Shown here one piece after another: positions 1 through 64,000 of a DNA stretch of 64,000 bases (position 1 is its first letter; each line of letters begins with the position of its first letter). The notes under the pieces are model-generated. The model saw only the letters and a program-made list of their open reading frames with translations, was not told where the DNA came from and did no database searches. Both the position numbers and the translations under genes were made by a program. Source of the stretch: Edaphocola aurantiacus (GTDB lineage: Bacteria > Bacteroidota > Bacteroidia > Chitinophagales > Chitinophagaceae); contig NZ_VOSI01000005.1 in assembly GCF_019797745.1 (NCBI RefSeq), positions 1 to 64,000 on the forward strand, given 5' to 3'.

Positions 1-83
1 CCTCTTCCCATTCCGAACAGAGCAGTTAAGCCCATCATGGCCGATGATACTGGTGTATTCCGGGAAAGTAGGTAGCTGCCATA
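1..83 (+). rRNA. rrf: 5S ribosomal RNA, 3' part
   Basis: The window opens inside a 5S rRNA gene. The stretch CCGAACAGAGCAGTTAAGCC and the GGGAAAGTAGGTAGCTGCC end are the conserved B/C and D/E helices and 3' strand of bacterial 5S. The 5' part, about 30 nt, lies outside the window. The gene is followed directly by a strong terminator, so this is the end of an rRNA operon. The exact 3' end is uncertain by a few bases. Confidence 0.93.
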
Positions 84-92
84 TTTATTTTA

Positions 93-130
93 AGACACCC
101 TTCAAAACTGAAGGGTGTCTCTTTTTTTTT
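93..130 (+). terminator. rRNA operon intrinsic terminator
   Basis: A perfect 12-bp stem (AGACACCCTTCA / TGAAGGGTGTCT) with an AAAC loop is followed by nine T residues. It stands ten bases after the 5S 3' end and is the textbook arrangement for ending the rRNA transcript. Confidence 0.95.
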
Positions 131-260
131 ATGTATATACTTAACAAAAGGAAGAACAACAAGACATAACAAAACAACAAGGAATACCATACCAGAGAAT
201 ACCAGAAATAAAGGAAACACAACAACACAAATACAACAACACAAATACATTAATAGCCTA

Positions 261-300
261 TACACAATAAGCGCCCTGAAAACAGGGCGCTTATTGTGTA
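261..300. repeat. Perfect 18-bp inverted repeat in intergenic gap
   Basis: Two 18-bp arms starting TACACAATAAGCG enclose an AAAA loop with no mismatch. There is no T-run beyond it, but the AT-rich base of the stem could serve as a U-tract in either direction. The gap 131-397 holds no credible gene: 131-260 is A/C-rich on this strand and carries a 14-bp tandem duplication (AACAACACAAATAC twice) just before the hairpin. It may be a backup terminator or a leader structure of the following gene. Confidence 0.7.
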
Positions 301-397
301 TTAAGCAGATCATATAAAAATAATCTTTCAGGTATTTATATTCATATTGTGCTTTATGTTATAAACTCCTTATATTTACATCCAAATTTTTTGTTAA

Positions 398-1279
398 ATG
401 AACTTTCGTTTAGTATTCTCTGCTCTTTTTGCCTGCTTGTTCATGTTGAGCTGCGAAAAGAGTATCTCTTTAAACAATACTTCTGCAAATCCGAACCTGG
501 ATGAATTGAAACAGTATGATGTTGCTTATGGGGCTGATCCGGCTTATCGGATGGACGTATGTCTGCCTCAGGGAAGGGTAGGGAATACTCCTGTAGTGAT
601 CCTGTTACATGGAGCTTACTGGACGATGGGAGGAAAAGAAACGATGACCCGCTGGCAGGATAGCTTTTTGCGCAATCACATTGCTGCTATCAATATCAAT
701 GTGCGTAAGGCAGATACTATAAGTGTGCATTACCAGAGTATAGTAGAAGACATACACAATGCAATCAATTATATTACTGCACATAGTAAAGAATGGGGTA
801 TACGCAATAGCGGTTACGTATTAGTGGGGATGAACTCTGGTGGACATATGGCACTGTTATACACACACAAATATAACTTTGATGATATGATCAAAGCTGT
901 TATTGCACTGGCAGCGCCCAGCGATCTGACAGATGATATGTACCTGAATAATATGATATCGCTGAATAAATTAAAGGAACTGGAAGCGATTACGGGTAAG
1001 CCATATGTTTTGGGTACAGGTGTTCCTACAGCCTACCTGGATGCAAGCCCGAGATTTTACCCGAAAAAAACGCCTACTTTATTAATTCATGGCAAAGCCG
1101 ATGATGTAGTGCCTTTTAACCAGACAAATGCATACCAGGTAATCCTGAATAATACTAAATGCTATAACCGTTTATTTCCGCTGTCTGCAGCAGGTTACGA
1201 TCTGAATTTAACGGATCCTGCTGTTGCAGGATCCGTCTTCAAGGAAATGCAAAACTGGTGCTGGCAGTTTGGTGCTTAA
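398..1279 (+). CDS. Alpha/beta-hydrolase-fold lipoprotein, catalytic residues lost
   Basis: The 293-aa protein begins with a lipoprotein signal (hydrophobic run, lipobox LSC with Cys19), so it is probably anchored in the envelope. The rest follows the BD-FAE/esterase-lipase pattern: oxyanion motif HGAYW at residue 71, a nucleophile-elbow region at 144-148 and an HGKADDVVP acid segment at 231-239. The elbow reads GMNSG where family members have GxSxG, so Asn146 occupies the nucleophile position. The usual GHGF histidine region reads AAGYDLN, with Tyr267 in the histidine place. The acid Asp235 remains. By sequence it looks like a pseudo-hydrolase that may bind rather than cleave a ligand. Its stop overlaps that of the convergent TonB receptor gene. 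Confidence 0.85.
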   Translation: MNFRLVFSALFACLFMLSCEKSISLNNTSANPNLDELKQYDVAYGADPAYRMDVCLPQGRVGNTPVVILLHGAYWTMGGKETMTRWQDSFLRNHIAAININVRKADTISVHYQSIVEDIHNAINYITAHSKEWGIRNSGYVLVGMNSGGHMALLYTHKYNFDDMIKAVIALAAPSDLTDDMYLNNMISLNKLKELEAITGKPYVLGTGVPTAYLDASPRFYPKKTPTLLIHGKADDVVPFNQTNAYQVILNNTKCYNRLFPLSAAGYDLNLTDPAVAGSVFKEMQNWCWQFGA

Positions 1280-3351
1280 GCTCCGAGCTGCAGACGCAGA
1301 CCAACAAATATTCTTCTGCCCTGATTGGGCCCATATACATAGGTTGGATCAAAGGTCAACCCATAAGGGTTTTCAGTAGTGGTCATTACCTGTCCATTGC
1401 TACCGTACTCTACTTTTTTATCGAAGGGATCGTGGCTGCGGGCTATGATGAACGGATTATTCCGGTTAGGTGTCCAGTCCAGCAGATTCTTTACTCCAGC
1501 ATATATCTCCATACGCTTATTATGCTTGTAGGTCAATTGAATATTCTGCAGGCTCCACCATGGTGAGTAAGCGCTTCTCGGATCGTTGGGGCCAAGTAAA
1601 GGCAATCTCATAGGACTATATACATTACCGGTATAATCTATAGATACCCTTGCTGCTTTTATCAGATAAGAGATGGCCCAGGTTGCTGTAAATTTCTCGG
1701 TCAGGATCTGCTGTTTGGTCACTTTTGCAGCAGTAACCGTATTGGCCATCAGTGTCGCCCCTCCCATGAATTTCCATCCGTTGGTCCAGTTCATATCCAT
1801 ATTCAGACTTATACCTTTACTTTCGGCGTAGCCATCCAGGTTATCATAGATAATCTTATTCGGATCGGTTTCATAATCTGGTACAATGCGGTTGGTGAAA
1901 TAGGTGTAGAATCCTGTAATATCAAAACTATAAAAATGTCCCTGTTCGCTGAATATTCTGCGGTTATAGTTCAGGTTGATATTATATGACCGCTCCGGTT
2001 TCAGATCGTTCAGGATAGACAGGCTGCGCGCACCGGTTAAGGCGGCATGTTCTTCTGTAAAAATATTCACCACCCTGAAGCCCGTACCGGCATTGACGCG
2101 GATAATATGTTCTGGACTGACGGCCCATTTATAAGCCAGGCGCGGGGTATATATATTGCCATGTACATTATGATGGTCATAGCGGAAGCCCATCAGTAAC
2201 TTGTGTTTCTTGTTGAAAGTATATTCATCCTGCAGAAAGATACCCGGAAGAACACTTTTCTGAGCCTTTATAGTTGCGGCAGTATTGTCATCATAATAAG
2301 TATACCGCAGCGCAGTACCCAGTAAAAGATCATGTTTGCCTACCAGCTTATCCCAGGTCAGTTGGCCGAAGGCGATATTTTGCAATGCCATATATTGGGT
2401 AGCGCCATATACACTGTTCTGATCATGATTATTATAAGAGAAGGAGAGCATCAGTTTCTCCTTTACCGGTAACTGGTACTTACCGATCAGCTCCCAGCGT
2501 TTGGTATAAATACTCTCTCCATATATACTGTCCCCACCTCTGAATTGCGGCGTCCAGTTCATTTCTCCGCCCCATCGGTCTTCATACAGGTAGCGGCCGG
2601 CTATACTGGCAACACGGTTTTCCTTGCGTTTGTAATTCCACTTTTGAAATACAGAAATGCGGTTTTGCAGGGTGACATCCGTAAAGTTATCCTTGTTCTT
2701 ATCCTCTGGCTGCTGGTAGTTGAAATAATTGACACCGGTCATCATACTCCATTTTTTGCCCAGGGGTAGACTCAGGCCCAGATCTATATTATATTCCTGC
2801 CAGCTGGTAGCCATGAGGTCAGCACTGGCCTGTATCTTATTGCCCGGTGCTTTGGTAATGATGTTGATCAGCCCTCCTACAGCTTCGCTACCATACAAAG
2901 AAGAGGCCGGACCTTTGACCAGCTCTATACGTTCCACAATAGAATTGGGAATGCCGGAAAGTCCGTATACCGTAGACAGACTACTCACAATAGGCATACC
3001 GTCAATAAGGACCATCGTATAGGGTCCTTCGAGGCCATTGATATGGATATCACCGGTATTGCAGACATTACAATTGATCTGCGGACGTACACCATTGATA
3101 TTCTGCATGGCTTCGAAGATATTCGGAGTAGGATTCTTTTTAAAGAAGGCAGGGGTATATACCTCGACCAGCACGGGACTATTGATCTTGGACACTTCTT
3201 TCATGGTGCCGGTTACCACAACATCGTCGAGTATTGTTTGTTTACTTTCCTTTTTCAGGCTGTCTGGTGATGTGACTTCCTGGCCAATGGCAAGTGATGT
3301 AATCGCCATCATCCCGGTGATCAATATGATATGTTGTATGAAGTTTTTCAA
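1276..3351 (-). CDS. TonB-dependent outer membrane receptor
   Basis: A 691-aa outer membrane receptor with a signal peptide ending near IGQ (residue 24), a TonB-box-like DDVVVTGT at 42-49, a plug domain to about residue 155 (VLIDGMPIVSS, VERIELVKGPASSLYG, GGLINIITK) and a 22-strand barrel type C-terminus. There is no N-terminal carboxypeptidase-regulatory domain, unlike SusC proteins, so it resembles BtuB/FepA-type metal or cofactor receptors. A CNVC pair (Cys94, Cys97) sits in the plug, which is suggestive of metal contact. The start codon is TTG. It is divergent from a YncE-like propeller gene, recalling the E. coli yncD-yncE pair. The substrate cannot be named from sequence. Confidence 0.93.
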   Translation of the reverse strand: MKNFIQHIILITGMMAITSLAIGQEVTSPDSLKKESKQTILDDVVVTGTMKEVSKINSPVLVEVYTPAFFKKNPTPNIFEAMQNINGVRPQINCNVCNTGDIHINGLEGPYTMVLIDGMPIVSSLSTVYGLSGIPNSIVERIELVKGPASSLYGSEAVGGLINIITKAPGNKIQASADLMATSWQEYNIDLGLSLPLGKKWSMMTGVNYFNYQQPEDKNKDNFTDVTLQNRISVFQKWNYKRKENRVASIAGRYLYEDRWGGEMNWTPQFRGGDSIYGESIYTKRWELIGKYQLPVKEKLMLSFSYNNHDQNSVYGATQYMALQNIAFGQLTWDKLVGKHDLLLGTALRYTYYDDNTAATIKAQKSVLPGIFLQDEYTFNKKHKLLMGFRYDHHNVHGNIYTPRLAYKWAVSPEHIIRVNAGTGFRVVNIFTEEHAALTGARSLSILNDLKPERSYNINLNYNRRIFSEQGHFYSFDITGFYTYFTNRIVPDYETDPNKIIYDNLDGYAESKGISLNMDMNWTNGWKFMGGATLMANTVTAAKVTKQQILTEKFTATWAISYLIKAARVSIDYTGNVYSPMRLPLLGPNDPRSAYSPWWSLQNIQLTYKHNKRMEIYAGVKNLLDWTPNRNNPFIIARSHDPFDKKVEYGSNGQVMTTTENPYGLTFDPTYVYGPNQGRRIFVGLRLQLGA

Positions 3352-3373
3352 AGCTAAATTTGTTTAATTAATG

Positions 3374-3401
3374 CAAAAATAAAAAAGTTAGACAAATCTA
3401 A
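3374..3401 (-). promoter_or_regulatory. Promoter and palindromic operator of the TonB receptor/YncE pair
   Basis: On the minus strand TATTTTTG (3374-3381) fits the Bacteroidota -7 box TAnnTTTG, 23 bases ahead of the TTG start. Just upstream lies TTAGACAAATCTAA (3388-3401), with perfect 5-bp arms around a 4-bp spacer. The TTAG...CTAA type is reminiscent of DtxR/IdeR-family iron or manganese sites. Its position would cover the promoter and lies between the divergent genes. Assignment to a regulator family is inference. Confidence 0.5.
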
Positions 3402-3488
3402 TAAATTATTTTCCCACATCTATATTAAATTATTGTTTAGGGCATTTTAACAACAGCGTTTAAATGGAAATAATTATTTTACAAGCTT

Positions 3489-4514
3489 ATGATTATGAAG
3501 GCAATATCGTCTCTATTATGCGGCGTTTTACTGGTTGGGTCGAGCTATGCCGGCAATAAAGAATATATTCTGGTTTTATCTAAAACAGAGGGTAAAATGG
3601 TTGTACTGGACTATAACGCACTGGATAGCATTACCGCAGTAAGCGTAGGTCCGGATCCGCATGAGGTGGTAACCAGTGCAGATGGTTCGCGGGCATTTAT
3701 ATCAGTGCCGCAGATGAATGCGGCCGGTCATGAGATCGATATTGTTGATCTGAAAACCCTGAAACTCCTGCATAAAGTGGATACCAGGCCCTTCTATATC
3801 CCTCATGGACTGGTGTATAGGAATGGAATATTATGGTTTACTGCACAGGGCTCAAAAGCAGTAGTACAATACGATGTGCAGGCAGACCGAATGATCAATG
3901 TATTCGGAACCGGACAGGATTTTACGCATTTGCTTTACCTAAGCACCGATGAAAAGCAGTTTTATACCACAAATGTAGAATCGGGTACAGTCAGTATTTT
4001 TGATTGGCAGACCCTTCCTCCTTATATGCCTCCGACGGGTAAGCTGCCCGCTGGTGCTACAGAACGGCAGGAGTGGCGGCAGACCCTGGTGCCTACAGGT
4101 TTGGGTTCAGAGGGTTTTGATGTGCTGGAAAGTGCACAGGAGTTATGGACTGCACGTCCCGATGGTCATGTTATTGTTGTAGACCTGTTGCAAAAGAAGA
4201 TAAAGAAGGACATTAATACCGGTGTGGAGGGCTTGCATCGCCTCAGAATCACTCCGGATGGCAAGACGGTTTGTATCGTGAGTGTCAAGACAGGAGACCT
4301 GCTGTACTATGACCGTGCCACAGGCAAGTTCTTAGAAAGCAGGAATATAGGCCAGGGGGCCGGTATATATATGGATAAGGGGCGCAACCGGATGTTTATA
4401 TCCTGCACCCCTAATAATTATGTTGTTGTAATAGACCTGAATACCCGTAAAGAAATAACCCGCATCCCGATTGGTAAACCGGACGGAATCACCAGCGTAC
4501 AGGTAGTAGAATAG
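3489..4514 (+). CDS. YncE-like YVTN beta-propeller protein, exported
   Basis: The 341-aa protein has a signal peptide (cleavage near SYAG, residue 20-22) followed by repeated blades of the YVTN/lactonase-like beta-propeller type, for example EYILVLSKTEGKMVVLDY, DPHEVVTSADGSRAFIS and HRLRITPDGKTVCIVSV. Such proteins bind ligands or surfaces and are rarely shown to be enzymes. Gene position, divergent from a TonB receptor over a shared operator-like palindrome, suggests a periplasmic or surface partner in uptake of the same substrate. ATG at 3495 is an alternative start. The gene ends one base before the stop of the convergent antiporter gene. Confidence 0.85.
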   Translation: MIMKAISSLLCGVLLVGSSYAGNKEYILVLSKTEGKMVVLDYNALDSITAVSVGPDPHEVVTSADGSRAFISVPQMNAAGHEIDIVDLKTLKLLHKVDTRPFYIPHGLVYRNGILWFTAQGSKAVVQYDVQADRMINVFGTGQDFTHLLYLSTDEKQFYTTNVESGTVSIFDWQTLPPYMPPTGKLPAGATERQEWRQTLVPTGLGSEGFDVLESAQELWTARPDGHVIVVDLLQKKIKKDINTGVEGLHRLRITPDGKTVCIVSVKTGDLLYYDRATGKFLESRNIGQGAGIYMDKGRNRMFISCTPNNYVVVIDLNTRKEITRIPIGKPDGITSVQVVE

Positions 4515-4515
4515 G

Positions 4516-6126
4516 CTAATGGCTGATGCCTGTGACCTTCATTTCGCTGAGGTCGAGTTGCAACTCGGCCTTGCGGATCTCGCTGTCGCTGAACAGGTTT
4601 TCTCTGCGCAGACGGAACAGCTCCTGGCGCTGTATATGATACAGATCCAGTAATATATGGTTAAAGGATTGAATGCGTCCGTGTTCATCCATATTACAAC
4701 CCAGTGTTTCCAGTTTTTGCTGGGTCATCTGCAGATCAGCCTCCAGTTCCGCTTTTAGCTGGCGCAAAAATTCATTTACATCCAGGTGATGGTTGTGGTG
4801 ATCGTTGATCTGTTGCAGGGCCACCTTGTTCAGGTTAAAACGGATACCCGCCTGCTGCTCATTTTCCGGAGCAATGATATCAATCTCTTTTATGCCCGTC
4901 CATTTAATGATCAATGGAAGTGTAAGTCCTTGAAATACAAGGGTTACAAAGATTACAACAAAAGTAATGAAGATGATCAGGCTGCGATGCGGAAAAGGGG
5001 TCACTTTATCGTCCATAAACAAAGGAATCGATAAGGCTGTAGCCAGGGAAACCACTCCTCTCATTCCGGCCCAGCTGATGATCAGGGGACCTTTCCAGCC
5101 GGGAGAAGGGTCTTTGCGTATCCTGCTGCTCAGCAGGCGTGGTAAGTGTGCTGCCGGAAATACCCACAGCATACGTAGTACGATAGCTATTGCGCTGATA
5201 ATCAATCCATAGATAATGGCATCTTTAATAGAATAATCTCCCAGTCCCTCAATCACATCCGGTAATGCCAGTCCAATAAGGATAAACACCAGTGCATTCA
5301 TAATAAAGATCATTGTGGTCCAGACACCCAGCATATTCATACGGCTGTGTCCACTGCGGAACACTTCATGGGCCCGGAAAGATATAAATAATCCGCCGCT
5401 GACTACCGCCATTACCCCGGAAAAGTGGAACTGCTCTGCCCCCAGGAAAAGCATATATGGTGTCATGACAGTAAAGGCCGCGTCTGTAGCTGCATTAGTG
5501 GGCAGGAACCGATGGATCACATACATAATATGCGCACCGGCCAGTCCGATAACTACGCCCATACCCGCAACGAGGAAAAACTGCCCCGTAGCCTGCTGCA
5601 TAGAAAAACTACCTGTAAGGATCGCCGCCAGGGCAAAACGGAACACAATCAGGGAGGAAGCATCGTTCACAAGGCTCTCGCCCTCCAGTATGGTCAGTAT
5701 TCTTTTAGGCACTTTAAGGCCTTTTAATACCGTAGCAGCGGCCACGGCATCTGGCGGGGATATAATGCCACCCAGGAGGAAGCCGAGGGCCAGGGTGAAG
5801 CCGGGAATGAAGCTATTGGCACAATATGCGACCACCAGTGAGGTGAAGAACACCAGTCCGAAGGCCAAAAGGCTGATTGGCCGTTTCCACTTCCAGAAAT
5901 CCTTCCACGAAGTATACCATGCTGCCTCATATAGTAATGGGGGCAGGAAAATGGTAAAAATCAGGTCCGGTTTCAGCGATATGCGCGGCAGACCGGGTAT
6001 AAAGCTGATGACCAGCCCGGCTATGACCAGAAAAATAGGGTAGGCCACTTTGGCTTTCTGTGCCAGCATGACCAGCATAAGTACTGCAAAAAGTAAGCCT
6101 AAAACCAGGAGTAATGTATGATGCAT
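4516..6126 (-). CDS. Na+/H+ antiporter, CPA1 family (NhaP-like)
   Basis: The 536-aa inner membrane protein has about 12 membrane segments, then a C-terminal cytoplasmic tail of roughly 110 residues that is rich in charged residues and predicted helical. CPA1 hallmarks are FLPPLLYEAAW, GGIISPPDAVAAATVLKGL and the ion-binding GESLVNDASSLIVF. It exchanges Na+ or K+ for protons in pH and salt homeostasis. The frame is open 27 codons further upstream, but ATG at 6126 gives a sensible first membrane segment (MHHTLLLVLGLLFAVLM), so it is taken as the start. It is transcribed alone. Confidence 0.92.
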   Translation of the reverse strand: MHHTLLLVLGLLFAVLMLVMLAQKAKVAYPIFLVIAGLVISFIPGLPRISLKPDLIFTIFLPPLLYEAAWYTSWKDFWKWKRPISLLAFGLVFFTSLVVAYCANSFIPGFTLALGFLLGGIISPPDAVAAATVLKGLKVPKRILTILEGESLVNDASSLIVFRFALAAILTGSFSMQQATGQFFLVAGMGVVIGLAGAHIMYVIHRFLPTNAATDAAFTVMTPYMLFLGAEQFHFSGVMAVVSGGLFISFRAHEVFRSGHSRMNMLGVWTTMIFIMNALVFILIGLALPDVIEGLGDYSIKDAIIYGLIISAIAIVLRMLWVFPAAHLPRLLSSRIRKDPSPGWKGPLIISWAGMRGVVSLATALSIPLFMDDKVTPFPHRSLIIFITFVVIFVTLVFQGLTLPLIIKWTGIKEIDIIAPENEQQAGIRFNLNKVALQQINDHHNHHLDVNEFLRQLKAELEADLQMTQQKLETLGCNMDEHGRIQSFNHILLDLYHIQRQELFRLRRENLFSDSEIRKAELQLDLSEMKVTGISH

Positions 6127-6256
6127 AAATGAATAACAAATGGTGGATAAACAGAACGGCCACCATACCGGCATGGTAACCGGCACAATGGCTGTCCCAA
6201 AGTACAAAAAAAATGTTTTTTTATTTATGATCTGTTTTTCGCGCTATAAGAATTCT

Positions 6257-7015
6257 TTATAAGAACATACCTCCAGATATTTCGAGGCGCTGTGCAGTGA
6301 TCCATTTCGCTTCATCGGTACATAAGAAGGCTACCACACCACCGATATCGTCCGGTACACCCACGCGACCCAGGGCCGTTTGTGCCGCCAGCATATCGTT
6401 GAGTTGTTTATTGTCTCTTACTACACCGCCACCAAAATCGGTTTCAATAGCACCTGGTGCCACAATGTTTACATTGATGCCACGGCTACCCAGTTCTTTA
6501 GCCTGGTATTTGGTCAGTGTCTCCATTGCGCCCTTCATGGAGGCATAAGCTGCATAGCCCGGAGTGGCAAAACGGGTAAGGCCTGTAGAAATATTGATGA
6601 TACCACCACCATCGGCGATGAGCTCAGCTACCAGTTGCTGTGTCAGGAAGAAGGCTCCTTTAAAGTGAATATTCATCAACTGATCAAACTGATCCGGGGT
6701 AGTCTGCTCAAATGAAGCGTGAATGCCAATACCTGCATTATTAATGAGATAACTTATTTTATCTGTTTGAAAATGAGCAGATAAAGATTCTTTAAGTGTA
6801 TCTGAAAATGCAGAGAATGACTGACTGTCTGCAGTATCCAGCTGCAGTGCATGGGCCTTAACCCCTTTCTCCTGCAGGGCCAGTACCACATTGTTTGCTT
6901 CTTCAGTATTGCTTTTATAAGTAATGATTACATCCAGGCCTTTTGATGCTAATGCCTCTGCCATGTTTCTGCCTAAACCACGGCTTCCGCCGGTTACTAA
7001 TGCTATTTTGTTCAT
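6257..7015 (-). CDS. Short-chain dehydrogenase/reductase (SDR)
   Basis: A 252-aa classical SDR. The NAD(P)-binding TGGSRGLG is at the N-terminus, NNAG follows in the middle, and the catalytic pair YASMK is at about two thirds, with PG and ETDF motifs after it. The C-terminal SGGMFL tail is common in FabG-like enzymes. It reduces or oxidises an unknown carbonyl/alcohol substrate. ATG at 7015 was chosen because the GxxxGxG motif then falls at residues 8-14. It lies 37 bases downstream of an AraC-type regulator on the same strand, so the regulator probably controls it. Confidence 0.9.
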   Translation of the reverse strand: MNKIALVTGGSRGLGRNMAEALASKGLDVIITYKSNTEEANNVVLALQEKGVKAHALQLDTADSQSFSAFSDTLKESLSAHFQTDKISYLINNAGIGIHASFEQTTPDQFDQLMNIHFKGAFFLTQQLVAELIADGGGIINISTGLTRFATPGYAAYASMKGAMETLTKYQAKELGSRGINVNIVAPGAIETDFGGGVVRDNKQLNDMLAAQTALGRVGVPDDIGGVVAFLCTDEAKWITAQRLEISGGMFL

Positions 7016-7052
7016 ATTGATTTGTGATTTGAAGACACAAAATTTCAACATT

Positions 7053-7451
7053 TTACAGCATTGTCATGGTGTTAGCTTCGGTATTTTGCAGCGTTATATA
7101 TTTTTTACGAAACTGGCCCGGCGTCAAGCCCTCAAATTTTTTGAAAAATTTGGAGAAATTGGAAGGGTCGTAGGTAAGGATGCGGGCAATATCTGCCACA
7201 GATACGGCATCTTTCAGCAGCATGTTTTTAGCAATATCCAGTATTTTCTGGTCATAAAAATGGCAGGGATGGTAGCCGGTGTGTTCTTTTATGGTATCAG
7301 AAAGGTGGGAGTGCGATACATGCATGGCAGCCGCAATATCTTTCAGTTCCATCATCTCAGCGGTAGCGCCGGATAAAATATCGGCTAAGTGCTGGTCTAT
7401 AAAATCCAGGTATTCTCTGGTCATCGTTTCCGGACGTGTCGTTTTGCTCAT
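7053..7451 (-). CDS. AraC-family HTH regulator, DNA-binding domain only
   Basis: At 132 aa this is little more than the AraC C-terminal domain. Two helix-turn-helix units are visible: MELKDIAAAMHVSHSHLSDTIKEH and VSVADIARILTYDPSNFSKFFKKF, followed by the GLTPGQFRKKY signature. There is no N-terminal ligand-binding domain, so effector sensing is unclear. It precedes the SDR gene with a short gap and probably forms an operon with it. A -7-like site sits 49 bases upstream. Confidence 0.88.
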   Translation of the reverse strand: MSKTTRPETMTREYLDFIDQHLADILSGATAEMMELKDIAAAMHVSHSHLSDTIKEHTGYHPCHFYDQKILDIAKNMLLKDAVSVADIARILTYDPSNFSKFFKKFEGLTPGQFRKKYITLQNTEANTMTML

Positions 7452-7499
7452 ATCAGTTCTGCTACAGTGTTATCGGTCAGGGTTACGTGCTTGGTATTT

Positions 7500-7507
7500 C
7501 AAATGTA
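7500..7507 (-). promoter_or_regulatory. TAnnTTTG -7 box before AraC/SDR operon
   Basis: TACATTTG on the minus strand matches the Bacteroidota -7 consensus and lies 49 bases ahead of the regulator's start codon. Confidence 0.45.
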
Positions 7508-7555
7508 GAACAAATTGATATGCCACACTTGATAACGATGATTTTAAACAAATTA

Positions 7556-8224
7556 TTACAATTTCGCGGCAAAGCTTTCGAACTGACCTCTATCATTGCG
7601 CAGTACCGGGCCATGCCCGAAGCAGATGACGCGCGGGTTTAATTGCGCCAGCTTTTTTAAGGAGCGGATATTCAGTTCTTTATCCTTTGTGAAAAGGCCG
7701 GGAGGCAGATGCAGCCCCCGGATGCCGGTAAGCAGGTGTATATTGGTCGCGACATCACCCAGGATCAGGGTACCATCCGCCTCGCGAAAAAAGGAAAGGT
7801 GTCCGCTGGAGTGTCCCGGTGTTTCGATCACGGTAAATGTGCCGATCCGGTCATTCTCTTTCAGGGTTTTGGCCACCGGATGGCCCGGTCCGGCCCAGTA
7901 TTGCTGTTGCCATCTCGGAATAAGGTGTTGGGGGGAAGGGTATTCTCCGGTTACCTTGCCAGATACGGCCTGCCCCTCTTCGGGAGCACTGCACCATAAA
8001 GGAATGTCCAGTGCCTTGCAGATCGCATGGCTGCTGCCCTGGTGGTCGGGATGGGCATGGGTAAGTACATGTGCTTTGATCGGAAGCCCTTGGGTCGCTT
8101 TGAGTATTTTGGGAAAGGAACTGCGTATACCGGCATCGATCAGGAAACCATCAGCGATATAGCAATTGATCATATGTCCGAAAAAAAGAGGAAGGTGGTA
8201 TACACCCGGAGCTACTGTTGTCAT
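7556..8224 (-). CDS. MBL-fold metallo-hydrolase
   Basis: A 222-aa metallo-beta-lactamase superfamily protein. The zinc signature THAHPDH is at residues 55-61, a third histidine is in ETPGHSSGH, a further Asp is in LILGDV, and a last histidine is in CFGHGP. The overall pattern resembles glyoxalase II and quorum-lactonase-like hydrolases, so a thioester or lactone substrate is possible but not shown. ATG at 8224 gives the usual compact N-terminus; a second ATG nine codons upstream (8251) is possible. It follows the Crp gene on the same strand with a 70-base gap. Confidence 0.9.
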   Translation of the reverse strand: MTTVAPGVYHLPLFFGHMINCYIADGFLIDAGIRSSFPKILKATQGLPIKAHVLTHAHPDHQGSSHAICKALDIPLWCSAPEEGQAVSGKVTGEYPSPQHLIPRWQQQYWAGPGHPVAKTLKENDRIGTFTVIETPGHSSGHLSFFREADGTLILGDVATNIHLLTGIRGLHLPPGLFTKDKELNIRSLKKLAQLNPRVICFGHGPVLRNDRGQFESFAAKL

Positions 8225-8294
8225 AAAATCATGTTTTAATACAGATTTCAAAACTACCTGGTAGAGCTATACTAAAAAAGGACATTTGTCTTCA

Positions 8295-8897
8295 TTACTG
8301 CTGCCTGCACAAAGCCTTACGTACCCTTGAGAGCGTCCTGGTGGTCATGCCCAGGTACGAAGCCAGCTGGTTTACCGGTACACGGTTTATCAGGCCCGGT
8401 TGCTCTTCCAGTATATACTGGTACCGTTCTGCCGCATTATCGAGGCGAAGGCGATTGGCCCATCTTTCTTTTTCTATAAATTCCTTGTCGGCCAGTATCT
8501 TGCCCATATGCTGCCAGGCCGGATAGCGATCCTGCAATTGCTGTAGGTTATGATGAGTGATCACCATAAGCTGGCAGTCTTCCAGTGCCTGTATGCTTTT
8601 CGATGCCGGTACAGAATGTATCAAACTGTTATAATCGCAGGCAAAATCATGCTCCATCGCAAAGCAGGAGCTTAGCTCCCGGCCATCTTCTCTGAGCGAA
8701 AATGCCCGTAACAGACCATAATGAACGAAGGCCAGCTCCCGGCATATCATCCCTTCTCTGAACAGGAATGCCCCTTTAGGTACCTGTACTGCCTGGAACA
8801 GGTTAATGCCTTCCTGCAAAATGTCTTCCGGCATGGAATATAAACTGCGGAGGTATTGGCTCAGTTGCTGTGTGCCATCTTGCATCATTTTATACAT
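8295..8897 (-). CDS. Crp/Fnr-family transcriptional regulator
   Basis: A 200-aa protein with an N-terminal cyclic-nucleotide-binding-like beta-roll (about residues 25-125, containing VPKGAFLFREGMICRELAFV) and a C-terminal helix-turn-helix ending VNQLASYLGMTTRTLSRVRK. The cAMP-contact motif of true Crp (FGE...R.A) is not evident, so it is a Crp-fold regulator of unknown effector. Its start overlaps the end of the threonine aldolase gene by 8 bases, or abuts it if the ATG at 8888 is used. The two are therefore probably cotranscribed. Confidence 0.9.
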   Translation of the reverse strand: MYKMMQDGTQQLSQYLRSLYSMPEDILQEGINLFQAVQVPKGAFLFREGMICRELAFVHYGLLRAFSLREDGRELSSCFAMEHDFACDYNSLIHSVPASKSIQALEDCQLMVITHHNLQQLQDRYPAWQHMGKILADKEFIEKERWANRLRLDNAAERYQYILEEQPGLINRVPVNQLASYLGMTTRTLSRVRKALCRQQ

Positions 8898-9918
8898 ATT
8901 GGTTCATCGCCGCTATAAATGCATCGGCCATCTGCTCGTCTGTGGCCCAGGATGTGATGAGCCGAACGGCAGCAGTATCTCCATCTATCTCCTTCCATAT
9001 ATAGAAGGCAAATTGTGCACTTAAATGTTCAATGAGTGCTTTTGGTAATATCGGAAATATTTGATTAGTAGTTGGTTCGGAAAGAAAGCTAAAGCCTTTC
9101 TCCTTAATGGCCTGCGCCATTTTTGCAGCCATCTTATTAGCATGTCTGGCCAGGTCGAAGTAGAGATCATCCCGGAACAGCTCCAGGAACTGTATACCCA
9201 TTACCCGTCCTTTGGCCAGCAGGGCACCTTTTTGTTTGAGGGCATAATCGACCTCATCCGCCAGTTCGGGCTTGCCGAATACAAGGGCTTCGCCCAGCAA
9301 AGCGCCATTTTTGGTGCCACCGATATAGAATGCATCGGTCAGTCTTGCCATATCTTCCAGGCGTACATCATTTGATGCAGCAGTAAGGGCATGACCCAGA
9401 CGGGCACCGTCGGCAAACAAGATCAGCTGATGTGCTTTGCAAAAGGCAGACAGGGCCTCCAGTTCTGCAAGACTGTATATCGTACCGGTCTCGGTAGCAT
9501 TGGATATGTATACCAAGCGCGGTTTTACCACATGTGGTCTGAGTGAGTAAGCTTCCAGTACTGCCTGTATATCAGCAGGTTTTAGCTTGCCATCTGTTGC
9601 CGGTACGGCAATAACTTTATGCCCGGTAGCTTCTATTGCCCCCGTTTCATTGGCTGCAATGTGTCCGGTCTGCGCACTGATCACGGCTTCATGAACGCGC
9701 AGCAAAGAAGAGATCAGGATCAGGTTGGTTTGTGTACCGCCTGAGATCAGGTAGATCACCGCTTCGGGGCAGTTCATTTTTTGCCTCAGGATTGCTTTTG
9801 CCGCTGCAGAGTAGGCATCCTCTCCGTAACCAGCCTGCTGTTCGAGGTTGGTCTCCAGCAGCTTCTGGAGAATAGATGGGTGCGCGCCTTCTGCATAATC
9901 GTTTCTGAAATGGTACAT
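8890..9918 (-). CDS. ltaE: Low-specificity threonine aldolase, PLP-dependent
   Basis: The 342-aa protein belongs to the beta-eliminating lyase/threonine aldolase fold. FRNDYAEGAHPSIL at the N-terminus, GYGEDAYSAAA, LFADGARLGHAL (PLP aspartate) and YIGGTKNGALLGEALVF (Schiff-base lysine) are all present. It cleaves threonine or allo-threonine to glycine and acetaldehyde. Length is normal for the family. It has its own -7-like promoter site, and a Crp-family gene follows in the same transcript. Confidence 0.93.
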   Translation of the reverse strand: MYHFRNDYAEGAHPSILQKLLETNLEQQAGYGEDAYSAAAKAILRQKMNCPEAVIYLISGGTQTNLILISSLLRVHEAVISAQTGHIAANETGAIEATGHKVIAVPATDGKLKPADIQAVLEAYSLRPHVVKPRLVYISNATETGTIYSLAELEALSAFCKAHQLILFADGARLGHALTAASNDVRLEDMARLTDAFYIGGTKNGALLGEALVFGKPELADEVDYALKQKGALLAKGRVMGIQFLELFRDDLYFDLARHANKMAAKMAQAIKEKGFSFLSEPTTNQIFPILPKALIEHLSAQFAFYIWKEIDGDTAAVRLITSWATDEQMADAFIAAMNQYV

Positions 9919-9937
9919 AGCCTTTGTCTTGAATGCG

Positions 9938-9945
9938 CAAAAATA
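9938..9945 (-). promoter_or_regulatory. TAnnTTTG -7 box before ltaE
   Basis: TATTTTTG on the minus strand, 20 bases ahead of the ATG, fits the Bacteroidota -7 consensus. Confidence 0.45.
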
Positions 9946-9958
9946 GGGACAATGCTGC

Positions 9959-10693
9959 TTATATTCTGCCTGCTCTTAATAATAAAGGAAAATGTACAGA
10001 ATGTTCGGCAGCCGTACCCCAGGCCTGTTTAAGGGCTTCCGTTATACTGTCAACAGGGTTTTCTCCATGTTTCTTTTCATAATGTTTAACGGCCGACCAG
10101 GTATTGAGGTAAGCGATCAGGTGCTCCAGACTCCAGCTAAACGATACGGGGAAATGCGGAACCTTAATATCGGTAAAAGGGAAGGGGATGGTCTTATACT
10201 CTTCATCAACGTACTTCCGCTCCGGATCCCAGTAAGGGCCTAGAATATCATCATAAAGGTGTGCGATGATCTGGTCTACCACATTGGTTACCTTCAGGTT
10301 ACCATAACCGGTCACCAGTAATAAGGCCCCGGGCTTGGCAGTACGCTTAACCTCCTCATAAAAACCGTTGAAGTCAAACCAGTGTATGGCCTGTGCCACG
10401 GTAATGAGATCGAAGGTGTGGTCGGGAAAATCGGTTTGTTCTGCCGGTTGTACACTGTACCGCACATTGGGCAATTGAGGGGCTTCTTTCAGCTGCTGGG
10501 CACTGATGTCTGTCGCCTCAACCTGTTTGAAGATGAGCGAGAGGTGCCGGGCCAGCTGCCCATTGCCCGTAGCGCAGTCCCAGGCATGATCCGCTGCAGG
10601 CACCTGATCTGCTAACCATTTGTATAATGCTTCCGGGTATTGTGGCCGGTACCTTGCATAGTCTGCAGAATGCTGTGAAAAAAGGTCTTTCAT
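9959..10693 (-). CDS. Class I SAM-dependent methyltransferase
   Basis: A 244-aa methyltransferase. It starts DLFSQHSADYARYRPQYPEALY, typical of a family close to yeast Tmt1/UbiE-like enzymes. Motif I is WDCATGNGQLARHL, followed by VEATDIS (motif II acid) and FDLITVAQAIHWFD. The substrate is unknown. The start lies five bases from the stop of the preceding secreted-protein gene, so the two share a transcript, although their functions look unrelated. Confidence 0.9.
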   Translation of the reverse strand: MKDLFSQHSADYARYRPQYPEALYKWLADQVPAADHAWDCATGNGQLARHLSLIFKQVEATDISAQQLKEAPQLPNVRYSVQPAEQTDFPDHTFDLITVAQAIHWFDFNGFYEEVKRTAKPGALLLVTGYGNLKVTNVVDQIIAHLYDDILGPYWDPERKYVDEEYKTIPFPFTDIKVPHFPVSFSWSLEHLIAYLNTWSAVKHYEKKHGENPVDSITEALKQAWGTAAEHSVHFPLLLRAGRI

Positions 10694-10697
10694 AGTC

Positions 10698-11492
10698 TTA
10701 CTTTTTATATTTTACAACGCGATTCAAAATTTTTTCATAAAGCATCATCAATTCTGATTGAGCTTGTGTGGTATAACTATTATTATACATGAACCAATCA
10801 TCTTTCGTTTTCAATACAATGGTTATGTTGCTTTCATCTATCGGATGACTTCTGGTCATGCAGTTTTTATGCTGGAATTGTGCCTTTCTTATACAGTACA
10901 ACAAATCTTTGTGGTCTTGCTCGGATATTGAGAATACATGATTTTTGGGAGTTAATGCTGTATCTATCCTACCATGAATAACAGATCGGTTCGTATTAAA
11001 TATAAACACCGCCATCCTATTGTTATCTATATATAATTGACTTTCTCCCCAAAATGGCCCTTGATGATGTATTCCAATATACTCAAAATCTTTTATATCA
11101 TGTTCTAAATATTTATTGTTGATGAATTGGGGAATGGGATGGTATTCCTTGCCATAGTATGCTTTTGTTTTAATAATGAAGGAATCTGTAGAGATATTGC
11201 TTAAAATATAAGGGGTTATAACAGTGTCGGTCCAGGACCTATTGCCTTGCCATGCGTTGGAGTACTGGCGTGTAAATAAGGTATCACCACTGTACCAGTA
11301 ATATGCCGAATCTCCGTCATTTAATGTACTAATTAGTAGAGTGTCATCTGCAATGTATATATAGTCTGCATTACAGTTAGTATACTTATGTCCTTTGATG
11401 AGGGACAATGATTGGGTCTGTCCATATGAATACTGGGTAGATAAGATTATCAGTAGGAGAAGTAGAAATAGATAATGTTGTCTTTGCTTCAT
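10698..11492 (-). CDS. Secreted hypothetical protein
   Basis: I do not recognise this 264-aa protein. The frame is open further upstream, but ATG at 11492 starts a clear signal peptide (KQRQHYLFLLLLLIILSTQYSYGQ, shortened here to its pattern: basic head, leucine-rich core, SYGQ cleavage), so that start is chosen. The mature part is rich in Tyr, Asn, Asp and Ile, has no cysteine cluster and reads like a beta-rich Bacteroidota envelope protein. It is AT-rich compared with its neighbours and stands beside a repeat-bearing gene-free region. It is the first gene of a transcript that includes the methyltransferase. Confidence 0.7.
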   Translation of the reverse strand: MKQRQHYLFLLLLLIILSTQYSYGQTQSLSLIKGHKYTNCNADYIYIADDTLLISTLNDGDSAYYWYSGDTLFTRQYSNAWQGNRSWTDTVITPYILSNISTDSFIIKTKAYYGKEYHPIPQFINNKYLEHDIKDFEYIGIHHQGPFWGESQLYIDNNRMAVFIFNTNRSVIHGRIDTALTPKNHVFSISEQDHKDLLYCIRKAQFQHKNCMTRSHPIDESNITIVLKTKDDWFMYNNSYTTQAQSELMMLYEKILNRVVKYKK

Positions 11493-11637
11493 CAGTACTC
11501 GAAAATACATAAACAGTTTTGATACTTTTACTATTTTAAAATTATGATTTGTTAATATGTAATTGTGAAATTCGATATTGCGAAGTGATCGTTCCTGGCG
11601 TGGGTGTTCCGAAGGGGCACCCAGGTCTACCAATTCA

Positions 11638-11661
11638 AGCCCGATTGTATCGGGGCTTTTT
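11638..11661 (+). terminator. Terminator-like hairpin in gene-free region
   Basis: AGCCCGAT, TGT loop, ATCGGGGCT (one bulged base) followed by TTTTT. No + strand gene lies directly upstream, so if active it would end an RNA or readthrough from outside known genes. Confidence 0.4.
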
Positions 11662-11739
11662 ACATAAATCCGATGCAATCGGGACAAAACCAAACAAAGC
11701 TGAGATCCTCTAAGCAGGTAGCTTAGCTATAAAGTACCC

Positions 11740-11760
11740 TTCGGGCACCTCAGGGTACAA
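11740..11760 (+). repeat. Dispersed short repeat, copy 1
   Basis: A 21-base stretch containing CACCTCAGGGTACAA. It matches 52142-52162 at 20 of 21 positions; a shorter match, through CACCTCAG, starts at 40523. All copies are intergenic. Confidence 0.5.
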
Positions 11761-11810
11761 TGGCCCCCACCTCTTAGGTACACCCACCCGCCAAAAACCA
11801 AAATCGCATT

Positions 11811-11912
11811 CAGCAAAAAGCTACATCCAACCTGTATAAAAGCTTAAAATGGGGACCTCAAAGCTCAATCAGGGGTAGAGAATAGCTAAGTGCGATCAGC
11901 AAAAAGCTACAT
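11811..11912. repeat. 16-bp direct repeat, two copies 86 bp apart
   Basis: CAGCAAAAAGCTACAT occurs at 11811-11826 and 11897-11912. Flanks are also similar: GCATT or GCGAT ahead, and a following AACC or GAACC. Confidence 0.6.
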
Positions 11913-12348
11913 AGAACCGGTCTCTTTCATACCCGTCGGGTATACACAAACCTGCCCGCATTCAGTTTAGTGGTCCCACAGACCACCTTAAACCTAAATG
12001 ACATTTTACTTTTTGGTGAGCTGATTGAGCTTTCCAGCGGCGGGGCTTAGTACAACGGTGGGTGGGTTTATGTTTTTGGTGCATTGATCAGAAATAAGGA
12101 TAACTGGTGTTGGCTTTTTATATAGCTGGCGCACGCGCTTTCGCGCTTATCCTTCTTTCCTGCACTTCGGGCGAAGCGCTGAAGCCTGGTCGGGTAAGCT
12201 TATCTAGTATTGCCTGTTCGATATAATCAGGTATATCTCTGCTCTTTTTACTTTGATCTGTGTGATTAGGGTACTGTTTGGATAAAAATAACGGCTAAGT
12301 TGATAAAATTCCCCCGCAATGGGGGATAGGTCCGATAAAATGACACAC

Positions 12349-12356
12349 TATATTTG
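12349..12356 (+). promoter_or_regulatory. TAnnTTTG -7 box before ABC exporter operon
   Basis: TATATTTG fits the -7 consensus and lies 42 bases ahead of the ATG at 12399. A small hairpin CCCCCGCAATGGGGG lies just upstream at about 12311-12325. Confidence 0.45.
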
Positions 12357-12398
12357 TTCGTATAACTTATCTTGTGGCATCAAAAACGCATTATTACT

Positions 12399-13277
12399 AT
12401 GAATTTAGTCATTGAAAATGTAAACAAAGTATATCCTAACGGTGTAAAAGCACTGAACAATATAAATCTGACCATTGAAAAAGGATTGTTTGGTTTGCTG
12501 GGCCCTAATGGCGCCGGCAAGTCCAGCCTGATGCGTACGATTGCAGCTTTGCAGGATCCTGATTCCGGTAGTATAAAACTGGGTAATATTGATGTAATTC
12601 ATCAGAAAAACGAATTGCGCAAGCAACTGGGCTACCTGCCGCAGGATTTTGGTTTCTATCCTAAAGTATCGGCCTGGGATCTGCTGAATCACTTTGCTGT
12701 ATTAAAAGGTATTACTAATAAAGGCGAACGTAAAGAACTGGTTTCTGCCTTACTGCAGCAGACCAATCTGTATGAGGCACGCAGGCGTAATGTGAGCGAG
12801 TACTCGGGTGGTATGCGTCAACGCTTCGGTATTGCCCAGGCACTGATCGGTAATCCGAGCCTGGTGATTGTGGATGAACCTACAGCCGGTCTGGACCCTA
12901 TGGAGCGCAACCGCTTTCAGAACCTGCTGAGTGAAATTGCCGAACAAACCATCGTAATTCTCTCAACCCATATCGTAGATGATGTAAAAAACCTTTGTCG
13001 TAAAATGGTGATTATGAACCACGGAACGATCTTATATGAAGGAAGTCCGCAGGATGCGGTACACCGTATCGACGGTAAAATATGGATGAAACCAATTGAC
13101 AGCAGCACCTTCAGTGCGTATAAAGAAAAGTACAATGCCATCTCTTCTTCTATGGTCAGCGGATCGCTGATCCTGCGCATATTCAGCGAAGAAGATCCGG
13201 GTAATGGCTTTGAGCCGGCTCCTGTAGGACTGGAGGATGTGTATTTTTCTGCTATTGTCAATAACTCTATAAACTAA
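12399..13277 (+). CDS. ABC transporter ATP-binding protein
   Basis: The 292-aa ATPase has Walker A GPNGAGKS at residues 35-42, signature YSGGMRQRFGIAQAL, Walker B LVIVDEPTAGLDP and the H-loop STHIVDD. A C-terminal extension of about 70 residues, typical of ABC-2 exporter ATPases, follows. The frame is open upstream, but ATG at 12399 places the first beta-strand correctly. It is followed four bases later by the large permease-peptidase fusion, with which it must form the transporter. Confidence 0.95.
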   Translation: MNLVIENVNKVYPNGVKALNNINLTIEKGLFGLLGPNGAGKSSLMRTIAALQDPDSGSIKLGNIDVIHQKNELRKQLGYLPQDFGFYPKVSAWDLLNHFAVLKGITNKGERKELVSALLQQTNLYEARRRNVSEYSGGMRQRFGIAQALIGNPSLVIVDEPTAGLDPMERNRFQNLLSEIAEQTIVILSTHIVDDVKNLCRKMVIMNHGTILYEGSPQDAVHRIDGKIWMKPIDSSTFSAYKEKYNAISSSMVSGSLILRIFSEEDPGNGFEPAPVGLEDVYFSAIVNNSIN

Positions 13278-13281
13278 GCTT

Positions 13282-16200
13282 ATGTTTGCTGCAATATTTG
13301 GTTTTGAACTGAGACTGGGTTTTAAGCGACCCATGATCTATATATTTTTCGGATTGTTCCTGGCACTGAGTATGGTGATCGGCTTTGAGCAGGTAGGCCT
13401 GTTTAATACCTTTGAGGGAGATCATAGTACTATTGCCAATTCGGCATACAGCGTATCTTCTCTGCTGGTAGCACTCAATGGCAATGTATTCGGATTGCTG
13501 AACAGTATCGTACTGGTTTCTATTATGGCGACAGCTATTCAGAAAGATTATGAGTACAATACCCATGCCTTATTTTTTACCAAACCTATCAGTAAGGCCG
13601 GTTACTTCTTCGGACGTTTCCTTGCGGCGCTGGTACTGGGTATTTTTGTAATGTCCGGTTACCTGATCGGTTACTTTATCGGACTATTGCCGGGAATGGG
13701 CAAACCTGTAGTTGGTGCATTTGAACTGATGAACTTCCTGCAACCCTTCCTGTTATTTACACTACCTAATGTATTTTTCATCGGTATTGTGCTTTTTGCC
13801 TTAACTACTTTTACCCGCAAAACACTGACCGCATACCTGTTCTGTATCATCCTGCTGATCCTGCGCAGTATTGCAGAAGCGATGAGTGCAGACCTGGATA
13901 AGAAAACACTTTCTGCTATTATAGAGCCATTCGGAAGCATCGCTTTCGGAACCATTACCGAATACTGGACACCCGCAGAGCAGAATACGAAACTTATACC
14001 GCTGAAAGACATCCTGCTGCAAAACAGGCTGCTCTGGATCGGCATTGCCATTGTACTGACTGCTATCAGCTATTACCGTTTTAGTTTTACACAGTTTCTC
14101 ACCCCTTTCCGTTTGTTTAAACGTAAGGAGGAAAGCAGTGCACCGGCTACATCCGGTTACCATACCTTGTCTGATATTCCGGTGGTACGCCGCGCCTTTA
14201 ACAGGGTTTCATCCTGGTCTCAACTGTGGTACCTGTCCAAATTTGAGTTCCGTAAGATTGCGCAAAGCACCTTCTTTATCATCATCGCCATACTGATGGT
14301 AGGCCTTATCTGGCTGATCAACTACTTTAGTAACAATGCGTACGAAAGTGCTATGCAACCGCTTACAGAGAACGTGATCCGTTCTGTGGGTTCCTACGGA
14401 TTCCTGACCACGATCTTCGTAGTCTTCTTTTCCGGTACCATTATATTCCGCGAGAAGGAAACGCGCACCGATGAACTGATCCATGCCACACCGGTAAGTA
14501 ATACTGTGTTGTTCTTCTCTAAGTATGTGGGTTTGATGGGTATTGTATTGCTGCTGCAACTGGTGGCAGTGCTTACCGGTATCATTATACAGGTATCCCA
14601 GTCTTTCCTGCATATAGATTTGATTCAGTACATGATCAGCATTGTCGTGCTGGGACTGACTTCCTTTTCTATCACAGTAGGGATATGCCTGGCAATACAG
14701 GTATTCGCTCCCAACAAATACCTGGGTTTCTTCTTCTCCCTGATTCCCTTAATGTTATTGAGCATCCTGTTTGCCAAACTGGAGTGGAATAACAAATTAT
14801 ACAATTTTGATTCTGATGGTCCGCGCCTGCCTTATTCGGCATTGAACGGTTATGGTCCTTTATTCCCATGGTTCAGCTATAAGGCTTACTGGCTCAGCTT
14901 TGTACTGATCATTGTTTTTGTGGCCTTATACTTCTACGGCAGAGGTAAGGAGTACAAGATCGGGGCACGCCTGCGTTTTTCGAAAAAGGAAGTGACCCGT
15001 GGTATGAAACTGGCCCTTGGCCTCAGTGTACTCTCTTTCTTAGCCTGGGGCAGTTATATTTATTACAATACCCAGGTATTGAATACATATAAGACTGTAA
15101 AGGAAATGACCCGTGAAAGTGTGGAGTATGAGCAAAGCTTTAAGCGTTACGAACATACCCTGCAGCCGCGTATCGTGGAGGCGAATGTTGATGTAGATAT
15201 ATATCCGGACAAGGGTGGTTTTCATGCCAAAGGATTCTACTGGCTGAAAAATAAGCATAACCTTCCTGTAGATACGGTTTATGTAAACATTTTTGATGAG
15301 ACCTCTCCGGTATTCTATAAAGAGGTGAATCTGAATGTACCATCAACCGTAATTAAAGATGATCGTAAATTTGGTGTAAAGCTGTTTAAGTTACAGCAGC
15401 CGTTACAACCAGGCGATTCTGTGAAGCTGAGCTTCGAATTTGATTATGCACCAAAAGGCTTTGCCAATGATGATATCAACACATTGGTAGTATCGAATGG
15501 TAGCTTCTTCAACAACCAGATGATGCCAAGCCTGGGCTATAATGATGCTTCTGAGCTATCCTCTAACCGGGAACGTAAAAAGTATAACCTGCCTCCGAAG
15601 ATGCGTATGGCACGCATCAATGATAGCGCTGCGCATATGAATACTTATATTTCCAATGATGCGGACTGGATTCGTTTCGAAACACAGGTGAGTACCAGCG
15701 GAGATCAGACTGCAATTGCACCGGGATACCTGGTGAAACAGTGGAAAGAAAACGGCCGTAACTTCTTTAAGTATAAAATGGACAGTCCTATGTTGAACTT
15801 TTATGCATACCAGTCGGCCCGTTACGCGATCAAGAAAGATAAATGGAATGGCGTTAATATAGAGATCTATTATAATAAAGCGCATGAGTTCAATGTTGAG
15901 AATATGATCCGTTCAATCAAAGATGGTCTGTCTTATTATACGAAGAACTTCTCTCCTTACCAGCATCGCCAGGTACGTATTATTGAGTTTCCTCGATTTG
16001 CTTCCTTTGCGCAGTCTTTTGCCAATACCATTCCGTTCTCTGAAGATATCGGCTTTACCAATAAAGTAGATACCAGTGACTGGAGCAAGATTGATCTGCC
16101 ATACTATGTAACCGCGCATGAGGTAGCACATCAGTGGTGGGCCCACCAGGTAATCGGGGCTAATGTGCAGGGTAGTACATTGCTGTCCGAAACCATGGCG

Positions 16201-16968
16201 CAGTACAGTGCATTGATGGTTATGGAGCACCGTTACGGAAAAGATAACATGAAGAAATTTCTGAAGCATGAGATGGATAATTACCTGCGCAGCAGAACTG
16301 TCGATGGCAAAGGAGAGCGTCCGCTGATGTTTGTAGAGAATCAGCAGTACATTCACTACCAGAAAGGAAGTGTAATTATGTATGCACTGAAAGACTATAT
16401 CGGGGAAGACAGCCTGAATGCTGCCCTGCGCCGCTTCATCGGCCAGGTGGCCTACCAGGAGCCTCCTTATACAGATGCGGTAGCTTTTGTAAACTGTTTG
16501 AGATCAGCTACTCCGGATAGCCTGAAGTACATTATCTCCGATATGTTTGAGCATATTACCGTGTATGAAAACTATGTCAAATCGCTGAAATCAGAACCGA
16601 TGTCTGATGGTCGTTACAAAGTTACCCTGACGGTGGGCTGTGTGAAGTTCCGTTCCGATAGCATGGGTAATAACACGAAACAACAGGTGAATGATTATAT
16701 AGACATTGGTGTATTTGCCGCTGTGGCTAAAGGGTCCAAAGAGCAATATAATCCACTGGTTTTCCATAAAGTGAAGATCGATGCACCGGAAAAAACATTT
16801 GTGTTTATTGTAAAAGAAAAACCAGTCTTTGCCGGAATAGATCCTTATAATAAACTGATTGACCGCACACCGGACAATAATATCTGTAATTTCGGTATTG
16901 TACCTAAAGTGCCGAACCTGTCCGAGAAGGAAGTTCGTTTCGATATGGGATCGGATGATAATGATTAA
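13282..16968 (+). CDS. ABC-2 permease fused to M1-family metallopeptidase domain
   Basis: This 1228-aa protein has two ABC-2-type membrane blocks (about residues 1-280 and 310-590). A further membrane helix near 580-600 leads to an extracytoplasmic region with M1 aminopeptidase features. The zinc motif HEVAHQWWAH starts at His946, and the third ligand is Glu970 in LLSETMAQYS. The spacing from the second His to Glu is 19, not the usual 18. The exopeptidase GxMEN loop is not recognisable (the region reads ANTIPFSED). This permease/M1 architecture is known in Bacteroidota. Substrate and peptidase activity are unproven. It forms an operon with the preceding ATPase and ends at a long hairpin. Confidence 0.93.
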   Translation: MFAAIFGFELRLGFKRPMIYIFFGLFLALSMVIGFEQVGLFNTFEGDHSTIANSAYSVSSLLVALNGNVFGLLNSIVLVSIMATAIQKDYEYNTHALFFTKPISKAGYFFGRFLAALVLGIFVMSGYLIGYFIGLLPGMGKPVVGAFELMNFLQPFLLFTLPNVFFIGIVLFALTTFTRKTLTAYLFCIILLILRSIAEAMSADLDKKTLSAIIEPFGSIAFGTITEYWTPAEQNTKLIPLKDILLQNRLLWIGIAIVLTAISYYRFSFTQFLTPFRLFKRKEESSAPATSGYHTLSDIPVVRRAFNRVSSWSQLWYLSKFEFRKIAQSTFFIIIAILMVGLIWLINYFSNNAYESAMQPLTENVIRSVGSYGFLTTIFVVFFSGTIIFREKETRTDELIHATPVSNTVLFFSKYVGLMGIVLLLQLVAVLTGIIIQVSQSFLHIDLIQYMISIVVLGLTSFSITVGICLAIQVFAPNKYLGFFFSLIPLMLLSILFAKLEWNNKLYNFDSDGPRLPYSALNGYGPLFPWFSYKAYWLSFVLIIVFVALYFYGRGKEYKIGARLRFSKKEVTRGMKLALGLSVLSFLAWGSYIYYNTQVLNTYKTVKEMTRESVEYEQSFKRYEHTLQPRIVEANVDVDIYPDKGGFHAKGFYWLKNKHNLPVDTVYVNIFDETSPVFYKEVNLNVPSTVIKDDRKFGVKLFKLQQPLQPGDSVKLSFEFDYAPKGFANDDINTLVVSNGSFFNNQMMPSLGYNDASELSSNRERKKYNLPPKMRMARINDSAAHMNTYISNDADWIRFETQVSTSGDQTAIAPGYLVKQWKENGRNFFKYKMDSPMLNFYAYQSARYAIKKDKWNGVNIEIYYNKAHEFNVENMIRSIKDGLSYYTKNFSPYQHRQVRIIEFPRFASFAQSFANTIPFSEDIGFTNKVDTSDWSKIDLPYYVTAHEVAHQWWAHQVIGANVQGSTLLSETMAQYSALMVMEHRYGKDNMKKFLKHEMDNYLRSRTVDGKGERPLMFVENQQYIHYQKGSVIMYALKDYIGEDSLNAALRRFIGQVAYQEPPYTDAVAFVNCLRSATPDSLKYIISDMFEHITVYENYVKSLKSEPMSDGRYKVTLTVGCVKFRSDSMGNNTKQQVNDYIDIGVFAAVAKGSKEQYNPLVFHKVKIDAPEKTFVFIVKEKPVFAGIDPYNKLIDRTPDNNICNFGIVPKVPNLSEKEVRFDMGSDDND

Positions 16969-16975
16969 TCTTCTT

Positions 16976-17035
16976 TTACCTCCACATCATAATAAAGCCA
17001 GGCGATTGCCTGGCTTTATTATGATGTGGAGGTAA
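16976..17035. terminator. Perfect 28-bp stem, probable bidirectional terminator
   Basis: Arms 16976-17003 and 17008-17035 are exact complements around a GATT loop. The apex is GC-rich (GCCAGGC/GCCTGGC) and the base AT-rich. It lies between convergent genes, the ABC permease fusion and an SDR, so it can end both transcripts. Confidence 0.8.
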
Positions 17036-17067
17036 TTTCATTTCTCTATTATACCTGATGAGTATAC

Positions 17068-17838
17068 TCAGGACTGCTGCACGGCAGCATCTGTTGTTTT
17101 AAAGATACCATTGGCCTGGCGGGTGCAGGTCATGGTAATTTCGTTGAGGCATACATGTTCCGGAAGGGTAGCGCAATAGTAAGCGGTACGGGCTACATCG
17201 GCAGCATGTAAGGGTTCAAAGCCATCATATGTTTTAGAGGCTTTATCTTCATCACCACTGAAGCGTACCCAGGAGAATTCTGTATCTACCATACCGGGAT
17301 TGATCGCGGTGACTTTAATATTGTAATTCATCAGGTCTATGCGCATGCCTTCAGAAAGGGCTACTACAGCATGTTTGGTGGCGCAGTATACATTACCGTT
17401 AGGGTACACTGTTTTGCCCGCCGTAGATCCTATATTGATGATATGGCCTTTTTTCTCCTTCACCATCAGTGGCGCAATATGGCGGGTCATATATAATAAT
17501 CCTTTCAGGTTGGTATCAATCATGGTTTCCCACTGGTCAACGTCTCCGTTTTCAATACCGGAAAGGCCCAGTGCCAGGCCTGCATTATTGATCAGTATAT
17601 CTGGAGTACCCCAATCAGCCGCGATTGTCGCAACAGCATTTTCTACAGCTGCTCTTTCACGGATATCAAAACAGGTATAGTTTACGGTTACATTATATTC
17701 CTTCTGCAGTTGTGCACTGATTTCAGTCAAGCGGTCTGTACGTCTGCCGGTGATCCATAAATCATGCCCGTTGCGGGCAAATTCTTCTGCTAAGGCCCTT
17801 CCGATTCCTGCGGTAGCGCCGGTAATAACAACTTTCAT
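17068..17838 (-). CDS. SDR oxidoreductase, YdfG-like
   Basis: A 256-aa SDR with the N-terminal TGATAGIGRALAEEF (NADP-type glycine motif), NNAGLALG, and catalytic YCATKHAV. The sequence ITGRR after the second strand, with arginines, favours NADP. It resembles the 3-hydroxy acid dehydrogenase YdfG (serine, 3-hydroxypropionate and malonic semialdehyde chemistry), but substrate is not determined by sequence. It follows the T9SS surface protein gene on neither overlap nor coupling; the gap between them is 16 bases and this gene is the downstream one. Confidence 0.9.
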   Translation of the reverse strand: MKVVITGATAGIGRALAEEFARNGHDLWITGRRTDRLTEISAQLQKEYNVTVNYTCFDIRERAAVENAVATIAADWGTPDILINNAGLALGLSGIENGDVDQWETMIDTNLKGLLYMTRHIAPLMVKEKKGHIINIGSTAGKTVYPNGNVYCATKHAVVALSEGMRIDLMNYNIKVTAINPGMVDTEFSWVRFSGDEDKASKTYDGFEPLHAADVARTAYYCATLPEHVCLNEITMTCTRQANGIFKTTDAAVQQS

Positions 17839-17854
17839 CTTTGTATGTATAATT

Positions 17855-19807
17855 TTATCTGAACAGGGTTATATCGCCCTTCGCTTCATATGTTTCATTA
17901 AACGGATCTACAGCCGCTGCATGCCAGAAGTACACGCCCGTCTCGGCAGGTTTGCCGTTGAAATAGCCATCCCAACCGCCGTTATTAAAGCTGTATGACT
18001 GGAATACCAGCTGGCCAAAACGATTGTATATTTTGAAATACAGCAGGCGCACATAGCCTACAGAGATCGGTTTTACAATATCATTACGGCCGTCGCCATT
18101 TGGCGTAAATCCGGAAGGAACAATAAACCATGGCTTATCTACTACCGTAATCGTTACAGAATCATTGGCCACACAGTTCTGTGCACTGGTGATCTTAAGG
18201 TTATAAGGATACACTCCGCTGGAGGTATAATTAGTTGCCGTAAGCGGATCGGTCGGATTCACCAGGAAGTCTGTTGGAGTCCATTCATAACTAGCGCCGC
18301 CACTGCCGCGCATATTGAACTGATACCCTTTTACAATGATGGTATCACTGCCTGCGCTCGGATCGAAATACGGAATTACAATTGTTTTAATAGCGGTATC
18401 GCGGCAGCCCTTCTGAGATGCAGAGATCAGGCGTACCACATGGTTTTCTATATTGGTGTTATAGGTATGTACCGGGTTTTGCAGAGTAGAAGTCTGTCCG
18501 TCACCGAAATCCCATTGCCAGAAAGTGAATGGCGGCATCTGGGTAACGGATAAGTCGGTAAATTGTAATGGGCTGCCCTGGCACAGGTTACCGTCAAATC
18601 TGAAGTCGGTAACGTGCGGCAGGTATACCTTTACCAAGCGGGTAATACTGTCTGAACAGGTTGTACCCCTGTTGACGATCAGTTTCACCACATAAGTACC
18701 GGTATCCGGGTAAGTATATGTTGGCTGGAAGGCCAATGAAGTATCTGCATCTGTATTCGGATCACCAAAATCCCAGAAATAAGTGTTGCCACCTGCGCTG
18801 GAATTCTGAAAGAACACAGAACGGTCATTATCACATTTGATAATATAGGTGCCCGGCTCATAGTTTAATTGGGGAATATCAGCAATCACATTCCGGGAAC
18901 AGTCGGTTACTACAAACTGCTGGTCACGGCTTACGGTATTGATCACAACACCATTACGCCATTCTTTTACACAAACAGTAACAATATACCTGCCCACTGC
19001 AGTAGGTCTTCCTGTCATTAAACCTGTAGTCGGATTAATGGCCAGTGCCGGGTTAGAGGGTAGTGGAGCCGTTGCTGTAAATGGCGGTACATAGCTTACC
19101 GGTGTATATGGTGGTGCCTGGATCAGTGGCTGACCCGGCAGGCCCGGATTAGGATTAAACTCATCACCACCGATGTAAGCAGAACATAATTCATAGCTTA
19201 AAGAGTCTCCGTCTGCATCTGATGCGGAGAAGTCTACATTCAGCGGATTGTTGGCACAGATGATCTGTGGCGGTGCGGTATGAAATACCGGACTATTATT
19301 GATACACTGACTGGCAGTAAAAGGAGGTATTTCTATAGTAAAGGTAGAACCTGTTACGCCCGGGCTGAAAATATTGGTAATGCTGGCATTACGGCAACAG
19401 CGCTGGTATACAAATGTGTATCCGTTGGTGGATGGCCGCAGGGTAACAGTAAACTTAAATACCATTTTGCTCATGCACACATTCGGAAAGTTGCTGATAC
19501 ATTCATTGCTGAATCCGGTAGGTACAACCTGCCGGATAATGGCCGCTCCGGTAGAACCCCGGAGTACAGCCACATTTGTGCCTTTTTCGAATATGGCATA
19601 GAAAGAAGGATCATCTGCATTGATCGCTTCCTGCTGGCCGGTAAGACAATCGTGGTATAGAGTGACTGTAAATTCAAATCTGTTATTTCCCAGACATACA
19701 TACTGTATATCGCCGCCCATGGTATGACTGGCATAAACAGAGGCTCCCTGGCAGATCAGGAATAAAGCAAACAGGTGAAACAGGATTATTTTTTTTACAT
19801 ATCGCAT
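17855..19807 (-). CDS. PKD-domain surface protein with T9SS type B sorting domain
   Basis: The 650-aa protein starts with a signal peptide (ILFHLFALFLICQGASVYAS). The conserved SHTMGGDIQYVCLGNNRFEF opening, seen in many large Bacteroidota adhesins, follows it. Two PKD-like domains are marked by YFWDFGD and WQWDFGDGQT in the middle. The C-terminus (GFTPNGDGRND, KIYNRFGQLVFQS, GWDGYFNGKPAETGVYFW) is the CHU_C/type B sorting domain. It should be exported by the type IX system and attached outside. Cysteine is frequent in the N-terminal half. The specific function is unknown; adhesion or gliding is a guess based on family members. Confidence 0.93.
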   Translation of the reverse strand: MRYVKKIILFHLFALFLICQGASVYASHTMGGDIQYVCLGNNRFEFTVTLYHDCLTGQQEAINADDPSFYAIFEKGTNVAVLRGSTGAAIIRQVVPTGFSNECISNFPNVCMSKMVFKFTVTLRPSTNGYTFVYQRCCRNASITNIFSPGVTGSTFTIEIPPFTASQCINNSPVFHTAPPQIICANNPLNVDFSASDADGDSLSYELCSAYIGGDEFNPNPGLPGQPLIQAPPYTPVSYVPPFTATAPLPSNPALAINPTTGLMTGRPTAVGRYIVTVCVKEWRNGVVINTVSRDQQFVVTDCSRNVIADIPQLNYEPGTYIIKCDNDRSVFFQNSSAGGNTYFWDFGDPNTDADTSLAFQPTYTYPDTGTYVVKLIVNRGTTCSDSITRLVKVYLPHVTDFRFDGNLCQGSPLQFTDLSVTQMPPFTFWQWDFGDGQTSTLQNPVHTYNTNIENHVVRLISASQKGCRDTAIKTIVIPYFDPSAGSDTIIVKGYQFNMRGSGGASYEWTPTDFLVNPTDPLTATNYTSSGVYPYNLKITSAQNCVANDSVTITVVDKPWFIVPSGFTPNGDGRNDIVKPISVGYVRLLYFKIYNRFGQLVFQSYSFNNGGWDGYFNGKPAETGVYFWHAAAVDPFNETYEAKGDITLFR

Positions 19808-19909
19808 AGAGATGCTTTTTGATGGGGTCTAAACTTTATATAAAAATATATAAAAAAAATGTTAAAGAGCGTTAAAGTCGGTTAAAACCCTTTATGGATA
19901 GGGATATCA

Positions 19910-20689
19910 TTATTTGCCGGCATTGCGTGCTTCCCTGATCCGTGCTTCTTTTGCGCCTCTGAGGAATTCAGAAGCAAAAATGAAGTTGTTCAGCAACTCA
20001 TCCTCGCTGAAGATAATTTCTTCATTAGAGCCTTCCCACTGTTTCGCACCTTTGTGCATATACACAATATGGTCACCGCTTTCCATTACCGTATTCATAT
20101 CATGTGTATTGATTACAGTAGTGATGTTATACTCGCGGGTAATGTTTTTGATCAGGTGATCGATCACGAGAGAGGTCTGCGGATCGAGGCCGGAGTTCGG
20201 CTCATCACAGAAAAGGTATTTCGGATTCAGTACAATGGCACGGGCCAGCGCAACACGCTTTTTCATACCACCGCTGATTTCGGCCGGAAATTTATGATTG
20301 GCATCGGTCAGTTCCACTTTAGCCAGTACTTCATTTACACGGGCTTTCCTTTTCGCATACGAATCCTGTGTAAACATATTTAAAGGAAACATAACATTCT
20401 CTTCAACGGTCAAACTGTCAAATAATGCCGAACCCTGGAAGAGCATACCGATCTGTTTACGGATCTCCTTCATCTCTTTAGCATCTATAGACAATATATC
20501 CTCACCTTCATAAAGGATCTGTCCTTCTTCGGGTTTAAACAAGCCGATCATGCATTTCATCATTACCGTCTTACCACTGCCACTGGCCCCGATGATCAGG
20601 TTTGTCTGACCCGGGTACATGGTAAAACTCACATCCTTCAGAATCTCCTTGTCGCCAAATCTCTTTTTTACGTGCTTAACTTCAATCAT
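19910..20689 (-). CDS. mlaF: ABC transporter ATPase, MlaF-like
   Basis: The 259-aa ATPase has Walker A GASGSGKT, signature ISGGMKKRVALARAI, Walker B YLFCDEPNSGLDP, and the ITTVINTHDMNTVMESGD segment characteristic of MlaF-type lipid-transport ATPases. In Mla systems it powers phospholipid movement between membranes with MlaE and MlaD. No mlaE-like permease adjoins it: the next upstream gene is a transaldolase with its own terminator. The permease must be elsewhere, unless this ATPase serves a different partner. Confidence 0.85.
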   Translation of the reverse strand: MIEVKHVKKRFGDKEILKDVSFTMYPGQTNLIIGASGSGKTVMMKCMIGLFKPEEGQILYEGEDILSIDAKEMKEIRKQIGMLFQGSALFDSLTVEENVMFPLNMFTQDSYAKRKARVNEVLAKVELTDANHKFPAEISGGMKKRVALARAIVLNPKYLFCDEPNSGLDPQTSLVIDHLIKNITREYNITTVINTHDMNTVMESGDHIVYMHKGAKQWEGSNEEIIFSEDELLNNFIFASEFLRGAKEARIREARNAGK

Positions 20690-20716
20690 AACCGTATGTG
20701 CTTAGATGCTTAGAAT

Positions 20717-20747
20717 AAAAAAGCGTATCGGGAACAGCCCGATACGC
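20717..20747 (-). terminator. Intrinsic terminator of transaldolase gene
   Basis: Read on the minus strand, GCGTATCGGG and CCCGATACGC pair perfectly around a 5-base loop and are followed by TTTTTT. It separates the transaldolase from the MlaF-like gene. Confidence 0.88.
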
Positions 20748-20793
20748 AAATATAAAGTGGAAATCCTTATTTCCGGAAAATCTTCACAAATCC

Positions 20794-21444
20794 TTACAGA
20801 TTCTTTGCATCAGCCATAAACTGCGCCAGTCCGATATCGGTCAGCGGGTGTTTCAGCAGGCCTGTGATGGAGCTCAGCGGGCAGGTACAGATATCTGCGC
20901 CAACTTCTGCACAACGTACGATATGTAAAGGGCTACGGATAGATGCAGCCAGTACTTCAGTCATAAAGCCTTGTGCATTGTAGATATTTACAATCTGCTC
21001 GATCAGTTTTACACCATCCCAGCTACCATCGTCGATGCGGCCGATGAATGGAGATACCATTGTAGCACCTGCTTTTGCTGCCAGGATAGCCTGACCTGCA
21101 GAGAATACCAGGGTACAGTTGGTCTGAATACCATTGTCGGTAAACCATTTGATCGCTTTAATACCATCTTTGATCATTGGGATTTTTACCACGATATTGT
21201 CATGGATAGCCGCCAGTTTTTTACCTTCGGCAACCATGCCTTCAAAGTCGGTAGAGATCACTTCTGCACTTACCGGACCATCTACAATTGCGCAGATGTC
21301 TCTGTAGTGTTGCATGATCGCATCCTGACCTTTAATGCCTTCTTTGGCCATCAGGGAAGGGTTGGTGGTAACACCATCCAGAATACCTAAATCGTGTGCT
21401 TCTTTGATCTGATCCAGATTAGCAGTATCGATAAAAAATCTCAT
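20794..21444 (-). CDS. Transaldolase / fructose-6-phosphate aldolase family
   Basis: At 217 aa it belongs to the short transaldolase subfamily (TalC/FSA). It opens MRFFIDTANLDQIKEA and continues GVTTNPSLMAKEG. The Schiff-base lysine is in NIVVKIPM, followed by TNCTLVFSAGQA, SPFIGRIDD and the end pattern HPLTDIGLAQFMAD. It acts in the non-oxidative pentose phosphate pathway or cleaves fructose 6-phosphate; members cannot be split reliably by eye. ATG at 21444 is preferred over one nine codons upstream, as the family starts exactly here and a -7 box lies at 21469-21476. Confidence 0.93.
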   Translation of the reverse strand: MRFFIDTANLDQIKEAHDLGILDGVTTNPSLMAKEGIKGQDAIMQHYRDICAIVDGPVSAEVISTDFEGMVAEGKKLAAIHDNIVVKIPMIKDGIKAIKWFTDNGIQTNCTLVFSAGQAILAAKAGATMVSPFIGRIDDGSWDGVKLIEQIVNIYNAQGFMTEVLAASIRSPLHIVRCAEVGADICTCPLSSITGLLKHPLTDIGLAQFMADAKNL

Positions 21445-21468
21445 AAAAATTGATTGAATTTGGTGTGG

Positions 21469-21476
21469 CAAAGATA
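21469..21476 (-). promoter_or_regulatory. TATCTTTG -7 box before transaldolase
   Basis: TATCTTTG on the minus strand, 25 bases ahead of the chosen ATG. The same octamer precedes tsaB, aroK and the RibD-like gene in this window. Confidence 0.55.
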
Positions 21477-21639
21477 ATTTTAAAATCCCGTGAAGCGAAA
21501 TTTTTTTAATGAGTAGCTGTTATGACTACTTGCCTGATTCCGGGTAGTGCGTTGTGTGGCAGCAATTCAAAAAACAAATTGCGATCTGTTCGAAAGGAGG
21601 AACAGTAGTTACCTGCATGCAAATAGTCATAAAGCATCT

Positions 21640-21692
21640 TCTTATAAAAATGTATCGCGCCGGCATAACCGGCACGATACATTTTTATAAGA
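21640..21692 (-). terminator. 24-bp stem hairpin after mtaB
   Basis: Arms 21640-21663 and 21669-21692 pair with one mismatch that becomes a G-U pair only in minus-strand RNA. This agrees with its role as terminator of mtaB. It has a GC apex, an AT-rich base and a CATAA loop. Confidence 0.75.
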
Positions 21693-21706
21693 TAGATTAC
21701 ATTAAT

Positions 21707-22975
21707 TTATATAGCCCATTCAACGATCTGGTTTTCCAGTTCGGGTGTATGTGCTGCCTGCACGCGGATGTAGTTATCGCTATACCCCTCCATGATGCCG
21801 TTCTTATTGGCATGTTCAAACAATACTGCACGTTTCTGTCCGGTATGCTGTTCGGTGAAATAGCGCATTTTCTGATAAGAAAGATTACGCAGGCGTTTGT
21901 TGCGCTCATTGCGTATATGTTGCGGTACAACATCTTTCATATCGGCTGCAAGCGTATTGTTACGTTCAGAATAGGTAAATACGTGGAAGTAAGATACATC
22001 CAGGTTATGCAGGAACTGGAATGTTTCTTCAAACAATTCATCCGTCTCACCCGGGAAGCCTACAATAACATCTACACCGATACAACAGTGCGGCATTAAT
22101 GCCTTAATCTGTTGTACTCTCTCTGTATATAATTCACGCTGGTAGCGGCGGCGCATTAGTCCCAGGATCTGGTTACTACCACTCTGCAGTGGAATATGAA
22201 AGTGTGGCATAAAGCGTTTGCTTTCAGCCACAAAAGAAATAATCTCCTCGCTGAGCAGGTTAGGTTCAATGCTCGAAATACGGTAGCGGTCGATACCTTC
22301 GGTTGCGTCCAGTTCCTGTATCAGGTCAAAGAAGGTTTCTTCTTTTTTCTTGCCACCGGTATTGCCTTTACCAAAATCGCCCAGGTTAATGCCAGTCAGT
22401 ACAATCTCTTTAGTACCGGCATCGGCCAGTACTTTTACATTTTCAATCACATTGGCAATACTGTCGCTACGGCTATGGCCGCGGGCCAGGGGTATGGTAC
22501 AGAAAGAACAGTTGTAATCACATCCGTCCTGCACCTTGAGGAAGGTACGGGTACGGTCTGCAACAGAGTAGGAGGCATTGAAGCCGTTCACATCCTCGAT
22601 GTCGCAGCTGCATACTTTAGCACTGTTTCCTTTTGATAATTCTTTCAGGTGATGTGCCAGGTTGAATTTCTCCGCAGCACCCAGTACCAGGTCTACACCT
22701 TCTATACTGGCGATCTCCTGCGGCTTCAGCTGGGCATAACAACCAGTGATCACCACCAGGCTTTCCGGTGCTTTTCTTTGTATTTTCCGCACGATCTGGC
22801 GACATTCTTTATCGGCATTTTCCGTTACAGAACAGGTGTTGATGACATATACATCTGCTACCTCTTCAAAATCGGTCTTTACAAAACCCTCCGCCTCCAG
22901 CGTACGACTCAGGCTGGAAGTTTCTGAAAAGTTGAGTTTACAACCCAGGGTGTGAAATGCTACCGTTTTACTCAT
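21707..22975 (-). CDS. mtaB: tRNA t6A37 methylthiotransferase MtaB
   Basis: The 422-aa radical SAM enzyme converts t6A37 to ms2t6A37 in tRNAs reading ANN codons. An N-terminal methylthiotransferase domain carries its own cluster cysteines (TLGCKLN, INTCSVTENADKECR, ITGCYAQ). The radical SAM motif is DGCDYNCSFCTIPLARG, and the TRAM domain at the end has the GMEGYSDNYIRV type. Length is normal. It is preceded by a -7 box and followed by a hairpin, so it appears monocistronic. It pairs biochemically with TsaB, encoded at 31 kb, which helps make the t6A substrate. Confidence 0.96.
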   Translation of the reverse strand: MSKTVAFHTLGCKLNFSETSSLSRTLEAEGFVKTDFEEVADVYVINTCSVTENADKECRQIVRKIQRKAPESLVVITGCYAQLKPQEIASIEGVDLVLGAAEKFNLAHHLKELSKGNSAKVCSCDIEDVNGFNASYSVADRTRTFLKVQDGCDYNCSFCTIPLARGHSRSDSIANVIENVKVLADAGTKEIVLTGINLGDFGKGNTGGKKKEETFFDLIQELDATEGIDRYRISSIEPNLLSEEIISFVAESKRFMPHFHIPLQSGSNQILGLMRRRYQRELYTERVQQIKALMPHCCIGVDVIVGFPGETDELFEETFQFLHNLDVSYFHVFTYSERNNTLAADMKDVVPQHIRNERNKRLRNLSYQKMRYFTEQHTGQKRAVLFEHANKNGIMEGYSDNYIRVQAAHTPELENQIVEWAI

Positions 22976-23001
22976 TCAAAATACTTTTAATACAAGGGGT
23001 G

Positions 23002-23009
23002 CAAATTTA
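23002..23009 (-). promoter_or_regulatory. TAnnTTTG -7 box before mtaB
   Basis: TAAATTTG on the minus strand, 27 bases ahead of the mtaB ATG. Confidence 0.45.
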
Positions 23010-23067
23010 CGTAATATATCATTGATCTGCATAAAATTTAACGTTTGCCCTATAGATGTACTCAATC

Positions 23068-24579
23068 CTAGCGTGATTTGTTTAGCCTTTTGATCTCGTA
23101 CAGGTCTGTACGGCGGTCGCGCATGGTTTTTACCGATCCGTAGTGATGCAGCTCTTTCAGCAGTTTAAGATCTACATCCACAATAAGGGTCATCTCTGTA
23201 TTGGGTGTAGCTTCCGCCTTAATGGCATTCATCGGGAAGGCAAAATCAGAAGGGGTAAATACTGCAGCCTGACCGAACTGTATATCCATATTATTGACCC
23301 CCGGCAGGTTACCCACACAGCCTGCAATAGCTACATAACACTCATTCTCAATAGCCCTTGCCATCGCACAATGGCGCACGCGGGTATAAGCATTCTGCGT
23401 ATCGGTCAGGTAGGGCACGAACAGTATCTTCATGCCGTCCAGGGCCAGCAGGCGGGAGAGCTCAGGGAATTCTACATCATAACAGATCAGGATGCCGATC
23501 TTACCGCAATCGGTATTGATGGCTGCGATCTTATCGCCACCTGTAATGCTATAGTATTTTTCCTCGTTCGGGGTGATGTGTATCTTACGATATTCGCTCA
23601 CCTTACCATCGCGGTGACAGAGAAAGGAGATATTGTATAATTTATTATCCTCCACAACCGGCATACTACCCGCTATGATATTGACATTATAGGCAATCGC
23701 GTATTCCGATATTTTTATGCGGATTTCTTCTGTCTTCTTCGCCAGTTCACGCATGGCTTCATATTCCGACAGATGGTTAAATTCGGCGAGCAGGGGAGAG
23801 TTGAAGAATTCCGGGAATACGGCAAAGTCTGCATTATAGGCACTGAGGGTATCCACAAAAAACTCAACCTGCTCAAAGAATTTCTCCATAGTGGCAAATG
23901 GACGCATCTGCCATTGCACCAGGCCCAGGCGAATGATGCTGTCGCTCATAGCGTTCTTCTTGCGGGAATAGTAAATATTATTCCATTCCAGCAGGGCAGC
24001 ATACTCCTCCGACTGTACGTCTCCTTTCAGGTAATTGCGCAGTACTTTGACTACGTGAAAATCATTTGAAATCTGGAAACTGAGTACCGGGTCGTATATC
24101 TCCTTGGCCTTCACCTTTTCAATATACTGTTTAGGCGTTAATTCATTACTGTATTTATGGTAATTAGGTATACGGCCACCCACCTTGATCTCTTTCAGGT
24201 TGCGCTGCTCACAGAGCTCTTTACGTGCATCGTACAGGCGACGGGCCAGGCGCAGTTCCCTGAAATCCGGGTGTACAAATACTTCTATGCCGTAGAGTAC
24301 ATCGCCATCTTCAAAATGGGTATTGAAAGAATAGTTGCCGGTAATCTCTTCATAAGTATGTTCGTCTCCGAAGAGTTTGTATTGTACAATGATAGATAAG
24401 GCACAGGCAGCCACCTTGCCGTCTACTTCCACACAGAATTGTCCTTCCGGGAATATAGATAATAGTTTCTTGATATTTGCTTCGCGCCATACACCGCCCA
24501 TGCCGTCATAGGCCTCGATCATAGCTGCTTTTAATCCCTCATAATCTTCGATCTGCAGTTGTCTTACAATTACTTCCAT
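23068..24579 (-). CDS. GNAT acetyltransferase-nitrilase fusion
   Basis: A 503-aa two-domain protein. Residues 1 to about 160 form a GNAT acetyltransferase (YGIEVFVHPDFRELRLARRLYDARKEL is the acetyl-CoA-binding region). Residues about 213-480 are a carbon-nitrogen hydrolase with the triad Glu in FAVFPEFFN, Lys in YRKIHITPNE and Cys in ILICYDVEFPE. This architecture exists in other bacteria and is annotated as bifunctional; substrates are unknown. A linker of about 50 residues contains a possible helical stretch. It is preceded and followed by genes of the same strand but with independent gaps, so it is probably alone. Confidence 0.9.
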   Translation of the reverse strand: MEVIVRQLQIEDYEGLKAAMIEAYDGMGGVWREANIKKLLSIFPEGQFCVEVDGKVAACALSIIVQYKLFGDEHTYEEITGNYSFNTHFEDGDVLYGIEVFVHPDFRELRLARRLYDARKELCEQRNLKEIKVGGRIPNYHKYSNELTPKQYIEKVKAKEIYDPVLSFQISNDFHVVKVLRNYLKGDVQSEEYAALLEWNNIYYSRKKNAMSDSIIRLGLVQWQMRPFATMEKFFEQVEFFVDTLSAYNADFAVFPEFFNSPLLAEFNHLSEYEAMRELAKKTEEIRIKISEYAIAYNVNIIAGSMPVVEDNKLYNISFLCHRDGKVSEYRKIHITPNEEKYYSITGGDKIAAINTDCGKIGILICYDVEFPELSRLLALDGMKILFVPYLTDTQNAYTRVRHCAMARAIENECYVAIAGCVGNLPGVNNMDIQFGQAAVFTPSDFAFPMNAIKAEATPNTEMTLIVDVDLKLLKELHHYGSVKTMRDRRTDLYEIKRLNKSR

Positions 24580-24714
24580 ATATTATTGTCCGTTGATTTA
24601 CAATTTTTTAGAAAATGCTATTTATAGCTATCGAAAAGGTACGGTCTTTCTTTTAAAAGTGAAAGCAGGCCTGCATTAAAGTTATGTGAAGAAAAGTGCG
24701 TGATTTTCAGGCAT

Positions 24715-24745
24715 AAAAAAAGAGGTACCGTACGGTACCTCTTTT
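24715..24745 (-). terminator. Intrinsic terminator after DUF6580 gene
   Basis: A 28-base perfect palindrome centred on GGTACCGTACGGTACC with AAAA/TTTT ends. On the minus strand it runs into seven T residues. Confidence 0.85.
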
Positions 24746-24768
24746 CAATAATTAATAATGTATCAGGA

Positions 24769-25341
24769 TTAAGCTGAAGCTAATACTTTGCTTTGTTTGC
24801 TGGCTTTTGCATAAGCTGCATAACCACCGAATAATATTCCGCTGAAAATTAAATCGCTCGCGAAAGTGTTTTTGTAGAATGGAATACCGGCAACCATACA
24901 ATCGATCAGACCAGTAATGGTAGTAGGGTACATCACATACTTAGATGGGAAGAAACCAGCAAACCATACACCGAAGTTAGAGATCAGGTAGAAAGATACT
25001 GAGCTTAATACAGAGAATCCAACAACGTTATACCACTTGGCACTTTTCATTTTAGTACCGAAGAATACAGTAACTAACATGGCACCGTATACAAAGAATT
25101 GAGATGCATCATAGAAACCGTTTCCTTTTGTGATTTCAATATAGATATCGGTAACGAGGTATGCGATCAGGGGTAAAACATAAGCATTCGCTTTGTTTTT
25201 GAAGATAGCACCGCTGAACAGGCTGATGGCTCCGATACTTGCGAAGTTCCAGATATTCTGTTCAACACTCATGATACGGGATACAACAGCAAATAATACT
25301 AATACAGTTGCTAATAAGATAGTTCTTTGTTTGGTGTTCAT
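24769..25341 (-). CDS. DUF6580-family integral membrane protein
   Basis: A 190-aa protein with five or six membrane helices, beginning MNTKQRTILLATVLVLFAVVSR. The pattern NFASIGAISLFSGAIFKNK...PLIAYLVTDIYIE, followed by a long loop and VFFGTKMK, matches the DUF6580 family. Family proteins resemble ECF-type S components and are often found near cobalamin or metal-related genes. No such neighbours occur here, so the role stays unknown. It has its own -7 box and a clear terminator, hence is monocistronic. Confidence 0.8.
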   Translation of the reverse strand: MNTKQRTILLATVLVLFAVVSRIMSVEQNIWNFASIGAISLFSGAIFKNKANAYVLPLIAYLVTDIYIEITKGNGFYDASQFFVYGAMLVTVFFGTKMKSAKWYNVVGFSVLSSVSFYLISNFGVWFAGFFPSKYVMYPTTITGLIDCMVAGIPFYKNTFASDLIFSGILFGGYAAYAKASKQSKVLASA

Positions 25342-25381
25342 TTTGAGAAAATTAATTGTAATTACCTATGCGGTAAGGCGA

Positions 25382-25389
25382 CAAAGTTA
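25382..25389 (-). promoter_or_regulatory. TAnnTTTG -7 box before DUF6580 gene
   Basis: TAACTTTG on the minus strand, 41 bases ahead of the ATG. Confidence 0.45.
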
Positions 25390-25491
25390 CTAATTTTTTT
25401 AAAAAATTTTACAAATGTATCCTGAATAATTCCTGCAGGAAGATCAGTATTTGTTATATTTATTCTATTTTGCGGCACATATTTTTCGTCT

Positions 25492-26580
25492 TTGCTCAAA
25501 CGACTCTATACTTTCTGTAAACGGTACAAAACCGCATCGGTAGCCCTTTTCTTCATTATAGGGGTATCATTGGTAGCGTTACTGGCCTATCCGCTGGCCA
25601 GTGACCGGACACCTGATGCCAATATGATGACCGTAGAACTGAGTGCTAAACCACCAGGTTATACCAAAACTTTTCTGAAAGTGCCCAAGGAGCAGACCAT
25701 TACCCGGCCGGGCTGGCTGCAGCGCCTGCTTATGGGTACTCCTGCCGATTATCGATTACTGCCCATCAATGGCTGGGTGAAGATCAAAGACGGTATACAG
25801 GTAAGACATTATATAGATGACGGTATGGAGGATGTACAGGTGTACTCCTTTAAATCGCTTGGATTGAACAATGCTAAAGATGCTGTTGCCGAAAAATTAT
25901 TTGTACAGAAGAGGTTCCTGCTGGGAACCGATCGTTATGGCAGAGATATTTACTCCCGTCTGCTGATCGGGGCTAGGGTGAGTATAGGCGTTGGTATTGT
26001 ATCGGTAGTACTATCCTTAAGCATAGGCATTATACTGGGCACTATATCCGGCTGGTACGGAGGCTGGGTCGATTATGCAGTTATGTGGCTGGTCAATATC
26101 CTGTGGGCCATACCCACACTGCTGCTGGTATTTGCGATTACCCTCACTATAGGTAAGGGATTCTGGGAAATCTTTATTGCCATAGGGCTTACCTCCTGGG
26201 TAAGTGCTGCAAGGCTGATCCGCGGGCAGGTAATGCAGCTGAAAGAAATGGATTTTATAGTTGCGGCAAAGGCTTTGGGTTTAAAAGATATGCGCATTAT
26301 CTTTAGACATATTTTGCCCAATATTGCCGGACCCATTACCGTAATTGCTGCATCTAATTTTGCTACGGCAATATTAATCGAAGCCGGTTTAAGTTTCCTG
26401 GGTATAGGCGTACAACCGCCTACACCATCCTGGGGACTGATGATCAAGGAACATTATAATTTCCTGATTGCCGGAAACCCGGTGCTGGCACTAATTCCAG
26501 GTTTAGCTATTATGCTGCTGGTGCTGGCATTCAATATTTTAGGCAATGCCATCCGGGACATACTGGATGTGCGTAATTAA
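25492..26580 (+). CDS. Peptide/nickel-type ABC permease (OppC/DppC-like)
   Basis: The 362-aa permease starts at TTG. One N-terminal membrane helix is followed by a long extracytoplasmic segment of about 110 residues (roughly 33-140). Then comes the DppC core: FLLGTDRYGRDIYSRLLIGARVSIGVG and the EAA loop MDFIVAAKALGLKDMRIIFRHILPN, with five further helices. It should import oligopeptides or a related ligand with an OppB partner, ATPases and a binding protein. None is adjacent. It begins a + strand run of five genes with short gaps whose other members have unrelated functions. Confidence 0.92.
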   Translation: MLKRLYTFCKRYKTASVALFFIIGVSLVALLAYPLASDRTPDANMMTVELSAKPPGYTKTFLKVPKEQTITRPGWLQRLLMGTPADYRLLPINGWVKIKDGIQVRHYIDDGMEDVQVYSFKSLGLNNAKDAVAEKLFVQKRFLLGTDRYGRDIYSRLLIGARVSIGVGIVSVVLSLSIGIILGTISGWYGGWVDYAVMWLVNILWAIPTLLLVFAITLTIGKGFWEIFIAIGLTSWVSAARLIRGQVMQLKEMDFIVAAKALGLKDMRIIFRHILPNIAGPITVIAASNFATAILIEAGLSFLGIGVQPPTPSWGLMIKEHYNFLIAGNPVLALIPGLAIMLLVLAFNILGNAIRDILDVRN

Positions 26581-26594
26581 ATGATATATAGAAC

Positions 26595-27368
26595 ATGATT
26601 ACAAAAATATGGAGTGATAAACCCACCCGGCTGTTTGTGCTGATTACCGCATTCTTTGTAGCCAATGCACTGATTGCTGAATGCATCGGTGGCAAGTTGT
26701 TTTCGCTGGAATCTGTATTTGGCATGCAGCCATCGGATTTTACTTTGTTTGGCGAGTCACATCTGAGCTATACCCTTACCTGTGGTGTGTTGCTCTGGCC
26801 TCTGGAGTTTGTGGTGACCGATATTGTGAATGAATATTACGGGCAGAAAGCCGTAAAGCGCATTTCCCTTACCGCAGTGGGATTAATTATATATGCCTTT
26901 GTGATGTTCTATGTGGCCATACATGCACCCGCCAGCGATTTCTGGGTACATTCCAAAGAAGGGCAGGGCGTACCCAATATGCAGTCCGGCTTTAATGCTA
27001 TCTTCGGACAAGGCATGTGGATCATTATCGGAAGCCTGGTGGCCTTTATGGTAAGCCAGCTTGTCGATGTATTTGTATTTCATAAGATCAAAGAGCGAAC
27101 AGGCAATAAAATGGTCTGGTTAAGAGCGACAGGATCTACGGTAGTATCACAATTAGTTGATAGCTTTATTGTATTGTATATTGCGTTTAAATTAGGTAAT
27201 GACTGGAGCTGGCAGCGTGTACTGGCAGTTTGCCTGGTCAATTATTCATATAAATTTGTCATGGCATTGGTGCTGACCCCCGTTATTTACTGGGCAGAGG
27301 GCCTTATAGACCGTTACCTGGGCAAAGACCTGGCCATGGCCATGAAGCAGGAAGCGGCAAACAAATAG
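26595..27368 (+). CDS. yhhQ: Queuosine precursor transporter (YhhQ family)
   Basis: The 257-aa membrane protein has about seven helices. Motifs fit YhhQ: VANALIAECIGGKLF near the start, LLWPLEFVVTDIVNEYYGQKAVKR, and RATGSTVVSQLVDSFIVLYIAF. It imports queuine or preQ bases for tRNA queuosine. Length is typical. It sits 14 bases after the OppC-like gene and 16 bases before the DUF4129 gene. No preQ1-type riboswitch is evident in these short gaps. Confidence 0.9.
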   Translation: MITKIWSDKPTRLFVLITAFFVANALIAECIGGKLFSLESVFGMQPSDFTLFGESHLSYTLTCGVLLWPLEFVVTDIVNEYYGQKAVKRISLTAVGLIIYAFVMFYVAIHAPASDFWVHSKEGQGVPNMQSGFNAIFGQGMWIIIGSLVAFMVSQLVDVFVFHKIKERTGNKMVWLRATGSTVVSQLVDSFIVLYIAFKLGNDWSWQRVLAVCLVNYSYKFVMALVLTPVIYWAEGLIDRYLGKDLAMAMKQEAANK

Positions 27369-27384
27369 AACACAAGCGTCGGAA

Positions 27385-28233
27385 TTGAAACATTTATTTA
27401 TATACTTTACAGCACTCTTATTATCGCTGAGCCTCTCTCCCGGAAAGGCCAGCGCGCAGTCTGTCGTAGATGATGAAGACCCGGATGCGGCATATGTGAG
27501 CGGAGATACCGTTTATGTTTCCGATACTTCGGAGGATGGTTATACGACCTATCCGACCGAGGAATATGAAGATGAAACCTTCACATTCTCTTACAGTGAT
27601 TCTATAACGCCGGTTACCCCGGAGCCGAGAAAAATTTCAGATGCCACATGGGCCAAACTGACCTCCGATCCTGATTTTCGCTACACACAGCCTAAAGAGG
27701 AACCGGTGCAGGAATATAAAGAGTCTTTATGGTCCAAGATTATAAAGGCTATTTTCGGATTTTTTGCAGGACCCTTCGGCACATTCCTTTTGTGGGCTGT
27801 TGTAGGGCTTGTGGTCATTGCTATTATATGGCAGATCGTACGCCATAATGGATTGCCGATCTTTGGCCGTAAGGATAAAAAAGTAAGTAACCTGCAGCAG
27901 GACGAGCTGGCCGATGATTTTATACCCGAAAGCTGGGAAGACATCATCCGTAAAGCAGAGCAGATACCCGATTACAGGCTGGCCGTACGCCATAGCTATC
28001 GGCATATATTGCTGTTACTGCATGAGCGTGGTTTGATCGCATACAGCCCTTCAGGTTCTAACTACCAGTATGTATCTGTATTGAGACAGTCAGGGCATAC
28101 CGAACTGCATGTATTACTGACGCAATTGCTGCGCCATTATGAGTACGCCTGGTATGGAGGCTTTACGGTTGATGCGGCGCATTACCAGTCTATACAGAGT
28201 ATCTATCAACAATTGAAACAAAAAATCGCTTAA
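27385..28233 (+). CDS. DUF4129 domain protein, membrane
   Basis: The 282-aa protein starts at TTG with a signal peptide (KHLFIYFTALLLSLSL, cleavage near SAQS). An acidic, Tyr/Thr-rich extracytoplasmic stretch follows. One membrane helix lies at about residues 130-155 (FGTFLLWAVVGLVVIAIIWQIV). The C-terminal DUF4129 domain carries RLAVRHSYRHILLLLHERGLI. In this order the domain is cytoplasmic. Together with DUF4350 and MoxR downstream it is a recurring Bacteroidota gene set, usually with a DUF58 protein, thought to act in envelope assembly or stress. It is separated by three bases from the DUF4350 gene. Confidence 0.88.
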   Translation: MKHLFIYFTALLLSLSLSPGKASAQSVVDDEDPDAAYVSGDTVYVSDTSEDGYTTYPTEEYEDETFTFSYSDSITPVTPEPRKISDATWAKLTSDPDFRYTQPKEEPVQEYKESLWSKIIKAIFGFFAGPFGTFLLWAVVGLVVIAIIWQIVRHNGLPIFGRKDKKVSNLQQDELADDFIPESWEDIIRKAEQIPDYRLAVRHSYRHILLLLHERGLIAYSPSGSNYQYVSVLRQSGHTELHVLLTQLLRHYEYAWYGGFTVDAAHYQSIQSIYQQLKQKIA

Positions 28234-28236
28234 GCA

Positions 28237-29436
28237 TTGCTCTTGAAACGTATCGCTTACATATTGCTCTGCATCCTGACCCTGTTTAGCTTTGAGGCTT
28301 GTATCAAGTCCGAGAAGAAAACAAACTGGGAGATACAGTATACTCTGGAAAGTAAAGACCCTTACGGTTTTTACCTGTTCGGGGAGATGCTGCCGCACCT
28401 GTATCCGCAGGCCAAAATTCATTTTATCCCTTCCAATGCCAATATCTTCACCACTAGTTCGCAACAGCAGAAAAGTGTTTATGTAGTACTGGCGGGTGCT
28501 GCGGCTTTCAGTGAGCAGGAAATGCGCCAGCTCGATGACTGGATGTATGAAGGTAATGATGTAGTGATCATTGCTGATGAATGGGATACTGCGCTGGTTC
28601 AGGCATTGCCGGTAAAGGTACTTAATGCACATCATGCCCTTGATACCGATACTGCTGATCATACCATTGATAAAGTGTATACCCTTAAAGCAGACGGGCA
28701 GCGGGCCGCATACCAGAGCAAGCGGATGTACTATAACATTTTTCCGGGCTTTCTGCAGGCAGATACCGCACAGCAACAACTTACGGAGATCGCCTGGGAT
28801 GATAAAGGCAATATCTGTGCCGCAGTGCTGCGCATAGGAGACGGCAAGATGGTGGTAGCGACCAATTTTCTGTCCTGTTCCAACTACTTTCTCCTGCAGG
28901 GCAATAACCGGGAGTTTCTTTCCGATATATTCAGCTATACCTCAAAAGATGCTAAGAATGTATACTTCATGGTAGCATCGCAAAAGCGCACCAATCGTTC
29001 GGACTGGTCGGTACTCTGGGAGCATAAAGCCACGCGTGCAGCTATAATCCTTTCGTTTGTCGGATTGCTGATATATGTATTGTTCGGCTTAAAACGCAAA
29101 CAGAAATCAATACCGGAAATTGCTCCGCTGACCAACGATGCAGCTTCATTTGCGGCAACTATAGCCAGTCTCTATTACAATAAACATAATAATCGTAACC
29201 TGGCACAGAAAATGATCCAGCACTTCCTGGAACATGTACGTACGAGTTACCAGTTAAATACCAATGTACTGGATCAGGCTTTTGTAGAAAAGCTGAGCCT
29301 GCGGTCGGGTATAGCATTGGCTGCAACGGAATATCTGTTCTCACAGATCAGGCAGGTACAGAGTGACAGTACTGAAATTAATGATGCATTTTTACATTCT
29401 TTATACAGGAATATTCAACAATTCTATAAAAAATAA
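28237..29436 (+). CDS. DUF4350 domain lipoprotein
   Basis: A 399-aa protein that begins with a lipoprotein-like signal (ILLCILTLFSFEAC) and DUF4350 features: DPYGFYLFGEMLPHLYP near the start, SVYVVLAGAAAFSEQEMRQL and DDVVIIADEW-like strands. A membrane helix sits at about 265-285 (AAIILSFVGLLIYVLFGLKRKQ), with a helical C-terminal cytoplasmic part. A second TTG at 28243 is an alternative start. DUF4350 has a GATase-like fold in other proteins, but no function is proven. It is part of the DUF4129-DUF4350-MoxR set. Confidence 0.87.
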   Translation: MLLKRIAYILLCILTLFSFEACIKSEKKTNWEIQYTLESKDPYGFYLFGEMLPHLYPQAKIHFIPSNANIFTTSSQQQKSVYVVLAGAAAFSEQEMRQLDDWMYEGNDVVIIADEWDTALVQALPVKVLNAHHALDTDTADHTIDKVYTLKADGQRAAYQSKRMYYNIFPGFLQADTAQQQLTEIAWDDKGNICAAVLRIGDGKMVVATNFLSCSNYFLLQGNNREFLSDIFSYTSKDAKNVYFMVASQKRTNRSDWSVLWEHKATRAAIILSFVGLLIYVLFGLKRKQKSIPEIAPLTNDAASFAATIASLYYNKHNNRNLAQKMIQHFLEHVRTSYQLNTNVLDQAFVEKLSLRSGIALAATEYLFSQIRQVQSDSTEINDAFLHSLYRNIQQFYKK

Positions 29437-29446
29437 ATATTGAGTT

Positions 29447-30445
29447 ATGGAACACCAGGAAACAAACCATACCGGTACAGAATATAAATCCAGACTGCCG
29501 ATTGATACGATCTCCGTACTGATCGATAAAGTAAAGGCAGCGATAGGTAAGACCATCGTAGGGCAGCATGAGATGATAGAACTGCTGCTGACTGCATTGC
29601 TGGCCGAAGGACATGTATTGCTGGAAGGGGTGCCGGGTGTAGCCAAAACCTTGACGGCCAAGACAATGGCAAAGTTAATTGATGCACAATTCAGTCGTAT
29701 TCAATTTACCCCGGATCTGATGCCTTCCGATGTGATCGGAACCAATATATTTAATCCGCAGACCACCAGGTTTGAATTCAGACAAGGGCCTATCTTCGGT
29801 AATATAGTGTTGATCGATGAGGTAAACCGTGCTCCTGCCAAAACACAGGCAGCTTTGTTTGAGGTAATGGAAGAACGACAAATTACTTCCGATGGGGTGA
29901 CATACAGCCTGGACAAGCCGTTTATCGTAATTGCCACACAGAACCCGATTGAGCATGAAGGCACTTATCGCCTGCCGGAGGCACAACTCGATCGTTTCCT
30001 GTTTAAAATAGTGGTAGGGTATCCTACTATTGAAGAAGAATTAAACATCCTTAGCTATCACCATCACCGTGGTGCACAACCGCTTATTGCTGCTGTGGCA
30101 GCAGTGCTGAGTAAAGAAGAGCTGGAGCAATGCCGTACCTGGGTGCAGCAAGTGCATGTAGAAGAAAAGATACTGCAGTATATGGCACAGCTGGTAGCGG
30201 CTACTCGTAATCATCCGTCGCTATACCTGGGAGGATCTCCGAGAGCTACTGTAGCTTTATTGCATGCGGCTAAAGCACTGGCGGTACTGAGAGGACGTGA
30301 TTTTGTAACACCGGAAGATGTGACTCATGTACTGGTACCTGCTTTAAGACACCGTGTGGCACTGACCCCGGAAAAAGAAATGGAAGGCATCAGCGCAGAT
30401 GAGGTGCTGAAAGAAATGATTACTAAAGTAGAAGTGCCCAGGTAA
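29447..30445 (+). CDS. MoxR-family AAA+ ATPase
   Basis: The 332-aa AAA+ ATPase has a P-loop in LLEGVPGVAKTLTAK, Walker B IVLIDEVNRAPAKTQAALFEVMEE, sensor 1 in FIVIATQNPIEHEGTY and a C-terminal lid domain with GGSPRATVALLHAAKALA. MoxR ATPases act as chaperones that fit cofactors or assemble complexes, typically with DUF58/VWA partners. Here the usual DUF58 gene does not follow: the operon stops at a strong hairpin 38 bases later. The N-terminal 15 residues are poorly conserved but in frame from ATG. Confidence 0.94.
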   Translation: MEHQETNHTGTEYKSRLPIDTISVLIDKVKAAIGKTIVGQHEMIELLLTALLAEGHVLLEGVPGVAKTLTAKTMAKLIDAQFSRIQFTPDLMPSDVIGTNIFNPQTTRFEFRQGPIFGNIVLIDEVNRAPAKTQAALFEVMEERQITSDGVTYSLDKPFIVIATQNPIEHEGTYRLPEAQLDRFLFKIVVGYPTIEEELNILSYHHHRGAQPLIAAVAAVLSKEELEQCRTWVQQVHVEEKILQYMAQLVAATRNHPSLYLGGSPRATVALLHAAKALAVLRGRDFVTPEDVTHVLVPALRHRVALTPEKEMEGISADEVLKEMITKVEVPR

Positions 30446-30483
30446 TTGGATTAAACCAAAATGAAAAAGTAAAAAGTTAATCA

Positions 30484-30534
30484 TGTATAAAATTGTTGGG
30501 CGCCGGCATAGCCGGCGCCCAACAATTTTATACA
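30484..30534. terminator. Perfect 24-bp stem, bidirectional terminator
   Basis: Arms 30484-30507 and 30511-30534 pair perfectly around ATA. The apex is very GC-rich (GGGCGCCGGC) and the foot AT-rich (TGTATAAAATT). It lies between the convergent moxR-like and ridA genes and can serve both. Confidence 0.85.
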
Positions 30535-30544
30535 AAAAGTAGTA

Positions 30545-30925
30545 TTACTTAGCTGCAATTACAGAGATCTCTACATTTACCCCTCTTGGAAGACCGGCCA
30601 CCTGTACCGTTTCTCTTGCAGGTTCATTTGCGGTAAAGAACTGTGCATATACTTCATTGATCTGGGCGAACTGGGCCATATCTGTAATGAAAATAGTACT
30701 CTTCAATACATGAGTAAAATCCATGCCGGCCTCGGTAAGAATAGCCTGTACATTTTCCAGTACTTTACGGGTCTCGTCCTGTATACCGGAGGTAACAATT
30801 TCGCCGGTCGCAGGGTCCATTGGTATCTGTCCAGAAACGAATAACATATTGCCGAATTGAGTGGCCTGGTTATATGGGCCTATAGGTGCCGGAGCGGCAC
30901 TGGTATTGATAATTTTCTTTTCCAT
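30545..30925 (-). CDS. ridA: RidA family enamine/imine deaminase
   Basis: A 126-aa RidA/YjgF protein. KIINTSAAPAPIGPYNQATQ opens the fold; FVSGQIPMDPATGEI, TIFITDMAQFAQINEVYAQFF and the signature end ETVQVAGLPRGVNVEISVIA follow. The conserved Arg in the last motif, used in imine hydrolysis, is present. It detoxifies reactive 2-aminoacrylate from serine/threonine dehydratase. ATG at 30925 was selected over one five codons upstream, since a -7 box at 30930-30937 would overlap the longer form. Confidence 0.94.
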   Translation of the reverse strand: MEKKIINTSAAPAPIGPYNQATQFGNMLFVSGQIPMDPATGEIVTSGIQDETRKVLENVQAILTEAGMDFTHVLKSTIFITDMAQFAQINEVYAQFFTANEPARETVQVAGLPRGVNVEISVIAAK

Positions 30926-30929
30926 TGCA

Positions 30930-30937
30930 CAAATATA
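30930..30937 (-). promoter_or_regulatory. TAnnTTTG -7 box before ridA
   Basis: TATATTTG on the minus strand, immediately ahead of the ridA ATG (5 bases). This implies a very short leader or a start further in. Confidence 0.35.
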
Positions 30938-30997
30938 CAATTCAGAAAGATATGGGCTTATAGGAAAATTAAATCGGGATTTCCAGTGCTGAACAAT

Positions 30998-31005
30998 TAT
31001 CTTTG
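30998..31005 (+). promoter_or_regulatory. TATCTTTG -7 box before tsaB operon
   Basis: TATCTTTG, 15 bases ahead of the tsaB ATG; matches the -7 consensus and the octamer seen before three other genes in the window. Confidence 0.55.
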
Positions 31006-31019
31006 CGTATTAACTTATC

Positions 31020-31661
31020 ATGGCAAATATATTATTTATCGATACCGCTGCACCGCATACACATGTAGCCGTCGGTGATGCAGATGGATGTTTGAATGAG
31101 CTGAAAAATGAACTGCCTAACCAACAGGCTGCTTCCTTAAATGATATGATCGCCCAGCTGTTCGCGCAGGTTCCCCTGGAGCTGAAAAATATCGATGCGA
31201 TTGCGGTGAATGCCGGGCCAGGCAGCTATACTGGTTTGAGGGTAGGATTGGGTGTGGCCAAAGGCCTCTGCTTTGCGCTGGACAAACCGCTGATGCTGTT
31301 CAATAAACTGGAGCTCTTACTGAATCGCCAGCCACAACAGGCACTGGTCGTACTGAAAGCCAGAACAGGAGAGGGCTTTGCCATTGCAGGAAACAGCGCG
31401 CAGATCGATCTGCCTGCACAACACATCTTCTATAACGACTTCCCGTTTGATACATACAAGGATTATGCATTGATTACTGATGATGATGCCGTAAAAGCGG
31501 CACACAGTACTGCTGCTGATCTGGGATCGCATATACTGGATATCGCTTTATGGAACAGTCAGGCCCAGCAACGCTGGCATACACAGGACTTTGATGAACT
31601 GGCTTATGCTGAACCATTCTATCTGAAAGCGGCATTTACTACTGAACCCAAACAAAAATAA
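31020..31661 (+). CDS. tsaB: tRNA t6A biosynthesis protein TsaB
   Basis: The 213-aa ASKHA-fold protein opens with ILFIDTAAPHTHVAV and contains IDAIAVNAGPGSYTGLRVGLGVAKGL, the TsaB signature. TsaB supports TsaD in adding threonylcarbamoyl to A37 of tRNAs reading ANN codons; it has no catalysis itself. Length is within the family range. It leads a tight operon with thioesterase, DHFR and a degenerate methyltransferase. It links functionally to mtaB at 22 kb, which modifies t6A further. Confidence 0.94.
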   Translation: MANILFIDTAAPHTHVAVGDADGCLNELKNELPNQQAASLNDMIAQLFAQVPLELKNIDAIAVNAGPGSYTGLRVGLGVAKGLCFALDKPLMLFNKLELLLNRQPQQALVVLKARTGEGFAIAGNSAQIDLPAQHIFYNDFPFDTYKDYALITDDDAVKAAHSTAADLGSHILDIALWNSQAQQRWHTQDFDELAYAEPFYLKAAFTTEPKQK

Positions 31662-31666
31662 TCTGT

Positions 31667-32194
31667 ATGGAACTAGCTGCGAAAAAAGTATCAGACTCGT
31701 ATACGATCATGAGTGAGTATGTACTGCCCAATGATACGAATACATTGAACAATCTGATGGGCGGACGGCTCATGTACTGGATGGATATTGCTGCTGCGAT
31801 TGTAGCACAAAAACACAGCAATAAGCCATGCGTAACGGTATCGGTCGACAACGTCAATTTTCATAACCCGATCAGACTGGGCAACCTGATTACGATAGAA
31901 GGTAAGGTTACCCGTACCTTTAATTCTTCTATGGAGATTTATCTGTCGGTATGGGGCGAAGACCTGATCAAGCAGGAACGCTACTTATCTAACGAAGCAT
32001 ACTTCAATTTTGTCGCCCTGGATTCATTGGGTAAACCTACCCGCATCCCGGCGATAGAGCCGGAAACAGAACGGGAGCAGGAAATGTATAAAGATGCTTT
32101 ACGCAGAAGACAATTGCGCCTGCTGCTGGCCGGTAAGCTCAAACTGGAAGATGAAGCAGAATTGAAATCTATTTTATTCCCGGAGAAAAAATAA
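31667..32194 (+). CDS. Acyl-CoA thioesterase, hotdog fold
   Basis: The 175-aa protein has the BACH/YciA-type pattern: NDTNTLNNLMGGRLMYWMDIAAAIVAQ with the catalytic Asn/Asp region, then VTVSVDNVNFHNPIRLGNLITIEGKVTR. The C-terminal 40 residues are charged and helical (EREQEMYKDALRRRQLRLLL). It hydrolyses acyl-CoAs; chain-length preference is not visible. The gap to tsaB is five bases and to folA four bases. Confidence 0.93.
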   Translation: MELAAKKVSDSYTIMSEYVLPNDTNTLNNLMGGRLMYWMDIAAAIVAQKHSNKPCVTVSVDNVNFHNPIRLGNLITIEGKVTRTFNSSMEIYLSVWGEDLIKQERYLSNEAYFNFVALDSLGKPTRIPAIEPETEREQEMYKDALRRRQLRLLLAGKLKLEDEAELKSILFPEKK

Positions 32195-32198
32195 GCTT

Positions 32199-32720
32199 AT
32201 GAAACTGATCAGTGTAGTAGCTGCAAGTGAAAATAATGTGATTGGTATGAACAATACCATGCCCTGGCACCTGCCCGACGATCTGAAATTCTTTAAGAAG
32301 ATGACCCTGGGTGGTCCGGTGATCATGGGTAAAAATACATGGATCTCTATTGGCGCCAGACCATTGCCTAAACGGGCAAATATTGTGGTATCAACGACGA
32401 TGCCGGAAGATACACCGGGCGCTGTAGTCGTACATTCTTTTGAAGCAGCCCTGGATTATATCAGGGAGCATGTTCCGCTGGAAGGGGAAGAGCAGAAAGT
32501 AAGCCTTATCGGTGGCGGACAGCTCTATCGCCAGGTACTGGATCAGTGCGATGAGATCTTTATGACCCGTGTGCATACTGAGATTGAAGAGGGTACCGTA
32601 TTCTTCCCGGAGATCCGTAATAATCCAGAATGGAAAAAGATTTGGGAGGAAGCCCATCCCAAAGACGAGCATCATATCTACAGCTTCACATTTGAACGCT
32701 GGATAAAAACTAACGCATAA
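32199..32720 (+). CDS. folA: Dihydrofolate reductase
   Basis: The 173-aa enzyme is a standard DHFR: ISVVAASENNVIGMNNTMPWHLPDDLKFF (Met20-type loop and catalytic acidic Asp), VIMGKNTWISIG for NADPH, SLIGGGQLYRQVL, and the end TFERW. It reduces dihydrofolate to tetrahydrofolate. No thymidylate synthase is adjacent; the operon partners are tsaB and a thioesterase. Confidence 0.96.
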   Translation: MKLISVVAASENNVIGMNNTMPWHLPDDLKFFKKMTLGGPVIMGKNTWISIGARPLPKRANIVVSTTMPEDTPGAVVVHSFEAALDYIREHVPLEGEEQKVSLIGGGQLYRQVLDQCDEIFMTRVHTEIEEGTVFFPEIRNNPEWKKIWEEAHPKDEHHIYSFTFERWIKTNA

Positions 32721-32730
32721 TTACCAAACA

Positions 32731-33231
32731 TTGAATTACCTGCAATACCTGCTTAAGGCTAAAGGCCGTCATGGCACGCATTCTCCCTTTGTCTATGATT
32801 TTGTAGAACAGGCTTTGCATAGGCAGGCTGCATATCAATATCCTGCTGCTGTACTGCAAACACAGCAGTCCCGGGCCCTGTACCGGGTTTTATCTTTTCT
32901 GAACTATACACAACTGTATCTTGACCCAGCCTTGGCATCGCTGACTTGGGTTTCTGCTGCATTGCCCGGTGTAATTAATACTATTCCGGAACGGATACCT
33001 GAAGGTGCTTTGCTGATCATGGATGCAAAGCAGGCAGCTGAATTTATAACATCAGAATATTTACCAGAATCTGTACAAATACTGGTTTGGCACCCCGGCC
33101 ATAGAGATGAAGAAACATTGAATGTACTCTGGGTACATCCGGCGTTTAACTGTACAATGTTTACCTGGAACTTTTCGGTACTGGTTGCTGATCCCGGGTT
33201 CAAGCGTAAGCAACACTATATCCTGCGCTAG
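32731..33231 (+). CDS. Degenerate methyltransferase-like protein
   Basis: A 166-aa protein starting at TTG. The first residues, LQYLLKAKGRHGTHSPFVYDFVEQAL, match the N-terminus of a Bacteroidota class I methyltransferase family. The end, VLVADPGFKRKQHYILR, matches its C-terminus. Family members are around 240-260 aa and have a VELGTSLG-type SAM motif in the middle. Here the middle is shortened and no glycine-rich SAM motif is visible. It is read as a shrunken, probably inactive homologue that still has an intact frame. Its stop overlaps that of the convergent O-antigen ligase gene (CTAG shared). Confidence 0.65.
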   Translation: MNYLQYLLKAKGRHGTHSPFVYDFVEQALHRQAAYQYPAAVLQTQQSRALYRVLSFLNYTQLYLDPALASLTWVSAALPGVINTIPERIPEGALLIMDAKQAAEFITSEYLPESVQILVWHPGHRDEETLNVLWVHPAFNCTMFTWNFSVLVADPGFKRKQHYILR

Positions 33232-34694
33232 GCAGGCAATTCTTTCTGCTCCTTTTTGATCTGACGATCTACCCAGTAGAGCAGTAATACCGCAAAATAG
33301 AAAATAGCACCGATTCTGTAGGTTTGCAGCAGCTCCGAAAACAGGTTGTTCAGGAAGAAGGCTGCAACGATCATTGCACTGGTTAGCGTTAAGGCACGGT
33401 ACAGCTTGTCTTCTGTACGATGGTAGAGCTTCTGTGCATGGTAGAATAATGCGCTGATCAGCAAGCCATATAAGACCATAGCAGGCCAGCCCTGTTCCAC
33501 CAGCATAAACAGGAAGTAGTTATGCGTAGTTGACTTCTCTGGGTTAGAACTTACATAAGTCTTGAATATGGTAACCGCATGCGGTTTGTAGTAATAATAG
33601 AAGTTGTTAGGGCCTACACCTACCAATGGATGCTCCTCGCTCATGCGCACTGCCGCAATCCAGCGGAAGAAGCGCTCGGCCGAGGACATGTCTCCACCTA
33701 CAAAGCTGGCTTTGATAAGGTCATTAAATGTATGGCGGGTATAGGTTTGTTTAAAATCCGGTCTGAAATCGATATACTTATTGTTATAAGACATGAGGCC
33801 GATGACCACAAAACAAAAAGTAAAGAACAATGGCATAAACCAGTTAACCAGCTTTTTACGGATGGCCCACGCAATAATAAATGCAAATATGGTACCCAGC
33901 ATAGCGGCACGGGCAAAGGCAAGGTACATACCCAGGAAGTAAAACAGGAACAAGCCTAAGTATAACAGGCGTAGCCTCTTATTTCCTTTATTATATCGCC
34001 ATAGGATATAGAATACGGGTAAGACCATAGACATGACACAGGCATGATCTACGTGGTTATAGAAAAATGGCTTAACAACCAGATTGGTCTCTACATAACC
34101 GAATTTGAAATAAGCGTGGCGCGCAAATACAAACAGGGCCAGTAATGTCATCGGAATCAGGAATACTTTAGCTAATGTAAAGATGTCCTTTTTGGTCTGT
34201 AGTACAATGGCCGGCAATATGAAGAACACCAGTAATTGTATGGTATTAACCCCCAGATATTTAATAGAGTACAGCGGTATCTGTGAAAACATAACGGATA
34301 CAATCAGCCATATATACTGCAGGAAAATGATCAGTGTAATAGGGTGGTGTATCAGGTTCTCAGGTAGGATACGCTTATGATATAGCAATAGGGCAATCAC
34401 GATGCCCGCCATAAGTATAGTTAACGGAAGTTGCGGCAGGTACATCATAGATGAACCACCCACCTGGGTAATTACCGTAAGTGGGATGCAGATGACATAG
34501 AACCAGTAAAATGATTTCCAGTTCAGGATGATCCATGCGGTAAACGGAATAACAAACGGGATGCCTATAGCCCAGTAATGATGTGTATAGGAAAACACAG
34601 CAATACCTGCAAGCAACGCCAATACAGCAAGTGTATAAAACCAGCGTTCTTGTTTGTTTACATGAATAGCAACCGTATTATGTTCCGAACTCAT
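33228..34694 (-). CDS. O-antigen ligase-family polymerase (WaaL/Wzy-like)
   Basis: The 488-aa integral membrane protein has about 11-12 helices. The long extracytoplasmic loop near residues 330-380 contains SAERFFRWIAAVRMSEEHPLVGVGPNNFYYYY, the conserved region of the Wzy_C/O-antigen ligase domain. It polymerises or ligates a surface polysaccharide. It overlaps the end of the Wzz-like gene by one base (TAATG), so the two are translationally coupled. No other polysaccharide gene directly adjoins. Confidence 0.9.
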   Translation of the reverse strand: MSSEHNTVAIHVNKQERWFYTLAVLALLAGIAVFSYTHHYWAIGIPFVIPFTAWIILNWKSFYWFYVICIPLTVITQVGGSSMMYLPQLPLTILMAGIVIALLLYHKRILPENLIHHPITLIIFLQYIWLIVSVMFSQIPLYSIKYLGVNTIQLLVFFILPAIVLQTKKDIFTLAKVFLIPMTLLALFVFARHAYFKFGYVETNLVVKPFFYNHVDHACVMSMVLPVFYILWRYNKGNKRLRLLYLGLFLFYFLGMYLAFARAAMLGTIFAFIIAWAIRKKLVNWFMPLFFTFCFVVIGLMSYNNKYIDFRPDFKQTYTRHTFNDLIKASFVGGDMSSAERFFRWIAAVRMSEEHPLVGVGPNNFYYYYKPHAVTIFKTYVSSNPEKSTTHNYFLFMLVEQGWPAMVLYGLLISALFYHAQKLYHRTEDKLYRALTLTSAMIVAAFFLNNLFSELLQTYRIGAIFYFAVLLLYWVDRQIKKEQKELPA

Positions 34695-35638
34695 TAAGCA
34701 GCGTTACTCTTAAATGCGTTAGCAATCAGTACCAGCAGGCTGGCAAAGATAAATGCAGCCAATGCACTGGCCAGTATAACCAGGTATGCAGGCAGGTTAG
34801 AGGTTACATTAGGAACATAAGGACCTGTTACACGGTAGAACACGTGCATCTTTTCACTATTCAGGAAACTGCTGTATTCATTTTTCAGAGAGGCCAGTTG
34901 AGCATTGCGCTCATCTAGCTTATCTTTTACCTCGATCAGGGATTGTAATTGCTCAATCGCAGCAGCATTGCTGGCATTGATCGTATAGTTACTGCTGAGC
35001 GTGTTGCCTCTTACCGGAAGCAACTCGCTGTATAAATTGTACTGCTTGCGGATAGCAGCGATACTATCAGTAAGGATCGCTACAGAATCGCTGATGCTTT
35101 TTCTTTTAAAGTCGATTTCTCTGGTTACATCTTTATTATAATCTTCAAAGAAGTTGATGTAAATGCTTTCTGCTTTTTGAAGTGCAGCTTCCAGTGCAGC
35201 ATGTGCCAGTTTAGGATCTGTATCGGTAAACTTCGCTTCAATATCATAGTTGTCCGTACGCTTCAGTTTGAATGCGCTTTTGATGGCTATGAAAGCAGCT
35301 TCTTCAGATTTAAGCTTTTTTGTTTGCTTGTATTGTACTGCTTCATTGATATGACCTTTAACATCACCACTTTCCAGGATGGTCATGGCTTTGTCCAGCT
35401 CATAGTCTTTGGCAAATACATCTTTGGTATACAATGTATTGGCACCATATAACTGGTTACGGTCAAAGTTCATAAAGCCTTTTACGATAATGCTGGCTTC
35501 AGAAGTATACTCATTTGGTCTGAACGAAACGAATAAAACAGATGCAATCAGGCCTAGCGCCGTAATACCCCATACTAATTTGCCACGGGACTTAATTGTA
35601 CGTATTATGGCTACAAGGTCATATTTATTTTGCTGCAT
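34694..35638 (-). CDS. Wzz-like polysaccharide chain-length/co-polymerase protein
   Basis: The 314-aa protein has membrane helices at residues 23-43 and about 285-308. Between them is a periplasmic domain with long helical segments (residues 160-260, heptad-like, rich in Glu, Lys and Leu). The N-terminal Wzz-like RPNEYTSEASIIVKG and the PNVTSNLPAYLVILASAL region before the second helix are typical. There is no tyrosine kinase domain. It should control chain length for the polymerase encoded just downstream. Confidence 0.85.
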   Translation of the reverse strand: MQQNKYDLVAIIRTIKSRGKLVWGITALGLIASVLFVSFRPNEYTSEASIIVKGFMNFDRNQLYGANTLYTKDVFAKDYELDKAMTILESGDVKGHINEAVQYKQTKKLKSEEAAFIAIKSAFKLKRTDNYDIEAKFTDTDPKLAHAALEAALQKAESIYINFFEDYNKDVTREIDFKRKSISDSVAILTDSIAAIRKQYNLYSELLPVRGNTLSSNYTINASNAAAIEQLQSLIEVKDKLDERNAQLASLKNEYSSFLNSEKMHVFYRVTGPYVPNVTSNLPAYLVILASALAAFIFASLLVLIANAFKSNAA

Positions 35639-35688
35639 TGGTAAAGTTTAATCTTGTTTTATGTTTTTAGGCGGATAAGCAATTTTTA

Positions 35689-36762
35689 CTATATACTTTC
35701 ACCAGCTTTCATCTTCTCTGCATTCTCGGCAAGCTGCAGGGCTTTCAGCATTTCGTCGATACCACCGTTCATAAACTCGTCCAGGTTGTAGCTGGTCATG
35801 TTGATGCGGTGATCGGTGATGCGTCCCTGAGGGTAGTTGTACGTACGGATCTTTGCAGAGCGGTCACCCGTAGTTACGATACTCTTACGTCTCTGGGCAA
35901 TAGCTTCCTCGTGTTTACGTACTTCTTCTTCGTATAATTTGGTACGCAGCATAGACATCGCCTTTTCGCGGTTACCCAGCTGGGTACGCTCGGTCTGGCA
36001 CACTACCACAGTACCGGTAGGGATGTGGGTCAGTAATACCTTGGTTTCTACCTTGTTTACGTTCTGACCACCGGAACCACCGCTTCGGGCAGTCTCCATT
36101 TTTACATCACTTTCTCTCAGTTCGAAATCGATCTCATCTGCTTCAGGCATAACCTGTACGGTAGCCGCAGAGGTATGCACACGGCCGCTGGCCTCTGTTG
36201 CAGGAACCCTTTGTACGCGGTGTACACCACTTTCAAACTTCAGGGTACCATATACATCATCACCTACAACCTCCAGTTGGATATCTTTATATCCACCCAC
36301 AGTACCTTCCGCTTCATAGATCAGGGAAGCACGCCAGCCCTTTTTCTCGAAGTATTTCATATACATTCTGAACAGGTCACCGGCAAAAATGCTCGCCTCG
36401 TCACCACCGGTACCGGCACGGATCTCTAAAACAGCATTTTTATCATCCTGAGGATCTTTAGGGATCAACAGCTGGCGAATCTCTTCTTCTAACGTATCTT
36501 TTTCTTCTTCTTGTATAACCAGCTCTTCTTTTGCCATATCTCTCAGATCAGCATCACTTTCACTGGCCAGAACTTCTTTGCCGAATGCAATACTGTCCAG
36601 ACAGTTTCTGTACTTCTGGTATGCTTGCATCAGCGGTTCTAACTTTTTGTATTCTTTAGATACCTGGGTGAACTTTTTATTATCACTTACGATCTCAGGA
36701 TTCGTTAAAGCGATGCCAAGGTCATTAAATTTCGCTTGTAAGGCTTCTAATTTTTCTATCAT
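35689..36762 (-). CDS. prfA: Peptide chain release factor 1
   Basis: The 357-aa class I release factor has the catalytic GGQ in [14 protein letters not shown] and the RF1-type codon-recognition region. The [20 protein letters not shown] and [25 protein letters not shown] segments are diagnostic. It terminates translation at UAA and UAG. Length and frame are normal. No hemK/prmC methyltransferase adjoins. Confidence 0.97.
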
Positions 36763-37095
36763 TTAGATTTAAATGAACAATTTGTATTGTCTGTAAAATA
36801 AAGTGCGCTAAGATAGTATTTTATTCGCAAACCATATACAGTTCTGTTATTTTTAAGTGGCAGGAATGTTATTTAGTGATCAGTATTCTTTCTGGAATTT
36901 ATCTGATAAAAAATTGCAATATAATTAGAAGAGGTAGTGAAATAATAACTGCGTTTTTGCAGCGATACAATATTATAAGGTATGTGATCAACTCTGATTT
37001 ATCAGGCTGGTTCACATGTATTATTTTAATACGTATTTTCGATATAATTATTGTCGCCTTTAGGTTTTAAGTTGAATTATTAAAAATCATTTCAT
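36763..37095. other. Gene-free AT-rich spacer between prfA and GH3 genes
   Basis: This 333-base stretch between divergent genes is AT-rich and shows no credible frame, terminator or repeat. It should carry both promoters; only the GH3 side is recognisable. Confidence 0.5.
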
Positions 37096-37103
37096 TACTT
37101 TTG
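37072..37103 (+). promoter_or_regulatory. -33 TTG / -7 TACTTTTG promoter of GH3 gene
   Basis: TTG at 37072-37074 and TACTTTTG at 37096-37103 match both elements of the Bacteroidota promoter with a 21-base spacer, ending 24 bases ahead of the ATG. Confidence 0.6.
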
Positions 37104-37127
37104 CCCATTACCAGTGAAGTACAAACT

Positions 37128-38648
37128 ATGCCGATATTAAGTCCAGCCATCAAGCAGATTATGAAAATGCGCCTCAACGCAGTGGATAATTTTATGCTTA
37201 ACCCGATCGATACCCAGAAAAAGGTATTTAATGATCTTATTGGCTCGGCACAGTTTACTGATTTTGGTAAAAAATATAGCTTTGATACCATCAATGCTAT
37301 TAAAGAATTTAAGGAGCGTGTACCGGTACAGGAGTATGATGATGTAAAGCCTTATATACAGCATATCCTTGACGGTGAGCAGAATGTGCTCTGGAATACT
37401 CCCATCAACTGGTTTGCCAAAAGTAGCGGTACGACCAGCGATAAAAGCAAATTTATTCCCGTTAGTAAAGAAACCCTGGATGATACACATTACCGTGCCG
37501 GTAAAGATGTACTGGGTATCTATGTACGCATGTACCCGGATACCGGATTGTTTGGCGGTAAGTGCCTGACCATTGGTGGTAGTCACCAGGTAAACCAGAT
37601 GAATGCCGACTGCTTCTATGGCGACCTTTCTGCAGTAATGCTGCAGAATATGCCGTTTATAGGGCAGATTATGCGCTCTCCGGACCTGAAAGTAGCCCTT
37701 ATGGACGAGTGGGAGAGTAAGATTGAAAGCATTATCGATAGCACCCTCGACGAAAACATTACTTATATAGCTGGTGTGCCCACCTGGACGCTGGTATTAC
37801 TTAAACGTATTCTCGAAAAGACGGGCAAGACTGATATCCGTGAGGTATGGCCTAACCTGGAATTATACATCCATGGCGGGGTAAGCTTTAAACCTTACCA
37901 GAACCAGTTTAAACAGCTGATTCCGCATGAGGATATGCATTACCTTGAGACCTACAATGCTTCTGAAGGCTTCTTTGCCGCACAGGATACACCTGATAGT
38001 GAGAACGGTATGCTTTTGTTCCTCAACCATGGTATATTCTTTGAATTCATGCCGATGGAAGAGGCTGGCAAAACCCACCCGAATACTTTAAACCTTAGAG
38101 AAGTTGAGCTGAATACCAATTACGCATTGATTATCAGTACCAATAGCGGACTGTGGCGTTATATGGTAGGTGATACCATTCAGTTTACCTCTCTGGAGCC
38201 ATTCCGAATTAAGGTAAGTGGTCGTATCAAACACTTTATCAATGCATTTGGTGAAGAGGTAATCATCGACAATAGTGACCATGCCATTGAAAAAGCCTGT
38301 GCTGCAACCGGTGCTATTGTGAATGATTATACTGCTGCCCCGGTGTATATGACCGGCGACAGTAATGGTGCTCATGAATGGATCATTGAATTTGAACAAT
38401 TACCAGTGCCATTAGACGTTTTTGTTACCGAGATGGACCTGGCTTTACAGGCTGTAAACTCCGACTACGAAGCCAAGCGTCATAAAGATATTGCATTGCG
38501 TATGCCGATTGTACACCCGGTACCTAAAGGCAGCTTTAATGCATGGCTGAAGTCTAAAGGGAAGCTCGGCGGACAAAATAAAGTACCGCGCCTGTCTAAC
38601 GAACGTAAGTTTGTGGAAGAGATTCTGAGTTTTCTGGCTACAAATTAG
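37128..38648 (+). CDS. GH3-family acyl-adenylating protein
   Basis: The 506-aa protein belongs to the GH3 superfamily, related to plant auxin-amido synthetases. The phosphate-binding motif is FAKSSGTTSDKSKFIPVS; later motifs are YIAGVPTWTLVLLKRI, YNASEGFFAAQ and RYMVGDTIQF. Bacterial members probably form acyl-adenylates and conjugate them to amines or thiols; the substrate is unknown. ATG at 37128 is supported by the promoter placed just upstream. The last bases overlap the stop of the convergent glycosyltransferase (TTAG). Confidence 0.9.
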   Translation: MPILSPAIKQIMKMRLNAVDNFMLNPIDTQKKVFNDLIGSAQFTDFGKKYSFDTINAIKEFKERVPVQEYDDVKPYIQHILDGEQNVLWNTPINWFAKSSGTTSDKSKFIPVSKETLDDTHYRAGKDVLGIYVRMYPDTGLFGGKCLTIGGSHQVNQMNADCFYGDLSAVMLQNMPFIGQIMRSPDLKVALMDEWESKIESIIDSTLDENITYIAGVPTWTLVLLKRILEKTGKTDIREVWPNLELYIHGGVSFKPYQNQFKQLIPHEDMHYLETYNASEGFFAAQDTPDSENGMLLFLNHGIFFEFMPMEEAGKTHPNTLNLREVELNTNYALIISTNSGLWRYMVGDTIQFTSLEPFRIKVSGRIKHFINAFGEEVIIDNSDHAIEKACAATGAIVNDYTAAPVYMTGDSNGAHEWIIEFEQLPVPLDVFVTEMDLALQAVNSDYEAKRHKDIALRMPIVHPVPKGSFNAWLKSKGKLGGQNKVPRLSNERKFVEEILSFLATN

Positions 38649-39415
38649 GAAGAGCGTTTCTGACGCAATTGCTGCAAAAAGCGGTACTTCCACCAGGCAT
38701 ATAGAGCACTTTCCCTTGCCAGCAGAAAGCCAATACGTCCATCCAGGAAACCTTTCTTAAATATATACTGCTTCATAAACGCATTCAAACCGGAGAGATA
38801 AGGTTTGGATGAGGTGTATTTTTTACCCTTTTCCAGCATATTTTCCGCGCTCAGCAAGGCATACTTCCGGTTTTTGGCGCGAATGTCTGCCGTATTTTCT
38901 GCGGTATGATGATATAAAATACCCTTCAGGGTTTCGAATGTTACCTGTTTGGGGAAGGTCAGCGCTTCATGCACTTTCTCCGTATCCCAGCTCACCGCCT
39001 TGCGGTTGTATAGCCTCTTTTTTAATTCTTTAGATTCCCCAAAGGTACCGTAACGGACACGTTCAGTTCCTATGCGGTGCACCAGCAGGAGGCAATATAC
39101 CGTATTGATCTCTTTAAACTGAACCGCGGCAAGACTTTGCTGTAATTCCGGCGAGGCAATCTCATCACTGTCTACCGATAATATCCAGTCATATTTCGCT
39201 TTGGTCGCCAGTTCATTCTTGGTAGGTCCGTAACCCTTCCAGGTCAGCAAATGCGGTTTGACATCCGGGTACTGCAGGGCAAAATCAGCCACATCAGCCG
39301 CCAGCAGGCCATTAAAACCTACCAGTATATCATCGCTCACCCGGCGGTAACTGTCTATTACCTGCAGCAGGGTACTGTTGATCACATTACTGATAATACA
39401 TACTGAAAATGCCAT
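38645..39415 (-). CDS. Glycosyltransferase family 2 (WaaE/KdtX-like)
   Basis: A 256-aa GT-A enzyme. It starts MAFSVCIISNV and has the DXD-like WILSVDSDEIAS, a following RLYNRKAVSWDTEKVHEAL segment and a C-terminal region with YALLSAENMLEKGKKY and GRIGFLLARESALYAWWKYRFL. This fits the family of lipopolysaccharide core glucosyltransferases. The ATG at 39415 was chosen because the first beta-strand starts there. It is probably involved in core or surface glycan assembly. Confidence 0.88.
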   Translation of the reverse strand: MAFSVCIISNVINSTLLQVIDSYRRVSDDILVGFNGLLAADVADFALQYPDVKPHLLTWKGYGPTKNELATKAKYDWILSVDSDEIASPELQQSLAAVQFKEINTVYCLLLVHRIGTERVRYGTFGESKELKKRLYNRKAVSWDTEKVHEALTFPKQVTFETLKGILYHHTAENTADIRAKNRKYALLSAENMLEKGKKYTSSKPYLSGLNAFMKQYIFKKGFLDGRIGFLLARESALYAWWKYRFLQQLRQKRSS

Positions 39416-39432
39416 AATAGCCTTATAATTAA

Positions 39433-39440
39433 TATCTTTG
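39433..39440 (+). promoter_or_regulatory. TATCTTTG -7 box before aroK
   Basis: TATCTTTG 57 bases ahead of the aroK ATG. The position also argues against translation starting at 39438. Confidence 0.5.
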
Positions 39441-39497
39441 TGCTGTTGCAAAAAAGACCTCAAAATAACAAATTATAAGCTGTCAAACACTACATTG

Positions 39498-40016
39498 ATG
39501 TTAATTTTTTTAGTCGGCATGCCCGGAGTGGGCAAATCTTACTGGATGAAAAAGCTGAGCCGGCAGTTTGGTTACGAAGCTGTAGATATGGACCGCTTTA
39601 TCGAACAGCACACCGGAAAAACAATACCCGAACTCTTTGCAGAAAGTGAAATGACCTTCCGTAAAGCAGAACAGGAAGCCTTACATTTACTTACTAACCG
39701 TTATGCGGGGTTATCCTGTATCATTTCTACCGGTGGCGGTGCCCCTTGTCATTTCGATAATATGGACTGGATGCTGAAACATGGAGCAGTGATATACCTT
39801 GAGGGCAGTGCCGCATTTATACAAAGTCGTCTGGCACATTCTAAAGTAGCGCGGCCTATGTTTACCAATATAGCTCCCGACGAGCGACTCGGGTTTATAG
39901 AAACTCTAGTTGCACTACGCAGCCCTTTTTACGAAAAAGCGACATATACGGTTGATGCATTATCGGCAACAATAGCTATCTTTGCGGGGCTTTTTAACTC
40001 ACCCCATTCTAATTAG
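39498..40016 (+). CDS. aroK: Shikimate kinase
   Basis: The 172-aa kinase has Walker A GMPGVGKSYW at residues 7-16, the shikimate-binding DMDRFIEQHTGKTIPELF, the glycine triplet in ISTGGGAPCHF and a lid with LAHSKVARPMF. It phosphorylates shikimate in aromatic amino acid synthesis. The frame is open 20 codons upstream, but the start at 39498 fits the family. It is followed seven bases later by a DUF423 gene and shares its terminator. Confidence 0.94.
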   Translation: MLIFLVGMPGVGKSYWMKKLSRQFGYEAVDMDRFIEQHTGKTIPELFAESEMTFRKAEQEALHLLTNRYAGLSCIISTGGGAPCHFDNMDWMLKHGAVIYLEGSAAFIQSRLAHSKVARPMFTNIAPDERLGFIETLVALRSPFYEKATYTVDALSATIAIFAGLFNSPHSN

Positions 40017-40022
40017 ATCTTT

Positions 40023-40421
40023 ATGTACAAGCAAGCATTGGTCGCCGCAACCATTTTCGGTATGCTGGCCGTAATCCTGGGTGCATTCGGTGCACACGCA
40101 TTAAAAGAAAAACTGAGCCCGGAATTACTGAATACTTATGAAACCGCTGTGAAATATCAGTTCTACCACACCTTTGCCTTACTGGCGACAGGTATCATGT
40201 TTGCCTACATGCCTTCTGTATGGCTGCAGAGAGCCAGCCTGATGTTTATTATAGGAGTAGTATTGTTCTGTGGTTCTATCTACGCACTGGTTGCCTTAAA
40301 ACATAACGGATCAGTAGGACTGAAAGGGCTGGGTATCATCACCCCTATAGGAGGTGTATTTTTTGTGCTGGGCTGGTTATTCAGCCTGCTGGGCATCTTG
40401 CAGCACACACAAAAGTCTTAA
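40023..40421 (+). CDS. DUF423 membrane protein (YgdD-like)
   Basis: The 132-aa protein has four membrane helices and the family opening FGMLAVILGAFGAHALKEKLSPELLNTYETAVKYQFYHTFALL (only its pattern is quoted in part: GAFGAHALK and TAVKYQFYHT). The end GGVFFVLGWLFSLLG is also typical. Its function is unknown; it is a common small inner membrane protein. It is cotranscribed with aroK. Confidence 0.92.
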   Translation: MYKQALVAATIFGMLAVILGAFGAHALKEKLSPELLNTYETAVKYQFYHTFALLATGIMFAYMPSVWLQRASLMFIIGVVLFCGSIYALVALKHNGSVGLKGLGIITPIGGVFFVLGWLFSLLGILQHTQKS

Positions 40422-40445
40422 TTTATTGTATAATTATACTTTGAG

Positions 40446-40478
40446 CGTTCTGTCCTGATTCAGGGCAGAACGTTTTTT
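40446..40478 (+). terminator. Intrinsic terminator of aroK-DUF423 operon
   Basis: A 12-bp stem (CGTTCTGTCCTG / CAGGGCAGAACG, one G-U pair) with ATT loop is followed by six T residues. Confidence 0.92.
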
Positions 40479-40736
40479 GTTCAGGTCATCCTGCTTATGA
40501 TAATTCGGATGTAACATTGTCTCTTCGAGCACCTCAGCGACCGGGCTTGGATAATGCTGGCGCAAATTTCAAACCTGCGTTTGCCGCAAATGATACGTTT
40601 GTAAAGTTATGTCTACACATGGTCACTCCCATGCTGACGAGAATGTAATGGAGTGGAAAAATCACCTCTGTATTTACTGATTCTCCTTTTTTATTATAAT
40701 TTAGGGGAATTAGAGATAAAATTCTCATTACCGATA

Positions 40737-41099
40737 ATGAAGCATACATTAAGTATTATTTGTACCATTTTATTCCTGCATATTTTCTGCTCCTCTTGTA
40801 ATTTAGGAGGCATAAAAGAGCAGGCAAATAAACAATTTGGCGATCAGCATTTTAAAACGGCTATTGCGTTGATTGAACTGCATAAAGTCCGCTTTGGTAC
40901 ATACCCCGAAAGCCTGGATAGTCTGAAGTATGCCGGTGACTGGGATAAGATCATAAATGGATCTGTTCATTATGAGAAGCTGGATAGTGGCTATGTACTT
41001 GATCTTGTCAACGGGTGGATAGGCAAACCGAATACCTTAACATATCCAGATGAGTTCTGGCAGGGACTGGGACTGGTAAAATCTAATATGAAACCCTGA
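40737..41099 (+). CDS. Small hypothetical lipoprotein
   Basis: The 120-aa protein has a signal with lipobox (LHIFCSSC, Cys at about residue 20). The mature part contains HKVRFGTYPESLDSLKY, LDSGYVLDLVNGW and a LGLVKSN end. This resembles pseudopilin-like mature domains seen in small secreted proteins (FG.YP.SL pattern), but no family is named with confidence. ATG at 40737 was chosen at the signal peptide. It is followed 17 bases later by a small membrane protein gene, probably an operon. The 258 bases before it hold only a fragment of a dispersed repeat near 40523. Confidence 0.7.
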   Translation: MKHTLSIICTILFLHIFCSSCNLGGIKEQANKQFGDQHFKTAIALIELHKVRFGTYPESLDSLKYAGDWDKIINGSVHYEKLDSGYVLDLVNGWIGKPNTLTYPDEFWQGLGLVKSNMKP

Positions 41100-41116
41100 T
41101 ATAATTATTCATAACT

Positions 41117-41701
41117 ATGGCAAGACGTATTATAGGATATATTCTTTTAGTAGTAGGAGCACTAATTCTGATGTTTTTCAGAGACTATAAGGGCACTATG
41201 ATTTCTTTTCCATTCATTTATAGTTTATGCGGCTTATTGCTATGTGTGTTGGGCTGCGTGTTGTTGTATCTGGAAAAAAAGAGAAAGGCACTTCATGTAC
41301 ATAATCAATATAAGGAAACTATTGAGCATATAATGCAGCATGGACAGAAGGTCAAAGTAGACCTTAGCCAGTGCGAGATCAGGGAAAACAATTATAGTGA
41401 AGAAAGAGAAAGATATGCAGCTGATGGCTTGTTCGCAACATTAGGTGTCGCACAGGATATACAGGCATTGAATCTGTTGACCAATGCAACAAGAAATGTG
41501 GAGAACGTACAGGTAAACCAGTCTGTAATTATATTTCATTATGATTACGGTGGAGGATTAGAACGCTTTGTAAGCCCTGTGCTTCCTTTTGACCGTACAA
41601 CACTTCTACTAAAACTGGGGCGAGAAAAAGAAACTACTTTATATATAGACCATAACAATACCCGCAGGTACTATTTCGACCTGGAATTCCTGTTTGAGTA
41701 G
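41117..41701 (+). CDS. Hypothetical membrane protein
   Basis: I do not recognise this 194-aa protein. It has two membrane helices at about residues 5-22 and 32-54, then a soluble domain facing the cytoplasm or periplasm with a net mixed charge and beta-rich endings (VIIFHYDYGGG, TTLYIDHNNTRRYYFDLEFLFE). It is AT-rich. It probably belongs to an operon with the preceding lipoprotein gene and lies ahead of an intergenic repeat element. Confidence 0.65.
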   Translation: MARRIIGYILLVVGALILMFFRDYKGTMISFPFIYSLCGLLLCVLGCVLLYLEKKRKALHVHNQYKETIEHIMQHGQKVKVDLSQCEIRENNYSEERERYAADGLFATLGVAQDIQALNLLTNATRNVENVQVNQSVIIFHYDYGGGLERFVSPVLPFDRTTLLLKLGREKETTLYIDHNNTRRYYFDLEFLFE

Positions 41702-41825
41702 TAATAGAGCCGTGTGGACATATAAATGAACTCATTGCATCAATGGAAGTGAGGCGATCTTTATCGGTATTTTTTTAACTGAGTCTCCGCTTAAAGGAAA
41801 TAAAGACTAGCATTATGATTTAAGT

Positions 41826-42012
41826 AGCCTATATATCTTTTGCTACCTTTTGCCTTGATGCAAAAGGTAGCAAAAGATATATAGGCTGTATAAATCCCTG
41901 GCTAAAAATCAATGTGTCGGTCGGTCGCAAACCAGACTCACTGCGCTCAGACAGTGGTTTCCGACTTTATCGACCGAGCCAATGATTTTATGAACGCCGG
42001 ATTTATAAGGCC
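41826..42012 (+). repeat. Intergenic repeat element, copy A (hairpin plus 130-bp core)
   Basis: A 27-bp perfect inverted repeat (arms 41826-41852 and 41861-41887) is followed by and overlaps a 130-bp core, 41883-42012. The core matches the reverse complement of 52210-52339 with about five substitutions and no gaps. The hairpin heart GCTACCTTTTGCC...AAAAGGTA is also shared. No protein-like frame is conserved between copies. The bases 41702-41825 before it show nothing notable. Confidence 0.85.
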
Positions 42013-42042
42013 TTTCGAGCGATCTGTACAGTACGGATCGCT

Positions 42043-42186
42043 TATTGTTTTCATCACAGCGATAGCCATTTTGGAATGGAGTTGCGATCGTTGAGCACCG
42101 AACGGATCAAACGTTAAGCTCAAACGATCAATGCACGCAATGGTACAAAATGGCGGTGCTATGCAATCGCCTTGATGAAAACAAAG
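42043..42186. repeat. Imperfect inverted repeat after copy A
   Basis: The segment GTTTTCATCACAGCGAT...CCATTTTG near 42045-42070 recurs inverted at 42150-42186, and GATCGTTGAGC (about 42088) pairs with GCTCAAACGATC (about 42119-42130). It is an imperfect cruciform-like region that might be the second half of a larger intergenic element. Confidence 0.5.
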
Positions 42187-42358
42187 GCATTTTTGGTCCT
42201 TTTGTTGCCGGACAAAAGGACGGATAAGGTCGGTTACTGCTTGCGGATAGTCAGTATCCTTTTAACAAAATCTTCTCTGAATCGGGCCATAAAGGACCGT
42301 GCACTCCGCGGGCTTCTCCTTAACTTTGCGACACTTCAAAAAAAGTTTTCAATCTGTC

Positions 42359-42703
42359 ATGAACTTCAGGAAGCTAAGTCACATACTGCTACCTTTACTG
42401 ATCTTCTTCGGCCTTCAGGCCGACACTATTGAGGGCTTCATACAGCAACAAACATTGCAGCAATGCAGTGTCTCCAAACACAAAAAGACCAAGCAAAACC
42501 AGGACGATCCTGATGACGATGCGGCCATTGTCCGTAAAGTCCATCTTCCGCAGGCTTTCATCGTAGAGCCGTTTACTCCGCTGGAAGATCGTGTTGCTGT
42601 CAGTTACCCAAGCCTTATCACCGGCCATCATGCCTGTCCCGTAAATGCCCGGGCCATGCAGGAAGTCTGCTTCGGTTTACTCTTTCTCCAGCATTTGTTT
42701 TAG
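42359..42703 (+). CDS. Small secreted protein upstream of RND operon
   Basis: A 114-aa frame starting at an ATG that begins a clear signal peptide (NFRKLSHILLPLLIFFGLQADT). The mature part is hydrophilic in the middle (KHKKTKQNQDDPDDDAA) and has no recognised domain. It lies 165 bases before the RND adaptor gene on the same strand. Small exported proteins of this kind often precede efflux operons, but the role is unknown. It could instead be a chance frame at the end of the repeat region. Confidence 0.45.
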   Translation: MNFRKLSHILLPLLIFFGLQADTIEGFIQQQTLQQCSVSKHKKTKQNQDDPDDDAAIVRKVHLPQAFIVEPFTPLEDRVAVSYPSLITGHHACPVNARAMQEVCFGLLFLQHLF

Positions 42704-42868
42704 TCAGCTGCATCCCTTAACCAGCCTCTGTTCCAGAGGCATGTAGACCTATGCATAGCGCCTGCGCTTCGCATCAGGTATTCTATTACTATATTTTTAA
42801 TTCCTGTACCGGAGGCTTTGTAAGAAGTCGCCTGTATGGCTATTCGTAATTTTCCTTTTATCAATACA

Positions 42869-43963
42869 ATGATCAGAAATTATTGGATGTATATCCTTGC
42901 AGCCGCTATATTAGCAACAGGCTGCGGCAATGAGCGTTCCGCAAAAAATGAAGACAAGGTAACCGTGTATCCCGTGTTCCATCCCCGTCAGAAAGACACC
43001 GTGCTTAATATTCCCTATGTAGCCGATATACAGGCTTATAAGAATGTAGAAGTCCATGCCCGCATTGAAGGTATGCTGGAGAAAATATACATCAAAGAAG
43101 GACAGGTTGTGCATAAAGGACAGCTGCTGTTTAAAATAAACGACAGTGAACTGCAGATCGAGCGTACCAAAGCCGATGCTGCTTATAAAAGTGCAATGGC
43201 CGATGCCCGTGTGGCGCAGGTAGAGGTAGAGCGTGTGCAGATACTTGTCGATAAAAAGATCATTACCAAGACAGAACTGGATCTGGCTAAAGCCAAGTAC
43301 AGGGCCATGATGGCTAAAGCAGATGTGGCCCTGGCCGATAAATCGGCAGTAGAAAAACGCATTTCTTATACGCATATCGCTTCACCATTCGACGGAATAG
43401 TAGACCGTATTCCGCTCAAAGAGGGTAGTCTGCTCGCCTCCAATTCCCTGCTCACCACTATATCCGATATTCATTCCGTATTTGCTTATTTCAATATCAG
43501 TGAGAACGAGTTTTTTAAAATCCGTAGCCATGGCGATACACAGGAGGTTTTATCTATAAGCCTTATCCTGCCCGATGGCTCTACCTACCCGCACCACGGT
43601 AAGCTGGAATCTGCAGAGAGTGAGATCGATGCCAGCACCGGTAACATCGCCTATAAAGCAAAGTTTGAGAACCCGGAAAAGATCCTGAGACACGGAGCAT
43701 CCGGCAGGCTCTTAATCACAAGGCCAATGAAGCAAGCCATGCTCATGCCGCAGAAAGCCGTGTTTGAAATACAGGATAAGAATTATGTATTCGTCGTAGA
43801 TGACAAGGGTACCGTACGCCAGCGCAGTATTGCAGTAGCCCAGCGTGTGGCAGACTACTACCTGATTAAGGGCGGTCTGGATACCAAAGATAAGGTAGTA
43901 CTGGAGGGCATACAGTCTTTAAGAGAAGGACAGGTGATCAAAACAAGGCAGTCACAGCTCTAA
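42869..43963 (+). CDS. RND efflux periplasmic adaptor (membrane fusion protein)
   Basis: The 364-aa lipoprotein (signal ending LATGC) is the HlyD/AcrA-like adaptor of a tripartite pump. It has a barrel-sandwich lipoyl half VHARIEGMLEKIYIKEGQVVHKGQLLFKI, an alpha-hairpin of about 60 residues (LQIERTKADAAYKSAMADARVAQVEV and on), the second lipoyl half ISYTHIASPFDGIVDRI and a C-terminal beta-barrel/MP domain. ATG at 42869 is chosen nearest the signal; one 11 codons upstream is possible. It is first of three genes: adaptor, permease, outer membrane channel. Confidence 0.94.
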   Translation: MIRNYWMYILAAAILATGCGNERSAKNEDKVTVYPVFHPRQKDTVLNIPYVADIQAYKNVEVHARIEGMLEKIYIKEGQVVHKGQLLFKINDSELQIERTKADAAYKSAMADARVAQVEVERVQILVDKKIITKTELDLAKAKYRAMMAKADVALADKSAVEKRISYTHIASPFDGIVDRIPLKEGSLLASNSLLTTISDIHSVFAYFNISENEFFKIRSHGDTQEVLSISLILPDGSTYPHHGKLESAESEIDASTGNIAYKAKFENPEKILRHGASGRLLITRPMKQAMLMPQKAVFEIQDKNYVFVVDDKGTVRQRSIAVAQRVADYYLIKGGLDTKDKVVLEGIQSLREGQVIKTRQSQL

Positions 43964-44009
43964 AATGCCGGTTTATTTACTATACGATTAACAAACGAAT
44001 TTCAATATA

Positions 44010-47000
44010 ATGGTAGAAACTTTTATCAGAAGACCGGTATTATCGCTCGTGATATCGATCATCATAACCCTGATCGGCGTACTGGCCATGTTCCAGTTGC
44101 CGATCACCCAATTCCCCGATATCGTACCGCCCTCGGTTTCGGTAACCGCACGCTATACCGGCGCTAATGCCGAAGTGTCAGTCGATGCCGTAGCCGTTCC
44201 TTTAGAGAAGGCCATCAATGGGGTGCCCGGCATGACCTATATGTCCACTGTTTCTGGCAATGATGGTGTGACCATGATCACCGTCTATTTCGAAGTGGGT
44301 ACCGATCCCGATGTAGCTGCCGTAAACGTGCAGAACCGCGTCACCACTGTGCTGGATGAACTGCCCGAAGAGGTGATCAAAGCCGGGGTAACCACCGAGA
44401 AAGAGGTAAACAGTATGCTGATGTACCTCAACATCACCAGTACCGATAACAATGCAGACGAAGATTTTATTTACAACTTTACCGACATCAATATCCTTAA
44501 GGAATTAAAGCGTATTGATGGGGTAGGCCGTGCCGAGATCATGGGCCAGAAAGATTATGCCATGCGGGTATGGCTGAAGCCTGATAAACTGCTGGCTTAT
44601 AATGTATCTGCCGACGAAGTGATCGAAGCCCTGCGCCAGCAGAACGTTTCCGCAGCTCCGGGTAAGACCGGAGAGAGCTCCGGAAAGGCGCATAACCAGT
44701 TGCAATACGTACTGCGCTACACCGGCAAGTTCTCAGAGCCGGATCAGTACGGCAATATCGCCATCCGTTCCCTGAGCGATGGTTCTATACTGAAGCTGAA
44801 AGATGTGGCCGATGTAGAATTTGGTGCCATGAGTTACAGTATGGTGTCCAAGAGTGGTGGTCGTCCTGCCGCTTCGATCATGATCAAGCAGCGTCCCGGC
44901 TCCAATGCCAGCGAGGTAATTGATAATATCAAAGCCAAGATGGGCGAGCTTAAAGAAAGTTCCTTCCCTCCGGGTATGGAGTTCAGTATGGCATATGACG
45001 TATCCCGTTTCCTGGATGCTTCTATTTCAGCCGTACTCAAAACCCTGCTGGAAGCCTTTTTGCTGGTAGGTGTCGTCGTGTTTATTTTCCTGCAGGACTG
45101 GCGTTCGACCCTCATTCCCGTACTGGCTGTACCCGTATCGCTTATCGGTACCCTGGCCTTTATGATGATGCTGGGCTTCTCCATCAACCTGCTGACCTTA
45201 TTCGCACTGGTGCTGGCCATCGGTATCGTGGTCGATAATGCCATTGTGGTGGTTGAGGCTGTGCATGTGAAAATGACGGAAGAACATATGCCGCCACTCG
45301 AAGCCACGATTGCAGCAATGAAAGAAATTACCGGGGCCATCATTGCCATTACCCTCGTGATGTCTGCCGTGTTTATACCGGTAGCCTTCCTGAGCGGACC
45401 TGTGGGTGTATTCTACCGCCAGTTCTCTCTTACACTGGCCTTTGCTATTGTCATCTCCGGGATTAATGCCCTTACGCTTACCCCGGCCTTATGTGCCATT
45501 ATGCTGAAGCACATTGATCCTTCAAAGAAAAAAGGATGGCTGCAACGCTTCTTCAACGGCTTTAACCGTGGTTTTGATAAAACCACACAGGGTTATCAGA
45601 AAGTGCTGAAACGTACCGCAGGCAAGCGTTTGCTTACTATGGGACTATTAGTCGCTTTCTTCGTAGCCACCTGGGGTGCTGCGGCTATATTGCCCGGAGG
45701 CTTTATCCCGACAGAAGACCAGGGTATGATCTATGTCAATGTAACGACTCCGCAGGGTGCTACAGTAGAACGTACAGAGACGGTATTGGATGAACTGAAT
45801 AAAATGACCGGGAAGGTCGGCGGTGTGGAGAGTGTAACCACACTGGCCGGCTACAGCCTTACCAATGAGATTGCCGGTGCCTCTTATGGCATGGCTATGA
45901 TCAACCTCAAAGGCTGGAAAGACCGTAAGCAAACGGTGAATGAAGTAATGGACAGCATCAATGTGCTGATGGCACGGATTACCGATGCGAAGATTGAAGT
46001 CTTTGCCCCGCCTACGGTTCCGGGCTTTGGTAATACCAGTGGTTTTGAACTGCGCCTGCTCAATCGTGGTGCCGGTACGGTAACAGAGACATCAGAGATC
46101 ACTAAAGAATTTATAGAAGCTATCGAGGCTACACCGGAGGTGACCAATGTCTTTACCAGCTTTGATGCCACCTTCCCGCAATACATGATCCATATTGATT
46201 ATGATATGGCAGCGAAGAAGAATGTAACGGTAGATAATGCGATGAATACCCTGCAAACCCTGCTGGGTAGCTATTACGCAACTAACTTCATTCGTTTCGG
46301 GCAGATGTATAAAGTAATGGTCCAGGCTGCACCGGAATACCGCCGCGAGCCGCAGGATGTATTGCATCAGTATGTCAAGAATGCCCATGGAGAGATGGTG
46401 CCTTTCTCAACCTTTGCCCGCATAGAACGGGTATATGGCCCGGAACAGCTGACCCGCTATAATATGTACACCTCCGCCATGATCAATGGAGAGCCTGCAC
46501 CGGGCTACAGCAGCAGCGATGCGATTAAGGCGGTAGAGCGTGTGGCAGCAGAGAAGCTGCCCCGTGGTTATGGTTTTGACTGGAGTGGTATGACCCGTGA
46601 AGAGATCCTGTCGGGCAACCAGGCGGTGTATATCTTCGGGCTCTGCCTCATATTCGTATACCTGCTGCTGGCCGCACAATACGAAAGTTTCCTGTTACCT
46701 CTACCGGTGATCCTGAGTTTACCGGCCGGTATTTTCGGTTCGTTTATCTCCCTGAAACTCTTCGGACTGGACAATAATATCTATGCACAGGTAGCCCTGG
46801 TCATGCTCATAGGCTTGCTGGGTAAGAATGCCATCCTGATTGTAGAGTTTGCGATACAGCGCCATAAAGACGGGCTCACCATTATGCGTGCCGCAATCGA
46901 AGGCGCAGCGCAGCGTTTGCGTCCGATCCTCATGACTTCCTTTGCCTTTGTCGCCGGACTCATTCCGCTGTGTATGGCCAGTGGTGCAGGGGCTATGGGT

Positions 47001-47192
47001 AACCGCTCTATCGGCGTGGCCGCAGCCGGGGGCATGCTCATCGGTACCTTATTCGGTGTGCTGGTTATCCCGGGACTCTACGTGCTGTTTGCCAGCCTGG
47101 ACAGGAAGAAGAAAAAGAAAGTGGTACCTGTCTCCGTGCAGCACCAGGTTTCAGATGAATTTAAAAAAACAGAAAATGCACATAAAAACTAA
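44010..47192 (+). CDS. RND efflux permease, HAE1 family (AcrB-like)
   Basis: The 1060-aa permease has the full AcrB plan: 12 membrane helices and two large periplasmic loops. FIRRPVLSLVISIIITLIGVLAMFQLPITQFPDI opens it in pattern. GNRSIGVAAAGGMLIGT closes the last helices. In helix 4 the proton-relay motif reads VVDNAI (Asp409, Asn410), where AcrB has two aspartates. The Lys of helix 10 is present in GKNAILIVEFA. It exports drugs or other amphiphiles with proton antiport. The last 17 bases overlap the channel gene. Confidence 0.95.
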   Translation: MVETFIRRPVLSLVISIIITLIGVLAMFQLPITQFPDIVPPSVSVTARYTGANAEVSVDAVAVPLEKAINGVPGMTYMSTVSGNDGVTMITVYFEVGTDPDVAAVNVQNRVTTVLDELPEEVIKAGVTTEKEVNSMLMYLNITSTDNNADEDFIYNFTDINILKELKRIDGVGRAEIMGQKDYAMRVWLKPDKLLAYNVSADEVIEALRQQNVSAAPGKTGESSGKAHNQLQYVLRYTGKFSEPDQYGNIAIRSLSDGSILKLKDVADVEFGAMSYSMVSKSGGRPAASIMIKQRPGSNASEVIDNIKAKMGELKESSFPPGMEFSMAYDVSRFLDASISAVLKTLLEAFLLVGVVVFIFLQDWRSTLIPVLAVPVSLIGTLAFMMMLGFSINLLTLFALVLAIGIVVDNAIVVVEAVHVKMTEEHMPPLEATIAAMKEITGAIIAITLVMSAVFIPVAFLSGPVGVFYRQFSLTLAFAIVISGINALTLTPALCAIMLKHIDPSKKKGWLQRFFNGFNRGFDKTTQGYQKVLKRTAGKRLLTMGLLVAFFVATWGAAAILPGGFIPTEDQGMIYVNVTTPQGATVERTETVLDELNKMTGKVGGVESVTTLAGYSLTNEIAGASYGMAMINLKGWKDRKQTVNEVMDSINVLMARITDAKIEVFAPPTVPGFGNTSGFELRLLNRGAGTVTETSEITKEFIEAIEATPEVTNVFTSFDATFPQYMIHIDYDMAAKKNVTVDNAMNTLQTLLGSYYATNFIRFGQMYKVMVQAAPEYRREPQDVLHQYVKNAHGEMVPFSTFARIERVYGPEQLTRYNMYTSAMINGEPAPGYSSSDAIKAVERVAAEKLPRGYGFDWSGMTREEILSGNQAVYIFGLCLIFVYLLLAAQYESFLLPLPVILSLPAGIFGSFISLKLFGLDNNIYAQVALVMLIGLLGKNAILIVEFAIQRHKDGLTIMRAAIEGAAQRLRPILMTSFAFVAGLIPLCMASGAGAMGNRSIGVAAAGGMLIGTLFGVLVIPGLYVLFASLDRKKKKKVVPVSVQHQVSDEFKKTENAHKN

Positions 47193-48621
47193 ATATATAC
47201 TGGCCGGAACCCTTAGTCTTGGAGTACTGTCCGGCTGTAAGATACCTCAGAATATACCGGTGCAGCAGGCGCAGACAATGCCTGCTGCCTATCCGCAGCA
47301 TACGGCCGATACGATTACCGTAGCCCAGCTGAAGATCAATGATTTTTTTACCGATATCCATTTGCAGCAACTGATTCGTGCGGTATGGGATCATAACCTT
47401 GATCACCGTATTGCCGCCCATCAGCTCGATATTGCACAGGCATATCTTAAGGCACGCAAAGGTGCACTCTTGCCTGCGGTGCAAGCAGGTGTGCGCTCTT
47501 CGGGTACCCGTTATGGTAAGTATACAATGGAGGGTGTGGGCAACTTTGATACCAATCTCTCTCCCAATATAGAAGATGGACAGCGCATCAATACTACAGT
47601 GAGCCCTGATTTCTGGCTGGGACTAAATGCCACCTGGGAGGTAGATCTCTGGGGTAAACTGGCACAGATGAAAAAGGCGGCACAGCTGCGCGTGCTCTCC
47701 AGTGAGCAAGGCAGGGCATTGCTCCGCTCCGCACTGACGACACAGACAGCAGCACTGTATTACGAACTCGTCACCCTGGATATTGAAGTAGATATCCTGC
47801 AGGAGAACATTGTTTTGCAGCAGAAAGCACTGGAAGTAGTAGAGGTACAGAAGGAAGTGGGCCGTGCTACAGAGCTGGCCGTACAGCAGTTTAAAGCGCA
47901 GTTACTCAATACAGAAGCTACTTTATTTGAAGTAAAGCAGCAGATCCGCGCAGCGGAAAATCAGCTGAACCTGTTGCAGGGCCGCTATGAGGGAACTATT
48001 GCCCGCAGCCATAGTTTTGATGTAAAGGGTTTGTCTCACCTTGTTAAACTGGGACAACCCAATCAGCTGCTGACTTATCGTCCCGATATCATGTCTGATT
48101 ATTATGAGCTGGAGGCTACTCATGCTGATGCAAAGGCTATTCGTGCGGCATTCTTTCCAACCCTGCAGGTATCGGCCTACCTGGGGCTGAATAGTTTTAA
48201 TCCGGAAAAGGTATTTAACCCCGCTTCTCTTATTGCACAGTTACTGGGCGGACTAACCGCCCCGGTCTTTGGGCAGCATCAGTTGCGGACCGGTTTTAAA
48301 GTAGCACAATCTCAGCAGGAAATTGCTTTCCTGCGTTATCAACAGACGGTAAACCGTGCTTTCCAGGAAGTAAAGACCCTGGTGAGCGAAATGGACAATA
48401 ACCAGAAGGTACTGGACCTGAAAAAGCTGGAAACCGAGGCGCTCTCGCGAAGTGTGGATATTGCCAATGAAATGTATGTAGCGGCATATGCAAATTACCT
48501 GGAGATCATAGCCGTACAAAAAAGTAAACTGGCTGCAGACCTGGATCGCCTGCGTGCACGGCGCAACCAGATGCAGATTATGATACAGCTCTACAAAGCC
48601 CTTGGTGGCGGCTGGAGCTAA
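47176..48621 (+). CDS. Outer membrane efflux channel (OprM/TolC-like lipoprotein)
   Basis: The 481-aa protein starts with a lipoprotein signal (LSGC, Cys about residue 20), then two OEP repeats typical of OprM/NodT channels. Its helices are marked by LDIAQAYLKARKGALLPAVQAGV and LEATHADAKAIRAAFFPTLQVSAYLGLNS; NATWEVDLWGKL is the strand-helix turn. ATG at 47176 was chosen among three in frame because the signal begins there; it overlaps the permease gene by 17 bases. It forms the outer membrane duct of the pump and is followed by an intrinsic terminator. Confidence 0.94.
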   Translation: MHIKTKYILAGTLSLGVLSGCKIPQNIPVQQAQTMPAAYPQHTADTITVAQLKINDFFTDIHLQQLIRAVWDHNLDHRIAAHQLDIAQAYLKARKGALLPAVQAGVRSSGTRYGKYTMEGVGNFDTNLSPNIEDGQRINTTVSPDFWLGLNATWEVDLWGKLAQMKKAAQLRVLSSEQGRALLRSALTTQTAALYYELVTLDIEVDILQENIVLQQKALEVVEVQKEVGRATELAVQQFKAQLLNTEATLFEVKQQIRAAENQLNLLQGRYEGTIARSHSFDVKGLSHLVKLGQPNQLLTYRPDIMSDYYELEATHADAKAIRAAFFPTLQVSAYLGLNSFNPEKVFNPASLIAQLLGGLTAPVFGQHQLRTGFKVAQSQQEIAFLRYQQTVNRAFQEVKTLVSEMDNNQKVLDLKKLETEALSRSVDIANEMYVAAYANYLEIIAVQKSKLAADLDRLRARRNQMQIMIQLYKALGGGWS

Positions 48622-48646
48622 ACTTTGTTTATTAGTGTTTGTGTTG

Positions 48647-48674
48647 GTGCTGCCTGTTCAGGCAGCACTTTTTT
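48647..48674 (+). terminator. Intrinsic terminator of RND operon
   Basis: GTGCTGCC / GGCAGCAC stem with TGTTCA loop, followed by TTTTTT. Confidence 0.93.
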
Positions 48675-48765
48675 GATTTATTCCTTCAAGTTGATTAAAT
48701 CACTGTTTCTATCTTAGTATTAAACAAATAAATGCTAGTTTAGCTTCTTTTCTATTTTGTCTATT

Positions 48766-49518
48766 ATGAAAAATGCAACTGTCCTGTTTTGTATTTGTTT
48801 GTTTATGGCTTGTGCTAATGCCACTCCTCAGGTTGTCGTGACCAGAGTTGACCAGCCTGCTGCTCCTGTAAATGATACTTTAAATAAAGCCGCGCTATCT
48901 GTTGTTTTAGATGCCATTGAGAAGCTACCTAATATAAAAGCAGATGGAGATAAAATCTATATAGATAATCGTAACATTACTATCCAGGCTACGGTTGAAC
49001 AAGATGTAGCACATGAAGGAAACTGGTTCCTGGCAGCTAATTTTGTTACTTCATATGATAATTTAAAATTGAGTTTTGGTTCAGTTGGTATAGGCAACAA
49101 CAGGATGGAGGCGATGCAGGTTTGCCTGGAAGAATGGTATGGAGCCTTTGGTGTATCATTCATCAACATGATTAAAGATAGTAGCTATGTACGGTTGGAT
49201 GATAAGAAAGTATTTGCGGGATTAATGGGAATCAGAGGAGAGTTACCGGATGGTAGCTGGCTTAATGGCAGTGATGCTACGACACTGAAGATAATGAATA
49301 ATCTACAGTCATTTATATCAGCCTCTTCATCACATATTACATCTGTTGATCTTAAATTGTTGATTAATAACGGAGTACTTGAGGATGGTGAATGTAGAAT
49401 TGACAATAAACATTCACCAGAAGTATTGAATGCATTGAAAAAAATGAAATGGCCTGTTTCAGCTTCACCATTTATGTTCAAACAGTTTTATCTGATCAAA
49501 AAAGGAACATCTAAATAA
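48766..49518 (+). CDS. Hypothetical lipoprotein
   Basis: A 250-aa lipoprotein (signal MKNATVLFCICLFMAC) that I do not confidently recognise. The body has a strand-rich N-terminal part (GDKIYIDNRNITIQATVEQD), then LSFGSVGIGNNRMEAMQVCLEEWYGAFGVSF, a pattern of proteins that sum a surface signal over a conserved GxG...A..ALE.W region. There is a C-terminal beta-rich tail. ATG at 48766 was chosen at the signal; a TTG lies three codons upstream. It follows the RND terminator and stands alone before the 21-bp repeat array. Confidence 0.65.
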   Translation: MKNATVLFCICLFMACANATPQVVVTRVDQPAAPVNDTLNKAALSVVLDAIEKLPNIKADGDKIYIDNRNITIQATVEQDVAHEGNWFLAANFVTSYDNLKLSFGSVGIGNNRMEAMQVCLEEWYGAFGVSFINMIKDSSYVRLDDKKVFAGLMGIRGELPDGSWLNGSDATTLKIMNNLQSFISASSSHITSVDLKLLINNGVLEDGECRIDNKHSPEVLNALKKMKWPVSASPFMFKQFYLIKKGTSK

Positions 49519-49529
49519 ATTTTGCGCTA

Positions 49530-49736
49530 AGCAAATTTAATTATGAAGCTATCAGCATGAATTATGCTCTCGCCAGAGTGGATTATGACACGTTTTAAGA
49601 TAATTATGGTACTGTTAGGGTAGAATATGATCTCGTCAGTGCAGATTATTACGCCTTCAGAATGGGATATGCTTTCGCCAGAACAAATTATGTTATGATC
49701 AGAATGGATTATGCTTCCTGTACAATGAGTTATGCT
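49530..49736 (-). repeat. 21-bp tandem repeat array coding heptapeptide repeats
   Basis: About ten degenerate 21-bp units span this stretch, in exact register with no indels. On the minus strand they lie inside an open frame (49527-49817, 96 codons) and translate as seven-residue units such as SIIHSDH, NIICSGE, VIIHSGE and SIIHADS, with Ile at position 2 in every unit and usually at position 3. The first 27 codons of the frame are not repetitive. It may be a minisatellite or a small repeat protein. The flanking 49737-49913 holds nothing else notable. Confidence 0.8.
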
Positions 49737-49913
49737 TTTCTCTGAAGAATTTGTAATATACACATATCTCCACGCCACTCCATTTGCTCGAAATGCCGGA
49801 AAGAATCGCTTCGTCATGTCGACCTTGTGGAGACATCTCCTTTAGTGTTTGTCAGGAGATGTCTTCTATCTTTTCACTTTTGAATTTTCACTTTTGAATT
49901 CAGCCTTCACGCC

Positions 49914-50372
49914 TTACAACCGCTGCTGCAATTGCTGTGCCCATTTGATGAGCTGCTGCTGCTGTGTACTGTTCAGCTGCGCATCACGATGCACCAGGGT
50001 ATAAGACTTCAGGGGCATTTCATGTCGCTGTATGGTTTCTACAACTTCTTCCAGTTTGTGTTTTTGTTTGTCCGCAGTGTAGGTTGCAAACTCATCAAAG
50101 TTCAGGTGTTCTTTTCCTTCTTCTATATGATGATCCAGCCACCAGCCCAGGGGTTGCAGTTTGAAATACCAGGGGTATTGTGTATTGTTGGAATGGCAGT
50201 CGTAACAGCTGGTCTTCAGTATCTGCTGCACATCTGCCGGTACGTCGAAATGCTTCTCTATAGCGGTATGTGTCGGATGGGAATGAATATTAAGTGCAGG
50301 TTGAAAAAACTGCATGGCTATAATTGCGGCCAGTGTACCTAAAAGTATTTTTTTGCGGGTTGTAGGGGTCAT
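49914..50372 (-). CDS. Haem-binding domain protein (cytochrome-like)
   Basis: The 152-aa protein has an N-terminal membrane anchor or signal (KKILLGTLAAIIAMQFFQP), then a haem-binding domain with LKTSCYDCHSNNTQYPWYFKLQPLGWWLDHH and a distal Met in RHEMPLKSYTLVHRDA. CxxCH is the c-type haem attachment motif; the Met or His may be the sixth ligand. This matches the Bacteroidota haem_bd family, small cytochromes of unknown partner. It is transcribed alone. Confidence 0.92.
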   Translation of the reverse strand: MTPTTRKKILLGTLAAIIAMQFFQPALNIHSHPTHTAIEKHFDVPADVQQILKTSCYDCHSNNTQYPWYFKLQPLGWWLDHHIEEGKEHLNFDEFATYTADKQKHKLEEVVETIQRHEMPLKSYTLVHRDAQLNSTQQQQLIKWAQQLQQRL

Positions 50373-50506
50373 GATTGTATGGAATAAGCAAATGATAATG
50401 TATCAGCAAAGTCTAAACCCACATGTCTTCATTATACCACAAGATAGCACATTTTCCTTTTATATAGCAATAATAATAAATTAATATCACTACATATATT
50501 ATTGCT

Positions 50507-51094
50507 TTAGGTACGATCTTTGTCCAGCCATTTGCCCACTTCCGGAGCTTCATAATTGCGCATCTGCTGCAGCAGGGTATCGATATGTTCATCAGCGATC
50601 AGCATATCCCTGTTCTGTTTGCTGAGGAAACCCTGGTGCATCATAGCATCGGCCATGGCCAACAACGGATCGTAAAAGCCCTGTACATTTAACAGACCCA
50701 TAGGCTTGCGATGCAGCCCCAGCTGCGCCCAGGTCAGCATTTCAAACAATTCTTCCATCGTACCGAAACCACCGGGCAGGGTAATGATGCCGTCGGAAAG
50801 TTCATGCATTTTGGTTTTGCGCTCGTGCATGGTGTCAACCAGTATCAGATCGGTAAGGCCCTCATGTGCGATCTCTTTGGTGCGCAGAAATTGAGGGATC
50901 ACCCCAATCGCCTGACCGCCTTCATCCATCACGCCATCGGCTACAGCGCCCATCAGTCCTACTTTAGCGCCACCATAGATGAGCTGTAGTCCTTGTGCCG
51001 CAAGGGTTTTGCCCAGGGCATATGCCTGTTGTGCATAGACAGTTTCTGCACCGGAGCTGGAACCGCAGAATACGGCGATACTGGTAATATTCAT
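50507..51094 (-). CDS. LOG-family nucleotide 5'-monophosphate phosphoribohydrolase
   Basis: The 195-aa Rossmann-fold protein has the LOG motif PGGFGTMEELFEMLTW, with GLMGAVADGVMDEGG upstream and SSGAETVYAQQAYALGKTLAAQ at the start. Family members cleave the N-glycosidic bond of AMP or cytokinin ribotides. In bacteria the physiological substrate is often a purine or pyrimidine nucleotide. It probably shares a transcript with the downstream tRNA-binding protein on this strand order (LOG is downstream of it). Length is typical. Confidence 0.93.
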   Translation of the reverse strand: MNITSIAVFCGSSSGAETVYAQQAYALGKTLAAQGLQLIYGGAKVGLMGAVADGVMDEGGQAIGVIPQFLRTKEIAHEGLTDLILVDTMHERKTKMHELSDGIITLPGGFGTMEELFEMLTWAQLGLHRKPMGLLNVQGFYDPLLAMADAMMHQGFLSKQNRDMLIADEHIDTLLQQMRNYEAPEVGKWLDKDRT

Positions 51095-51115
51095 ATGTAT
51101 ATGTTTTAGTGTTGT

Positions 51116-51457
51116 TTATCCGATTTTCAGTCCGTTATCTACTGATTTGTCGATCGTTAAAAGTGTTACCTCATCTGCATTTACAGCACCCAGTACCAGG
51201 CACTCACTTTTGATATTAGCGATCTGTTTGGAGGGAAAGTTAACCACCGCAATGACCTGTTTGCCTACTACCTCTTCCGGTACATATCGTTTGGTGATCT
51301 GCGCTGAACTTTTGCGGGTGCCCAGTGCTCCGAAATCGATCAATAATTTATAAGCTGGTTTGCGCGCTTCCTCAAATACCTCCGCACCAATAATCGTGCC
51401 TACGCGCATATCTATTTTCTCAAAATCATTCCAGTTGATCAGTTCTTTTGTATCCAT
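51116..51457 (-). CDS. csaA: tRNA-binding domain protein, CsaA-like
   Basis: A 113-aa single tRNA-binding (EMAP/CsaA) domain: DFEKIDMRVGTIIGAEVF opens the OB-fold, RKSSAQITKRYVPEEVVGKQVIAVVNFPSKQIANIKSECLVLG follows in pattern. CsaA is a dimeric export-related chaperone in Bacillus; the biochemical role here may be tRNA or peptide binding. It starts where the GNAT gene ends, sharing one base (TAATG), so the two are coupled, with csaA downstream. Confidence 0.93.
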   Translation of the reverse strand: MDTKELINWNDFEKIDMRVGTIIGAEVFEEARKPAYKLLIDFGALGTRKSSAQITKRYVPEEVVGKQVIAVVNFPSKQIANIKSECLVLGAVNADEVTLLTIDKSVDNGLKIG

Positions 51458-52002
51458 TATTTTTCTTTATTGTAATGCTGTTTATCCAGGGCATACCAGT
51501 TAATTGGTCTGCCATTTTCATCCTCAAATACTTCTATAAACCGGAAACCCAGTTTGCCCAATACATGCTGCGATGCTGCGTTATCTACATCCGTCATGGC
51601 GTAGAGGTTGTCTGTGTTCAATTGAGTAAAACCATAGTCCACAATAGCTTTACCGGCTTCTGTTGCATAGCCTTTACCCCAGTGCTTCTGTTTGAAACGA
51701 TAACCAAGCTCATAGAAATGCTGGTGCCCGTTGAAGGGTTCCGGAAAGAACTTCAGTCCAGCCCAGCCAACGCATTCACCATTCAGCTTATCGACTACCG
51801 CCCAGCGGGCAATACCATAATCGCGATATTGCTGTTGCAGCATATCGATCATTTTATATTGCTCCTCTATCTGTTTCAGAGGTTGATTGTAGATATAGCG
51901 GTGTACATCAGGATCAGAATCCATTTCGAAAAGATCGGTGGCATCCGCTTCAATTATTTCTCTCAGCAATAGTCGTTCGGTTTCCAGGAGTATATCAGGC
52001 AT
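51457..52002 (-). CDS. GNAT acetyltransferase, RimJ/RimL type
   Basis: A 181-aa acetyltransferase: LLETERLLLREIIEADATDLFEM opens as in RimJ/RimL, ELGYRFKQKHWGKGYATEAGKAIVDYGF contains the acetyl-CoA loop, and DNAASQHVLGKLGFRFIEVF the typical late motif. It acetylates an N-terminus or small amine; the substrate is unknown. ATG at 52002 is selected since the fold begins there. It is the first gene of a set GNAT-csaA-LOG on the minus strand. Confidence 0.92.
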   Translation of the reverse strand: MPDILLETERLLLREIIEADATDLFEMDSDPDVHRYIYNQPLKQIEEQYKMIDMLQQQYRDYGIARWAVVDKLNGECVGWAGLKFFPEPFNGHQHFYELGYRFKQKHWGKGYATEAGKAIVDYGFTQLNTDNLYAMTDVDNAASQHVLGKLGFRFIEVFEDENGRPINWYALDKQHYNKEK

Positions 52003-52141
52003 GGTGTATTTTGAAATGAGGTATCCGTAAAGATAAGTGTTTTGTGACAATCGGGTTGGTTATGGTATTTTTATGAAATCATTTCAGGCGAAATTTATTG
52101 TAACTGAATCAATAATTTTGATAGTCCGTTTGAGCTTACCT

Positions 52142-52162
52142 TTCGAGCACCTCAGGGTACAA
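52142..52162 (+). repeat. Dispersed short repeat, copy 2
   Basis: Contains CACCTCAGGGTACAA and matches 11740-11760 at 20 of 21 bases; it lies 48 bases from the intergenic repeat copy B. Confidence 0.5.
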
Positions 52163-52209
52163 AACTTTCAGTTATTGAGGCACCAACTAAAATGGGACAT
52201 CGCTGGACT

Positions 52210-52383
52210 GGCCTTATAAATCCGGCGTCAAGAAAATCATTGGCTCGGTCGATCAAGTCGGAAACCACTGTCTGAACGCAGTGAGTCTGGTTTGCGACCG
52301 ACCGACACATTGATTTTTAGCCAGGGATTTATACAGCCTTGATTTTTTTGCGGTACCTTTTGCATCAAGGCAAAAGGTAGCAA
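52210..52383 (-). repeat. Intergenic repeat element, copy B (inverted relative to A)
   Basis: The 130-bp core 52210-52339 is the reverse complement of 41883-42012 with about five substitutions. Beyond it the hairpin heart (52354-52381) is conserved. The outer stem differs in sequence from copy A yet still pairs (GATTT against AAATC), which is compensatory change. The element occupies most of the 477-base gap between the GNAT and RibD-like genes. Confidence 0.85.
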
Positions 52384-52450
52384 ATCAAAATAAAGCGGAA
52401 TAATATTTGTTTTCTGAAAGTAGCTATTCATTCGAAAACACCCCAATCCT

Positions 52451-52458
52451 TATCTTTG
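52451..52458 (+). promoter_or_regulatory. TATCTTTG -7 box before RibD-like gene
   Basis: TATCTTTG, 21 bases ahead of the ATG; fits the -7 consensus. Confidence 0.55.
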
Positions 52459-52479
52459 AATGCTTAAATATAAATACCT

Positions 52480-53028
52480 ATGAGAAAAATAATCTTAGAC
52501 CTCGCCGTCAGCCTGGACGGCTATATCGAAGGCCCGAATGGGGAGATTGACTGGTGCATTATGGATGATGATATGGACTTTGACGGTTTTCTTTCTGGTA
52601 TCGACACCATATTTTATGGCCGTGTGAGTTATGATATGTGGGGTAATTACCAACCGGAGGCTGATGCTGCCGAAGCAGAGCAAAACCTCTGGAAGGGCGT
52701 ACATGCCAAACAGAAATATGTATTTTCATCTGCAAAAAGTACAGACGAAAGAGCCACCTTTATTAATGAAGATCTGATGCAGCAGGTAAAGGCCATACAA
52801 CAGCAGGAGGGAAAATATATCTGGCTGTATGGTGGCGCCAAACTGATCAAAACCTTTATCCATCATAACCTGATTGATATATACCGTGTATCGGTACACC
52901 CTGTAGTACTGGGCGCCGGTAATCCGCTGTTTGATCAGCTTAAAGAAAGAATAAACCTGGAATTGAGTGAGGTAAACCGTTTTCGCTCGGGAGTGGTGCA
53001 ACTTATCTATGCAAATGCCCGGAAGTAA
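52480..53028 (+). CDS. DHFR-like RibD C-terminal domain protein
   Basis: A 182-aa protein of the dihydrofolate-reductase-like RibD_C family: MRKIILDLAVSLDGYIEGPNGEIDW at the start, DTIFYGRVSYDMW, IWLYGGAKLIKTFIHHNLIDIYRVSVHPVVLGAGNPLF. It is distinct from the true FolA at 32 kb. Family members are NADPH-dependent reductases of unknown substrate. It stands alone behind copy B of the intergenic repeat. The 225 bases after it hold only weak inverted repeats of the TTTTTACGGT type. Confidence 0.92.
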   Translation: MRKIILDLAVSLDGYIEGPNGEIDWCIMDDDMDFDGFLSGIDTIFYGRVSYDMWGNYQPEADAAEAEQNLWKGVHAKQKYVFSSAKSTDERATFINEDLMQQVKAIQQQEGKYIWLYGGAKLIKTFIHHNLIDIYRVSVHPVVLGAGNPLFDQLKERINLELSEVNRFRSGVVQLIYANARK

Positions 53029-53253
53029 TACCATTCAGCGAAAACAGGGACAGGATATTCGGATGAAAAGAAGAGCATTCTTGTATCCCGCCCGGTAATC
53101 GCTTTTTTGTATAATTAGGTGGTGCATGAAGAAACAGATTTCCTTAAGTCTGGTATGAACCGGAATACTGTACCGTAAAACTAAAAAAATATTGTGCAGA
53201 TATGCTGCGCGTTTTTACCGTTTTAAAAGGGGTGTTTTTACGGTATGATCGTA

Positions 53254-53964
53254 TCAGCGGTACTTATCCAGGTCTATCAGTACATGATATCTTGTATCAT
53301 GACCATTTCGGGAGAGGCTATAGTACAGATTTACGGTATGTCCTTTTACAACAGCCTGTTCAAACAGGTATTCCGGATTAAGGTCATAAGAAGCCGCATT
53401 CAATGTTTCCATCGTTATTGTAGCGGGCAGTACTATCCTGTATTGCTTGCCGGTACTGAGGTTGTATACGATCAGTGCAGAAAGTCCTTTATCCCAGTCC
53501 GCCGCTCTTTTCGGATAAGCGATACCAATAGCAAAAGGCAGCTTTTTCTGTTCACTATAAAATACAAGTCTGCCTAATTCGTAGAGCTTCTTCCCATTTT
53601 GTTTATTATACAGGTGAAATTCGGGTGGGGTACAACAACCTGAAATGACATTATTCTGCACCAGGAACGTATGGATATACTCCTGTATATGCGTGTAGCC
53701 CAGTCTGCCGGTCAGTTCCATCAGGGGCTCCTCCAGGGAGAAGATAACCCTTTTATGATGCTGGCTGTTTTCAAATGTAAGCCAGGAAGAGTCACAGTTA
53801 TACCGCCAGGATAGAGACGCTCCGTTGTCGAACGGGATTTTGTGGCAGGGCATAAACGCTGCAATATCCGGTTTGCCGGCACAGCCACAGGTCTGTGCCC
53901 ATACATGTGCTGCAGGGGACAGGCACAGGAATAATAAGCCAGACAGGAAGCTGAGGCCCTGCAT
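53254..53964 (-). CDS. Secreted cysteine-containing hypothetical protein
   Basis: The 236-aa protein has a signal peptide (cleavage near VWAQ) and a mature part with cysteines in QTCGCAG, MPCHK, YNCDSS and ISGCC, which could form disulfides. The rest is beta-rich (HLYNKQNGKKLYELGRLVFYSEQKK). I do not recognise a family. Its ATG overlaps the ChaA-type antiporter stop by one base (TGATG), so it is translationally coupled to the antiporter and probably works with it in the envelope. Confidence 0.75.
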   Translation of the reverse strand: MQGLSFLSGLLFLCLSPAAHVWAQTCGCAGKPDIAAFMPCHKIPFDNGASLSWRYNCDSSWLTFENSQHHKRVIFSLEEPLMELTGRLGYTHIQEYIHTFLVQNNVISGCCTPPEFHLYNKQNGKKLYELGRLVFYSEQKKLPFAIGIAYPKRAADWDKGLSALIVYNLSTGKQYRIVLPATITMETLNAASYDLNPEYLFEQAVVKGHTVNLYYSLSRNGHDTRYHVLIDLDKYR

Positions 53965-55040
53965 CACGGAAAAATAATCAGGAATATAAATGCCAGCAGA
54001 TTGACCAGGAGCACTACACCATAAACAATATTGGTGCGTCCGCTGGCTAGAGACAGCATGACGATAAATACAGACAGGGCCAACAGGATCATTGATTTGA
54101 TATCCAGGCCCAGGGCTACATCCATATCCAGCAGGCTACAGGTAATCGCTACCGCCGGTATCGTAAGTGCAATACTGGCCAGTGCAGAGCCCAGTGCCAG
54201 GTTGATGCTGGTTTGTAATTGATTTTTCTGGGCGGCCATTACCGCCGCAGCACCTTCCGGCAGCAGGATCACTCCTGCAATAATTACGCCCACCAGCGCT
54301 TTGGGCAGTTGATTGGCAACAACGATCTGCTCAATAGTCGGAGAGAGTTTCTTTGCTAATAATACAACAATACCCAGGCTCACCAGCAGGAAGGCAAGAC
54401 TCAGGAATAACAGGCCTTTGCTGATCTTTACAGGATGTGCTTCTTTAGCAACTACCGCTCGGTCTCCGGCCAGGAAGTAATTGCGGTGACGGGAAGTCTG
54501 TGCAATCAGGAAGAAGGCATAGATAGTAAGACAGGCGCCTGCAACGAAAAACAACTGTGCTTTGGAGTAAAACGGCCCCCTGATACTGGTGGTGAAGGAG
54601 GGGAATACAAGGGTAAGGATAACAATCGATACCAGACAGACCAGTGCTATAGTGGCCGAGTGTTTGGAAAAATTCTGTTCATGATATTTTAATCCGCCGA
54701 TAAAAAGGCAGAGGCCTATAATGCCATTGAGGATGAGCATGGTGGCCGAGTATACGGTATCCCTTGCCAGCGATACAGCGTCATCTCCGCCCGAGATCAT
54801 AAGTGAGATGATAATAGAAACCTCTATGATCGTAATGGCTATAGCCAGAATAATAGTCCCATAGGGTTCGCCCACACGATGGGCTATGATTTCGGAATGG
54901 TGTACTGCAGACATTACAGAAAACAACAATAGTATAGTCGCGAGTACCTGGAAAGCCCAGTTATTATCTATAAAACCTGAAAATAGTAATAACCAGGCAA
55001 GCGTTGGAAAGATAATGGACCATTGTAGTAATTGCTTCAT
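53964..55040 (-). CDS. chaA: Ca2+/H+ (Na+/H+) antiporter, ChaA/CAX family
   Basis: The 358-aa membrane protein has about 11 helices and the two alpha-repeat signatures of the cation/Ca2+ exchanger family: VGEPYGTIILAIAITIIEVSIIISLM in the first half and LPEGAAAVMAAQKNQLQTSINLALGSALASIALTIPAVAI in the second. It exports Ca2+, Na+ or K+ for protons. Length is typical of ChaA. It is upstream of and coupled to a small secreted protein gene. It is divergent from the MarR-GNAT gene over a 322-base spacer. Confidence 0.93.
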   Translation of the reverse strand: MKQLLQWSIIFPTLAWLLLFSGFIDNNWAFQVLATILLLFSVMSAVHHSEIIAHRVGEPYGTIILAIAITIIEVSIIISLMISGGDDAVSLARDTVYSATMLILNGIIGLCLFIGGLKYHEQNFSKHSATIALVCLVSIVILTLVFPSFTTSIRGPFYSKAQLFFVAGACLTIYAFFLIAQTSRHRNYFLAGDRAVVAKEAHPVKISKGLLFLSLAFLLVSLGIVVLLAKKLSPTIEQIVVANQLPKALVGVIIAGVILLPEGAAAVMAAQKNQLQTSINLALGSALASIALTIPAVAITCSLLDMDVALGLDIKSMILLALSVFIVMLSLASGRTNIVYGVVLLVNLLAFIFLIIFP

Positions 55041-55294
55041 ATACGTTCAGAGTTGTTTAGAAAGATCAGGGAAAACTAAGCGCAGGGTATTCCATAGCGC
55101 ACAGCAGGTAAGCCGGACTGCAATAGCATCATTTTGTCCCGTAAGCATTGCTGCATCAGGATAATGGTGCCTCGCGATCTGTTCAAATTTAAGGAAAAAG
55201 AAGGAGATTTCCCGGGTGGTAAGGTTATATTTTTTATACTTATTTGGCTGTTGCTGCTGAAATATTTGGCCGGCATCTGATAATTTTATTATTT

Positions 55295-55314
55295 TGCATA
55301 ACCGGTTATGTAAT
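55295..55314. promoter_or_regulatory. Palindromic operator before MarR-GNAT gene
   Basis: CATAACCGGTTATG (55297-55310) is a perfect 14-bp palindrome. Extending to 20 bp (TTGC...GTAA) leaves one mismatch. It lies 49 bases ahead of the MarR start codon, and a further half site GTAGCCGGTT follows at about 55322. Size and place fit autoregulation by the MarR domain. The remaining 55041-55294 holds no other recognisable feature. Confidence 0.6.
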
Positions 55315-55362
55315 TAGGAATGTAGCCGGTTTTGAAACAGATTATATTAAAATAAATACTGA

Positions 55363-56319
55363 ATGGATTTTTTCAATAAGACGGGTAAGATGGCTTTGGG
55401 CAGCCGGTTACGTTTACTGACTGCCAAGGTTACTGAAGATGCAACGCGGATATATGAGTTGTATCATATCGATTTTTCGCCTAAATGGTTTCCGGTATTT
55501 TTCATTCTTGCGGAAGAAGGTCCGCGAACGATTACGGATATTGCTGCGGAAATAGGGCATTCACAGCCTTCTGTTACCAAGATTGTCAAGGAAATGGCGA
55601 AAGCCGGATTGGCTGAAGATAACCTTCAGTCAGAGGATAAGCGCAGGAATGTAGTAGGATTGACCGCAGAAGGATTGAAGGTCGCAGCAAAACTGATTAA
55701 AATTCAGTGCGCCGATATTGATGCTGCTATGGAAGGTATTATTACAGAAGCACGCCACAATCTCTGGGAGGCCATTGCCGAATGGGAATTCCTGCTGGAG
55801 CAGAAATCTTTGTTTAAAAGGGTACTGGAACAAAAGAAACTGAGGGAGGGTAAAGACGTACAGATCGTTGCTTATAAGCCGGAATACCAGAATGCATTCC
55901 GTTCGCTTAATGAAGAGTGGATCAGCAATTATTTCAAAATGGAAGCGGCCGATTATAAGGCGCTGGATCACCCGGAGGAGTATATTCTACACAAAGGAGG
56001 GCAGATTTTGGTGGCACTGTATGAAGGGGAGCCAGTAGGTGTTTGCGCCCTCATTAAGATGGACGATCCCGATTATGATTATGAAATGGCTAAGATGGCT
56101 GTGTCGCCTAAGGCTCAGGGTAAAAGCATTGGCTGGCTGCTGGGGCAGGCGGTGATACAGGCAGCAAAGGAAACAGGTGCCTCTAAGCTGTACCTGGAAA
56201 GTAATACAATACTGAAACCGGCCATTAACCTGTATTATAAATTAGGTTTTAAAAAGGTAAGCGGGAGGGCTACGCCTTATGAGCGCTGTAATATACAGAT
56301 GGAATTAAACCTTGATTGA
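55363..56319 (+). CDS. MarR-type regulator fused to GNAT acetyltransferase
   Basis: The 318-aa protein joins a MarR winged helix (residues 1 to about 150, with ITDIAAEIGHSQPSVTKIVKEMAKAGLAEDNLQSEDKRRNVVGLT, quoted in part as recognition helix SQPSVTKIVKEM) to a GNAT domain (about 165-318: MAVSPKAQGKSIGWLLGQAV, AINLYYKLGFKKVSG). The architecture is known in Bacteroidota and actinobacteria. The acetyltransferase may inactivate or report a ligand sensed by the MarR part. A strong palindrome lies ahead of the gene. It is probably monocistronic. Confidence 0.92.
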   Translation: MDFFNKTGKMALGSRLRLLTAKVTEDATRIYELYHIDFSPKWFPVFFILAEEGPRTITDIAAEIGHSQPSVTKIVKEMAKAGLAEDNLQSEDKRRNVVGLTAEGLKVAAKLIKIQCADIDAAMEGIITEARHNLWEAIAEWEFLLEQKSLFKRVLEQKKLREGKDVQIVAYKPEYQNAFRSLNEEWISNYFKMEAADYKALDHPEEYILHKGGQILVALYEGEPVGVCALIKMDDPDYDYEMAKMAVSPKAQGKSIGWLLGQAVIQAAKETGASKLYLESNTILKPAINLYYKLGFKKVSGRATPYERCNIQMELNLD

Positions 56320-56361
56320 TAAATGGAAAGGATATGTTTAGTTATCGTTTTCGGACATTAT

Positions 56362-57090
56362 CTACGCCGGTAGCAGATCGCAATACCAGAATCCGTAAGC
56401 ATAAGGATCCTGTGCAGTATCTTTTGATTTATTGTCCTCTTCTTTGGCCGGACCATATTTACGGTACACCACTTCGCCTTTGGTAAAGGCAACCGGTTGC
56501 TGGAATATGGGCCCCTCGAATACAAACGTATGAAACTCGCCATGCTCACCGCAGGGATCTACATGCGCAGGCAGATCATTCAGGAAGTCATGGTCAATAA
56601 TTCTTCCGGCAAAGCTCTTGTCCAGGTATTGCTCATTCACACAGGTCACAATCGTTTTAAAACCCATATCTATAAAGTCGCGTATGAGCTGATCTGTAGG
56701 TTGCTTCCATAACGGGAATAAAGCTTTCAGTCCTATTTGCTCCAGCTTCTGCTCCCTGTAGGCCCGCAGGTCTTCCAGAAAAATATCACCGAATGCAGCA
56801 TAGCCTGCCCCCTGAGCCACCAGTTGATCCATTGTTTCTCGCATCACCCGCTCATAGTCTTCCATAGAAGGCATTTCCGGTATCTCCATTTTGACCAGGG
56901 GTAATCCGATATGCTGAGCCTGAGTTTCCAGCAATGCAGTACGTACCCCATGCATAGAAATGCGCTGATAAGGTTCGCTGATACTCGTGAGCAGGCACAT
57001 GATTTCATAATCAGGTGCTTGTAATAGTTTATGTAAAGCCATGGCAGAGTCTTTGCCTCCGCTCCAGTTGAAGATTACTTTATTGCCCAT
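56362..57090 (-). CDS. Diphthine-ammonia ligase-like ATP pyrophosphatase (Dph6 family)
   Basis: The 242-aa N-type ATP pyrophosphatase has SGGKDSAMALHKLL at the N-terminus (PP-loop), ISMHGVRTALLETQAQHIGLPL, the domain motif FGDIFLEDLRAYREQKLEQIGLKALFPLW and DPCGEHGEFHTFVF. Eukaryotic Dph6 makes diphthamide; bacteria lack diphthamide, so the bacterial homologue has another, unknown amidation or nucleotide target. Length is family-typical. A -7 box lies six bases upstream of the ATG, implying a short leader. Confidence 0.9.
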   Translation of the reverse strand: MGNKVIFNWSGGKDSAMALHKLLQAPDYEIMCLLTSISEPYQRISMHGVRTALLETQAQHIGLPLVKMEIPEMPSMEDYERVMRETMDQLVAQGAGYAAFGDIFLEDLRAYREQKLEQIGLKALFPLWKQPTDQLIRDFIDMGFKTIVTCVNEQYLDKSFAGRIIDHDFLNDLPAHVDPCGEHGEFHTFVFEGPIFQQPVAFTKGEVVYRKYGPAKEEDNKSKDTAQDPYAYGFWYCDLLPA

Positions 57091-57095
57091 TCCCG

Positions 57096-57103
57096 CAAAG
57101 GTA
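57096..57103 (-). promoter_or_regulatory. TAnnTTTG -7 box before Dph6-like gene
   Basis: TACCTTTG on the minus strand immediately before the ATG. Confidence 0.35.
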
Positions 57104-57304
57104 CAGTATTGTGGGGTTCAGCTATACTTAACTCAGGTGAACCGTATGCAAGAAATGGAATAAAAAACAGCTTAAATGTTTGCTATTGTCCATTCTTGCT
57201 GTAGTTTTATGGCAGAAGTATTTTCGCTTCAGAAACGCACCACACTCAATCTTTTGCCACTAGCAAGGCAAGACCACACACCTCTGTAAAACGATCGATA
57301 TTTT

Positions 57305-57330
57305 AAAGCTGCTCCTATGGGCAGCTTTTT
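57305..57330 (+). terminator. Terminator-like hairpin in intergenic gap
   Basis: AAAGCTGC / GCAGCTTT with an 8-base loop followed by further T residues. No + strand gene lies directly upstream, so if used it would end readthrough from the MarR-GNAT gene or an unseen RNA in the gap 57091-57414, which otherwise shows nothing. Confidence 0.4.
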
Positions 57331-57414
57331 GTGTGAAATATTTGCGGGCCTTTAACAAGCCGATAGATTCGGGATGTTATTATTTTGTGATATTTGTATC
57401 GTAAACAGTACATT

Positions 57415-57804
57415 ATGAAACTTACTGCATTAAGGCCCATACTCCGTACCAACCACTTGGAGGAGACGATCCGGTTTTATACCGGAGTGCTGGGTTTTAC
57501 ACTTGCCGAATACAATGAAACCTGGCGCTGGGCCTCATTGTACCGGGATGAAGTATCCATTATGCTGGCCGGGCCAAATGAACATGTTCCTTTTGAACAA
57601 GCTGCATTTACCGGTAGTTTTTATTTTAATACAGATGCTGTAGATGCGCTCTGGCTCCAATGGAAAGATAAGGTTAAGGTATGTTATGCTCCTGAAACTT
57701 TTGAATGGGAGATGAGGGAGTTTGCCATCTACGATAATAATGGATACATCCTGCAATTTGGCCAGGCTGTAGAGATGAATGTATCATTGTCAGAAGAAGC
57801 GTAA
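57415..57804 (+). CDS. VOC (glyoxalase-like) protein
   Basis: A 129-aa vicinal oxygen chelate fold: MKLTALRPILRTNHLEETIRFYTGVLGF, SLYRDEVSIMLAGP, and REFAIYDNNGYILQFGQ for the second half. It could be a glyoxalase, dioxygenase or bleomycin-binding type; none is shown. ATG at 57415 was chosen over one seven codons upstream because the fold starts there. It lies nine bases before a Crp-family gene, so the regulator and VOC protein likely form an operon. Confidence 0.9.
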   Translation: MKLTALRPILRTNHLEETIRFYTGVLGFTLAEYNETWRWASLYRDEVSIMLAGPNEHVPFEQAAFTGSFYFNTDAVDALWLQWKDKVKVCYAPETFEWEMREFAIYDNNGYILQFGQAVEMNVSLSEEA

Positions 57805-57813
57805 AAAGATAGT

Positions 57814-58383
57814 ATGTCAGAAAACTGGAGAGCAAATTTTAATAAAATAGCATCGGTATCAGATGAGGACTGGGATGTAATGGCCAGGCGATTACAAAAG
57901 GTAAAGTTTAAGAAGAAAGAAATTATCCTGAAGTATGGTGCGGTAGAGAACTATATTTCATTTGTCAATAAAGGCATTGTGCGCTACACCTTCCTGAGAG
58001 ATGGCCAGAATGTGTCCTTCAATTTTCATTTTCCCAATTCATCGTTCAGTGCCTACGACTCTTTCCTGTTGCGTATCCCGACAGAATACCAGATACAAGC
58101 CGTAACGGATGTAGAGATCCTCCGGATCTCGTACGATGATATGCATCAAGTATATAAAGAGTCCGGGGTAGGCAATACCATAGCGCGTAAGATCGTAGAG
58201 GGGCTGTACATTGCTAAAGTTAGGCGAGAGCTATCACTGCTGACGGATGATGCTGAAACCCGCTACCGCAGACTATTGCAGGACTGGCCGGAGCTGGTGA
58301 AGCAACTGCCACTTAAAGATATTGCCTCTTATATAGGTATTACACCGCAGGCACTCAGCCGCATACGCAGGATTGTACTGTAA
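57814..58383 (+). CDS. Crp/Fnr-family transcriptional regulator
   Basis: A 189-aa regulator with a cNMP-binding-like N-terminal domain (KVKFKKKEIILKYGAVENYISFVNKGIVRY) and a C-terminal helix-turn-helix (LPLKDIASYIGITPQALSRIRRIV). The motifs for cAMP binding or an iron-sulfur cluster (cysteines) are not present. It probably regulates the adjacent VOC gene. It is followed by an interval that includes a hairpin with a 2-base bulge overlapping the next gene's end. Confidence 0.92.
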   Translation: MSENWRANFNKIASVSDEDWDVMARRLQKVKFKKKEIILKYGAVENYISFVNKGIVRYTFLRDGQNVSFNFHFPNSSFSAYDSFLLRIPTEYQIQAVTDVEILRISYDDMHQVYKESGVGNTIARKIVEGLYIAKVRRELSLLTDDAETRYRRLLQDWPELVKQLPLKDIASYIGITPQALSRIRRIVL

Positions 58384-58478
58384 TCAAATACCTGTCTGGT
58401 CTTAGTATTTCAACAGGATCTCTAAGACCGGAAAAGTATATCCGAAGGCTTCATGCATGCCAGAACACAAATACCAGC

Positions 58479-58871
58479 TTATGCTCCTGGTATTTGTTCT
58501 GTTACTACTTTATTACCTTGTTTGTCGTAATAGGTACAGGTCATATCATCAAGCGATACAATCCATTTTTCAATACCTGTTTCTGCGCAATGTGTACAGA
58601 AGGTTATATAATCCGTTAAGCCCTGCTGGTGTATTTGCAGGTAATGACGGAACTGTGCTTCATTCGTGATATCGCTGATACCCAGAGTTTCGTATTGCGC
58701 TGCGGATGTTATATGAAAATCTTCTTTGCCATAATAATCGGTATGGCTGTCGTGCACCCAGGTCTCAAAAGCATTGACACCCATAGCTTTTATCTCCTGT
58801 ATATACTGTGGGAAATCCGCGCCGGAAGTGACTTTCTCATGTGCCTGTTCTATCTGTGATACGGTAAACAT
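58479..58871 (-). CDS. DUF1398 family protein (YbcV-like)
   Basis: The 130-aa protein matches DUF1398: FTVSQIEQAHEKVTSGADFPQYIQEIKAMGVNAFETWVHDSHTDYYG in pattern, then LQIHQQGLTDYITFCTHCAETGIEKWIVSLDDMTCTYYDKQGN. Its function is unknown; family members occur in prophages and enteric genomes and may be acquired. A hairpin (58461-58501, arms with a 2-base bulge) overlaps its stop codon and could end transcription. Confidence 0.9.
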   Translation of the reverse strand: MFTVSQIEQAHEKVTSGADFPQYIQEIKAMGVNAFETWVHDSHTDYYGKEDFHITSAAQYETLGISDITNEAQFRHYLQIHQQGLTDYITFCTHCAETGIEKWIVSLDDMTCTYYDKQGNKVVTEQIPGA

Positions 58872-59010
58872 AACGGGTGTGATTTTTTTGAAATATATTA
58901 ATGTGCGTAAATATACAAAATCATTATAAACCAGTTTTGTAGGAATTGTTATATCATGTATTCAGGCCTTCGGGCATGTTAAAGTGCATGGAAATAAACG
59001 TTAAAAATGT

Positions 59011-59018
59011 TATTTTTG
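59011..59018 (+). promoter_or_regulatory. TAnnTTTG -7 box before small membrane protein gene
   Basis: TATTTTTG, 27 bases ahead of the ATG at 59046. Confidence 0.5.
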
Positions 59019-59045
59019 AGTTCCTGACCTGAACTGAAAGTTACT

Positions 59046-59339
59046 ATGAAATGCTACAATATTGAATTTAAAGGGACCCTTGTCTTTATGACGGTCTTGC
59101 TGCTCCGGGGCTGGCTGGAGCAGGCTGTGGGCCTGCATGACCACTATATTTACCCATACCTGTTTCTTGCAGGGTTTCTTTCCCTTCCTGCAATCCTGAT
59201 CTATCGAACGCTTAACGACAAGAAGAAATACGACCACTACAGGCACATTGTTTCCGGACAGGATTTGATGTCCGGTACTTCCATTACGTCTCCGCTTACT
59301 ACACAGACAATTCAGTTGTCCGGCACGCACCGTATATAG
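59046..59339 (+). CDS. Small two-helix membrane protein
   Basis: A 97-aa frame with one or two membrane helices (TLVFMTVLLLRGWLEQAVGL and YLFLAGFLSLPAILIY) and a polar, Thr/Ser-rich tail. I do not recognise a family. A -7 box lies 27 bases ahead and there is no competing longer frame, which supports a real gene. It lies 106 bases before the DoxX gene and could be in the same unit. Confidence 0.55.
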   Translation: MKCYNIEFKGTLVFMTVLLLRGWLEQAVGLHDHYIYPYLFLAGFLSLPAILIYRTLNDKKKYDHYRHIVSGQDLMSGTSITSPLTTQTIQLSGTHRI

Positions 59340-59445
59340 GTTCGGGCGGGCACTTACTATAAATATAGGCTACAGAAGCGGCTACAGAAGCCGATCCTGT
59401 AATCATTCAACTTTATTTATTCACTCAAAACCAAATACAAAACAA

Positions 59446-59817
59446 ATGAAAGTAGTCAAGTTTATTATCTGCCTCTTATTCGGACTGATGTTCCTTAACG
59501 CCGGCCTCGACAAATTATTCCATTACATGCCTATGCCTCCGATGGAGGGTGAAATGGCTATGGTGAACCAGGCATTTGGTACCATCAAATGGCTGATGCC
59601 ACTGGTAGCCATTGTAGAAATCCTGGGTGGCCTGCTGTTTATCTTCCCTAAAACAAGGGCACTGGGGGCTATCATTATTTTACCGGTAATGGTGGGTATC
59701 GTATTGCATAATGCAGTATATATGCCTTCCGGTCTGGGGATTGCAGGGGTATTATTGCTGGTAAATATCTGGATCATTGCCGATAACCGTAAGAAATACA
59801 GTCTGCTGGTACAGTAA
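59446..59817 (+). CDS. DoxX-family membrane protein
   Basis: The 123-aa protein has four membrane helices with the DoxX pattern: ICLLFGLMFLNAGLDKLFHYM at the start, WLMPLVAIVEILGGLLFIFPKTRALGAIIILPVMVGIVLHN in pattern, then a final helix. It may act in quinone or thiol-linked redox, as in other DoxX proteins. It is followed 50 bases later by a VOC gene on the same strand. Confidence 0.92.
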   Translation: MKVVKFIICLLFGLMFLNAGLDKLFHYMPMPPMEGEMAMVNQAFGTIKWLMPLVAIVEILGGLLFIFPKTRALGAIIILPVMVGIVLHNAVYMPSGLGIAGVLLLVNIWIIADNRKKYSLLVQ

Positions 59818-59867
59818 TTGCAACAAGACTATATAAACATTGTGTAACCTATAAATAACCAAACAAA

Positions 59868-60305
59868 ATGGCAACGACAAACACTTATCTGAACTTTAAC
59901 GGCAATTGTGAAGAAGCATTCACCTTCTACAAATCTGTATTCGGCGGAGACTTTACTTACCTGGGCCGTTTCGGCGAAATGCCGCAAGACGAAAATTATA
60001 CCGTTCCTGAAGAGGACAAAAACAAAGTAATGCACGTATCCTTACCGATCGGACAATCTATCTTAATGGGCAGTGACTGCGGCGCAGAGTGGGCCCCTGG
60101 CTATGTACCGGGCAATAACTTCTCCGTATCTATCTCTGCAGATAGTAAAGCAGAAGCAGATCGCATTTTCAGCGGACTGTCTGACGGTGGTAAGATCGGC
60201 ATGCCACTGAACAACACTTTCTGGGGCGACTATTTCGGTATGCTTACAGACAAGTATGGTGTAAACTGGATGATGACCTACAACGAACAACACAAAAATA
60301 AATAA
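59868..60305 (+). CDS. VOC family protein, PhnB-like
   Basis: The 145-aa protein opens TYLNFNGNCEEAFTFYKSVFGGDF and has HVSLPIGQSILMGSD plus the FWGDYFGMLTDKYGVNWMM ending, the classic PhnB/YjdN pattern. It is a VOC dimeric fold of unknown catalytic role. The end is shared with the convergent T9SS protein gene through a bidirectional hairpin. Confidence 0.94.
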   Translation: MATTNTYLNFNGNCEEAFTFYKSVFGGDFTYLGRFGEMPQDENYTVPEEDKNKVMHVSLPIGQSILMGSDCGAEWAPGYVPGNNFSVSISADSKAEADRIFSGLSDGGKIGMPLNNTFWGDYFGMLTDKYGVNWMMTYNEQHKNK

Positions 60306-60333
60306 TCGTCACCCGGTCATTTTATTAAAAAGA

Positions 60334-60359
60334 AAGAGCTGCTTGTATAAGCAGCTCTT
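60334..60359. terminator. Bidirectional terminator
   Basis: AAGAGCTGCTT / AAGCAGCTCTT perfect 11-bp stem with GTAT loop. On the minus strand a T-rich tract follows, and on the plus strand a moderately T-rich one. It lies between convergent genes. Confidence 0.85.
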
Positions 60360-60392
60360 CTCGTTGTTGTTAAGGTGTACTGTTTTTTGTTT

Positions 60393-62921
60393 TTATTGTT
60401 TAACTATTCTTCCGGTAAACATCAGTTGCTTACCTGTAATTTTTATCATGTAGATGCCTGCAGTAAACTGCTGCATATCAATGTTGTAAATGGTTGCATT
60501 GTTTGGTATACCTGCCTTCATCACCTCTTTGCCCAGCACATCATATACATAAACCGTAGCTTGTTGTAAGGGCTGGCTTACTGACTCGATCACCAGCGAT
60601 TGCAGTACCGGCACCGGATACAGGCGTATGGACGCGGCATTGATCTGCTCGCGGATACCGGTAGGGGTATAGCTGAACGGGCTACTTTCTGTTGTACAAC
60701 CATCCGGTGTGCTAACCTTCACCATATAAGTGCCGGCAACTGTAACCGGCAGCGTAGCATGAGATGCAGCATTCATCAGTACATTATCCTGATACCATTC
60801 ATATTGGGTATAGGTGGCAGGGCTCACCTGCAGCACACCATTTGTTTCGCTTAATACTGGTGTGGTCACATTGTACAATGCTATATTGACGGTATCACTT
60901 ACCGGACAGGTATTTAAGGTACCCGAAACATAGTAGGTACCTGCCTGCTGTACATTAAGAGTTGTATTGGCAGAACCGTTTGACCACTGGATATTGCTCA
61001 TGCCCTGCAGCGCATTCAGCTGTAGGGTACTACCCGGACATATGCTGGTATCGGCGCCCAGTATACCTGCTCCGGTTGCAGAGGGCAGGTAGGTAAGGCT
61101 TAAGCTTACCGTATCATTGGCATAGTTATGATTTGGGGTATTGCTGATCCAGGCTTTGATCGTTACCGTACCTGCCGCCTGAGGAATGAAATCATCAATC
61201 AGCGTAAACTGGTCACTGGTGCCTGCAGGCAATACATCATATATAGCATTGCTGCCCGATTGCCCATCGGAACTGCTCCAGCCAAACTGTAATGGGAATA
61301 CATCTAATGTACCCGGATTGCTGAAGTGCAGGGTAATGTCCTGCGGTTGCTGGTTAAGGCAGTTTGTCGCAACAGCTGTTAAGGAATCGGTCGCTACATC
61401 TGTAGTCTGCGTTCTTACTTCAATGTCACTGAGTGCCCAGAAATTCTTCAGACCATCCTGGGTATTGGGTGCAAGATAATAGAAGCGCAGTCTGGCATTG
61501 GTTACACCAGCCAGCGCAGAAATATCTATATTGCGTTTGTGCGTAGGGAAAATGGCAGAGGCTACACCATCGCCGAAATCAAGACCTCTGTTTGTATATA
61601 AAGTTACCCAGCTGCTGCCATTAAACCCGTCGATGCGTGTAGCACTGCGGAAACCGGGATGGGTATAAAAAGCCTCATTCCATTGCAAAGACAGGGCTGT
61701 AGTGCCGCTGAAGTCCAGTGTACGGGTTTCTATAAATGCACTGTCTTTAGCATGCTGGTTCAGGACATCTTCATAATAATAGGCATCATACAGTGCAAAC
61801 TTGCCCGGGAACCAGCCGGAGGCTTCCAGGCCGTTCTCATTCTCGTTTACATTTTCGAAAAACCATTTGCGCGGATTGCTTGCTCCGGACAGATCATTAC
61901 TGAAATATTTAGGATAGGTAACGCTGTCGGTCGGATGGCAGAAACGCTCATCGAACAGGCGGTGGAACGGCTGATCCTTGTCCAGGTCAAACACGACACC
62001 GTTGGCACCCACTGCTACCGCAGTTTTCGGGCCGGTCATTACCACATCATATACCTTTTGTGATAAGAGAGTGGGGATGGGAGTCCAGTTAAGGCCTGCA
62101 TCGCCGGTATATAATACAGCACCATTAGCACCGGTAAGCATACCGTTTTGCCCGTCGTAAAAATGTACCCCCTGTATACCGCTGGCGCTTGTGCTTACCG
62201 TAGTCCAGGTTAATCCCTGATCTGTAGTGCGCATCACCGCAGTGTTGGCGACCGCTACCGCAGTATTCTGATCCGCTATGGCCACTGAATAAGCCGTGGC
62301 TGGTGTGGTTACGGCCGTCCAGGTCAGTCCATTGTCTGTGGTACGGAAGGCTTTATTGTTTGTGGCTACGGCAATACCTACACCTGGTGCAAAGAAGGCC
62401 ATATCATACACCGTACTGGTGGCTATTGTTGCAGGTGTTACATCTGTCCAGGTATTACCGCCGTTGGTTGTGCGTTTGATAAAACGACCACCACCGGATA
62501 CCCCGATCTGGCTACCGGCAATAAAGCCCGTATCTGCATTGATAAAATGGACACACTGTATACTGGCATTGGTCAGGCCGGTTGCCGAAGGACTGATATA
62601 GGCCCAGCTGCTGCCTCCGTCGGTTGTCTTGTACAGTGCGTTTGAAGGGCCGCTGATATATCCCGTCAGAGCAACAGGAAAAGAGATATTACGGAAGTCA
62701 ACGCCGGTACCGGCCACATCAACCGGTATCCAGTCATTGCAGCTGGTATTATATTTCAATACAGCACCGCCGTTACCCACTGCCATAAATTCTGTATTAC
62801 TGATTCTCTTCATTTTCCAGAGGTGCTCTGCTGCGCCCAGGTTATTATGCCGGTTTGTCTGTGCAAAGGCCGCTGTTGTAGCCATTAACCCTCCCGCAAG
62901 GGCTATCATCTTTACATTCAT
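60393..62921 (-). CDS. Ycf48/BNR-repeat surface protein with T9SS type A sorting domain
   Basis: The 842-aa protein has a signal peptide (ALAGGLMATTAAFAQ). Residues about 30-320 hold a beta-propeller with repeats such as TTDGGSSWAYI, TTNGGNTWTDV, TTDNGLTWTAV and TGDAGLNWTPI (Ycf48/sortilin-like). Then come a jelly-roll-like region, CARDB/Ig-like domains and the C-terminal type A sorting domain (IRLYPVPVLQSLVIES, VYDVLGKEVMKA, YNIDMQQFTAGIYMIKITG). It should be exported by T9SS. Function is unknown, adhesion or glycan binding being likely guesses. A -7 box lies 26 bases upstream. Confidence 0.93.
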   Translation of the reverse strand: MNVKMIALAGGLMATTAAFAQTNRHNNLGAAEHLWKMKRISNTEFMAVGNGGAVLKYNTSCNDWIPVDVAGTGVDFRNISFPVALTGYISGPSNALYKTTDGGSSWAYISPSATGLTNASIQCVHFINADTGFIAGSQIGVSGGGRFIKRTTNGGNTWTDVTPATIATSTVYDMAFFAPGVGIAVATNNKAFRTTDNGLTWTAVTTPATAYSVAIADQNTAVAVANTAVMRTTDQGLTWTTVSTSASGIQGVHFYDGQNGMLTGANGAVLYTGDAGLNWTPIPTLLSQKVYDVVMTGPKTAVAVGANGVVFDLDKDQPFHRLFDERFCHPTDSVTYPKYFSNDLSGASNPRKWFFENVNENENGLEASGWFPGKFALYDAYYYEDVLNQHAKDSAFIETRTLDFSGTTALSLQWNEAFYTHPGFRSATRIDGFNGSSWVTLYTNRGLDFGDGVASAIFPTHKRNIDISALAGVTNARLRFYYLAPNTQDGLKNFWALSDIEVRTQTTDVATDSLTAVATNCLNQQPQDITLHFSNPGTLDVFPLQFGWSSSDGQSGSNAIYDVLPAGTSDQFTLIDDFIPQAAGTVTIKAWISNTPNHNYANDTVSLSLTYLPSATGAGILGADTSICPGSTLQLNALQGMSNIQWSNGSANTTLNVQQAGTYYVSGTLNTCPVSDTVNIALYNVTTPVLSETNGVLQVSPATYTQYEWYQDNVLMNAASHATLPVTVAGTYMVKVSTPDGCTTESSPFSYTPTGIREQINAASIRLYPVPVLQSLVIESVSQPLQQATVYVYDVLGKEVMKAGIPNNATIYNIDMQQFTAGIYMIKITGKQLMFTGRIVKQ

Positions 62922-62946
62922 TACTTCATTAATTGATTTGTGGCCG

Positions 62947-62954
62947 CAAAATTA
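62947..62954 (-). promoter_or_regulatory. TAnnTTTG -7 box before T9SS type A protein gene
   Basis: TAATTTTG on the minus strand, 26 bases ahead of the ATG. Confidence 0.45.
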
Positions 62955-63141
62955 GATTCGGGAGGGGGGATTTTTGTCAGCGCCAGGTCATAGATAAGTC
63001 AGTTTATTGTCATAAAAGTAGTTGATAATCAATTGTATATGATAAAGTTTTAATAGGTGCAATTACAATAACAATTACATTGCAATAATCAGCTATGTAA
63101 TCACAGGCATAATGATTATTTTTAAACGACATCTATTGTGT

Positions 63142-64000
63142 ATGAATACTATTATCCGCACCTCAGTATACTTTGTCGCATTAGTGTTGGCCGCATTATG
63201 GATCAGTTGTACATCCGATGTTACCAAGCCGGCCATTATCCGGCTCTCTCCCGCTGATCAGGCATATAGAGATAGTATAAATGCTATTTACTTTGATGTC
63301 TCATATTCCAATACTGATAGTGCCAGAAAATTAGCTTCTCTGTTGAGAAAAATGAATGATCGTTATGATCCTGTTATAAGTGCTGTTGAATATTATAATG
63401 GCCTCGGTTTTTTATATGCCCGCATTGCAAGGAATACCGATTCAGCAAGGATATATAAAGATAGTTTATGGTATATCATTAAACATGAAAATGTAAAGGC
63501 CGGGAACCTGATTGCCGAGGCATTCTTTTGTACAGGGACATATTTTCATGGAAGGGAAATGTATGATTCTGCCATTCAAAATAATCTTAAAGCACTCGAA
63601 TACGTAAAAAAGTCTAATGACGACTTTTTAGAACGAAATATTCAATCATCGCTGTCAGAACTTTATGCTATGCGGGAAGACTATTCTAAAGCAGCATTTT
63701 ATTATGAGCCTAAGATACGGAGTGCGCTTATGTTCAAAATGCCTGTACGGGATATCATAGTATTATCCAATGCCTATGCACGCACATTTAATGCTGATAA
63801 TGATTCTGTACGGAATATTGGCCAAACATGTCTTATGGCGGCCAAACATCTTTATGATTCTCTACAGATTGAAAGTACGATTCCTCAGTTATTTAATAAC
63901 CTGGGAGTATACTATTTTGCCATAAATAAACCAGACAGCGCATTCTATTATTTATACCGATGTATAGATTATTCATTAAAACACTCTGGTGAAACTAATA
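63142..64000 (+). CDS. TPR-repeat lipoprotein, 3' end outside the window
   Basis: An open frame of 286 codons runs off the right edge. It starts with a lipoprotein-type signal (VALVLAALWISC). Helical repeats follow: DSARKLASLLRKMND, FCTGTYFHGREMYDSAIQNNLKALEYVKK, SLSELYAMREDYSKAAFYYEPKI and NNLGVYYFAINKPDSAFYYLYRCIDY, all of TPR type. In Bacteroidota such proteins often continue into a membrane helix and a histidine kinase or LuxR/AraC-type DNA-binding domain. That C-terminal part is not in the window, so the role cannot be fixed. Confidence 0.8.
   Translation, partial: MNTIIRTSVYFVALVLAALWISCTSDVTKPAIIRLSPADQAYRDSINAIYFDVSYSNTDSARKLASLLRKMNDRYDPVISAVEYYNGLGFLYARIARNTDSARIYKDSLWYIIKHENVKAGNLIAEAFFCTGTYFHGREMYDSAIQNNLKALEYVKKSNDDFLERNIQSSLSELYAMREDYSKAAFYYEPKIRSALMFKMPVRDIIVLSNAYARTFNADNDSVRNIGQTCLMAAKHLYDSLQIESTIPQLFNNLGVYYFAINKPDSAFYYLYRCIDYSLKHSGETN

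Follow-up and report, generated by a model that had tools for sequence, protein, structure and literature searches.

The window analysed here, the whole 64,000-nucleotide stretch of Edaphocola aurantiacus DNA, contains two inverted copies of an intergenic repeat, and it raises the question of whether they represent a miniature mobile element or a family of structured RNAs, the two explanations offered by the original prediction. The match itself was reproduced: over 130 bp, positions 41883-42012 can be aligned with the reverse complement of 52210-52339 without a gap and with exactly five substitutions, and a hairpin is present beside each core. In copy 1 this hairpin is a single uninterrupted 28-bp stem (RNAfold -45.6 kcal/mol); in copy 2 the 10-bp heart is retained and the outer stem is bulged (-18.7 kcal/mol). 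It should be noted that the matching segments span only part of each element (Table 1).

Copies, ends and target sites in Edaphocola

We found that both repeats belong to a 479-bp MITE family that is spread between genes in the genus Edaphocola. A nucleotide search identified at least 40 separate forward places in the same genome, a lower bound because it comes from scoring 40 of 74 candidates; a chance match of the two repeats is therefore excluded, and so is the refuting case of a repeat without further copies. The MITE core was present in 4 of 59 genomes, all belonging to the host genus, which is that of Edaphocola flava (Chitinophagaceae), and in none of the other genera of the sample. Both ends carry 13-bp terminal inverted repeats (ACTGASTATCCGC). 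Flanking duplications were also observed: 28 of 65 near-full copies have a perfect 8-bp target duplication, compared with a mean of 0.59 and a maximum of 5 when the flanks were re-paired 2000 times, and the duplicated sites are 94% A+T. Exact duplications of 6, 7, 9 and 10 bp were found in 1, 4, 1 and 0 copies, respectively. The other 37 copies lack a perfect duplication, several of them fitting when shifted by one or two bases; no target duplication was found for copy 1 of the window. Both ends are also retained in internally deleted derivatives, which measure about 98-160 bp. The insertions are intergenic, most often between convergent genes, and no transposase was found inside the MITE: in one E. 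flava copy (L111), the single sizeable frame has 102 aa and gave no transposase call.

Table 1 Features of the two repeat copies in the window
Feature	Position	Strand	Evidence
Copy 1, complete MITE, 478 bp	41778..42255	+	Profile match 1-479 of 479, E 2e-168
Left terminal inverted repeat of copy 1, ACTGAGTCTCCGC	41778..41790	+	End search
Right terminal inverted repeat of copy 1, ACTGACTATCCGC	42243..42255	-	End search
Left hairpin of copy 1, 28-bp stem, loop CTTGAT at 41854-41859	41826..41887	+	
Palindromic core (module A), TATAAATCCCTGGCTAAAAATCA ... TGATTTTATGAACGCCGGATTTATA	41883..42014	+	Consensus fold helix H2; cross-genus arm covariation
Short hairpin H3 of copy 1	42018..42042	+	Consensus fold and profile match
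Long hairpin H4 of copy 1	42045..42184	+	Consensus fold and profile match
Right hairpin H5 of copy 1	42190..42226	-	Consensus fold
Copy 2, truncated MITE, profile positions 3-248 of 479	52198..52430	-	E 2e-73
Pseudoknot-type hairpin of copy 2: stem, loop CTTGAT, A-rich linker, ATCAAGG	52337..52379	-	

Comparison with E. flava provided further information on insertion. Among 12 insertions picked for clear duplications, 4 sites were empty, 4 were shared, 1 was unclear and 3 had no orthologous match; the target is present as a single copy in E. flava at L010, L005, L008 and L025. Copy 1 of the window is missing from the orthologous place, where E. flava has about 15 bp more. No clean empty site could be identified for copy 2, around which 631 bp are missing in E. 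flava. Thus, the terminal inverted repeats, the 8-bp target duplications, the sites that are empty in E. flava as a sister species and a plausible candidate for the helper transposon (see below) support the proposal of a miniature mobile element.

The outer stems of the hairpins had been taken as a sign of selected structure, since they differ in sequence and still pair. Both window copies do pair, but covariation of the outer stem was absent within the genus: a long outer stem occurred in only 1 of 107 hairpin contexts, namely in copy 1. Most likely, this perfect stem is the product of a template switch in which one arm served as the template for the other. A copy of the left arm now stands where the loop partner ATCAAG usually lies downstream, and the pseudoknot of copy 1 has therefore been lost. 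The event may predate copy 1, since in another copy (L114) a right arm resembling that of copy 1 is not accompanied by a matching left arm. On the minus strand, H5 is built in the same way as the left hairpin (CTTTTGTCCGGCAACAAAAG ... CAAAAATGCC). In a pseudoknot scan of the window, the hairpin of copy 2 was the sole match, with none in five shuffles.

A candidate helper transposon

The helper transposase envisaged in the original prediction now has a candidate in the same genome, a 14.7-kb transposon (G000:C3:246386-261063) with identical 28-bp ends and TAATTGAT on both flanks as an 8-bp duplication. An IS1595 transposase gene lies close inside one of its ends (NF033547, 187 bits against a cut-off of 75; PF12762 and PF12760). 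The insertion splits a MITE, the left flank of which recurs at the far side. In a comparison that involves one transposon in one genome, its end equals the left end of the MITE at 25 of 28 positions, but agrees with the right end at only 11 of 13, with little likeness beyond the first 13 bp. Given the nearly shared left end, the IS1595-family enzyme of this transposon is likely to be the helper.

A different transposase, for example one that has since been lost, would also account for the weak agreement of the right end. It would fit the situation in E. flava as well, in which no complete transposon of the 14.7-kb type was found despite equally numerous MITEs; at the place examined there, only a 240-bp piece of transposon end was present, and the surroundings of the IS1595 gene did not yield a second end. 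However, the 25 identical positions at the left end argue against this explanation, as does the similarity of the 8-bp AT-rich duplications at the MITE, at the transposon and at an unrelated IS1595 element, and we consider another helper rather improbable. The unrelated element is nested in the E. flava MITE L111, and it was rejected as a helper on account of its separate ends (GGCATTAATATAC/GGCACTAATATAC) and of an 8-bp duplication of its own (CTATTTAT) within the MITE. A search for complete elements bounded by ACTGASTATCCGC in genomes G000-G004, which allowed up to one mismatch and which more divergent ends would escape, revealed no other transposase-carrying element among the sites that were inspected further; these turned out to be MITE ends, coding sequence or solo ends.

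A structured interior across Bacteroidota

The interior of the MITE belongs to a far wider and apparently undescribed family of folded sequences across Bacteroidota. Its layout comprises a pseudoknot-type hairpin followed by the conserved internal-loop motif GCTAAAAAT/ATTTTCTTAACGC, which is flanked by covarying arms. The module occurs without MITE ends in other members of the phylum, often as same-orientation intergenic arrays in several genera. H-type RNA pseudoknots consist of a stem, a loop that pairs with a downstream segment and an A-rich linker. Here, the 6-nt hairpin loop covaries with a downstream segment in the same manner: the last loop base and its partner were T-A in 37, A-T in 37 and C-G in 10 of 94 cases, so that this variable position was Watson-Crick in 84 of 94 across genera (shuffles: mean 35.7, maximum 54). 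This test was limited to loci that had been selected irrespective of the loop, stretches of viral contigs included. For the arms of module A, the observed level of pairing across genera was reached in none of 5000 permutations; this test used 38 instances, collected with a motif that was widened to fit the sequences after a narrower one had given 8, and viral-contig stretches with the hairpin pattern also entered it.

The other half of the original prediction, a structured RNA family, was supported in part: the interior is structured and covaries over many Bacteroidota genomes, but the outer-stem evidence cited for it fails. A family of non-coding genes or cis-regulators whose copies have spread only incidentally would agree with the strong helices of the consensus fold, the covariation of loop, partner and arms across genera and the A-rich linker. 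The lower variability of paired columns (4.1%, compared with 14.7% for unpaired ones) inside the genus points in the same direction. However, changes to G-T (177 cells) and to A-C (198 cells) were about equally frequent in the genus copies; the G-U excess that an RNA should show was accordingly seen on neither strand. Across genera, A-C (24) even exceeded G-T (7) on the plus strand, in related sequences that are not independent. In addition, copy 1 has lost its pseudoknot, and 11 loci searched against Rfam at E <= 1 returned only a tRNA, the interior being unmatched. Such an RNA family thus seems unlikely, although it deserves some weight. Covariation inside the genus was weak, with any two-sided change in 31 of 152 pairs and 480 broken cells. 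At the gathering threshold, the only Rfam match in the window was 5S rRNA, and a search of the open-licence PMC literature found no description of this element.

Other origins were also considered. Hairpins with a loop-complementary segment, in many intergenic copies, would be compatible with a REP-like repeat that a Y1 transposase (TnpAREP/RAYT) mobilises by acting on single-stranded hairpins. The available passages of Quentin et al. (2018; PMC6006769) report Bacteroidetes TnpAREP genes (subclass 2.6) flanked by 'atypical secondary structures', copies of which lie elsewhere in the genome. However, the Edaphocola element has inverted ends and 8-bp duplications, 3 of the 10 hairpin-carrying genomes (G002, G004 and G166) yielded no Y1 gene (PF01797), and only 1 of 15 Y1 loci (L279) gave a pseudoknot match. 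Moreover, 10 of the 15 Y1 genes had a readable frame, and the palindromes beside these 10, including the one of the same genome, differ by eye. We regard this origin as very improbable. The arrays had suggested integron-like cassettes, which were rejected: in L311, the spacer forms part of each tandemly repeated unit and no frame of at least 90 aa lies between units, and ordinary genes surround the arrays in L314-L316 and L318. With regard to phages, no phage record matched, and the hairpin pattern was present in 18 stretches of viral contigs. Plasmid records gave one match, from Haliscomenobacter hydrossis, covering 12% of the query at 83.6%.

With good confidence, we propose a 479-bp Edaphocola MITE that is mobilised in trans and carries a structured interior as a passenger. 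A transposase provided in trans would act on the short terminal inverted repeats, and the MITE would be cut and pasted into AT-rich 8-mers between genes, with 8 bp being duplicated. The interior would be the genus's version of the structured element found elsewhere without MITE ends, and in copy 1 one arm of the outer stem would have been recopied from the other. We consider it an even bet that the interior represents the first branch to be recognised of a family spanning Bacteroidota. Such a family would combine an H-type-pseudoknot-like hairpin with an GCTAAAAAT/ATTTTCTTAACGC internal loop set between free covarying arms. It would act as folded RNA or single-stranded DNA, and several genera would have it in tandem intergenic arrays. 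IS1595-type transposon ends would have captured it in Edaphocola, giving rise to the MITE.

Two odd repeats have thus led to a mobile family whose helper can be tested, and to a structured element that recurs in many Bacteroidota genera, covaries strongly and is absent from Rfam. Should this module work as a functional RNA or as a signal in single-stranded DNA, it would open up a new class for study; should it be a passenger, it would be an example of a MITE that spreads folded sequence between genes.

Comparison with known systems

Like other IS1595-family transposons (NF033547, PF12762), the candidate helper combines the transposase of the family with a zinc ribbon and passenger genes, and it is flanked by an AT-rich duplication of 8 bp. 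It differs in its length of 14.7 kb, in a cargo that includes a TIR-domain gene and in ends that start with ACTGAGTCTCCGC, whereas the element nested in L111 starts with GGCATTAATATAC. The interior shares the stem, the loop/downstream pairing and the A-rich linker with H-type pseudoknots; unlike those RNAs, it has no Rfam match and is a putative RNA. With REP/BIME and TnpAREP palindromes, as far as the available text of PMC6006769 and PMC3733652 describes them, the MITE shares an extragenic palindromic nature and a high copy number, but it is 479 bp long, has inverted ends and 8-bp duplications, and does not lie beside Y1 genes in the examined loci. Finally, BrickBuilt, MITE293 and MITE700 of Porphyromonas gingivalis, in the available portions of PMC4596501, are likewise non-coding and multicopy, with terminal inverted repeats that are similar to those of a resident insertion sequence; in contrast with them, the Edaphocola MITE is without an internal minisatellite and contains four large hairpins, together with a structured module that is shared across genera.

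Copy number and anatomy of the repeat

The inverted match of 130 bp between two stretches of the window was confirmed, with 5 substitutions and 0 gaps. The original prediction proposed counting further copies across the genome. A nucleotide search with window positions 41826-42060 as query matched at least 40 separate forward places in the E. aurantiacus genome (a lower bound, as 40 of 74 candidates were scored), and the hairpin CTTTTGCCTTGATGCAAAAG occurred there 37 times (21 forward and 16 reverse); thus, the repeat belongs to a large family. Its core was present in 4 of 59 related genomes, every one of the same genus, and with a longer query two of the related genomes also matched, G003 in fragments and G004 in diverged pieces. 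The left-end pattern was found in 20 stretches of the named genome collection, confined to E. flava and Taibaiella sp. KBW10, although this count may omit the window's own records.

Alignment of the copies defined a MITE of approximately 479 bp that starts with ACTGAGTATCCGCTTAAAGGAAACAAAG and ends with inverted ACTGACTATCCGC. In addition to the terminal repeats, the consensus fold, based on 70 near-full copies from three genomes, comprised hairpins at the left (H1) and right (H5), with a long palindromic core (H2), a short hairpin (H3) and another long one (H4) in this order between them. In short derivatives of about 98-160 bp the middle was missing but both ends were preserved.

Locations of the MITE copies and other features (window positions unless a genome or locus is named)
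Feature	Location	Strand
Copy 1, complete MITE	41778-42255	
Copy 2, MITE remnant	52198-52430	minus
5S rRNA gene, cut by window start	1-84	
14.7-kb transposon, E. aurantiacus genome	G000:C3:246386-261063 (= L343:2001-16678)	
240-bp transposon-end piece, E. flava	L344:2001-2240	

Mobility and a candidate helper

The flanking duplications that mobility would predict were observed: 28 of 65 copies with both ends carried a perfect 8-bp direct repeat, well above the range obtained by re-pairing flanks among copies (mean 0.59 and, over 2000 trials, maximum 5). Repeats of other exact lengths were rare (6 bp, one; 7 bp, four; 9 bp, one; 10 bp, none), and target sites were 94% A+T. The joined flanks of 12 chosen perfect-duplication insertions were then compared with two sister genomes. 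In E. flava HME-24, four sites were empty with the target present once (L010, L005, L008 and L025; one base of the L025 target was missing), four had an insertion between the flanks (L013, L019, L020 and, with a shorter insertion, L032) and one was ambiguous (L022), while no orthologous match was found there for L002, L011 and L014. Copy 1 is missing from E. flava, whose site is about 15 bp longer; therefore, the duplication that copy 1 lacks was probably lost in a small deletion. Copy 2 lies within 631 bp that E. flava lacks, and thus offers no clean empty site. By a simple frame-based count, the 40 copies in E. aurantiacus lay between convergent (19), tandem (16) or divergent (5) genes.

IS1595 elements duplicate 8 AT-rich bp. 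The E. aurantiacus genome contains two identical 28-bp ends, facing each other 14.7 kb apart and flanked on both sides by TAATTGAT, with a 319-aa IS1595-family transposase just inward of one of them (NF033547, 187 bits against a cut-off of 75; PF12762 and PF12760). This transposon is inserted in the left end of one MITE (L017); the flank that first lay left of this MITE, TTTATTTA, was found again at the far side of the transposon; TTTATTTT is the flank right of the MITE. The left 28 bp of the MITE agree with the transposon end at 25 positions, and the right 13 bp at 11. The original prediction advised looking for a helper transposase; on the basis of these matching ends we consider the transposon, with moderate confidence, a candidate helper. 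Another IS1595 element with different ends (L111), also nested in a MITE, likewise had an 8-bp AT-rich duplication. Against a helper role, the complete transposon was not seen in E. flava, where the place examined has a 240-bp end piece only, with TTATATAA on both sides and a weak second end, possibly resulting from one-ended or cryptic-end transposition. Passengers of the complete transposon include a TIR-domain protein, which matched ThsB and the defence-candidate model PDC-S66, together with a fragment of a response regulator and an aspartyl protease domain of the retroviral type.

Covariation in the hairpins and the wider structured family

The original prediction had placed covariation in the outer stem of the hairpin beside each core. 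Among 107 hairpin contexts (a few being reverse readings of copies already included and a few coming from G003 and G004), contiguous pairs beyond the CCTTTTGC heart numbered 2 in 50, 5 in 37 and 22 in one, namely copy 1; a covarying outer stem is thus not general. Copy 1 carries, in place of the usual right arm (...CGCCAAAAAATCAAGGCTG), a sequence complementary to the left arm; the segment ATCAAG is thereby removed as well, and the stem of copy 1 looks like the product of a template switch between arms. Since a copy in E. flava (L114) shows a right arm like this one and no matching left arm (7 pairs), this event may be older than copy 1 or have been followed by a later exchange.

Covariation was supported elsewhere. 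Within the family, this hairpin was present in 34 of 394 genomes, representing 21 of 101 genera (reversed-pattern control, 0); across the phylum, a pattern with an unconstrained loop matched 25 of 395 genomes and 12 of 170 genera (control, 0). Both are lower bounds from exact patterns. This second pattern supplied 94 instances from 43 genomes or contigs, whose 6-nt loop pairs with a segment lying at fixed distance, with six Watson-Crick pairs in 67 and five in 21. The last loop base was paired in 84 (T-A 37, A-T 37 and C-G 10; permutation mean 35.7, maximum 54 of 5000) and the loop-closing pair was Watson-Crick in 88 (mean 44.2, maximum 60). Both results also exceeded the permutation range in the 62 distinct types (52 against a maximum of 35, and 56 against 42), and in G003 loop and partner are wholly exchanged (CAGGCA/TGCCTG). 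The MITE right hairpin, read on the minus strand, also has this build (CCGGCA ... TGCC). Downstream, GCTAAAAAT ... ATTTTCTTAACGC, with small variants, recurred in 38 instances (22 genomes or contigs), four of them from Edaphocola and nearly identical. The surrounding arms differ freely, yet each pairs with its own partner: summed duplex energies were -289 and -153, versus permutation means of -126 and -48, and none of 5000 permutations reached the observed values. Covariation across genera holds for the loop/partner and arm pairs, but not for the outer stem.

Same-orientation hairpin arrays with a spacing of 240-460 bp occurred in several genomes; intergenic tandem arrays of the module were seen in other Bacteroidota (L311, L312, L313, L316, L320 and others), in two genomes (G427 and G712) in apparently the same gene context. 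In several genera (L238, L261, L265 and L103), the hairpin is directly preceded by another palindromic module, TGGTCGCTCGCTGGCCTGTAAA ... TTTACAGGC, and in Chitinophagaceae genomes (L249, L250, L256 and L257) a second type of downstream module, GATCGCTCCGCGC ... GCCACCCCAGGTG, comes after this same hairpin. Rfam searches, run on the window at gathering thresholds and on 11 loci at E <= 1, gave no match for the structured family.

Mobile element or structured RNA

The repeats had been proposed to be either a miniature mobile element or structured RNAs. In the Edaphocola copies, changes from Watson-Crick consensus pairs to G-T (177 cells) and A-C (198) were about equal, so RNA is not indicated for either strand. 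Across genera, the plus-strand counts in the loop-pairing tables were 24 A-C and 7 G-T cells, taken over related, non-independent sequences; this would tilt, if anything, towards the minus strand. The geometry, with an A-rich linker behind the long stem, fits a plus-strand H-type pseudoknot. The ends, 8-bp duplications and empty sites argue for the mobile element, and we assign the window repeats to a MITE with high confidence, its IS1595-type helper being held with moderate confidence; the RNA proposal gained no strand signal, while a structured module does lie inside the element and belongs to an apparently undescribed wider family. This class of MITE is itself already known, and it is the structured passenger that sets the Edaphocola MITE apart as a variant.
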